A stretch of 35,784 bases of DNA. Origin: Mariprofundus sp. GTDB taxonomy: Bacteria; Pseudomonadota; Zetaproteobacteria; Mariprofundales; Mariprofundaceae. Below, piece by piece: positions 1 through 35,784 of this stretch. The position numbers and the translations under genes were made by a program. The stretch is taken from positions 1-35,784 of the forward strand of contig JAUZQK010000066.1 of NCBI GenBank assembly GCA_030951025.1. Direction: 5' to 3'. The notes under the pieces are model-generated. The model saw only the letters and a list, made by a program, of their open reading frames with translations. It was not told where the DNA came from and ran no database searches. The number at the start of each line of letters is the position of its first letter. Within the stretch, counting starts at the first letter, position 1.

Positions 1-591
1 ATTGCTGAGGAACATATGCAACATTTGTTTGAGCCTTTTTATACTTCCAAGGAGCAGGGTAAGGGGACAGGACTGGGGCTGGCCATGTTGTTTGGTGCGA
101 TTAAGACCCATCACGGCAGCGTGGGTGTGAAAAGCACCGAAGGTGAAGGCTCAACCTTCAGTATTTATCTGCCCACGCTTGAAGCGGGAGATAGAATCGA
201 GCTTGCCACTGACTCGATGGATGTCCATCACGGTGATGGGCAAACGATTCTGCTGGTGGATGATGATGTGAGCATTATCGAGACGGGTAAAGAGGTGTTG
301 GCTGCATTGGGTTATCAGGTGCAGATAGCCGGCAATGGGCAGCAGGCAATTGATTTGTACGTGAAACATGCCGATGCGATTGATCTTATTATCATGGATA
401 TTGTGATGCCGGTGATGGGTGGTGATCGAGCCGCAGAAGCGATTCGACAGCTTGATCCGGCAGTGAAAATTGTTTTTTCTACCGGTTATGATCGCGACGT
501 TCAATGCAGTATGGAAGATGAAATCGTGCTGAATAAGCCTTTTTCCATAATCGAAATGAGCCATGTGATCGAGCGCCAACTGCGCCGTTAA
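1..591 (+). CDS. Hybrid sensor histidine kinase, C-terminal part (HATPase end plus receiver)
   Basis: This is the 3' end of a gene that enters through the left edge; the frame is open from base 1, so the ATG at 16 is internal. The first ~55 residues are the end of a histidine kinase ATPase domain, with the F/G2 boxes LFEPFYTSKEQGKGTGLGLA. A linker follows, then a receiver domain of about 115 residues with the acidic cluster LLVDDD, the phospho-acceptor Asp in LIIMDIVMP, a Thr-like switch position in FSTGYD and the Lys in LNKPF. The protein ends shortly after the receiver at a TAA. It would autophosphorylate and pass phosphate to its own C-terminal receiver; the sensed signal lies outside the window. 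It closely resembles the C-terminus of the kinase at 32611-35490. Confidence 0.9.
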   Translation: MAEEHMQHLFEPFYTSKEQGKGTGLGLAMLFGAIKTHHGSVGVKSTEGEGSTFSIYLPTLEAGDRIELATDSMDVHHGDGQTILLVDDDVSIIETGKEVLAALGYQVQIAGNGQQAIDLYVKHADAIDLIIMDIVMPVMGGDRAAEAIRQLDPAVKIVFSTGYDRDVQCSMEDEIVLNKPFSIIEMSHVIERQLRR

Positions 592-611
592 AGCGGTGAA
601 CTATACTCGGA

Positions 612-1418
612 CTAACGATCATCCATGCGCACATCGAGTTTATCACGCAGCGCGTCACCGAGCAGATTCACAGCCATAACCAATGCGAATAGAATCAGAC
701 CCGGCCACAGTACCAGCCATGGTTCAATCAGCATTAAACGGGTGCCTTCGCGGATCATGGTGCCGAGCGATGCATCAGGTGGCTGCACACCAACCCCGAG
801 AAACGATAAACCTGCTTCACCAATAATCACAGCGGCTAGCCCGAAACTGGCTTCAATCAATAATGGCGCAGCAATATTGGGCAACAAATGACGTGTTGCG
901 ATGTAGCCGGCGCTTGAACCATTGGCGATGGCAGCTTCAACAAAAGCCACCGATTTGAATGATAATACCTGCACCCGAGATAAACGCGCAAAACCAACCC
1001 AGCCGACGGCAACCAGAGCCATGACCAGATTTTCAACGCCGGGGCCGAGCATGGCAGCCAGCGCAATAGCCAGCAGAATGCCGGGAAATGACAAAACAAT
1101 ATCAGCCAAGCGCATTAATAACGCATCCAGCCAGCCGCCAACCCAACCAGCCAATATGCCAATGCTGATGCCGATGATGCCGCCTAAGCATACAACGGTA
1201 ATGCCAACACTGAGCGAGAGTTGCAGGCCTTCGGATAAACGCGCCAACACATCACGTCCGAGTGCATCGGTGCCGAGTAGATGGGCGTTGCTCATGCCTG
1301 CCAGCACGCTATCGAGATCAATGGCGTGGCCATCGAGTCCATTGAACAGCGCCAGCAACAATACCAACAAGGGTAAAGAGAGGCAGAGGGCGATTAGCCG
1401 GAGACTGGAGTTAGACAT
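612..1418 (-). CDS. ABC transporter permease, DppC/OppC/NikC type
   Basis: A 268-residue inner-membrane permease of the peptide/nickel importer family. After a short N-terminal membrane segment comes the typical segment GTDALGRDVLARL, then about five further hydrophobic helices. The cytoplasmic EAA-type loop that contacts the ATPase is around AAIANGSSAGYIATRHLLPN, and GEAGLSFLGVGVQPP is the conserved signature near the C-terminus. I chose the ATG at 1418, which overlaps the stop of the upstream permease by 8 bases; the frame is open further upstream, but that would run deep into the other gene. The overlap suggests translational coupling. Substrate cannot be read from the sequence: dipeptide, oligopeptide, nickel or microcin C-like peptides are all possible. 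Confidence 0.9.
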   Translation of the reverse strand: MSNSSLRLIALCLSLPLLVLLLALFNGLDGHAIDLDSVLAGMSNAHLLGTDALGRDVLARLSEGLQLSLSVGITVVCLGGIIGISIGILAGWVGGWLDALLMRLADIVLSFPGILLAIALAAMLGPGVENLVMALVAVGWVGFARLSRVQVLSFKSVAFVEAAIANGSSAGYIATRHLLPNIAAPLLIEASFGLAAVIIGEAGLSFLGVGVQPPDASLGTMIREGTRLMLIEPWLVLWPGLILFALVMAVNLLGDALRDKLDVRMDDR

Positions 1419-2334
1419 TGCGTTGGCGTGGATCCAGCCATAAACCGAGCAGATCAGCAGCCAGATTGGCCAGCACATAAAAGGTGGCAATGATCAGCAC
1501 ACAGCCTTGCACGAGGGGATAGTCGCGGCGCTGAATGGCTTCGATGGTGAGTAAACCGAGGCCCGGCCAGTCGAATACGGTTTCGGTGATGACTGCACCG
1601 CCGAGCACAGCACCGAGTTGCAGCGCAAACATGGTGATCACGGGCACAGCCGCCAAGCGCGCAGCATGTCGCCACCAGATGCGTTGCTCGGATAGGCCGA
1701 AAGCACGCGCGGTGCGAATGGCATCCATGCTCATTGCCTCCAACCATGATGAGCGTGCCATGCGAGATAAAATAGCGGCCAAAGCTGTGCCGAGTGTGAT
1801 GGCCGGGAGTATCATGGAGCCCGGTTGATGCATGCCGGATACGGGTAACCAGCCGAGACCGACAGCAAAGATGAGCATCAATACTGGCCCTAACCAGAAG
1901 TTGGGCACAGAAACCCCGATCAATGAAAAGCTCATGGCTGCAACATCTTGCGCCTTGCCGGCATGGCGAGCAGCCCAATAACCCAGCGGCAAGGCCAGTA
2001 AAATAGCCAGCAGCAGGCTAACCAGTGCCAGCTTGGTGGTGGCAGGCACACGCTCCAGAATACGTTCCAATACAGGCCTGTGATCGACCAGACTGGTGCC
2101 CCAATCGCCTGAGGCGAGGCCAGTCAAATAATTACCGTATTGGTAGAGAATCGGTTGATCCAGGTGTAGTGCTAGTCGTAATGCTTCACGATCAGCGGGC
2201 ATGGCTGTTTCGCCGAGCAGGGCATCGACAGGATCGCCGGGCACCAGATGTAGCAAAAAAAACACCAGCGTAGCCACGCCGAGCAGCGTCGGAATGGCTT
2301 GCAATAAACGCATGAATATAATCTGCCCAAACAT
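1411..2334 (-). CDS. ABC transporter permease, DppB/OppB/NikB type
   Basis: A 307-residue permease, the usual partner of a DppC-type protein. The N-terminus has the family start RLLQAIPTLLGVATLVFFL followed by the motif HLVPGDPVDALLG. About six transmembrane helices follow, with the EAA-type loop around RTARAFGLSEQRIWWRHA and a C-terminal GGAVITETVFDWPGLG signature. It starts at the ATG at 2334; no strong ribosome binding site is visible. It forms a two-gene unit with the DppC-type permease. No substrate-binding lipoprotein or ATPase gene is adjacent: the next genes on either side are a kinase on the other strand and an EAL-HDOD gene. The ATPase and binding protein must therefore be encoded elsewhere. 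Confidence 0.9.
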   Translation of the reverse strand: MFGQIIFMRLLQAIPTLLGVATLVFFLLHLVPGDPVDALLGETAMPADREALRLALHLDQPILYQYGNYLTGLASGDWGTSLVDHRPVLERILERVPATTKLALVSLLLAILLALPLGYWAARHAGKAQDVAAMSFSLIGVSVPNFWLGPVLMLIFAVGLGWLPVSGMHQPGSMILPAITLGTALAAILSRMARSSWLEAMSMDAIRTARAFGLSEQRIWWRHAARLAAVPVITMFALQLGAVLGGAVITETVFDWPGLGLLTIEAIQRRDYPLVQGCVLIIATFYVLANLAADLLGLWLDPRQRNV

Positions 2335-2637
2335 GGCGGCAGACTAGCAGCGATTAGTCTGAAGTAACCATTCAACTCGGTTATACAATAACTTGTAGCT
2401 GTTCAGGTTGCCGCTGATTTACCCGTTAACAAGTAAACCTCAGTGGTGGACTGAATAGCGCCTCACCCCGCTGCGCGGCTCCCAGTCCGAGAATAACACT
2501 GCTTTTTACCACAGAGTACGCAGAGTTGCACAGAGTAAATCAAGATCAAAATCGTTATCATTAATGATTGTTAAGGTCTTCCTCTGCGTAACTCTGTGTA
2601 CTCCGTGGTGAATGCTTTTGAATCTGTTATTTAAGAG
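2335..2637. other. Gene-free stretch with an inverted repeat
   Basis: About 300 bases between the permease start and the EAL-HDOD stop. No convincing coding frame is seen. Its main content is the inverted repeat at 2508-2609, with a short perfect palindrome ATCATTAATGAT at 2557-2568 in the loop. The promoter for the permease pair should lie near 2340-2450, but no clear -35/-10 pair was recognised. Confidence 0.5.
2508..2609. repeat. Imperfect inverted repeat of the CTCTGCGT/ACCACAGAG type
   Basis: The left arm at 2508-2535 (starting ACCACAGAGTACGCAGAG) and the right arm at 2582-2609 (ending CTCTGTGTACTCCGTGGT) are each 28 bases. The left arm matches the reverse complement of the right arm at 24 of 28 positions by direct comparison. 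The 46-base spacer is A/T rich. Each arm is itself built from short CAGAG-type units. A transcript through it would form a long stem. Similar CAGAGT-rich dispersed intergenic repeats occur in many proteobacterial genomes, so this is more likely a REP/MITE-like element than a terminator. Confidence 0.75.
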
Positions 2638-3849
2638 CTACAGCGAGGTGAGGGCTGCCATTTGTTCATCAGCCCAATGCATGCCTTCGACCTGTAAACG
2701 GGTGAGATCGGTATAGGATATACGCCGCCCATCATCGGTGAAATTCTTGATGAGATCCCAGTCGCCTTGTTCAATGGCGAATGATAATGCCAGCTTCTTG
2801 CCCATCGGTGATTGCAGATCAATCAGTCCATTATGCACATGATCAACCAGACTGAGTTCATTTAATGATTCTTGCATGGAGCAATCAAGCAGGGCATCGA
2901 GGATTGAAAACAAACCCATCATGAAATCATCATCGACAATGTTTTCACCCATGTGTCTGGCCAACGATTCGAGGAAACGAGCCCGCCACAAGGCCTGGCG
3001 AATCAGCTCCGGCGGCTTGTTTTCGCCGAGTGAGGTCATGGCCAACAGCGTTAACCAGCGGCGGATATTATTCAAACCGAGCAAGCTCAAGGCTTGTTCA
3101 ATCGATTGTACTTCGCGTTTTAAGCCGAAGGCGGCTGAATTGATGTATTTGAGTAAGCGGTACGATAAGGTGACATCCTGGCGTACCACTTCAAACATCT
3201 CATCAATGGATGTGGCGGTCATGGCCTGTTGCATGGCGCGTAGAATAGACATGCGCGATTCTGGTGGCTTGGTGCCGGAGACGGTGTCCGGTTTGCAAAA
3301 GAAGAACCCCTGATAAAAATCGACATTGAGTTGTTTGGCGGCTTCCATACTTTCATAACTGTCAATTTTCTCTGCCAAGAATTTGACAGGGTAACGTCGG
3401 AACTCTTTTACGATGGCTGCTGGATCGGCAGCATCCAGCCAATCGATTTTGATCACATTCAAGTATTCGATAAACGGCCGCACACTGTCAATATCGATCA
3501 CATCATCGAGAGCCAGTTTGTAACCTTTATCTTTTAACGATTGGCATGCAGCCAATACTTCGGCGGTGGGTTGAACCGTTTCCAACAATTCAAAATAAAT
3601 CAGTTCGGGAGGCAGGGCTTGTGTCAGCTCAGTTTCATTGAGCAAAAAAGTTTCATCGATATTGAAGAACACAGGCAATGAACCGGCGATATTTTCCAAA
3701 CCTAAGTCAATCAGGGTATTGACGATCACCTGGGCAGTCATGGCAGCGTCATCTGTTGTATCGGTATCGCGATACAACACTTCATAGGCGGAAACACGAA
3801 AATCACGGTCAAAAATGGGTTGGCGACCGATAATGATTTCATTCGACAT
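2638..3849 (-). CDS. EAL-HDOD signalling protein (degenerate EAL, YuxH/CdgJ-like)
   Basis: A 403-residue cytoplasmic protein with an N-terminal EAL domain (about 1-190) and a C-terminal HDOD domain (about 195-390). It opens with GRQPIFDRDFRVSAYEVLYR, the typical start of this family. The EAL domain looks inactive: the signature is YEVLYR, the DDFG-type region reads LALDDVIDI, and the end is QGFFFCKP. The HDOD part contains SYRLLKYINSAAFGLKREV and SIEQALSLLGLNNIRRWL, the family's core helices. Known members affect motility or biofilm through protein contacts rather than c-di-GMP hydrolysis. The start ATG at 3849 has a good ribosome binding site (GAGGAG, 5 bases upstream). It is divergent from ubiG and probably monocistronic. 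Confidence 0.92.
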   Translation of the reverse strand: MSNEIIIGRQPIFDRDFRVSAYEVLYRDTDTTDDAAMTAQVIVNTLIDLGLENIAGSLPVFFNIDETFLLNETELTQALPPELIYFELLETVQPTAEVLAACQSLKDKGYKLALDDVIDIDSVRPFIEYLNVIKIDWLDAADPAAIVKEFRRYPVKFLAEKIDSYESMEAAKQLNVDFYQGFFFCKPDTVSGTKPPESRMSILRAMQQAMTATSIDEMFEVVRQDVTLSYRLLKYINSAAFGLKREVQSIEQALSLLGLNNIRRWLTLLAMTSLGENKPPELIRQALWRARFLESLARHMGENIVDDDFMMGLFSILDALLDCSMQESLNELSLVDHVHNGLIDLQSPMGKKLALSFAIEQGDWDLIKNFTDDGRRISYTDLTRLQVEGMHWADEQMAALTSL

Positions 3850-3969
3850 AGCTTCTCCTCAGATCTTGCAGTTGGGCTGTATTTGTAGTCGGTCGTGAGC
3901 AATAATGATGCCATGCCGTATACCATATACACCTTGCCATCATCAGCCGGTGTGGACAGCATTTCGCTT

Positions 3970-4677
3970 ATGCAGACACAAAATCACTTTGATCCGGAAG
4001 AAATCGCCAAGTTTGAGGCGATGGCTGAAGAATGGTGGGATCCGACTGGGAAATTCAAACCCTTACACAGAATCAACCCGCTCAGACTGGATTATATTGC
4101 ACGCCAGTTAAACATGACTGATGCAACGATTCTCGATGTGGGTTGCGGTGGCGGCCTGTTGGCTGAAGGTATGGCTGTGCGCGGCGCAAGCGTGACTGGT
4201 ATTGATCGTTCTCCCAAGGCATTGAATGTGGCCAGATTGCACAGTGAGCAATCGGGTGTGGCGGTTGAATATATCGAAAATGATGCTGAACTTTGGGCTG
4301 AATCACATGCGGAGCATTATGATGCGGTGACGTGCCTTGAAGTGCTGGAGCATGTGCCTGATGTGCCGCGCACTGTAGCTGCCTGTGCGGCCATGATTAA
4401 GCCGGGGGGGCATTTCTTTTTTGCCACGTTGAATCGGAATCCGATGTCTTACATCAAAGCCATTCTGGGCGCGGAATATGTGCTGGGCTGGTTGCCGAAA
4501 GGCACACATGAATATGCCAAATTCATTAAACCCTCTGAAATGAACAGCGCCCTGCGGGCGGCCAGTCTGGAGATTAAAGATCTGCGTGGCATGAGTTACG
4601 CCATGCTGAGTGATCATTTCACGCTTTCGGATGATTTATCTGTGAATTATTTAGGTTTTGCGATCAAGGCAACGTAA
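3970..4677 (+). CDS. ubiG: Ubiquinone biosynthesis O-methyltransferase UbiG
   Basis: A SAM-dependent methyltransferase of 235 residues that carries out both O-methylation steps of ubiquinone synthesis. Family-specific sequence includes EEWWDPTGKFKPLHRINPLR near the N-terminus, the SAM-binding glycine motif ILDVGCGGGLLAEGMA (about residues 54-69), the post-I acidic region, LEVLEHV and GTHEYAKFIKPSE. The frame is open further upstream, with a GTG at 3895 and an ATG at 3913. The ATG at 3970 gives the usual UbiG length and N-terminus (QNHFDPEEIAKFEAMAEEWW), so I prefer it. No strong ribosome binding site precedes any of the three. It fits the respiratory content of the window by supplying quinone. 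Confidence 0.94.
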   Translation: MQTQNHFDPEEIAKFEAMAEEWWDPTGKFKPLHRINPLRLDYIARQLNMTDATILDVGCGGGLLAEGMAVRGASVTGIDRSPKALNVARLHSEQSGVAVEYIENDAELWAESHAEHYDAVTCLEVLEHVPDVPRTVAACAAMIKPGGHFFFATLNRNPMSYIKAILGAEYVLGWLPKGTHEYAKFIKPSEMNSALRAASLEIKDLRGMSYAMLSDHFTLSDDLSVNYLGFAIKAT

Positions 4678-4753
4678 TTGTAGAACGCTCAAATCAAACA
4701 AGCACACATTCTATGGTATGGGTTTATCCACAGTGACAAGGCTCTATCCTTTT

Positions 4754-4784
4754 CCGCCGTGTACTCTGCGTCCTCAGCGGTAAC
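4754..4784. repeat. Single copy of a CTCTGCGT-type dispersed repeat unit
   Basis: The stretch containing GTACTCTGCGTCCTCAGCGG resembles the right arm of the inverted repeat at 2582-2609 (CTCTGCGTAACTCTGTGTAC) in base pattern. It has no partner arm nearby. It sits between ubiG and the exonuclease gene and looks like a degenerate solitary copy of the same repeat family. Confidence 0.4.
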
Positions 4785-4854
4785 TTTTTGTTGGCAGAGC
4801 AGCGCTTCCAATGTTCGGTATTGGCAGAAATAGATAGCGGGCTATAGTGGCGCT

Positions 4855-5598
4855 ATGCGATTGATTATGCTGGATACAGAAACGACCGGGCTTTCACCAC
4901 TTAATGGGGATCGCATGGTTGAAATTGGTGCGATTGAAGTGCTCAATCGTAAAGTGTTATCGGGTGATAAACATGTATTCCACCAGTTTATCAATCCGGA
5001 ACGTGATATTCCGGCCGAAGTGGTGCGAATTCATGGTATCAATAATGCCCGTGTAAAAAACGAACCTACATTCAAAGAAATTGCCCAGCAGTTTTTAGAT
5101 TTTATCGCCGGGGCGACCCTGGTGATTCATAATGCTTCATTCGATCTGGGCTTCATCATGAATGAATTACGCTTGCATGATTTCCCCAATCTTCAGGATG
5201 TGAAGGTGATTGATACGCTGGCGTTTGCGCGCAAGAAGCATCCGAATCAGAGAAACAATCTGGATGCCTTATGTGACCGCTACAATATCGAACGCGGCCA
5301 CCGTGAATTGCACGGCGCATTGCTGGATTCGGAATTGCTGGCTGAAGTGTATTTGGGCATGACCGGTGGCAGACAGTTTTCGTTGGGTATGGATATTCCC
5401 AGTCTACCAGCCTCCAGTTTTGTGCAACTGCCGGAGTTGTCGCGTGGCCGTGATGAACAGGCTGAAACAGCCAGCATGATGCAGCGGGCTGCCTTGCCGA
5501 TTGCCGATCATGAACATGCAGCCCATCTCTCCATGATGCAGCGCATTCATAAAGAAAGTGATGGCAAGTCGATCTGGCATCACCCTGAGCTGGCTTAA
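4855..5598 (+). CDS. dnaQ: DNA polymerase III epsilon subunit (3'-5' proofreading exonuclease)
   Basis: A 247-residue DEDDh exonuclease. ExoI is MLDTETTG (Asp7, Glu9), ExoII is HNASFDLGFI (Asp97) and ExoIII is HGALLDSELL (His153, Asp158), all intact. After the catalytic domain, GGRQFSLGM at about 172-180 sits where epsilon subunits carry the beta-clamp binding motif (Q-x-x-L-x-hydrophobic). A C-terminal tail then corresponds to the part that contacts the alpha subunit. Length and motif spacing agree with DnaQ. The ATG at 4855 begins directly at the exonuclease fold; no clear ribosome binding site is seen. The neighbouring gene is convergent. Confidence 0.93.
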   Translation: MRLIMLDTETTGLSPLNGDRMVEIGAIEVLNRKVLSGDKHVFHQFINPERDIPAEVVRIHGINNARVKNEPTFKEIAQQFLDFIAGATLVIHNASFDLGFIMNELRLHDFPNLQDVKVIDTLAFARKKHPNQRNNLDALCDRYNIERGHRELHGALLDSELLAEVYLGMTGGRQFSLGMDIPSLPASSFVQLPELSRGRDEQAETASMMQRAALPIADHEHAAHLSMMQRIHKESDGKSIWHHPELA

Positions 5599-5654
5599 GA
5601 TTTCGAATCTTGCTCGGTGGAATATGTTGAATCTGTTTTGATCGTTGGACCGAA

Positions 5655-6506
5655 TCAGTCGTTCTGAATTGTTGAGCCTGAGCTTGCCTTGGCGACCAAT
5701 TTACGATTGCTGCGAATCATCGAGCGAATACTGCTAACATAGGCTGTGCCGCGTTCGGAATAATGTGTTAATTCATTGGCCAATATATCGGCTTGAATGG
5801 TGGCCTTTGTTTGGCGCAAGCGTTGGCGTTTTTTTCTTAAATCCCGATAGGCGGCGGATGTGTTGATGTTTTTCATATACGCATGCACCGATTCAGTCGC
5901 ATTGGCAAAGCGTCTGACTTCATGTGATGCACCTTTCGAGCGGTGGCTGGGCACCATGCCGCAGCCTTTGCGAAAACACCATTGGCCAAAATAATTGTTA
6001 CCGTCACGCGCAAAACGAGACTTGCCCCAGGCCGATTCATTGGCCGCTTGTGCCAGCACCAAATCCAGTGGAATGATATCGATGCGATTGAGCAGTGCTT
6101 GCCATTGAGCATTGCTTGCCTGGGTGCTGATGGGCAGGTGATATTGGGCGCTTAAATGGCGCAGCAGCGTTTGCTCATCGGTATTTAAACGTGTTTTGTT
6201 CTTTAAACGCATGATGTGTTGGCGTTGTTGTAATATCTTGTTGTTTTCAGCTATCACAATGGGTTTCATGAAATTAAAAAACTGTTGTTTCTTCTGCAAC
6301 ACATGACTGATTGGCGTGGCATCGGAGGAGGCTGATAATGCTGAGTTTACACGCTTTGCAGGGCTAGTCTGTGTTTCAGATTGAGTGGAAACAGGGGAAA
6401 TGGCGGTTGAACAGGCTGCCATCACCAGCAAGGCGATGAGCCAGATAACGATGGTGAAACCGGTGCGCAAGCTTAGCGGGGGCGTACATGTAAAAAAATT
6501 ATTCAT
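5655..6506 (-). CDS. Bax-like glucosaminidase-domain protein, membrane-anchored or lipoprotein
   Basis: A 283-residue predicted cell-wall protein. The N-terminus has a hydrophobic segment (about 16-31) ending in VMAACST, which could be a weak lipobox (Met at -3 is unusual) or simply a membrane anchor. A charged linker leads to a glucosaminidase-type domain with LAQAANESAWGKSRFARDGN and NYFGQWC, followed by AYMKNINTSAAYRDLR and LTHYSERGTAYV. These match the Bax/FlgJ-C family, which cleaves N-acetylglucosaminyl bonds in peptidoglycan; Glu in NESAWG is the expected catalytic acid. I use the ATG at 6506; a GTG at 6554 would add 16 residues before the signal. It converges on dnaQ. Confidence 0.85.
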   Translation of the reverse strand: MNNFFTCTPPLSLRTGFTIVIWLIALLVMAACSTAISPVSTQSETQTSPAKRVNSALSASSDATPISHVLQKKQQFFNFMKPIVIAENNKILQQRQHIMRLKNKTRLNTDEQTLLRHLSAQYHLPISTQASNAQWQALLNRIDIIPLDLVLAQAANESAWGKSRFARDGNNYFGQWCFRKGCGMVPSHRSKGASHEVRRFANATESVHAYMKNINTSAAYRDLRKKRQRLRQTKATIQADILANELTHYSERGTAYVSSIRSMIRSNRKLVAKASSGSTIQND

Positions 6507-6761
6507 CGGCGCAGCTTGTGCAACGGCGCTGTGTGCGGCTGTGATGTGGCTCACTATATTGCTTGCAGCAGGTTGATTTCATGGGGCGAAAACTCTTTTC
6601 GCTTATGCCCATTAAACGATAAATACTGCGGCGCAGCTTGGATCGGGGAGAACATTCAGACCTCTTTCCTTTAAATGTTGCTTTGAGGGGTTTAATGGGA
6701 TTGCCCTGTGGAATGACTCACTAGAACAGACAACGCTGGTGTTTGCCGATACGCTGTCGGC

Positions 6762-7754
6762 ATGTCGCCTTTAGCCAATCAAACCGCCTCTTTTTATAAC
6801 CTTAATCCTGAACAAGTATTGCAGACGATCGAGAGTCTGGGCTTTTTATGTGATGGTTTTCAATTGGGCTTGAATTCGTATGAAAATCGTGTGTATCAGA
6901 TTGGTATCGAAGGTGGATCATCGTTGGTGGCCAAGTTTTATCGTCCTGAGCGTTGGTCGGATGCGGCGATTTTGGAGGAACATGATTTTAGTCTAGAGCT
7001 GGAATCGCTGGATCTGCCTGTCGTGCCGCCATTGCTGGTGGCAGGTGAGAGTCTGCATCATTGTGCAGGTTATCGTTTTGCACTCTATCCCTTGCAGGCA
7101 GGGCGTGCGCCTGATTTGGAGAACAGCTTGCATCTGGAGCAGCTGGGGCGTTTTTTCGGGCGTATTCATGCCTTGGGTGCGGTGGAGGACTTTGAGCATC
7201 GCCCCCGTTTGGATGTGTACAGCTTTGGTGATGATGCATACGAATATTTGATGCAGCACTCATTTATTCCCATCGAACTGGAAGCGGCTTATGAGCGTCT
7301 GGCGGAAGATTTACTCGATAGCATTGAACAGCTGTTTGATGTGATCAAACCACAATACATCCGCCTGCATGGCGATGCCCATCCGGGCAATATCCTATGG
7401 AAACATGGTGCTCCATATATTGTTGATTTTGATGATGCGCGCATGGGGCCTGCAGTGCAGGATTTATGGATGTTTCTCTCCGGTGAGCGTGGCCAAATGA
7501 CGCGTGCTCTGGATACGGTGCTCTCGGCGTATAGCCAGTTTCATGATTTTGATCGGCGCGAACTGGCCTTGATTGAAGCCTTGCGTACATTGCGTATCAT
7601 GCACCACGCAGCATGGCTGGCAGAACGTTGGCAGGATCCTGCTTTTCAGCGTGCTTTTCCCTGGTTTAATACGCAGCATTTCTGGGAAAGTCATATACTG
7701 ACCTTGAAAGAGCAAGTTTCGGCGATGCAGGAAGCACCCTTGCAATGGCTGTGA
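6762..7754 (+). CDS. srkA: Stress response kinase A (YihE/SrkA family Ser/Thr kinase)
   Basis: A 330-residue cytoplasmic kinase of the aminoglycoside-phosphotransferase fold. The N-terminal lobe has LNSYENRVYQIGIE and SSLVAKFYRPERW (the ATP-binding Lys in VAKFYRP). The catalytic loop is LHGDAHPGNILW at about 202-213, with catalytic Asp205, and the metal-binding segment is IVDFDDARMGP at about 220-230. The length (E. coli SrkA is 328 residues) and the PERW and FNTQHFWESHILTLKEQ segments are typical of SrkA, which protects stressed cells from programmed death and acts with the Cpx response. It is commonly found with dsbA, which is not adjacent here. The ribosome binding site is weak. Confidence 0.93.
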   Translation: MSPLANQTASFYNLNPEQVLQTIESLGFLCDGFQLGLNSYENRVYQIGIEGGSSLVAKFYRPERWSDAAILEEHDFSLELESLDLPVVPPLLVAGESLHHCAGYRFALYPLQAGRAPDLENSLHLEQLGRFFGRIHALGAVEDFEHRPRLDVYSFGDDAYEYLMQHSFIPIELEAAYERLAEDLLDSIEQLFDVIKPQYIRLHGDAHPGNILWKHGAPYIVDFDDARMGPAVQDLWMFLSGERGQMTRALDTVLSAYSQFHDFDRRELALIEALRTLRIMHHAAWLAERWQDPAFQRAFPWFNTQHFWESHILTLKEQVSAMQEAPLQWL

Positions 7755-7833
7755 ATCATTGCACATAAAACAGGGCTATATATAAAGCGGGGCTATATTG
7801 CGGTGGCAGCATGGGCAGGCAAGCAGAGGAACT

Positions 7834-8493
7834 ATGACATCAAAACGTAAAACCAAATCGAATGACCGCATCGCCTTGTGGATGTTATTGGCTGTGGTAT
7901 TACTCACAGCAGCTGTTTTCTTTTGGAGCAGCGGTCGTTACCAGCAAGCTGATGGAAATATGGCCGCAACCGCAGTGGATGCGCAGGGTTATCTGCATGT
8001 ACTCGGTGTAACTCTCGGTAAAACCAATTTGCAGCAGGCTGAAAAAATCCTCAAAAGTAAAAGTGATGTGGCGTTATATATTTATCCGCAGGGCCATGCC
8101 AAGGCCGGTTTAAAGCTGGAAGCCTTTTTTCCAGCCATTGCCGATCATACCAAAGTGGTGTTGTTGCTGGATGTCGATGCTGCTGCGCTCAAGTCAATTG
8201 AATCACGCGCCACCATTCCGCACCTCTATCCGGATCAGGTGGCTCGCATGAATTTGGCCGTTGATGATGTGAGTCGTGCGCGTGATGCAACAGTTAGCGC
8301 GCTCACCTTGATTCCGAATCTGGTGATATCGCTGGATACCCTGAAAGCCCGTTTCGGCGAGCCGGACAGGGTACAGAAACTGCCCACAGGTGAGAATCAG
8401 TATATCTATGATGCCATAGGCCTGAAGGCTGTATTGCATGACGATGAACCACCTGTATTGCATTTTGCAATGCCTGTACCACGGCCTGAATGA
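7834..8493 (+). CDS. Hypothetical membrane-anchored protein, 219 residues
   Basis: I do not recognise this protein. It starts at the ATG at 7834, preceded by AGAGGA at good spacing; the TTG-initiated extension to 7798 is not needed. A lysine-rich cytoplasmic start (residues 1-13) is followed by one transmembrane helix (about 14-31, IALWMLLAVVLLTAAVFF). The rest would lie in the periplasm as a mixed alpha/beta domain of about 185 residues. It includes LGVTLGKTNLQQAEKILKSK and ISLDTLKARFGEPDRVQKLP, both of which resemble the SmpA/BamE-like pattern in which 'G.t..e..lG.P..v' precedes a beta strand; that resemblance is weak. It lies 79 bases after srkA in the same direction and could be co-transcribed. 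Confidence 0.8.
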   Translation: MTSKRKTKSNDRIALWMLLAVVLLTAAVFFWSSGRYQQADGNMAATAVDAQGYLHVLGVTLGKTNLQQAEKILKSKSDVALYIYPQGHAKAGLKLEAFFPAIADHTKVVLLLDVDAAALKSIESRATIPHLYPDQVARMNLAVDDVSRARDATVSALTLIPNLVISLDTLKARFGEPDRVQKLPTGENQYIYDAIGLKAVLHDDEPPVLHFAMPVPRPE

Positions 8494-8624
8494 AGCATGA
8501 TCATTTTTTTCAGGCTGTGCGGACTCAGCTGGATGGTTGAAACAAGCGGATAGAGCGGCGTTTTAAACCCAAGCTGTGCATTCGCGCTGCTTAGAATAGA
8601 AAAACCCTTATTATTATATGTTAT

Positions 8625-8640
8625 TGGCATGGAACTTTCT
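8625..8640 (+). promoter_or_regulatory. Possible sigma-54-type promoter for the Aer-like receptor
   Basis: TGGCATGGAACTTTC resembles the -24/-12 pattern TGGCACG-N4-TTGC with the right spacing. The -24 GG is present, but -12 GC is TC. It lies about 45 bases before the start codon at 8685. Without an enhancer site or expression data this remains weak. Confidence 0.25.
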
Positions 8641-8684
8641 TTAGTCGGGCAGTTCTCTCTTGTAAAGAAACTAATGGGGTAGTT

Positions 8685-11195
8685 ATGCGCAATAATCAGC
8701 CGGTCACTCAAATTGAACACAAGATGAAAGCAGATGATATTCTGGTTTCACGTACGGATTTGAAGGGGCATATTGTGTATGCCAATAAGGCGTTTTGCGA
8801 TATAGCAGGCTTTACAGCGGAGGAGCTTAAAGGCAAAGCCCACAACCTTGTACGCCATCCCGATATGCCTGCAGCGGCATTTCAGGATCTATGGGATACC
8901 ATCGTGCTGCAAAAGCCATGGACTGGGCTGGTCAAAAACCGTTGCAAAAATGGCGATTATTATTGGGTTATCGCCAATGTTTCACCGGAATACGATGCTG
9001 CAGGTCATCATTCCGGTTTTATCTCGGTGCGCACTGCGCCAACACAGGCCGAGACAGATGCTGCCGAGCAGCTCTATCGCGATGTCAATGCCGGTAAAGC
9101 GACATTGCCTTCAAGCATTAAATGCAGTTGGATCAAAAGTCTCAAGCTTAAGTCGGTGATGCTGATGGCGGCTGCTGTATCGTTGATCACCTTGTTTGCT
9201 GTCGGTGGTATGTTTGTGAAGAGCTTGATGCAGGAAAAGGAAAATATCGAATTGCGTGTGGCGGCAGTACCTTTTATCACCTCGGTGCGGCAGGTGCTGG
9301 AATTTGTGCCGCAACATCGAGGCATGGGTAATGCCTATTTGCGTGGCAACAAAGCACTCGCAGCGAAATTGACAGCCAATGGACAAAAAGTTGACGGCTT
9401 ATTCAAATCCTTGGCCGATACAGCCAAGAGCGCACCCTTTGCACAGTTGCAGGAGGATGTGTCGGGGCTTCAGCGTCAGTGGTCGGGTGTAAAAAGCCAA
9501 TGGGAGCGCGGCACAGCGAACGAGAGTTTTCGCTTGCATACTGCAGTGATTGATCGTTTGTTGCTGTTGGCTACCAATGTGTTGCATGAAGGCAAACTAA
9601 CCACGGATGCAAGCCCTGCAATTGCACATTTGGCTGAATTGATGGCCAAGGAAGTGCCTACCTTGAATGAATACATGGGCCGTTTGCGGGGACTCGGTAG
9701 TGGCGTTGCTGCAGCCGGGACCATTACGGATGAACAGCGTGATACCTTGTTGGAGCTGTATGTATTGGCCAAGCTGCAACGCAATCAATTGCTTGCCGAG
9801 ATTGATCAGGTGGTGAGTAAATACGATCCGAGTTTGAGAGCGCCGTTATCGCAACAGATGCTGACCCTAAGCTCAAACACCGATAAGTATTTTAAACTGG
9901 TCAAACATGACTTGCTGGATGCTGCGCAGGTTTCAATCGGCAGTGACCGCTATTTTGAGGCGGGTACACAGGCAATTTCTGCATCACTCAGCTTGTATGA
10001 TGCGATGGATCAGAGCCTTGTGCAATTGCTCAATACGGAAATGCGGGCTGTATCGAACACCTATTACATTATTCTGTTGTTGATAACTTTTGGCGTGTTG
10101 GGTGCATTGCTGTTGTCGTTGTTGATGATGCAGAAAACATTGAAACCCTTGCAGGAGATTGTCGATGGCATGCAGCGTATCGTAGAAGGCGATTATCGCA
10201 CCATGCCGGTTAAACATGCGTTTGATGAATTGGGTGAAATTACTGACGACATGAAAACCATGCAATCCATTTTGCAATATGAAATTTTTGAAGGTAAAAA
10301 TATGGCTATTCAGCGTCAGCAGGAGCAGCAACAAGCTGCAGTTGATAAGGCCGATTCTGAAACTGCACTGGCTGATGCTTTTGAAGCAAATGTTGGTTCA
10401 TTGATTTCAGGCCTGGCGACTGAGACTGAGGAAGTGAGCAGTGCAGCCAAAGAGATGGATGATATCTCTGATGCGCTGGCTTCACAGAGCGAGGCTGCCA
10501 TGCAAGGTGTGGATTTAGGTAGCTCGCATGTCAATAGTACGGCAGCAGCCATTGAGGAAATGAGTGTGACGATTGCCGATGTCTCGCGCCAGGTGTCTGA
10601 TACTCAGGGCGTATCTGCGCAGGCAGTGGAAGAGGCCAATGCGGCAACTAAAATGATGCAAGAGCTTACCCGTGTGGCCAACGAAATTGGTTCGATTGTT
10701 GGCACCATCTCTGAAATTGCAGAGCAGACCAATCTGTTGGCGCTTAATGCCAGTATTGAAGCGGCCAGAGCAGGTGATGCCGGGCGTGGTTTCTCGGTGG
10801 TGGCAGGTGAAGTGAAAGAGCTGGCCAACCAGACATCGCGTGCAACCAGTCAAATTCGTGAACAGGTTGAAGGCATCCAGAGCGAAAGCCAGAATGCGAC
10901 AACGGCAATCAATAACATCAGTAGCACCATTGATGATATCAACAGCTTTACAACCAGGGTGGCAGAAGCGATGCAGCAACAGGCTCAGGCCGGTCGTGAA
11001 ATATCTGATGCGGCGCAGCAGGCGGATATGAGTATGGGTGAAGCGCGTATGGCGGTGAGTGAATTGGTAGGCTCTGCCGAAGGGGTGGATAAATCCTCCG
11101 ATGATATGATTGCGGTAGCCGTTTCCATGTCGAAACGTACGGTGGACGTGCAGAAAGGTATCCATTCATTCCTTGAAACGCTGCGTAAGAGATAA
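8685..11195 (+). CDS. Methyl-accepting chemotaxis protein with N-terminal Aer-type PAS domain
   Basis: An 836-residue chemoreceptor. Residues 15-130 form a PAS domain very like that of the aerotaxis sensor Aer ([36 protein letters not shown]), a family that binds FAD. A first transmembrane helix is at about 157-180 and a second at about 460-482. Between them is a helical region of about 275 residues that includes [19 protein letters not shown], resembling nitrate/nitrite-sensing-type helical modules. HAMP (about 482-540) and the long signalling coiled coil follow, with the hairpin tip [20 protein letters not shown] at about 678-697. It could sense both internal redox or oxygen and an external cue. 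ATG 8685 follows GGGGT. It is not next to other che genes. Confidence 0.95.
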
Positions 11196-11403
11196 GGTTT
11201 TTTTGTTGTGAGGGGAAGCGCAGGTGACGAATCTATTTTAAGTAGTTTTTGACTCTCCCATGTATTTCTTGCGTATTCTGCGCTAGAAAGTATTCAGGAG
11301 TCTTGGCGGGATTGTGAAAATGGACAGTCAGATTCGATAGCGGGTTCGCATTGCTGAAAGTATGATGGCTCATCCTGATCTGCGGAGCCTTTTTCACATG
11401 GGT

Positions 11404-12081
11404 TTATTGGCCATGCATGCTCATACTGCCGCGTGATATAGTGATGATGGCCATGATGATGATCAAAACTGCAGCGACTCGCATGGCTGCGCTGCGTTTG
11501 TTTGCCGTCATCTTATTTAAGGCTGATGGTATCAACATCATGGCAGGCACTGTGCCGAGACCGAAGCTTAACATCATCAGGCTGGCATCGATTGCACTGC
11601 CGACAGCCAAAGCCAATGATAAGGCAGCATAAACCAAGCCGCAGGGTAAAAATCCGTTGGCTAGACCGAGTGCAAACCAGCTACCAGCACGGGCTTGGGC
11701 GGCAGCATTGCGTGCCAGGTTTGCTAAACCGGTTTTCCGGCTAGCCCATGTGCTCAAGCGTTGTAGCGGATCGGGTAACCATCCGGCTAAATTCAGGGCG
11801 AAGATAATCATTAGACTGCCTGCCAAAATGGCCAGCGTTTGTTGTATCACATCGCCACCGATAGCACTCAGGCCCAGCCCGCTCAAGCCAACCAGCATGC
11901 CAAGCAGGCTATAGGTGGTGATGCGGCCGCTTTGATAAATCAACAGGCCGTTCCACCAGATGTTTGGCCGCGACATGCTCACTGCAGAAATCAGGCCGCC
12001 ACACATGCCAATGCAATGTAGGCTGCCCATGAATCCGAGTGATAACATGAACAATAATGTCGATGGCAGAGATTCGTTCAA
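11404..12081 (-). CDS. TauE/SafE-like (UreH/DsbD-type) six-helix membrane protein of the cco cluster
   Basis: A 225-residue polytopic inner-membrane protein with about six helices. The first carries GFMGSLHCIGMCGG and a later one NGFLPCGLVYAALSLAL. These cysteine-containing half-repeats are typical of the 'sulfite exporter TauE/SafE family' proteins found directly after ccoS in many proteobacteria, where a role in copper or heavy-metal handling for cbb3 oxidase is suspected. The start is a TTG at 12081 that overlaps the ccoS stop as TTGA, giving translational coupling; the next in-frame ATG is 11 codons in and would remove part of helix 1. The C-terminus is rich in Met and His (RGSMSMHGQ), compatible with metal binding. 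Confidence 0.88.
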   Translation of the reverse strand: MNESLPSTLLFMLSLGFMGSLHCIGMCGGLISAVSMSRPNIWWNGLLIYQSGRITTYSLLGMLVGLSGLGLSAIGGDVIQQTLAILAGSLMIIFALNLAGWLPDPLQRLSTWASRKTGLANLARNAAAQARAGSWFALGLANGFLPCGLVYAALSLALAVGSAIDASLMMLSFGLGTVPAMMLIPSALNKMTANKRSAAMRVAAVLIIIMAIITISRGSMSMHGQ

Positions 12082-12311
12082 TGTTGTTTGTGGGTGCTGC
12101 TTTGGTCAGGGCTGTGTATGTCTGAGTTGGGTGCATTCGAGTTCTTTTTGTGCTGCTGATTGTTCGGGGCGATGTCATCATCATCGAGAATACGGTGGGC
12201 AGGACCTTCCATATCGTCATACTGGCCACTTTTCACAGCCCAGAAAAACACCAATACGCCGACCAGTCCGAGCACAATCATGCCCGGAATCAAACCATAA
12301 ATTACACTCAT
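12078..12311 (-). CDS. ccoS: cbb3-type oxidase assembly protein CcoS
   Basis: A 77-residue single-helix membrane protein. It begins MSVIYGLIPGMIVLGLVGVL and continues FFWAVKSGQYDDMEGPAHRI, then an acidic DDDD: the standard CcoS pattern of one helix followed by a gap-and-acidic motif. The C-terminal tail (about residues 50-77) is hydrophilic, rich in His, Asn and Ser, and longer than in many CcoS. CcoS is required to assemble active cbb3 oxidase with its cofactors. The ATG at 12311 has AGGAGA seven bases upstream; a longer open frame to 12389 is not supported by a ribosome binding site. It is cut off from ccoGHI by the oppositely oriented cytochrome gene, so it probably has its own promoter in 12312-12432. 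Confidence 0.92.
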   Translation of the reverse strand: MSVIYGLIPGMIVLGLVGVLVFFWAVKSGQYDDMEGPAHRILDDDDIAPNNQQHKKNSNAPNSDIHSPDQSSTHKQH

Positions 12312-12373
12312 GCTGTCTCCTGTAAAAGCGATGGTAATCGTCCTGTCGAAGCTGAACAATAACACATTAATTA

Positions 12374-12402
12374 TTGACATGATTTTCATAAGGCATTAAA
12401 AT
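12374..12402 (+). promoter_or_regulatory. Near-consensus sigma-70 promoter for the cytochrome c gene
   Basis: TTGACA at 12374-12379 and TAAAAT at 12397-12402 are separated by exactly 17 bases. The -35 is a perfect match and the -10 is one base off consensus. Transcription would start near 12409, leaving a leader of about 24 bases with AAGGAG at 12421-12426. This predicts strong constitutive expression. Confidence 0.75.
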
Positions 12403-12432
12403 GCATTTTAGATATACATTAAGGAGATGGAC

Positions 12433-12816
12433 ATGAAAAAAGTGTTTTTAAGCTTAGGTGCTCTAGCGATGATGATCGGCGGGCTGACAGTTGGTGAGGC
12501 GGTCGCAGGGCCTGAAAGTAAGTGCAAGGCATGCCATACGTTCAAGCAGGGCGGTAAACATAAAATGGGTCCGAATCTGTTTGGTATTATGGGCAGCAAG
12601 GCAGGCTCTGTCGAAGGTTATAAGAAATATGGTAAATCATTAAAAGCCGGCGATTGGGTTTGGGATGATGAAAAAATGGCGGCATGGGTTTGCAAGTCGA
12701 AAGATGCGATTAAATCGCTGAGCGGTGATGATCATGCCAAAACGAAGATGGGTAATCAGAAGAAGTGTGGTGAAAATGCAGCTGCGGTTGTGGCCTTTCT
12801 GAATACACTGAAATAA
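12433..12816 (+). CDS. Small secreted class I cytochrome c
   Basis: A 127-residue periplasmic monoheme cytochrome. A Sec signal peptide (about 1-24) ends GEAVA before GPES. The heme motif CKACH is near the mature N-terminus, followed by GPNLFGIMGSKAG and the aromatic segment GDWVWDDEKMAAWV; the likely axial Met is in TKMGNQ near the C-terminus. Two extra cysteines (AWVCKS and KKCGEN) are present beyond the heme pair and could form a disulfide. The ATG at 12433 is six bases after AAGGAG; the ATG at 12427 would be too close. It has a strong promoter and a perfect terminator, so it is a highly expressed single-gene unit. Its place among cco genes suggests it donates electrons to cbb3 oxidase (inference). 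Confidence 0.92.
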   Translation: MKKVFLSLGALAMMIGGLTVGEAVAGPESKCKACHTFKQGGKHKMGPNLFGIMGSKAGSVEGYKKYGKSLKAGDWVWDDEKMAAWVCKSKDAIKSLSGDDHAKTKMGNQKKCGENAAAVVAFLNTLK

Positions 12817-12842
12817 CACCAAGCAGCATCTGGTCTAAGACC

Positions 12843-12887
12843 CTCCGACACCGATCCCTCCCCCCTTATCGGTGTCGGAGTTTTTTT
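12843..12887 (+). terminator. Strong intrinsic terminator after the cytochrome c gene
   Basis: CTCCGACACCGAT (12843-12855) and ATCGGTGTCGGAG (12868-12880) form a perfect 13-bp stem with a 12-base loop, followed by seven T residues (12881-12887). There is no T tract on the minus strand, so it should act on the cytochrome transcript and not on ccoI read-through. Confidence 0.92.
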
Positions 12888-12912
12888 GTGCGGCGATGCT
12901 TTCAGTCGCTGA

Positions 12913-15444
12913 CTATTTACCATTCATGTGTTTTTTGATCAGCATCGCATTGCCAATCACCAGCAATGAACTTACAGGCATGGCCAGAGCAGCAAACACA
13001 GGGGTAATCCATGCGGCCATGGCTATCGGCACAAGCATAAGATTGTAAGCCAACGACAGGCTTAAATTCTGGCGAATGGTTTTGAGGGCGCGCTGGCTCA
13101 AATCCATGGCCCAGGGGATGCGTTTCAAATCGCTACCCATCAATACAATATCGGAACATTCCATAGATACATCTGTGCCGCTACCCATGGCGATGCTGAT
13201 ATTGGCCTGTGCCAGTGCCGGCGCATCATTGATGCCATCGCCGACCATCAGCACATGCTCACCTTGCTGTTGCAGAGTTTTGATGTGATTGGCTTTATCG
13301 GCGGGCAAGACTTCGGCAATAACGTTGATATTTGAATCTGTGTGAGCCGATAAATATTGCTGCAAATGCCGGGCGGCAGCTATGGAGTCACCGCTGAGCA
13401 GGGTGATGCCGATGCCGCGTTGAGCCAGACTATTCATGAGCTCGCAGGCATCTTCTCTCAATTCATCTTCGATACGCAATAAAGCCAGCAGACTGCCATT
13501 GATTGCAATCAGTACAGGCACCGCCATGGCTGATTCGATGCTTTGGCATCTATCGATAATATTGTCTGCTAGCATGATATTACACTGTTGCATCAGACGC
13601 TGATTGCCGATCAGAAGTTGTTGCCCATCCACCTTGCCGGCAACGCCGAGGCCGGGCAGCAACTCGGGCTGCTGAGCTTCGATCAAGGGCAGCTCGGCTG
13701 CAGATGCACAAATGGCTTGAGCTAAGGGATGAGAAAAATGACGTTCCAATGCGGCTGCGAGTTGTAAGATATCATCGGGCGAGTGTTCGGTTTGATCGGT
13801 TTGGTCATTGTTACCGTTCCGAATGATATCACTGACGCGCATTTGGCCGGTGGTTAAGGTGCCCGTTTTATCAAATACGATATGGCTGGTATCGGACAGG
13901 TTTTCCAGTGCTTCACCGTGACGCACCAGTACACCGTGTTTGGCTGCAAGGCCGGTGCTGACAGCAACAGCCATGGGTGTGGCCAGGCCCAGCGCACAGG
14001 GGCAGGTGATAATCAGCACTGCGGTTGCGGCCAATAGGGCGGTATCAAAATCAGCCTGACCGTACCAATATAAAAAACTCAGACTGGCGAGTGAGAGAGT
14101 GATGGCCACAAACCAAGGCACAATGCGATCTGCCAGCCGTTGAATAGGTGCTTTTGAACCTTGAGCTGATTCGACCAGATGAATAATGCGCGATAATACA
14201 GTACTCGAACCCGTTTTTTCGACCGCCATGATGAGCGGACTTTCGGCATTGATGGTGCCGCCGGCAACGTGGCTGCCGACTTGTTTATGAACCGGTTTGG
14301 ATTCACCGCTCAACATGGATTCATCAATATGCGAATGGCCTTCAACAACCACACCATCAGCAGCGATTTTATCACCTGGCTTGATGCGCAGCAGATCCCC
14401 TGCTTGCAACTTACGCACAGCGATACGTTCATCACTGCCATCGTTATTGATGCGTGTGGCCATGCGCGGTTGTAATTCGAGCAGGCGGAGTGTCGCTGAA
14501 GAGGCATTGCGCCGTGCCATGGCCTCCAGATAACGACCAATCAGAATGATGAACAAAAAGCTGACCACGGTATCAAAATAGACATGCGAACCAGCTTGTA
14601 GGGTTTGCCAGAAAGAATAGCTGAATGTGGCCAAGGCACCGATGCTGATGGGTAAATCCATGTTCAATCTGCCTTGAGCTAAAGCACGGCCAGCAGAAAG
14701 CAGGATAGGGCCACCGGAATAAAGCAATACAGGTGTGGCAATGGCCGCACTGATCCAGTGAAAAAACTGACGGTATTCAGCACTCATGCCAGAAAATGCA
14801 CCGGCATAGAGGGCAATTGAAATCCACATGATATTCATGGCACCAAAAGCTGCGAAACCCAAACGAAATAACAGTTGTCGGTTTTGTTTTTGTAACACAC
14901 CATCAACGCTTTCGAGATTAAAGGGCACGGCGGCATAACCGAGTTTGGCCAGCCGTTCGATGATGGTGGCCAAGCCGATGTGATCAGGCTGCCATTGCAG
15001 CAGTAAGCGGTGATGCACCAGATTGACTTCAGCTTTGATGATGCCATCCATGCTGGCCAAGGCCTTTTCGATCAGCCAGACACAGGCCGCGCAATGAATA
15101 CCTTCAACCATGAAACGGGTTTGCATGGATCCATCGGCAAGCTTGCGGGTGAATTCCTGCTGTACTTCGTGTAAATCGTATTGATCGATATCGCTGGGTG
15201 GTTGTGGCGGAGGTGCGATGCTGCTTTGCCGTTTTTGCACACGCTCATAAAAACTATCCAGACCTGCACCGTGAATGACCTGACAAACACTTAAACAGCC
15301 CGAGCAGCAGAATAGCTGTACTTCACCCGCGATATCGCCTCGGCAGACACTGGAGCCAGAGGCTGGTAAATGGCAGTGAAAGCAGCTGCTGTTAGCGTTG
15401 TACAAAGATGCGCTGGGCGGTATCGAAGTGGTGTTCTCCGGCAT
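12913..15444 (-). CDS. ccoI: cbb3 copper-loading P1B-type ATPase CcoI/FixI
   Basis: An 843-residue copper-transporting P-type ATPase. The N-terminus has a cysteine-rich module (CFHCH at about 21-25, CCSGC at about 46-50) typical of CcoI, then an HMA domain with GIHCAACVW (about 115-123). The membrane part includes the transport motif CPC at about 481-483. Also present are the actuator loop MLSGESKP, the phosphorylation site DKTGTLTTG (about 525-533), HP in FSHPLAQA, and MVGDGINDAPALA. It exports Cu(I) for assembly of the CcoN heme-copper centre. I use the ATG at 15444, overlapping ccoH by 53 bases; a TTG at 15405 would shorten the overlap, and the frame stays open to 15552. No strong ribosome binding site is seen. 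Confidence 0.95.
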   Translation of the reverse strand: MPENTTSIPPSASLYNANSSCFHCHLPASGSSVCRGDIAGEVQLFCCSGCLSVCQVIHGAGLDSFYERVQKRQSSIAPPPQPPSDIDQYDLHEVQQEFTRKLADGSMQTRFMVEGIHCAACVWLIEKALASMDGIIKAEVNLVHHRLLLQWQPDHIGLATIIERLAKLGYAAVPFNLESVDGVLQKQNRQLLFRLGFAAFGAMNIMWISIALYAGAFSGMSAEYRQFFHWISAAIATPVLLYSGGPILLSAGRALAQGRLNMDLPISIGALATFSYSFWQTLQAGSHVYFDTVVSFLFIILIGRYLEAMARRNASSATLRLLELQPRMATRINNDGSDERIAVRKLQAGDLLRIKPGDKIAADGVVVEGHSHIDESMLSGESKPVHKQVGSHVAGGTINAESPLIMAVEKTGSSTVLSRIIHLVESAQGSKAPIQRLADRIVPWFVAITLSLASLSFLYWYGQADFDTALLAATAVLIITCPCALGLATPMAVAVSTGLAAKHGVLVRHGEALENLSDTSHIVFDKTGTLTTGQMRVSDIIRNGNNDQTDQTEHSPDDILQLAAALERHFSHPLAQAICASAAELPLIEAQQPELLPGLGVAGKVDGQQLLIGNQRLMQQCNIMLADNIIDRCQSIESAMAVPVLIAINGSLLALLRIEDELREDACELMNSLAQRGIGITLLSGDSIAAARHLQQYLSAHTDSNINVIAEVLPADKANHIKTLQQQGEHVLMVGDGINDAPALAQANISIAMGSGTDVSMECSDIVLMGSDLKRIPWAMDLSQRALKTIRQNLSLSLAYNLMLVPIAMAAWITPVFAALAMPVSSLLVIGNAMLIKKHMNGK

Positions 15445-15892
15445 CGATGCGGGCAAGCAAGTCCCAGTGACCGGGTAGCGGAAAGCTGATCGCAGCAGCG
15501 TATGTGCCTGCATCGGTGCGTGGCAAGACGATGGTAAAGTCCTGGCTGGCATCGTTGGGGCGATAGGCGCTTAGCAGCACCTGACCTGTGCGAATCGGCT
15601 GACCACTATGATCCATAACATACAGGCGCGAGGTGATGCTATCGTTGGCTTTGATGGTGTTGGGCAGCAACAGTTGCAAACGCCATGCTGTGGCTGCGGC
15701 TTGATCACGCAGTTGAGCATCATGGAAATAACTCTTACCACGCTCGTAATAATCCTGCACCACCAGATTGGGTGGGAAGATAAAAGCATAGCTAATAAAC
15801 GCGATATTGACGACCAAGGTTACGCCGACCACTGCGAGAATGCTTCTTAACCACGGGTTTTTCAGATCCATTTTGAGTTGTTCACTGAACAT
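15392..15892 (-). CDS. ccoH: FixH/CcoH family cbb3 assembly protein
   Basis: A 166-residue protein with one N-terminal transmembrane helix (about 16-39), preceded by NPWLRSI, then VVQDYYERGKSYFHDAQ, the conserved FixH segment. The periplasmic remainder is an Ig-like beta domain ending in LPGHWDLLARIDAGEHHF, also a family hallmark. CcoH is a single-span protein needed for stable cbb3 assembly and associates with the oxidase. ATG at 15892 lies 5 bases after the ccoG stop, and the ccoI start overlaps its 3' end. Tight spacing indicates one transcript with ccoG and ccoI. Confidence 0.92.
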   Translation of the reverse strand: MFSEQLKMDLKNPWLRSILAVVGVTLVVNIAFISYAFIFPPNLVVQDYYERGKSYFHDAQLRDQAAATAWRLQLLLPNTIKANDSITSRLYVMDHSGQPIRTGQVLLSAYRPNDASQDFTIVLPRTDAGTYAAAISFPLPGHWDLLARIDAGEHHFDTAQRIFVQR

Positions 15893-15897
15893 GATGT

Positions 15898-17313
15898 TTA
15901 CCTGCCTGGTCCGATAAACACGGATTTCTTTTTAAGCTTAATCTTATCGTTGGTGTTGTTGCTCTCAAGTATAAAAACAATTTTTGTTCTTGCCTGTTTC
16001 AGTTGATCAGGTTTGGCACGTAAATAAACATGGAAGGGGATGGTGCCTTTGGCTTCCAGTTTAATGCTATCGCCATCAGGTAATTTTATTTTCACAGCAT
16101 CAAGACCAGTAATGCGCAATTGAAACTCTAGTGTGTGCGGCGTTTTATTGACCGCTTTGATGGTATATTTGTTGAGTATGCTGCCATCGCTCATTTGGAT
16201 AAATAATGGTTGGCGTTCATGTATGACGGACAACTCAACTGGCGGAATATGGCTGAGGCCGTAAATGATGCCGCCCAGCGACAAGCATAAAACAATAGCG
16301 TAAGTGATCACCCGTGGTCGTTTGAATAGGGGGGGGAGGTCAATGCCCTGCATCTCTTTTTGTGAGGCATAACGAATCAGGCCACGAGGGCGATTGACTT
16401 TATCCATGATGCTATCGCAGGCATCGATACACAGGCCACAGGTGATGCAACCTTCGCTCAAGCCTTCGCGGATATCCACGCCGGTTGGGCAGACACCAAC
16501 ACATAAACGGCAATCGATGCAGTCACCGTGGCTGGCGCTGTCTTGAGCCCGCAATTTGCCTCGAGGCTCTCCGCGTGCCACATCATACGTGGGTAGCTCG
16601 GTGTCTTTATCAATCATCACACTCTGGATGCGGGCATAAGGGCAGAGCCAAAAACATACTTGTTCGCGCATGAAACCTGCGAATACATAGGTGCACAATA
16701 CAATCGTGCCCAGTGTTACCCAGGCAATCAGTGGCGCTTCGAGGCTGATATAGCTTTGCCACAAGGCATAGACATCGGCGAAATAAGCCGTAAAGGAGAA
16801 TGCGGTAAGCAATGAAATGACTAACCACAAGCTGTGTTTATAGGTTTTGAGTTTAACTTTGCGCATACTCCAGGCTGCTGCATCGAGTCGTCGACGTTGA
16901 ATGGGATTACCTTCGATTTTATCTTCTAACCAGGTGAACCAATCGGTCCAGACGCTTTGGAAACAGAAATAACCGCACCATACACGTCCTGCGATGGCGG
17001 TGACCGCGAATAGGGTGATGGCCAGCAAAATAAGAATCAGTGATAACATCCAGACATCCTGTGGCCAGATGGTCAAAGCCCACAAATGGAACTGGCGATG
17101 CGGAATATCGAATAGAATGGCTTGTTGCTCGTTCCAGCGAAAGAATGGCGTAATGAAAAATAAGATCCATAAGCTGGAGCCATACCAGCGATAGTTGCGG
17201 AAGCGACCGCCGATGCGCTTGGCATGGATGGTTTCATCACCGGCATTGACATGCCAGTGGCTGGCATCGGCGTAGAGGTCTTCTACATGGTGCTGTTGCT
17301 GTTGTTCTGACAT
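15898..17313 (-). CDS. ccoG: cbb3 assembly cupric reductase / ferredoxin CcoG (RdxA/FixG)
   Basis: A 471-residue membrane iron-sulfur protein. It has about five transmembrane helices, with paired cysteine motifs VWCGYFC (about 112-117) and CFWLCP (about 220-225). Two ferredoxin-like clusters follow: CIDCRLCVGVCPTG (about 265-278) and CITCGLCIDAC (about 289-299). After a last helix (about 336-354), residues 360-471 form an Ig-like C-terminal domain. Members reduce Cu(II) to Cu(I) for delivery to the oxidase through CcoI. ATG 17313 is preceded by AAGGAG at ideal spacing, indicating independent initiation after the terminator at 17355-17387. It heads the ccoGHI transcript. Confidence 0.95.
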   Translation of the reverse strand: MSEQQQQHHVEDLYADASHWHVNAGDETIHAKRIGGRFRNYRWYGSSLWILFFITPFFRWNEQQAILFDIPHRQFHLWALTIWPQDVWMLSLILILLAITLFAVTAIAGRVWCGYFCFQSVWTDWFTWLEDKIEGNPIQRRRLDAAAWSMRKVKLKTYKHSLWLVISLLTAFSFTAYFADVYALWQSYISLEAPLIAWVTLGTIVLCTYVFAGFMREQVCFWLCPYARIQSVMIDKDTELPTYDVARGEPRGKLRAQDSASHGDCIDCRLCVGVCPTGVDIREGLSEGCITCGLCIDACDSIMDKVNRPRGLIRYASQKEMQGIDLPPLFKRPRVITYAIVLCLSLGGIIYGLSHIPPVELSVIHERQPLFIQMSDGSILNKYTIKAVNKTPHTLEFQLRITGLDAVKIKLPDGDSIKLEAKGTIPFHVYLRAKPDQLKQARTKIVFILESNNTNDKIKLKKKSVFIGPGR

Positions 17314-17354
17314 GTGCGCTCCTTATTAGATTGTGCGAGATACTGCTTTGTTAG

Positions 17355-17387
17355 CCAAAGAAAAGGGAGGCTCTTAATGAACCTCCC
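17355..17387 (-). terminator. Terminator between the cco structural and assembly genes
   Basis: Read on the minus strand, GGGAGGTTC, loop ATTAA and GAGCCTCCC form a 9-bp stem (one G-T pair) at 17387-17365, followed by TTTTCTTTGG. It lies directly after the 37-codon small gene. It should end or attenuate transcription from ccoNOQP before ccoG. Confidence 0.75.
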
Positions 17388-17408
17388 CTCCTTTTAAATG
17401 TATTGTGT

Positions 17409-17522
17409 TTATTCGGAATCTTTCTTGCCACCAATGATTTTGAAAAAGTGGTAAGCCAGATAAGCGCCGACAAGTACTGTGCCGCTCACTGCCAGAATAA
17501 CTCCGATGACTACTTCATCCAT
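17409..17522 (-). CDS. Small single-helix membrane protein after ccoP, CcoM-like candidate
   Basis: A 37-codon gene, too short for standard calling. It starts at ATG 17522 with AAGGGGAT about seven bases upstream and stops at TAA 17409. The protein begins MDEVVIGVILAVSGTVLVGA, forms one transmembrane helix (about 4-27) and ends in a positively charged, then acidic tail (KIIGGKKDSE). It begins 19 bases after the ccoP stop in the same direction and is followed at once by the terminator at 17355-17387, so it is the last gene of the ccoNOQP transcript. Pseudomonas stutzeri cbb3 oxidase contains a similar-sized single-helix subunit, CcoM. I infer an analogous role from size, topology and position, not from residue identity. 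Confidence 0.75.
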   Translation of the reverse strand: MDEVVIGVILAVSGTVLVGAYLAYHFFKIIGGKKDSE

Positions 17523-17541
17523 ATCTATCCCCTTGTAAGGC

Positions 17542-18411
17542 TTATTTACCGCCGCCGAATTGATGTACTTTTACGGCCAGCATTTTAATCGCTTCCGGAC
17601 TGAGTTTTTCACCAAAAGCAGGCATAATGGCGATGCGTGTCTTGGGCACATCGGCCGGATCTTCATTTACACCATAACGAATGGTGCGCAAAATATCTTC
17701 GCGAGAGCCACCGAAACGCCAGATGCCATCGGTTAAATTGGCTGCGCCGCTGCCGAGATCGTTGATGACACCGCCCTTGGCATCTTCACCATGGCAGCCT
17801 GAACAACCATTTTCATCGAAACGAATAAAACCTTGTTTGCTTGCTTTGCCCTGTGCTGCAGCCAGTACAAAATCAGCCATCTGGTTGATTTGCGCATCCT
17901 CGATCATGCCTTCATGGGCTGGCATAGAGCCTTCGCGACCATCAGTGATACTTTCAACGATGGTGTCGAAATCACCGCCAAACAGCCAGTCATCATCGGC
18001 CAGATTGGGGAACAGGCCTGCTGCCCCCTGGCCACCAGCACCATGACAGGCTGCACAGTTGTCACCGAAGAGTGCTTTGGCCGAGGATTCGGCAAAGTTG
18101 CGCATGGCAGGGTCTGCCATCAGGGCTTGCCCATCCATATCCGCCACCTTTTTAAGATAGGGTGCTTTAATGGCATCGTTTTCAGCCACAGCCTCTTTGA
18201 ACTCTTTGATTTGGGTCCAGCCCAATAGTCCTTTGGTGGAGCCATGCAATAAAGGAATGGAAGGGTAGAGAACCAGATACACAAGGCAAAATATCCAACT
18301 GGCATGAAGCGAGATCATCCACCAACGTGGTGGTGGGTTGGTTAATTCGCGAATCCCATCCCATTCATGCCCTGTATCGGCAACCTGTGGTGCTTTATCT
18401 TTTTTGGCCAT
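17542..18411 (-). CDS. ccoP: cbb3-type cytochrome c oxidase subunit III (diheme cytochrome c) CcoP
   Basis: A 289-residue membrane-anchored diheme cytochrome. A short cytoplasmic N-terminus with HEWDGIRELTNPPPRWW, diagnostic of CcoP, leads into one helix (about 31-50). Two cytochrome c domains follow with heme motifs CAACH (119-123) and CSGCH (203-207). Likely Met ligands are in GSMPAHEG (Met163) and AIMPAFG (Met263). It passes electrons from soluble carriers to CcoO. The start at 18411 overlaps the ccoQ stop by 17 bases, implying translational coupling. The length is normal for the family. Confidence 0.95.
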   Translation of the reverse strand: MAKKDKAPQVADTGHEWDGIRELTNPPPRWWMISLHASWIFCLVYLVLYPSIPLLHGSTKGLLGWTQIKEFKEAVAENDAIKAPYLKKVADMDGQALMADPAMRNFAESSAKALFGDNCAACHGAGGQGAAGLFPNLADDDWLFGGDFDTIVESITDGREGSMPAHEGMIEDAQINQMADFVLAAAQGKASKQGFIRFDENGCSGCHGEDAKGGVINDLGSGAANLTDGIWRFGGSREDILRTIRYGVNEDPADVPKTRIAIMPAFGEKLSPEAIKMLAVKVHQFGGGK

Positions 18412-18673
18412 GAGCAGCCTCCCTGTTCATATCCGCATCGTTTTTATATTTAGCATGATCGTCATTGGCATGATCTTCATTCGCATGCAGTTCAGCATCT
18501 TCATTTACAAAATCACGATGCTGTTCAAAGTGATCGCGATTGGATGGTTTGAATATCCAGCTGTAGAGGCCGATCATCAGTACTGTGAGCACAACCACGA
18601 TGATCAGGCCACTCCAATCTGCATGTGTCATGGCTTCCCAGTCGGTAGCAAAGAATTCACGCAGACTATTCAC
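18395..18673 (-). CDS. ccoQ: cbb3-type oxidase small subunit CcoQ/FixQ
   Basis: A 92-residue single-helix protein. I set the start at the GTG at 18673, which overlaps the ccoO stop by 8 bases and has AAGGG upstream; the open frame extends to 18805, but that would lie wholly inside ccoO. The helix is about residues 20-40 ([20 protein letters not shown]). The helix is followed by FKPSNRDHF and a long tail rich in Asp, His, Glu and Asn ([16 protein letters not shown]). CcoQ stabilises the CcoP-CcoNO association. The His/Asp-rich tail is longer than in many CcoQ and could bind metal (inference). Confidence 0.88.
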
Positions 18674-19325
18674 GATAATCTTTGCCCTTTTCGAAATTGA
18701 CCATGGTGCCGAGCACTTGCAAATAAGCGATGATGGCATCCATTTCTGTTTTACCATGTACTGCCGCCGCTGCACCAGCGAAATCTGCTTCGCTGTAAGG
18801 TACACCGACCATGGCGAGGGCGCGTAATTTCTTCTCGGTCAGGCTGTCATCAATAATATGATCCTCGAAGAAGGCGTAGTTAGGCATGACCGATTCAGGC
18901 ACGAGCGAACGCGGTGCGCGCATATGCTGGCGTTGCCAGGCATTGGAGTATTTGCCACCCACACGCGCCAGATCAGGGCCGGTACGCTTGGAGCCCCACT
19001 GGAACGGATGATCATATTTCGATTCAGCGGCCAGTGAATAGTGGCCATAACGTTCTTTCTCATCACGGAATGGACGAATCATCTGTGAATGGCAGAGATA
19101 GCAGCCTTCACGGATATACACATCACGGCCTTCCTGCTCCAGAGCGGTGTAGGGACGAATGCTGTCTTCTTCCTTGCTCAGCTTCTCAATGGTGTTATCC
19201 AGATAATACAGCGGCACGATTTCCACGATACCACCGATGGACACCACAATGGCGACCATGATGATCAATCCCAGAATGTTTTGTTCCATCTTTTCTTGGA
19301 ATGATTTTTTCTTTTTCACTTCCAT
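18666..19325 (-). CDS. ccoO: cbb3-type oxidase subunit II (monoheme cytochrome c) CcoO
   Basis: A 219-residue membrane-anchored cytochrome c. One N-terminal helix (about 17-40, [20 protein letters not shown]) is followed by a periplasmic domain with heme motif CYLCH (75-79) in the diagnostic context [20 protein letters not shown], then [20 protein letters not shown] and a Met ligand in PESVMPNY (about 147). The ATG at 19325 has GGAGG at ideal spacing and lies 9 bases after the ccoN stop. It relays electrons from CcoP to the heme b of CcoN. Confidence 0.96.
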
Positions 19326-19334
19326 GCTCGCCTC

Positions 19335-20756
19335 CTATGCCCGTGCCGCAGCAGTTGCAGACTGGCTGCCAGCTTTTTTGATGGTCAGGACCACATTGTA
19401 CAACATGATCAATGCACCAAGCAGTACAAGCAGACCACCGACAGAGCGCAATACATAATAAGGATGCATGGCCACAACGGTTTCAGCAAAGCTGTAGACC
19501 AGATTGCCGTAGTCATCGGTAGCGCGCCACATCAAGCCTTGCATAATGCCGGATACCCACATGGCACAAATGTAAATGACCGTACCAATGGTATGAATCC
19601 AGAAGTGTGTATTGACCATAGATACCGAGTGAATGTCGGTTTTCCATAAGCGTGGCACCAGATGATAAATCGCACCAACCGAGACCATGGCGACCCAACC
19701 CAAAGCACCGGAATGCACATGGCCAATGGTCCAGTCGGTATAATGCGACAGAGCATTGACGGTTTTGAGCGACATCACCGGCCCTTCAAAGGTGGACATG
19801 GCGTAGAAGGCGAGTGAGACAACCATGAAGCGCAGTACATAATCGTCACGCAATTTGTCCCATGCACCGGATAAGGTCATCAAGCCATTAATTGCACCAC
19901 CCCAGGATGGAATGATCATGGCAATCGACACCGCTGCTCCCAAAGAACCAGCCCAGTCAGGCAGAGCAGTATATTGCAGATGATGGGCACCAAGCCAGAC
20001 ATAACCAAACATCAGAGCCCAGAAGTGCAACACAGATAAACGATAGGAGTAGATTGGCAAATCAGCTTGTTTGGGAATGAAGTAATACATAATACCGAGG
20101 AAGCCGGCCGTTAAGAAGAAGCCCACCGCATTATGACCCCACCACCATTGAATCATGGCATCGTGTACGCCGGAGTAGATGGAATAGGAATGGGTCAAGG
20201 TGACGGGAATGGCCAATGAATTCACCACATGTAGATAAGTGATCATGATCATCATGCCGAGGAAGAACCAGTTGGCCACATAAATATGAGACACTTTTCT
20301 GTTCACGATCGTCATGATGAAATTGAACATATAAGAGACCCAGACGACGGCGATCAGGATATCAACCGGCCATTCCAGTTCGGCATATTCTTTGCCTTGT
20401 GTCCAACCCATGGGGAAAGAAATGACCGCTGCGACAATGACCAGGTTCCAGCCCCAGAAGGTGAACCAGGCCATTTTGTTGCTCCACAGGGGAACTGCAC
20501 AGGTGCGTTGAACGATATAAAAGGCTGTTGCCATCAGCGTGCAACCACCGAAGGCGAAGATCACGGCATTGGTGTGTAAGGGGCGCAAACGGCCAAAACT
20601 CAGATACTCATTAAAGTTGAGCGAAGGAAAGGATAATTGCCATGCAATGAGATCGCCAACCAGGGCTCCGACAACCAGATAAACCACTGCACAGACTGCA
20701 AATGCCTTGACGATTGCCATATTGTAATTGGGGTTTTCCGGGGCTTTTTCAACCAC
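19335..20756 (-). CDS. ccoN: cbb3-type cytochrome c oxidase catalytic subunit I CcoN
   Basis: The heme-copper catalytic subunit, 473 residues from the GTG at 20756. About twelve helices carry the expected ligands: [19 protein letters not shown] (low-spin heme His), [11 protein letters not shown] and WLGAHHLQY (CuB His residues), and [14 protein letters not shown] (heme His pair). It reduces O2 to water at low oxygen and pumps protons. The frame opens earlier at ATG 20786, but that codon has no ribosome binding site, whereas GTG 20756 is preceded by GAGGAGG at eight bases. The ATG start would simply encode that sequence as Glu-Glu codons. It is the first gene of ccoNOQP plus the small gene, divergent from nnrS. 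Confidence 0.95.
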
Positions 20757-20830
20757 AGTCTCCACCTCCTCGTGTTTAAAATGCATGCCGGATACTATTT
20801 ATACGGCTATAGTTGTACATATTTTTTTTG

Positions 20831-20860
20831 GGGGCTCTTTTGCATGTTAGCGATAGCCCC
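20831..20860. other. Hairpin-forming sequence between ccoN and nnrS
   Basis: GGGGCT at 20831-20836 and AGCCCC at 20855-20860 are inverted with an 18-base interval. It lies in the divergent ccoN/nnrS control region, where any oxygen regulator should act, but does not match the FNR/ANR box TTGAT-N4-ATCAA. Its role is unknown. Confidence 0.35.
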
Positions 20861-20920
20861 ATTTTTACAGTTTTATGGAGTGTAGAGCTCGTTTAATGGG
20901 CTTTAAAAGGATGGTAATGA

Positions 20921-22138
20921 ATGCATACAAATGTAGAACACACACCTTCGATGAGTGTCGGAGGTGTTTTATTTAGCTCAGGCTTTCGGATATTTTTTAT
21001 AGCGGCCACAGTGTTTGCAATCTTGAGCATGCTGATCTGGATGGGGCAGCTGGTTTTTTCGTTGGCATTGCTGCCTGAGCATTTATCTGCTTCATCGTGG
21101 CATGCTCACGAAATGATTTATGGTTACGGTCTGGCTGTAATAGCCGGCTTTTTGCTTACCGCAGTCAGAAACTGGACAGGTATTCCAACCTTGCATGGGA
21201 CTCCGTTACAAGCCTTGGTGTTGTTATGGGTGGTAGCAAGGCTAGCTCCGTTTGTGCCGCTTTCATTGCTGCCGGTTGAACAGGCTATGTTGCTTGGAGC
21301 GGTGTGTGACGGGTTGTTTATCATTGCATTGTCAATCGCATTAACCGTACCGGTGGTGCAGGCGCGGTTATGGAAAAATATGGGCGTGGTTAGCAAACTG
21401 TATTTTTTCCTGCCGGGTCATGTGTTATATAGTTTGGATCAATTCGGCCTGTTTGCGGATGGTCGACGCATTGGTTTGTATATTGGTTTGTACATGATTT
21501 TATCGTTGTTGTTGCTGTTGTCGCGGCGGGTGATTCCGATGTTTATTCAGCGTGGTATTGGTGGAGACATTATATTGCGCAATGATTTCCGTGTCGATAT
21601 GGCTTGTTTTTTGGTGTTTCTGATGTTTGCCATCAGTGATATCTTTTTTGTAGCGCCAGTCTTGACTGCGTGGCTGGCGGGGGGGCTGGCCGTGTTGCAT
21701 GCGGTGCGCTTGAGTGGTTGGTACCATAGAGGTCTGTGGCAGAAGCCGTTATTGTGGGTGTTGTATCTGGCTTATGGGTGGATGGTGATTGGTTTCGCCT
21801 TGAAGTGGGCGGTGTTGCTGTTTGGTGTTTCACCTTTTCTGGCCACCCACGCTTTTGCTGTTGGTGGTATCGGTATGATGACGCTTGGCATGATGGCGCG
21901 TATCTCTCTGGGGCATACTGGCCGCAATATTATGCAGCCGCCAGCAGGTCTGGGCTGGATGTGTGCGTTGTTTATGTCAGCTGTATTCGTGCGAGTGCTG
22001 TTGCCGCTCGTATTTATAAACAATGATGTGGTTCTGATGGCTGTTTCACAGGTATTATGGATCGTGTCCTTCATGTTGTTTTTATATCATTATATTTTAA
22101 TGTTGCTGCAGCCGCGCATTGATGGGAAACCGGGCTGA
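20921..22138 (+). CDS. nnrS: NnrS family heme/copper membrane protein
   Basis: A 405-residue protein with about twelve hydrophobic helices. Family features include LFSSGFRIFFIAATVFAIL near the start, WHAHEMIYGYGLAVIAGFL (the conserved W-H-A-H-E metal/heme segment), TAVRNWTG, RRVIPMFIQRG, and HAFAVGGIGMMTLGMMARISLGHTGR. NnrS proteins contain heme and copper and protect cells from nitric oxide or related nitrosative stress. ATG 20921 is preceded by AAAAGGA. It is divergent from the cbb3 operon, a respiratory context that fits denitrifying or NO-exposed metabolism; no NO reductase or nitrite reductase gene is in the window. Confidence 0.93.
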   Translation: MHTNVEHTPSMSVGGVLFSSGFRIFFIAATVFAILSMLIWMGQLVFSLALLPEHLSASSWHAHEMIYGYGLAVIAGFLLTAVRNWTGIPTLHGTPLQALVLLWVVARLAPFVPLSLLPVEQAMLLGAVCDGLFIIALSIALTVPVVQARLWKNMGVVSKLYFFLPGHVLYSLDQFGLFADGRRIGLYIGLYMILSLLLLLSRRVIPMFIQRGIGGDIILRNDFRVDMACFLVFLMFAISDIFFVAPVLTAWLAGGLAVLHAVRLSGWYHRGLWQKPLLWVLYLAYGWMVIGFALKWAVLLFGVSPFLATHAFAVGGIGMMTLGMMARISLGHTGRNIMQPPAGLGWMCALFMSAVFVRVLLPLVFINNDVVLMAVSQVLWIVSFMLFLYHYILMLLQPRIDGKPG

Positions 22139-22258
22139 TGCTGAAAGTATTGTTGATCGAGGCCGACTCCTGAGCCAATTGGCCTGCATCATGCTAAGCA
22201 GGTTAGCTTGGCGTTTTGCATCTGCGGAGCGCTGAGCAAAGGAGTATTGTGCCGCGAT

Positions 22259-22948
22259 ATGATCAGCTTCATTAAACAATGTGTGTTTCTGTTAATGCTA
22301 TTGTCTGTCTCTGTTGGCATAGCAGGGAAATTCGGCTTTTCGCCGGAGTTTTTGCAAGAGATCGCCGCGCAGTTCGGCTATAGAGCGCAGGATCGTGTGG
22401 TAGCATGGCAAGAGTTGATTGAAAAAAATCAGGCTGGTGATGATTATCAGAAGATATTTGCGGTGAATCGCTTCTTTAATAAAGTACGTTTTATTTCGGA
22501 TAAAAAACATTGGGCTCGTAATGACTATTGGGCAACACCAGTGGAATTTTTATCTACCAATGGTGGTGATTGTGAAGACTTTTCGATTGCCAAGTATTTC
22601 ACCTTACGCGAACTCGGTGTGCCGGATGAAAAGCTACGCATTACCTATGTAAAAGCCTTGAGGCTGAATCAGGCGCATATGGTGTTGGCATATTACCCGA
22701 CATCGCAAAGTGATCCCTTGATTCTGGATAATCTGATCAAAAAAATTCGCCGAGCTTCAACACGTAATGATTTGTTGCCGGTTTACAGTTTTAATGGTAA
22801 AGACTTGTGGGTAGCAAAAGAAAGAGGCCAGGGGCGCAAGCTCGCAGGTGGATCGCAACGTATCGATTTGTGGCGTGATTTGAATGTGCGTATGAAAAAA
22901 GAACGCAATCTTGGTTTAAGTTATACCATAGAGAGCATGATAAAATGA
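22259..22948 (+). CDS. lapG: LapG-like periplasmic transglutaminase-like cysteine protease
   Basis: A 229-residue exported protease of the bacterial transglutaminase-like family. A signal peptide spans about residues 1-22. The catalytic triad is visible: Cys105 in GGDCEDFSIAKYF, His140 in NQAHMVLAYYP and Asp157 in LILDNL. Asp104 and Glu106 flanking the Cys match the calcium-binding residues of LapG. LapG cleaves the N-terminus of large LapA-type adhesins and releases biofilm cells when LapD does not hold it. The ATG at 22259 begins directly at the signal peptide; an AAGGAG lies 14-18 bases upstream, so a nearby alternative start is possible. It precedes lapD by 51 bases. Confidence 0.93.
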   Translation: MISFIKQCVFLLMLLSVSVGIAGKFGFSPEFLQEIAAQFGYRAQDRVVAWQELIEKNQAGDDYQKIFAVNRFFNKVRFISDKKHWARNDYWATPVEFLSTNGGDCEDFSIAKYFTLRELGVPDEKLRITYVKALRLNQAHMVLAYYPTSQSDPLILDNLIKKIRRASTRNDLLPVYSFNGKDLWVAKERGQGRKLAGGSQRIDLWRDLNVRMKKERNLGLSYTIESMIK

Positions 22949-22999
22949 ACCGCTACAATAGCTTGTTAAACATGATTGAAATGAACAGAGGATGGAATA

Positions 23000-24928
23000 A
23001 TGACCTTATCTCGCCAGTTAATTAGCTTAATCTTTGTGACATTTGTGCTTATTTTTTCAGGCACATTCTGGATCAGTGTAGAAAACACACGTTCTTATTT
23101 GATGCTGCAGTTGGCCACACAGACTCAAAGTGCAGCCGATGCGCTGGGTTTATCGCTGGTGCCGTATATGCAAAACAAAGATATTGCGGCCATGGATACC
23201 ATGGTCAATGCGATGTTCGACAGCGGTTATTATAAATCGCTGAAGCTGAGTAATATGTCTGGAGAGACGTTGATTGAGCGTGAAAACACATCACAGCAGG
23301 AAGCTGTGCCACAATGGTTTATTGAGCAGCTTTCGCTGCTGACACCAACGGCTGATTCAATTATTACCACCGGCTGGACTCAAGCTGGCCGTTTGCAGCT
23401 TAGTGCGCATCCAGGTTTCGCATACCAAAAACTGTGGCAGACCAGTGTTGATATGCTGCAATGGTCATTGTTGGCTTTTATTCTTTCGCTGCTGGCTGTA
23501 CTGCTAATTCTCAGAGCTATTCTCAGGCCTTTGGATGCAGTGGAGCAGCAAGCCTTGGCGATCAGTCAACGTGAATTTCCTGTGCTTGAGGATATTCCAC
23601 GTACACGTGAGTTGAAACGGGTGGTGCTGGCGATGAACAAGATGTCAGCCAAGGTGGAAGGATTTATCAGCAAATTGACGCAGCGGGCGGAACTCCTGCG
23701 CCAGGAAGCGCACTACGATGCGTTGACCGGTCTGGTTAATCGGCGTGCTTTTTTGGCGCAGCTGAACAATATTATCAAGGATCATGAAAAGGGGGGATCG
23801 GGTGCTTTAGCGGTGGTGCGTATGAGTGGTTTTGCCGATTATAATCAGCAGCATGGTCATCAGGCCGGTGATGATTTGCTGGTTGAAGTGGGCAAGGCAT
23901 TGAATGAAATAAGTGATCAATATCCGGCCTCCACCACGGCCAGAATAAGCGGCACTGATTTTGCAATTATTTTACCCTTGGCGGACGCTGATATTGCTGA
24001 TGAATTTGGGCTTTTATTCTCGGCCAAACTCGATGCTCTGGCGGATCGTTTGAAACTGGATGCAATTGCGCAAATTGGCATTGCCTGTTTTGATCATGAC
24101 AAACAAATCGGTCATGTGCTGGCTGATGCGGATACTGGCTTATCGTTGGCTGAACAGGCCGGTGTGAATACTTACGCATTGCAGAATAAAAGCAGTGAAG
24201 TTGGCGGTAATCAGCAATGGCAGGCATTGATTGAAGATGCGATTCAAGATGGACGCATTCGTTTGCAATCTCAACCGGTGCTGGGCACAGGGCGTGAGGG
24301 TATGTACAGCGAGGTGTTGATTCGCATGAAAGGTGATGATGGTAAATATATATCACCGGGTGCATTCACATCAATGGCGGAACGGCTCGGTCTGAATGGC
24401 GAACTCGATCGTCATGTGATTGAGCGTGTGGTTCAGCTGCTCAAAGTCGATTCGGCGATGCCGTTGGCGGTAAATATCGCAGCATCTTCAATGCGGGATG
24501 AGGTCTTGCTGAGATGGCTGGATAAGTATTTTGCCGAGCATGGCGATGTGGCGTGTAAGATGTATTTTGAAGTGACTGAACATGCGTTATTACAAGATGA
24601 TGAGGCGGCCAATGACTTTATTACGCTGGTGCATAAACATGGTGGTAAAGTGGTCATGGAGCATTTTGGGACACGACTGAGTTCATTCCAGAGTCTGCGT
24701 CAGTTAAAATTGGATTATATCAAGATTGATGGCAGTTATACCCGTCACATCGCTGAACACAGTGATAATCAATTCTTTTTGCAAACAGTCACCGATATCG
24801 CCCATGGCTTGGACATTCAGGTGATTGCTGAACATGTAGAATCAGAGGCTGATTTTAATGGCCTGCAAGGCATCGGAATCAATGCTATGCAGGGGTATTA
24901 TCTGGGTGAACCACAGCCGTTGGACTAG
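23000..24928 (+). CDS. lapD: LapD-like c-di-GMP receptor with degenerate GGDEF and EAL domains
   Basis: A 642-residue inner-membrane protein: helix 1 (about 5-26), periplasmic LapD/MoxY-N domain (27-150, including the YYKSLKLSNMSGETL segment), helix 2 (153-172), HAMP (173-225), GGDEF (about 235-395) and EAL (405-642). Both output domains are degenerate. The GGDEF site reads SGTDF (317-321). The EAL signature is EVLIR (438-442) and the DDFG loop is MEHFG (553-557). This is the LapD pattern: c-di-GMP binding to the EAL domain makes the periplasmic domain sequester LapG and so preserves the adhesin. Adjacent lapG strongly supports the call. A moderate GAGGATGG ribosome binding site precedes ATG 23000. 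Confidence 0.95.
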   Translation: MTLSRQLISLIFVTFVLIFSGTFWISVENTRSYLMLQLATQTQSAADALGLSLVPYMQNKDIAAMDTMVNAMFDSGYYKSLKLSNMSGETLIERENTSQQEAVPQWFIEQLSLLTPTADSIITTGWTQAGRLQLSAHPGFAYQKLWQTSVDMLQWSLLAFILSLLAVLLILRAILRPLDAVEQQALAISQREFPVLEDIPRTRELKRVVLAMNKMSAKVEGFISKLTQRAELLRQEAHYDALTGLVNRRAFLAQLNNIIKDHEKGGSGALAVVRMSGFADYNQQHGHQAGDDLLVEVGKALNEISDQYPASTTARISGTDFAIILPLADADIADEFGLLFSAKLDALADRLKLDAIAQIGIACFDHDKQIGHVLADADTGLSLAEQAGVNTYALQNKSSEVGGNQQWQALIEDAIQDGRIRLQSQPVLGTGREGMYSEVLIRMKGDDGKYISPGAFTSMAERLGLNGELDRHVIERVVQLLKVDSAMPLAVNIAASSMRDEVLLRWLDKYFAEHGDVACKMYFEVTEHALLQDDEAANDFITLVHKHGGKVVMEHFGTRLSSFQSLRQLKLDYIKIDGSYTRHIAEHSDNQFFLQTVTDIAHGLDIQVIAEHVESEADFNGLQGIGINAMQGYYLGEPQPLD

Positions 24929-24931
24929 TGT

Positions 24932-25066
24932 TTATGACAAGCTCGACAGAAATGTGAAGAGTGAAAAACTCACCATGCTTAATAATACGATGAATGCAAA
25001 TGTAACTTTATCGTGGTAAACGGATGTGCGGGTGTCATCAGTGTAATAAGGGTCGTTTATGATCAT
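24932..25066 (-). CDS. Small single-helix membrane protein, 44 residues
   Basis: Not recognised. It starts at ATG 25066, preceded by GAAGGAGATTCAAT, an almost ideal ribosome binding site at correct spacing; the longer frame to 25135 has no such support. A hydrophilic start (MIINDPYYTDDTRTSVYHDK) leads to one hydrophobic helix (about 21-40, VTFAFIVLLSMVSFSLFTFL) ending in SSLS. The orientation would be N-in or N-out with almost nothing after the helix, as in small membrane regulators of larger complexes. It is 81 bases downstream of the ketopantoate reductase-like gene in the same direction, with a CRP-like palindrome in the gap, and its stop nearly abuts the lapD stop. Confidence 0.65.
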   Translation of the reverse strand: MIINDPYYTDDTRTSVYHDKVTFAFIVLLSMVSFSLFTFLSSLS

Positions 25067-25120
25067 ATTGAATCTCCTTCGTTGTTGAAGGGCGACTTTG
25101 GCGATTAAACAAAGTAATAC

Positions 25121-25136
25121 TGTGATTCGTGTCACC
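25121..25136. promoter_or_regulatory. CRP/Vfr-like palindrome
   Basis: TGTGATTCGTGTCACC matches TGTGA-N6-TCACA at nine of ten defined positions. It lies 55 bases before the start of the 44-residue membrane protein and just after the ketopantoate reductase stop, so it would control the small gene. No matching -10/-35 was clear, so it could be a chance match. Confidence 0.4.
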
Positions 25137-25147
25137 TATACTGCGAG

Positions 25148-26065
25148 TTATGAATCATGGCGAGCTTCGATGGCATGAATCAGGCTGGTTAGGGTCTGGT
25201 TTACCGGCGCAGTGGATTGGGCATGTGTAGTTTGAGTGGCCACGTAACCATTGATGTAATCTACTTCGGTAGGCCTACCCGCTTCAATATCCTGCCACAT
25301 GCTGGTTTTAACGGGGCCCATGGCGAGGGTGATTTCGATATGTTTACTGATGTCTGTTGCTCCGATATTGATGCCACGTGTTTGGGCAAGACGTACGGTC
25401 TCCTGCATGGCCTGTTGTACGGTAATTAACGTATCTGCATGGGCGGCCATGTCGCGGGCATGGCGGCGGGTGATGGCGGTGATAGCATTAAAACCACAAT
25501 TCCATAACAGCTTGCGCCATAACATGGCGGCCGGATCAGCATCAATGCGAGCTGCTACATTGGCGTGTTGAAAGGCTTCAATCAATAAGGCTAGCAGATG
25601 ATCGCTCGAGCCTTGTTGCCATAAGCCCAATCGTATTCCGCCTGCGGCAGAATGAATAACATGGCCGGGGCGCTCTAATCGTGCGCCAATAAATGCCGTG
25701 CCTGCGACGACGCTGTTGTGGGCAAAAGCTGCGGCAATGCGATCGGGGGCTTCGACACCGTTTTGCAAGCTTACCAGCATCGTATCAGGCTGGATGATGC
25801 CTTGCAGGGCGCTGAGCATGGCTGTGAGCCCAGTCATTTTGCAGCTGATGATTATGATCTGGCAGGGTTTTAAATGCGTTATATCGGCGCAGGTATTGAT
25901 CGGGATGATCTGCGTTTCACCGTCAGATTCATGCCTTAAACCGTTGCGTTGCAAGGCACTCAAATGCTTGCCGCGTGCCAGTAATAGCACATCAAAACCG
26001 GCTTGTTGTAACTTGCTACCATAGTGGCAACCAATGGCTCCCGCACCTGCAAATCCGATTTTCAT
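25148..26065 (-). CDS. 2-dehydropantoate 2-reductase (ketopantoate reductase) family protein
   Basis: A 305-residue NADPH-dependent reductase of the PanE family. It begins [20 protein letters not shown], giving the dinucleotide-binding GxGxxG, then SCKMTGL and [10 protein letters not shown]. The C-terminal helical domain starts around [17 protein letters not shown], with the catalytic Lys in WRKLLWN, and ends with a [19 protein letters not shown] signature. It would reduce ketopantoate to pantoate for coenzyme A synthesis; the family has paralogues with other alpha-keto acid substrates, so the symbol is withheld. The ATG at 26065 has a perfect GGAGGT ribosome binding site; the open frame continues to 26620 antisense to maeB, which is a shadow. 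It is divergent from maeB. Confidence 0.92.
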
Positions 26066-26156
26066 GATTACCTCCATGACCTCGCATCGATACGGCGCTA
26101 TGATGCTGTCCGCTGGTAAATATAGCGACAAAGATGATGCAGAAAAGGGGTTAGAG

Positions 26157-28424
26157 ATGCCAAAAGAACAGCTGCGTAAGGATGCGTTCGAATACCACCG
26201 CTTACCGACTCCGGGGAAAATCAGTATTCGGCCAACAAAACCGTGTTTAACCCAGCGCGATTTGGCGCTGGCGTATACGCCGGGTGTGGCGGAGCCGTGT
26301 CTGGCGATTGAAGAGAATCCTGAGCTGGCCGATGAATTCACTGCCCGCGCCAATCTGGTCGGCGTAATTACCAATGGTACTGCGGTATTGGGTCTAGGTA
26401 ATATCGGAGCGTTGGCGAGTAAACCGGTGATGGAGGGTAAGGGCGTGTTGTTCAAACGCTTTGCTGATATCGATGTGTTTGATATTGAACTCGATGAATC
26501 TGATCCGATGAGCATTGTGGAAACCGTAGCGCGTATGGAGCCAACCTTTGGCGGCATCAATCTCGAAGACATCAAAGCGCCGGAATGTTTTATCATCGAA
26601 GAAGAATTGAAAAAGCGCATGAATATCCCGGTGTTGCATGATGATCAGCATGGTACGGCAGTGATTCTGGCAGCGGCTTTTTTAAACGCTCTATTGTTGC
26701 AGAATAAAAAAATCGAAGCAGTGACCATTGTTTGTCTGGGAGCCGGTGCGGCTGGTTTTGCTTGTATGAAGCTGATTGAACAGCTCGGCGCAAAACGTGA
26801 AAACATTCTATTCCTCGATCGTAAAGGGGTGATCAGCAAGGATCGTGATGAAGAGCTGCCTCCGCACAAAGCTTATTTTGCCACCGATCGTGCCGAGCGC
26901 ACGTTGGCCGAAGCGATGCACGGTGCCGATGTGTTTGTCGGTTTATCGCAGGGCAATATGGTGTCGCCGGAGATGTTGAAATCAATGGCGGCAAGGCCGT
27001 TGGTGTTTGCCATGGCCAATCCCGATCCGGAGATTGATTACGATTTGGCCATGGGTACCCGTAACGATTTGATTATGGCCACAGGCCGTTCCGACCACCC
27101 CAATCAGGTGAATAATGTATTGGGTTTCCCATTCCTGTTCCGTGGCGCACTCGATGCGCGTGCCACAGCATTCAATGAAGAAATGAAAATGGCAGCAGTA
27201 CACGCGCTAGCTGAATTGGCGCGTAAGGATGTGCCGGCATCGGTATTGCGGGCTTATGGTGTGAATGAGCTACGTTTCGGGCCGAAGTATATTTTACCCA
27301 AACCCTTCGACCCGCGTTTGATTGAAGTGGTGCCAGTGGCTGTAGCCAAAGCTGCTACGGAAACCGGGGTGGCACGTAAGCCGCTGGAAGATGCCGAAGC
27401 TTATGCGCACGAGCTGGCCGGCCGCATTGATTCATCGCGTTTGTTTATGCGCATGATTACCGACAAGGCCAAGGCTAATCCGATCCGTTTGGTCTTGCCG
27501 GAAGGTGAAGATGAGACGGTGCTGCGGGCAGCCATTGAAATGCGTGAAACGGGCATTGCGATACCCATGCTTATTGGTCGTAAAGAGCAAGTGCAGCAGA
27601 TCTGTGATGATGCCCAGTTGGATCTGGATGATATCGAATTGATTGATCCCAACAGCGAAGATAGCCGCTTTACCAATCTGGCCGAAGCCTATTATGCAGA
27701 TCGGGAACGCCATGGCGTGTTGCCGGATGATGCCGCCAAAACATTGCGTGGCGATGTGAATATTCTGGCGGCCATGATGGTGCGTCAGGGTTTTGCTGAT
27801 GGTTTGTTGTCGGGTCGTACAGCGCATTACCCGAATGTGTTGCGGCCGGTGCTGCAGGTATTGGGTCATGATGGGCAGGGTGAACGCCATCATGTGTATG
27901 GCATGTATATGATGATCATGGAAAACAGCGCCTATTTTATGGCCGATTGTACGGTCAATGTGGATATGGATGCAGGGCAGTTGGCGGAGCTGGCCGAGCT
28001 TGCAGCCAGTACGGCTGTTTCACTCGGTTGCGAAGCGCGGGTGGCGATGCTGTCATTCTCGAACTTCGGCAGCGCCGATCATGCCGAAACCCGTAAAGTG
28101 GCTGAGGCGACGCGTATCTTGCATGAAACGCGGCCGGATTTGGTGGTCGATGGTGAAATGCAGGCAGATACGGCGGTCAATGCCACAATCCTTGCCCAAT
28201 ATCCGTTCAGTAAATTGAAAGAGCCAGCCAATGTGCTGGTCTTCCCGACCATGCAGGCGGGCAATATCGCTTATAAATTGTTGCGTGAACTTGGTGGAGG
28301 CACAGCAATCGGGCCGATTTTATTGGGCTTGCCGCAGCAAGCGCATGTATTGCAAACCGGCGCATCGGTGGATGATATTGTCAACATGGCAGCCATTGCC
28401 GCCGCCCGTGCTGCGGGTTCGTGA
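26157..28424 (+). CDS. maeB: NADP-dependent malic enzyme with C-terminal phosphotransacetylase-like domain (MaeB)
   Basis: A 755-residue fusion-type malic enzyme that decarboxylates malate to pyruvate and yields NADPH. The malic N domain (about 15-160) contains [20 protein letters not shown] and [20 protein letters not shown]. The NAD-binding domain (about 165-395) has [20 protein letters not shown] and [13 protein letters not shown]. From about 430 to the end is a phosphate acetyltransferase-like domain ([18 protein letters not shown]), thought to be regulatory and not catalytic. The length agrees with E. coli MaeB (759). I chose ATG 26157 because it follows AAAAGGGG and gives the family N-terminus [20 protein letters not shown]; the frame extends to 26034. 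Confidence 0.95.
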
Positions 28425-28465
28425 ACAAAACACAGCGATGAATTTAAAGCCGCTGCATGGGGCGG

Positions 28466-28600
28466 ATGCGTCGGAATGCGCAAGAAAGCGAAGCTTTTGA
28501 TACTCAGCTTGCCACCAAGGGTGATATTATTCGCCTTGATCTGGATGGTGCTAAATATAAAGTTACAAAAGCCTTTGCCTGTGATGTTTTTCTTTTATGA
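28466..28600 (+). CDS. Possible 44-residue small gene or gene remnant
   Basis: A short frame between maeB and the beta-barrel gene. It starts at ATG 28466 and stops at TGA 28600. The middle reads KGDIIRLDLDGAKYKV, a coding-looking alternation resembling one beta-hairpin of a small barrel domain. No strong ribosome binding site is present, only GGGGCGG very close to the ATG. It could be the tail of a decayed gene. I assign no function. Confidence 0.3.
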   Translation: MRRNAQESEAFDTQLATKGDIIRLDLDGAKYKVTKAFACDVFLL

Positions 28601-28612
28601 CTAGATCGTTTA

Positions 28613-28640
28613 TTGCCAAACACACACGCAAACATGTAAT
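28613..28640 (+). promoter_or_regulatory. Candidate sigma-70 promoter for the envelope locus
   Basis: TTGCCA at 28613-28618 and TGTAAT at 28635-28640 are each one base from consensus, with a 16-base spacer. It would start transcription about 25 bases upstream of the beta-barrel start at 28674. Confidence 0.45.
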
Positions 28641-28673
28641 GTTGATCGAATAAAGGTAGGGGCTATTCATTGT

Positions 28674-29306
28674 ATGAAAAAAATATTGTTATATATAACT
28701 GCATTCATGGCATTGCTAAGTGCTCAAACGCTGCAGGCTGAAGAAATAAAATTCTATTATGCCGCGTTAGGTGCAGGTGCATATACTGTGGAATACACTG
28801 AAAGCCGACCAAACAGTGCGCTCTCAGTTAAAAAATCCAGCATTCCAGCAGGCCTTTTAAAGGTAGGTGTTGATGCGCCATTTTGGGGTGCAGAACTTCG
28901 CCTTGGTTTAATGGGCAGCGTTACTAGCAATCAATTTGCTATTGGCACATTGGGCAGTGCCAGCCCTTTCACGATCAACATACAAGCCAGTCCTTTCTTT
29001 TCTTATCTAGGTAAATTGCAATATCCTTTCACTGATGCATTCAAAATCTATGCCTTGCTTGGTGGCACAATGGCCAACTTCACCATTACTCCAACTGGAA
29101 CAACCGTATTACTCAATTCCAGTGCCACCAAGACAGGTTTAACCTATGGTCTTGGTGCTGAATACAAACCTACGACTGACTTTTCCATTGGCATCGAATG
29201 GGTTCAGTATTGGACTAATGTCGATATGTCAATAACAACTGCAGGTCGCTCACGCGCATCATTTGGCGGATTCGGTCTGTCCGTCAGTAAATTGTTTGAT
29301 TTTTAA
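28674..29306 (+). CDS. Outer-membrane beta-barrel protein, OmpA/opacity-like
   Basis: A 210-residue exported protein. The signal peptide (about 1-22) ends TLQA before EEIKFYY. The remainder alternates hydrophobic and polar residues in about eight strands, consistent with an eight-stranded barrel: AALGAGAYTVEY, AGLLKVGVDAPFWGAELRLG, SPFFSYLGKLQYPF, IYALLGGTMANFTI, LTYGLGAEYKPTTDFSIGIE and a last strand ASFGGFGLSVSKLFDF. The terminal Phe is the usual BAM recognition signal. It resembles generic outer-membrane beta-barrel family proteins; no specific function can be assigned. It ends 16 bases before the start of the large surface protein and is probably co-transcribed with it. Confidence 0.8.
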   Translation: MKKILLYITAFMALLSAQTLQAEEIKFYYAALGAGAYTVEYTESRPNSALSVKKSSIPAGLLKVGVDAPFWGAELRLGLMGSVTSNQFAIGTLGSASPFTINIQASPFFSYLGKLQYPFTDAFKIYALLGGTMANFTITPTGTTVLLNSSATKTGLTYGLGAEYKPTTDFSIGIEWVQYWTNVDMSITTAGRSRASFGGFGLSVSKLFDF

Positions 29307-29322
29307 TCACAGCATACCTGAC

Positions 29323-32298
29323 ATGAAACGATTTATTTTATCTTTTTTACTGCTTGCAATATATGCATGGCCCATCCAGACATTTGCAGCAACGACAGTT
29401 GTCTCTGACACTGCTGCCAACAATCTCGTCAACCAATTTGTTCAAAATGCCACTACAATCAATGTTACCGCAGCCACATCTATTGCCATTGGAGTTGCTA
29501 ACCAAATAGGCTTAGTAAGCACAACCAATCTGGGTACAATACAGGTTAATCCAGCACCTGCCGCAGCCACTCCAGTCATGATCGGGACAGCGATTGCCCC
29601 CAACAGTCTCACCGGCAGTATTATCTTAACCAATGGTAATATTGGCGGAACCACCAATATAGGCGGCATGGGCAGTAATATTGGCAGCCAAGGTGATGCA
29701 AACATCACGACGGCTTCTGGAATAGGTAACTTTGATGCTGCATCGCTTCAATTTGATTTCACAGTTACAGGTAATCCAGCTCCAACAGCGGTCACCTTTG
29801 AACTTGTATTTGCCAGCAATGAAACCATTGGTGCTGCCAACCCCGACACAGCTATTGTCATGGTTGATGGTGTCAATTTTGCCAAATTAAATAATGGTGG
29901 TTTATTAAACAATCAAACGGCCGGTATTCTGGTTGCAGGCACCCCCGGCATTGTTAGCGGCTTTAATAACGTCTCTCAAACACAAACTGTAACAGCAACC
30001 CTTGACCCTAATTTAATCACCCACCGTATTAAAATCGCCATTGCCGACAGTATTGATCGGCTACGCGACTCTGCTGTCATAGTGGCCAATTTCAGAGCTA
30101 TCACCAGCCCGCAAGGCGGCATGGGGGTTGGCGATATTTTTCCACCCGTCATCACACTAGACCCTGCCGTCGGAGCAGCGATCACCAAGGAAGCAACCGC
30201 CCTGCTAACACCTGTTAATTTAGGAGCTGTCACTGTCACGGATAACTTCACACCACCAAGCCCATTACCACAAGCGATCCCCGTACCATCTGGCCCCTAT
30301 GCTGTTGGTGCACGTCTGGTTACCTGGACGGCAATAGATGCCGCTGGCAATGTTGGCACAGTCACCCAAACGGTCACTGTCAATGACACCACCCCGCCTG
30401 TTGTTACAGCCCCCGCTGCCAAAGCGTTTTTAAGAGCATCGCCAACACTGAATGCGGATATCGCCGCATACTTGGCCACCGCTACAGCAGTAGATATTGT
30501 TGGTGTCGTTCTACCGATCACCAATAACGCTCCCGCAGCAGGGTTTCCAACCGGGGCAACCACAGTCATCATCAGTGCTACAGATGCAGCCGCTAATATT
30601 GGCACGGCAACAACCATCATCACGATCACTGGTGATATCACCCCCCCTATACTCACACCTCCAACTGCGGCCAATTTTGCAGCCAGTTCATCGGCTGGGC
30701 TTGCCGCCAACAATGGCGTTCTAGCAGCACACCTTGCCAACGTCACCGCAACAGATGCAGGCGGTATTCGATCCATTACGAACAATGCGCCAACAATATT
30801 CCCTGTTGGTGTCACGACTGTAACCTATACAGCCACAGATAATTTTGGCAACACCGCCACAGCAAACAGCAATATTACCATCACAGCTTTTATCGCTGCT
30901 GGCACCACAATTCCTGTTGCCAATGGGATCGATCAAATCCCTCCTAGAATCAAACTGGTGGGTAGCAAACAAATGAAAGTATTGCAGACAGCTATCGGAG
31001 CTTTATTTGTCGATCCTGGCGCAATCGTGGTAGATAGTTTTGATGGCGCAACACCAGCCCCCATTCCTGCAACCACCAGCATTGATACTTCCATCGTAGG
31101 CCGCACGATCCTGACCTATCAAGCCACTGACGCTGCTGGTAATAGTGCATCAATCATTCGCACTGTCGATGTAGTCGCGCCCATTGCCGGAGTAGATCTT
31201 TTACCACCCACCGTCACACCTCCAGCTGATATCCTGGTTGCTTCAACTGGTTTTTCTGGCATTGCAAAAGGTGACCCAAGTTTAAATGCGTTTTTTGGCA
31301 CATTTGCAGCAGCAACAGTCACTGCCGTTGATAATATAGGGTTGGCTGGAGCGATTAGTAATAATGCGCCTGCCACCATCCCGGTCGGAAAAACCATCAT
31401 CACATTCACAGCCAAAGATATTCAAGGAAACATAGGCACTGCCGATGCAGTAATCACCGTTACAGGCATTGCCCAAAACCCTGGAACAGCGACTGACTTT
31501 GATGCTGATGGCATTCCCGATGCATGGGAAAATCAAGTATTTGGTAACCTTATTACTGCCGCTGCGGGCACTGATTTTGACCTGGATGGCATCACCGATG
31601 CGGTGGAACGGATTCTTGGCACCAATCCCAAAGCAGTGAACAGCAATATATCTGGAGCAAGCACCGATTTAAAAGATGCAGTATTCCTCAACAATCCCAG
31701 TGACAGCGACAATGACGGTATTAGCGATATATTAGAAGATAACGCCAGTGTACTGGATGCTAGTGTTGTTACCGGCATTCCAGCGGCCACAGGTGCGACC
31801 ACATTTACCATTCGTGGTAACGGCAGCCCTATCCAGTCTGTCGCAGTGAATCAAATCGGATCAGCTCCTGTAAATATCATTAGTAGCTACGGTGTATTAT
31901 CATATAATGTACTCACATCCATTGGAGGGACAGCAACGATTCAAATCAATTCATCCCAGCCTTTTGGAGCAAATGCACAGTATTACAAAGTGGATGCAGC
32001 TGGAAATTATAGTCTGATTCCTGCTAGCAATCTCACTCAAATCGGAGCTAACACCATCAGCCTAACTCTCACTGACGGAGGTGCATTTGACTTGGATGGT
32101 GTTGCAAATGGTGTCATTGTTGACCCCATTGCCTTTGGCACAGCACCGCAGGTATTGGGAGCGAATGGAGGTGTCGGTGATGGAAAAGGCGGCTGCAGCT
32201 TATCGCCCGGCAACACATTTGACCCATTATTACCCGGTTTACTGATATTAAGTGCATATTATGTATTGCTTCGACGCAAACGAACACATTACAACTGA
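29323..32298 (+). CDS. Large surface protein with choice-of-anchor-L-like domain, HYR-like repeats and Gly-Gly-Cys C-terminal sorting signal
   Basis: A 991-residue exported protein. Signal peptide about 1-22. Residues 25-260 resemble the choice-of-anchor L domain (GSQGDANITTASGIGNFDAA, FELVFASNETIG, IKIAIADSIDRLRDSAVIVA). Five Ig-like modules follow at about 273-356, 358-437, 440-523, 538-618 and 627-715. Each module begins with a PP motif and ends like TATDAAGN (HYR and DUF5011-like). Three Ca-binding repeats follow: DFDADGIPD, DFDLDGITD and DSDNDGISD. The C-terminus is a tripartite sorting signal: GGCSLSPG (956-963), a hydrophobic helix (about 968-982) and RRKR. This resembles the JDVT/MYXO-CTERM cysteine class, in which a protease cleaves near the Cys, which is lipidated or anchored. 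ATG 29323 starts at the signal peptide; the frame extends to 29263. Confidence 0.88.
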   Translation: MKRFILSFLLLAIYAWPIQTFAATTVVSDTAANNLVNQFVQNATTINVTAATSIAIGVANQIGLVSTTNLGTIQVNPAPAAATPVMIGTAIAPNSLTGSIILTNGNIGGTTNIGGMGSNIGSQGDANITTASGIGNFDAASLQFDFTVTGNPAPTAVTFELVFASNETIGAANPDTAIVMVDGVNFAKLNNGGLLNNQTAGILVAGTPGIVSGFNNVSQTQTVTATLDPNLITHRIKIAIADSIDRLRDSAVIVANFRAITSPQGGMGVGDIFPPVITLDPAVGAAITKEATALLTPVNLGAVTVTDNFTPPSPLPQAIPVPSGPYAVGARLVTWTAIDAAGNVGTVTQTVTVNDTTPPVVTAPAAKAFLRASPTLNADIAAYLATATAVDIVGVVLPITNNAPAAGFPTGATTVIISATDAAANIGTATTIITITGDITPPILTPPTAANFAASSSAGLAANNGVLAAHLANVTATDAGGIRSITNNAPTIFPVGVTTVTYTATDNFGNTATANSNITITAFIAAGTTIPVANGIDQIPPRIKLVGSKQMKVLQTAIGALFVDPGAIVVDSFDGATPAPIPATTSIDTSIVGRTILTYQATDAAGNSASIIRTVDVVAPIAGVDLLPPTVTPPADILVASTGFSGIAKGDPSLNAFFGTFAAATVTAVDNIGLAGAISNNAPATIPVGKTIITFTAKDIQGNIGTADAVITVTGIAQNPGTATDFDADGIPDAWENQVFGNLITAAAGTDFDLDGITDAVERILGTNPKAVNSNISGASTDLKDAVFLNNPSDSDNDGISDILEDNASVLDASVVTGIPAATGATTFTIRGNGSPIQSVAVNQIGSAPVNIISSYGVLSYNVLTSIGGTATIQINSSQPFGANAQYYKVDAAGNYSLIPASNLTQIGANTISLTLTDGGAFDLDGVANGVIVDPIAFGTAPQVLGANGGVGDGKGGCSLSPGNTFDPLLPGLLILSAYYVLLRRKRTHYN

Positions 32299-32588
32299 TG
32301 TTTTTCTGCGGCATGGCTGCTGTCCCCTGTCGATCATAGCATTCTGCGAAAGTAAAAGTCTAAGAAGTAATGTTGCGTTATCTGTGGAGTAATAAGCATG
32401 CCATGATCAAGCTGAAAAACCGTATTCGCTTTGAGCCGAACTTCGGCAGGAATCTGGTAGGGATTTCCACATCCCGGTTCAGCTTTCTGATCATCTTTAA
32501 GGATAGACCGCGCTTATATGCCAGTACCTCATCAACACGACTAGCTCTGCCAATCATAGCTCAAGTAAAAAAGAGCTAAAGAAGTCCA
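32299..32588. other. Gene-poor stretch downstream of the surface protein
   Basis: About 290 bases with no convincing gene. A 69-codon frame at 32370-32579 lacks a ribosome binding site and family resemblance. Short palindromes are present, for example GCCGAACTTCGGC and GGGATTTCCACATCCC within 32437-32476. No clear T-tailed terminator for the surface-protein gene was found. Confidence 0.4.
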
Positions 32589-32606
32589 GAGTTTCATCAG
32601 AAACTC
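32589..32606 (-). terminator. Possible weak terminator of the hybrid kinase gene
   Basis: GAGTTTC, loop, GAAACTC forms a perfect 7-bp stem directly after the kinase stop codon at 32611. On the minus strand it is followed by TGGACTTCTTT, a poor U tract, so termination would be inefficient or need a factor. Confidence 0.35.
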
Positions 32607-32610
32607 AATG

Positions 32611-35490
32611 CTAGCCCAGTTGCTCTTTGATGATGCGGTTGAGTGTATCGAAGTGAATGGGTTTGCTTAAAATACAGCTGTTCTTGATGAGCTTGGCATC
32701 GTCCAGAACATGCTCTTTGTCGTAACCGGTTAAAAATACGACGGGTAAATCCGCAGATGTTTCTCTGATCCACTTGGCCAGTTCCATGCCGCCACAAAGG
32801 GGCATGACTACATCGAGCAGGGCAAGGTCGAGTTCGTGTTGGTGGGTTTTGAATATCTCAAATGCCTCTAAACCATCTTTTGCCTGCAATACCCGATAGC
32901 CCATCACTTCCAATACTTCGGCGGTGATTTCACGCAGCTGTTGCTCATCATCAGCCAGCAGGATGAGCTCTCCTGTGGCCTGAATGTCCGCTGTCGCCGG
33001 CAGGGTTTCAGGAACACTTTCGACTTGTTTGAACAAGGGAATGAAAATATGAAAGCTGGAGCCCTTGCCGATGCGGCTTTCAACTTCGATAAAGCCGTGG
33101 TGCGTTTTGATTGCACCAAAAGCCATGGCTAGCCCCAGTCCTGTACCTTTGCCCTGCTCCTTGGTGGTGAAAAAGGGTTCAAATAAATGTTCGAGCTGCT
33201 GTTCAGGAATGCCACAGCCATTATCGCTCACACTTAATCGGGCATATTCTCCGGCTTTGAAATAGCTGTGCTTTTTTATGAACTTATGATCGGTCTGAAA
33301 GTGTTGAAGGGTGATGCTAATGCATGGCTCGGCCACATCTTCAACAGCATCGCGGGCATTGTTGATCAAATTCATCAGTATTTGATGTAACTGTGTCGCA
33401 TTACCCTGAATGGATAATGTGTCTGCACAGATATCTTGCTCGACGGTAATGTTCTCTGGAATTGATGTACTGAGAAATTTAAGTGTTTCTTTGATGAACG
33501 GTGTGAATGGCAATGGTTTTATGTCCACCCGGTCTTTTCGGGCAAAGGTAAGCAGTTGTTTGATCATATCGGCAGCACGAAATGAAAGCTGTTCAATATT
33601 ATCCAGATTCTGCAATGCGTCAGGATTATCCTGCATTTTTTTGGCCAAAAAAATGTTACCTGTAATGCCAGCCAGCATATTATTAAAATCATGTGCAATG
33701 CCGCCGACCAGTGTGCCGATGGCTTCCATTTTTTGAGCTTGTTGGAATTGTTTTTCCATCAGATCCAAATCAGTCAAATCGGCATGGGTGCCGACATAGT
33801 GGGTGATTACCCCTTCAGTATTGATGATGGGGGCGATGGTCAACATGGCTGGATAAAAGCTGCCATCCTTGTTTTTATCGATCACTTTACCTTGCCAGAT
33901 ATTGCCGTTTGTAATGCATTTCCACATCGATTGATAAAAAGCCTTGTCCTGATTGCCACTATTGAGAATGCGGGGAGTTTGGCCGATGGCCTCGTCGGCG
34001 CTATAACCGGAGATGTGGGTGAAGGCCGGATTGATGTATTCAATGATGCCGTTGTGATCGGTGATGAGAATCGATTCACCGGCATGTTCAATGGCTTGCG
34101 ATAGTTTACGCAATAATGCATCGGTGCGTTGTTGTTTTAATTCGGTGGCAGCACGCTCGGCAAAGATCACCAGTGTATTGATGATTTGTTGCTGTTCCCG
34201 GATAGGTTTATCATCGATCACGCCCATGTGACCAATAACACGGCCATCATCATCCCGCATGGGTACACCGACATAGCTTTCAGCTGCAACATCGACCAGC
34301 CAGTGATCTTCAGGAAAGGTGGCTTGCAAGTCCTGGGCATAACTCAAGGTCTGACCTTTGATGATTTGCTCACATGGTGTGCCGGCAAGCGGGTATTCAA
34401 TATCTTCCACTAGCTGTTGATCGATGCAGATGGCCAGTGTGTGTGCTGTGGGGATATCGCAGGGCAATAGTTCTGCGACAAAGACAATCTTTGAGTCCAG
34501 TGCTTGCGCGGTTGAGCTGACCAGAGCCGGGAAAAACGCTCCACCGGAAGCTGTGGCGCAGAATTGAGAAATCAACTGCAGCCTTTTTTCAGCTCGTTTG
34601 CGTTCGGTGATATCCTGCACGATAGCCATTGATTTGGAGGCTGAGTCATCTGGATTATAGATACTTTCATATTGTTCATGCACCCACTTGATACGTCCAT
34701 CTTGCATCAGTAATCGGTAGGTGAGATTGTGCGGCAGCTGGGTGTTCAAAGCGTTTTTATAGGCATGTTGCGCAGTGTCCCGATCTTCAGGGTGAATGAT
34801 GTTCAATAAAGATGCATAGGTGATGGGCTCTGTATCCGGCTCCAGTTCAAAGATATGGCGAGCTTCTTTTGAGCATAGGATTGTATTGCTGTCAGCATCG
34901 TGTTGCCAGTAACCCAGATGGGCAATGCGCAGTGCTTCCTGATGTTGCTGTTGATTTTGTCTGAAGGCATCGTCGCTTTGCTGACGCTTGATGGCAAGAG
35001 CCAGCATATTGGCGATAAGCTGTATGAAACGTGTGTCATCGTGGCTGAAACATTTGCATGTTGCGCTATGGCAGCCCAGTACACCCCATGCATGAGCGCC
35101 GCCTTCGATCACGATGCTCATGCCGCTGACGATATTATGATCAAGCAATAGTTGCGGGGCGCTAAAGCGTGTTTCGGTATGTAAATTTTCCATGATCACA
35201 GGCTGCTTGCATTGCAGTGTGTAACTGGCTTGTGAGCCTGTGTCTGCTTCTACCAGCGCATGGCCAACCAGCCCCTGTTTCCAGCCAATGCCAGCACGCA
35301 GCAGTAATCGCTTAGCATCGGCCTGTAGCTCCAGTATCTTGCAATATTCCACTTTTAAATTGTCGGCAATCAGTGTGGTGGTTTTTTGAAACAATTCATC
35401 AAGACCCATGCCGGACAAAGCATCCAGGCTCAAGCTGCGGATGATATTCTGCTGTTGTTCAAAGTGTTTAATTTTTTCGTTTGTTTGCAT
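32611..35490 (-). CDS. Hybrid sensor histidine kinase GAF-PAS-GAF-PAS-HisKA-HATPase-REC
   Basis: A 959-residue cytoplasmic hybrid kinase with no transmembrane helix. GAF 1 is about residues 12-170 (VEYCKILELQ, GLVGHALVEADTGSQASYTL). PAS 1 is about 185-300, ending VQDITERKRAEKRL; GAF 2 about 305-450 (SYVGVPMRDDDGRVIGHMGV); PAS 2 about 462-580. The HisKA domain has phospho-acceptor His600 in GGIAHDFNNMLAGI. The ATPase has the N box NLINNARDAVED, DNGCGIPE and GKGTGLGLAM (780-789). The receiver (about 840-959) has phospho-acceptor Asp893 in LLDVVMP and Lys943 in LSKPIH. It would sense intracellular small-molecule or redox cues. No response-regulator gene is adjacent. ATG 35490 has no strong ribosome binding site. 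Its C-terminus is paralogous to the kinase at 1-591. Confidence 0.95.
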   Translation of the reverse strand: MQTNEKIKHFEQQQNIIRSLSLDALSGMGLDELFQKTTTLIADNLKVEYCKILELQADAKRLLLRAGIGWKQGLVGHALVEADTGSQASYTLQCKQPVIMENLHTETRFSAPQLLLDHNIVSGMSIVIEGGAHAWGVLGCHSATCKCFSHDDTRFIQLIANMLALAIKRQQSDDAFRQNQQQHQEALRIAHLGYWQHDADSNTILCSKEARHIFELEPDTEPITYASLLNIIHPEDRDTAQHAYKNALNTQLPHNLTYRLLMQDGRIKWVHEQYESIYNPDDSASKSMAIVQDITERKRAEKRLQLISQFCATASGGAFFPALVSSTAQALDSKIVFVAELLPCDIPTAHTLAICIDQQLVEDIEYPLAGTPCEQIIKGQTLSYAQDLQATFPEDHWLVDVAAESYVGVPMRDDDGRVIGHMGVIDDKPIREQQQIINTLVIFAERAATELKQQRTDALLRKLSQAIEHAGESILITDHNGIIEYINPAFTHISGYSADEAIGQTPRILNSGNQDKAFYQSMWKCITNGNIWQGKVIDKNKDGSFYPAMLTIAPIINTEGVITHYVGTHADLTDLDLMEKQFQQAQKMEAIGTLVGGIAHDFNNMLAGITGNIFLAKKMQDNPDALQNLDNIEQLSFRAADMIKQLLTFARKDRVDIKPLPFTPFIKETLKFLSTSIPENITVEQDICADTLSIQGNATQLHQILMNLINNARDAVEDVAEPCISITLQHFQTDHKFIKKHSYFKAGEYARLSVSDNGCGIPEQQLEHLFEPFFTTKEQGKGTGLGLAMAFGAIKTHHGFIEVESRIGKGSSFHIFIPLFKQVESVPETLPATADIQATGELILLADDEQQLREITAEVLEVMGYRVLQAKDGLEAFEIFKTHQHELDLALLDVVMPLCGGMELAKWIRETSADLPVVFLTGYDKEHVLDDAKLIKNSCILSKPIHFDTLNRIIKEQLG

Positions 35491-35644
35491 GTTATGGCTG
35501 AAGGTGGTTGCTTATATAAGGGGCTTTGCCTGAACGTTTCATGTTACCTCCATGGATAAACATGCATCTATATTGCACATTATAAACAAAATGGCACTGG
35601 TTTGTATATAACAGGGCGGTTTCAAGATCCAAGTTTATATGGCG

Positions 35645-35663
35645 CTAGGAGTCTGTCGGACTT
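35645..35663. mobile_element. Possible insertion-sequence terminal repeat
   Basis: CTAGGAGTCTGTCGGACTT resembles the terminal repeats I recall for some IS5/IS1182-like elements, though I cannot compare it with a database. After it, a frame beginning ATG 35664 stays open to the window edge (40 codons) but has no ribosome binding site. If an element starts here, its body lies outside the window. Confidence 0.3.
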
Positions 35664-35784
35664 ATGAGAAATCTACTGCGCGGCAGGGTAAGTGGCCTAA
35701 AATATCCTGATTTATCGTCACATAGTTGCCACTATGATTCTCAAAATCATGCTGTTTTTGACTCACTTCCCCACCTGCTCGCTA

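Follow-up and report, generated by a model that had tools for sequence, protein, structure and literature searches.

Microaerobic life, which includes marine iron oxidisers and many symbionts, has the cbb3 enzymes as its high-affinity oxidases. In the 35,784-nucleotide stretch of Mariprofundus sp. DNA analysed here (the window), a ccoNOQP operon for such an oxidase lies on the minus strand, and ccoP is followed by a 37-codon open reading frame (ORF), referred to below as the fifth gene. The features of the locus are listed along the direction of the operon:

20921-22138, plus strand: NnrS gene, diverging from ccoN (Pfam)
19335-20786, minus strand: ccoN (COX1; Pfam COX1)
18666-19325, minus strand: ccoO (FixO; Pfam FixO)
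18395-18664, minus strand: ccoQ-like gene in the usual place, start near 18631-18664 (weak Pfam FixQ match)
17542-18411, minus strand: ccoP (FixP; Pfam FixP_N, Cytochrome_CBB3)
17523-17541, minus strand: gap between the ccoP stop and the fifth-gene ATG, holding AAGGGG (sequence)
17409-17522, minus strand: fifth gene, for a 37-residue protein with a single helix, proposed to be a CcoM-like subunit of the cbb3 oxidase (ORF, conservation, AlphaFold2)
17360-17392, minus strand: intrinsic terminator (AGGAGGGGAGGTTC-ATTAA-GAGCCTCCCTTTTCTTT), beginning 16 nt past the ORF stop (fold z -5.3; relatives)
15898-17313, minus strand: ccoG (FixG/RdxA), next transcription unit past the terminator (Pfam FixG_C)
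15392-15892, minus strand: ccoH (FixH; Pfam FixH)
12913-15552, minus strand: ccoI, copper P-type ATPase (Pfam); the gene likely begins downstream of 15552
12177-12308, minus strand: ccoS (FixS)

The plus strand also carries a LapG-like gene (BTLCP cysteine protease, 22208-22948) and a LapD-like gene (LapD_MoxY_N, GGDEF and EAL domains, 23000-24928); located near the oxidase operon, the two may form a c-di-GMP pair for adhesin release. A scan of the window for FNR boxes returned no more than expected by chance and none ahead of ccoN.

The fifth gene, read from 17522 to 17409, starts with ATG, ends with TAA and encodes the 37-residue product MDEVVIGVILAVSGTVLVGAYLAYHFFKIIGGKKDSE. Exactly 19 nt (17523-17541) separate its start codon from the ccoP stop, and AAGGGG within this gap provides the ribosome-binding site, just as the sequence-only reading of this DNA had described. 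The strong terminator it had pointed out after the ORF is also borne out: the hairpin and T-run 3' of the stop codon fold with -23.7 kcal/mol (z = -5.3), and 0/200 shuffled sequences were as good. A terminator stands behind the fifth gene in 23 of the 27 related loci tested, against a background of 5%, and this conservation implies that the fifth gene closes the ccoNOQP unit and that ccoG starts another.

The existence of such an ORF means little by itself because chance ORFs of 25-40 residues are common, and many appear in the ORF list of the window. The fifth gene could accordingly be imagined as a chance ORF or an untranslated leader of the terminator/ccoG region, a reading on which the relatives bear directly. 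The sequence-only reading had suggested a tblastn search for conservation of frame and position, and both are conserved. In relatives the search placed the fifth gene between ccoP and ccoG, and when the scan was anchored on ccoP the ORF turned up in every family member with the same ccoP type. Among 78 Zetaproteobacteria genomes, 26 gave strong profile matches (E 1e-14 or better; next best 0.007) and the remaining 52 gave none. The same type of ccoP occurs in 25 zetaproteobacterial genomes, all 25 of which carry the fifth gene after ccoP; in the 26th genome with a strong match, the ORF lies 147 nt from a contig end. The copies in Mariprofundus erugo and M. micogutta are identical to those of the genus-level relatives of the window. 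More distant ccoP loci (L038-L049) have no such ORF behind ccoP.

The relatives share the reading frame, a length of 34-39 residues, an MD[AES]V start, the ribosome-binding site and the spacing. Third codon positions are the most variable, with the highest entropy, and the codon comparison gave a pN/pS of 0.34 with pN below pS in 66/66 pairs, by which measure the fifth gene is under purifying selection. On this comparison we reject a chance ORF, a reading that also fails to account for the conserved frame, start, ribosome-binding site and place, and to which we attach practically no weight. The ORF stands above chance because relatives conserve its frame, start and length as well as its position, ribosome-binding site and terminator. 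The fifth gene claimed at the end of ccoNOQP is genuine: it is the last gene of the unit and encodes a single-span protein.

The sequence-only reading had further supposed that the gene may be specific to its lineage, which did not hold. We used ccoP relatives from named genomes as anchors for loci outside the Zetaproteobacteria, and an ab initio filter (a single hydrophobic ORF with a ribosome-binding site, at most 250 nt from the ccoP stop) recovered the family in Methylophaga, Sedimenticola, Thiodiazotropha, Chromatiales, Sideroxydans and one Nitrospinota metagenome-assembled genome (MAG). With a broad profile, the family was found in 67 of the 78 loci with enough downstream sequence. Since this profile included the filtered sequences, the search was repeated with a profile built from Zetaproteobacteria only. 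At E<=0.01, the best match in 50 non-zetaproteobacterial loci (14,762 candidate ORFs) lay 0-400 nt after ccoP in 49; in the exception, L088, the match overlaps the end of the aligned ccoP region. By this zetaproteobacteria-only profile, the gene follows ccoP also in Gammaproteobacteria, Betaproteobacteria and a Nitrospinota MAG. In a 398-genome sample of the phylum, only one genome from another class matched strongly (G363, E 5e-10), and there too the match lay between ccoP and ccoG. Judging from these searches, the family is not universal, and it was found only together with a cbb3 oxidase, linked to ccoP in 25/25 genomes within the class and adjoining it elsewhere, apart from the one contig-edge case. 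Two of the loci, from a MAG labelled Spirochaetia (L087) and a Gammaproteobacteria MAG (L086), have a ccoP that shares 63-71% identity with that of the Zetaproteobacteria, which reflects either transfer or mis-binned contigs.

As the sequence-only reading had stated for the 37-residue product, one transmembrane helix is predicted: AlphaFold2 modelled a single helix over residues 3-34 with a mean pLDDT of 88.6. Acidic residues precede the helix and lysine or arginine residues follow it. None of 40/40 sequences has a lysine or arginine before the helix, and the mean number after it is 2.8. By the positive-inside rule, this charge pattern implies an outside N-terminus and an inside C-terminus, which is the topology we expect for the fifth-gene product. 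A single helix of about 36 residues with the charge pattern of CcoM is accordingly what the fifth-gene family presents.

In the literature, CcoM figures as a subunit of certain Pseudomonas oxidases. The sequence-only reading proposed that the fifth gene encodes a CcoM-like oxidase subunit that differs from Pseudomonas CcoM. At the level of single sequences the difference is real. Scans with Pfam and NCBIfam found no model for the family and only chance transmembrane matches. The zetaproteobacterial members did not match the NCBIfam CcoM model NF041600, and the best member of the wider family reached 12.3 bits of its 40-bit cut-off; the fifth gene is not CcoM as NCBI defines NF041600. A PDB profile search with the family profile did not match the CcoM chain 5djq_N, and its hits to KdpF and a glycine transporter (E 0.08-0.5) were judged to be chance.

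The comparison of family profiles gave a different picture. We built a CcoM family alignment from genome matches, the CcoM reference sequence agreeing with 5djq_N over 35 residues. CcoM also occurs outside Pseudomonas, in two further families of proteobacteria (f35 and f28; L166, L167, L168, L171-L173), and those of their proteins that were scanned scored above the NF041600 cut-off. In hhalign, the fifth-gene and CcoM families aligned over 38 ungapped columns with a score of 31 and a probability of 92%, and shuffled CcoM alignments were as good in 1/300 and 0/300 trials. Against the fifth-gene family, 36 real transmembrane windows of cco proteins scored at most 15.6, CcoS 11.7, TatA 14.9 and unrelated single-helix controls 12-15, the controls as a whole spanning 10-16. 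The score of CcoQ, 23.7, was above that of the other controls, and part of the CcoM signal could therefore reflect a general oxidase-helix character. Testing the fifth-gene profile against CcoM alone gave 7.5 bits with 1047/20,000 shuffles as good, a weak one-sided test that is not significant. Taken as family profiles, which align ungapped and well above controls, the two are probably divergent relatives, and the claimed difference applies to single sequences, which fail NF041600. We regard homology of the fifth-gene family to CcoM as likely, although not proven, and its product probably works like CcoM.

A second zetaproteobacterial type of cbb3 oxidase (L193-L205) has a divergent ccoP and a divergently oriented ccoG. 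The fifth-gene ORF is absent after its ccoP. The small protein after its ccoP scored 11.8 and is unrelated to the fifth gene; the conserved ORF there has two helices and about 62 residues (MNLTTLKA...IDSIFGI.WPNY...) and lies at the following places:

L194:5969-6151 (oriented): two-helix ORF
L195:6348-6536: two-helix ORF
L197:5456-5644: two-helix ORF
L198:5583-5774: two-helix ORF

Just before or overlapping ccoN, the second type carries a conserved single-helix ORF of 59-65 residues (e.g., L193:2092-2277), which has a D-P-V-V-F motif like that of CcoM and the fifth gene and a profile score of 39-45 against the fifth-gene family.

DUF3149 (PF11346), a Pfam family without known function, gave a profile score of 35-42 against the fifth-gene family. 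At the curated cut-off of PF11346 neither the zetaproteobacterial members nor the members of the wider family that were scanned matched; only the proteins of L191 and L192 did. Within the 398-genome sample, FixO was present in 37 of the 38 DUF3149-positive genomes (base rate 294/398), a co-occurrence that is a lead and is inflated by shared species ancestry; the lone positive genome without FixO had a weak match in a 349-residue frame, which leaves FixO in 37 of 37 credible cases. DUF3149 was unlinked to cco genes in 29 of 30 loci (L206-L235), the other, L226, having a ccoG-like match, and a literature search found no paper mentioning it. From the profile comparisons, DUF3149 is a possible unrecognised cbb3 helix. 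Both DUF3149 and the ORF before ccoN look related to the fifth gene, and the extra helix may be widespread.

The intermediate score of CcoQ raises the question of whether the fifth gene is a duplicated and diverged ccoQ, which would supply a second CcoQ helix without the soluble tail. That score lies above those of unrelated controls, and one member of the CcoM family matches FixQ at E=1e-4. Against a duplicate, the ccoQ-like gene, which encodes a single-helix subunit distinct from the fifth-gene product, still lies between ccoO and ccoP, whereas the fifth gene lies after ccoP; none of the fifth-gene family members scanned with Pfam matches FixQ (PF05545), and CcoM, DUF3149 and the ORF before ccoN all outscore CcoQ. 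We consider this origin highly improbable.

More thought is due to an assembly or maturation factor of the cbb3 oxidase, non-stoichiometric like CcoH/CcoS or the CcoX of Campylobacter. The fifth gene has the structural genes on one side and the ccoGHIS maturation genes on the other, and a precedent exists in Campylobacter jejuni, where CcoX and CcoY, small single-transmembrane proteins encoded just after ccoP, are required for full oxidase activity, their loss abolishing or lowering it (PMC8267372). The conserved terminator, however, groups the fifth gene with the structural genes and not with ccoGHIS, its profile resembles CcoM and not CcoS, and in a Pfam comparison the family had no match to DUF4006 (CcoX). 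On balance, we judge an assembly factor to be unlikely.

The CcoM-like oxidase subunit suggested by the sequence-only reading remains the best explanation as a prediction, the family profiles aligning with CcoM well above controls. We think it likely that the fifth gene encodes a divergent, operon-encoded, CcoM-like accessory subunit of the cbb3 oxidase that supports its assembly or stability. The gene would have a ribosome-binding site of its own on the ccoNOQP mRNA and be translated from there, and the sequence signals, conserved as they are, suggest that the operon ends at the terminator past it. Charge and structure prediction would place the short acidic N-terminus of the one transmembrane helix in the periplasm and the tail, lysine or arginine first and then acidic, in the cytoplasm. 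On the precedents of CcoM and of C. jejuni CcoX and CcoY, we infer that the non-catalytic helix may pack against the membrane part of CcoN/CcoP and, like CcoM in Pseudomonas stutzeri, help the oxidase to assemble or to remain stable.

Tentatively, and without leaning towards it, we raise the possibility that an extra helix is general in many cbb3 oxidases and belongs to one diverged family that comprises the fifth gene, the ORF before ccoN, the unlinked CcoM of Pseudomonas and its allied families, and, in other families of proteobacteria, DUF3149. The fifth gene adds a small-gene family missing from Pfam and NCBIfam. If an operon-encoded relative of CcoM does occur in several classes, the extra helix would be a common part of cbb3 oxidases, DUF3149 would gain a testable role, and these proteins would form a natural series in which to study the role of small helices in heme-copper oxidases.

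Among known systems, CydX is a small subunit with a single span whose gene closes the operon of cytochrome bd oxidase; it belongs to a different oxidase, and the likeness is one of principle only. CcoQ/FixQ (PF05545) is likewise a single-helix subunit of the cbb3 oxidase, with a weaker profile similarity. CcoX (DUF4006) and CcoY of C. jejuni share with the fifth-gene product the small size, the single transmembrane segment and the place directly downstream of ccoP. DUF3149 consists of a single helix of about 45 residues and resembles both CcoM and the fifth gene in the profile comparison. CcoM itself, known from Pseudomonas stutzeri and P. aeruginosa (NF041600; PDB 5djq chain N), is a single-transmembrane subunit needed for stability but not for activity (PMC8267372), with a length of 36 residues (PMC10433244). 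No cco gene lies within 1.5 kb of the CcoM genes, whereas the fifth gene is inside the ccoNOQP operon, and its product ends in an acidic tail where that of CcoM is basic. Both are single helices of about 36 residues that share the M-x(0-2)-D-x-V-V start, an acidic residue before the helix and lysine or arginine after it.
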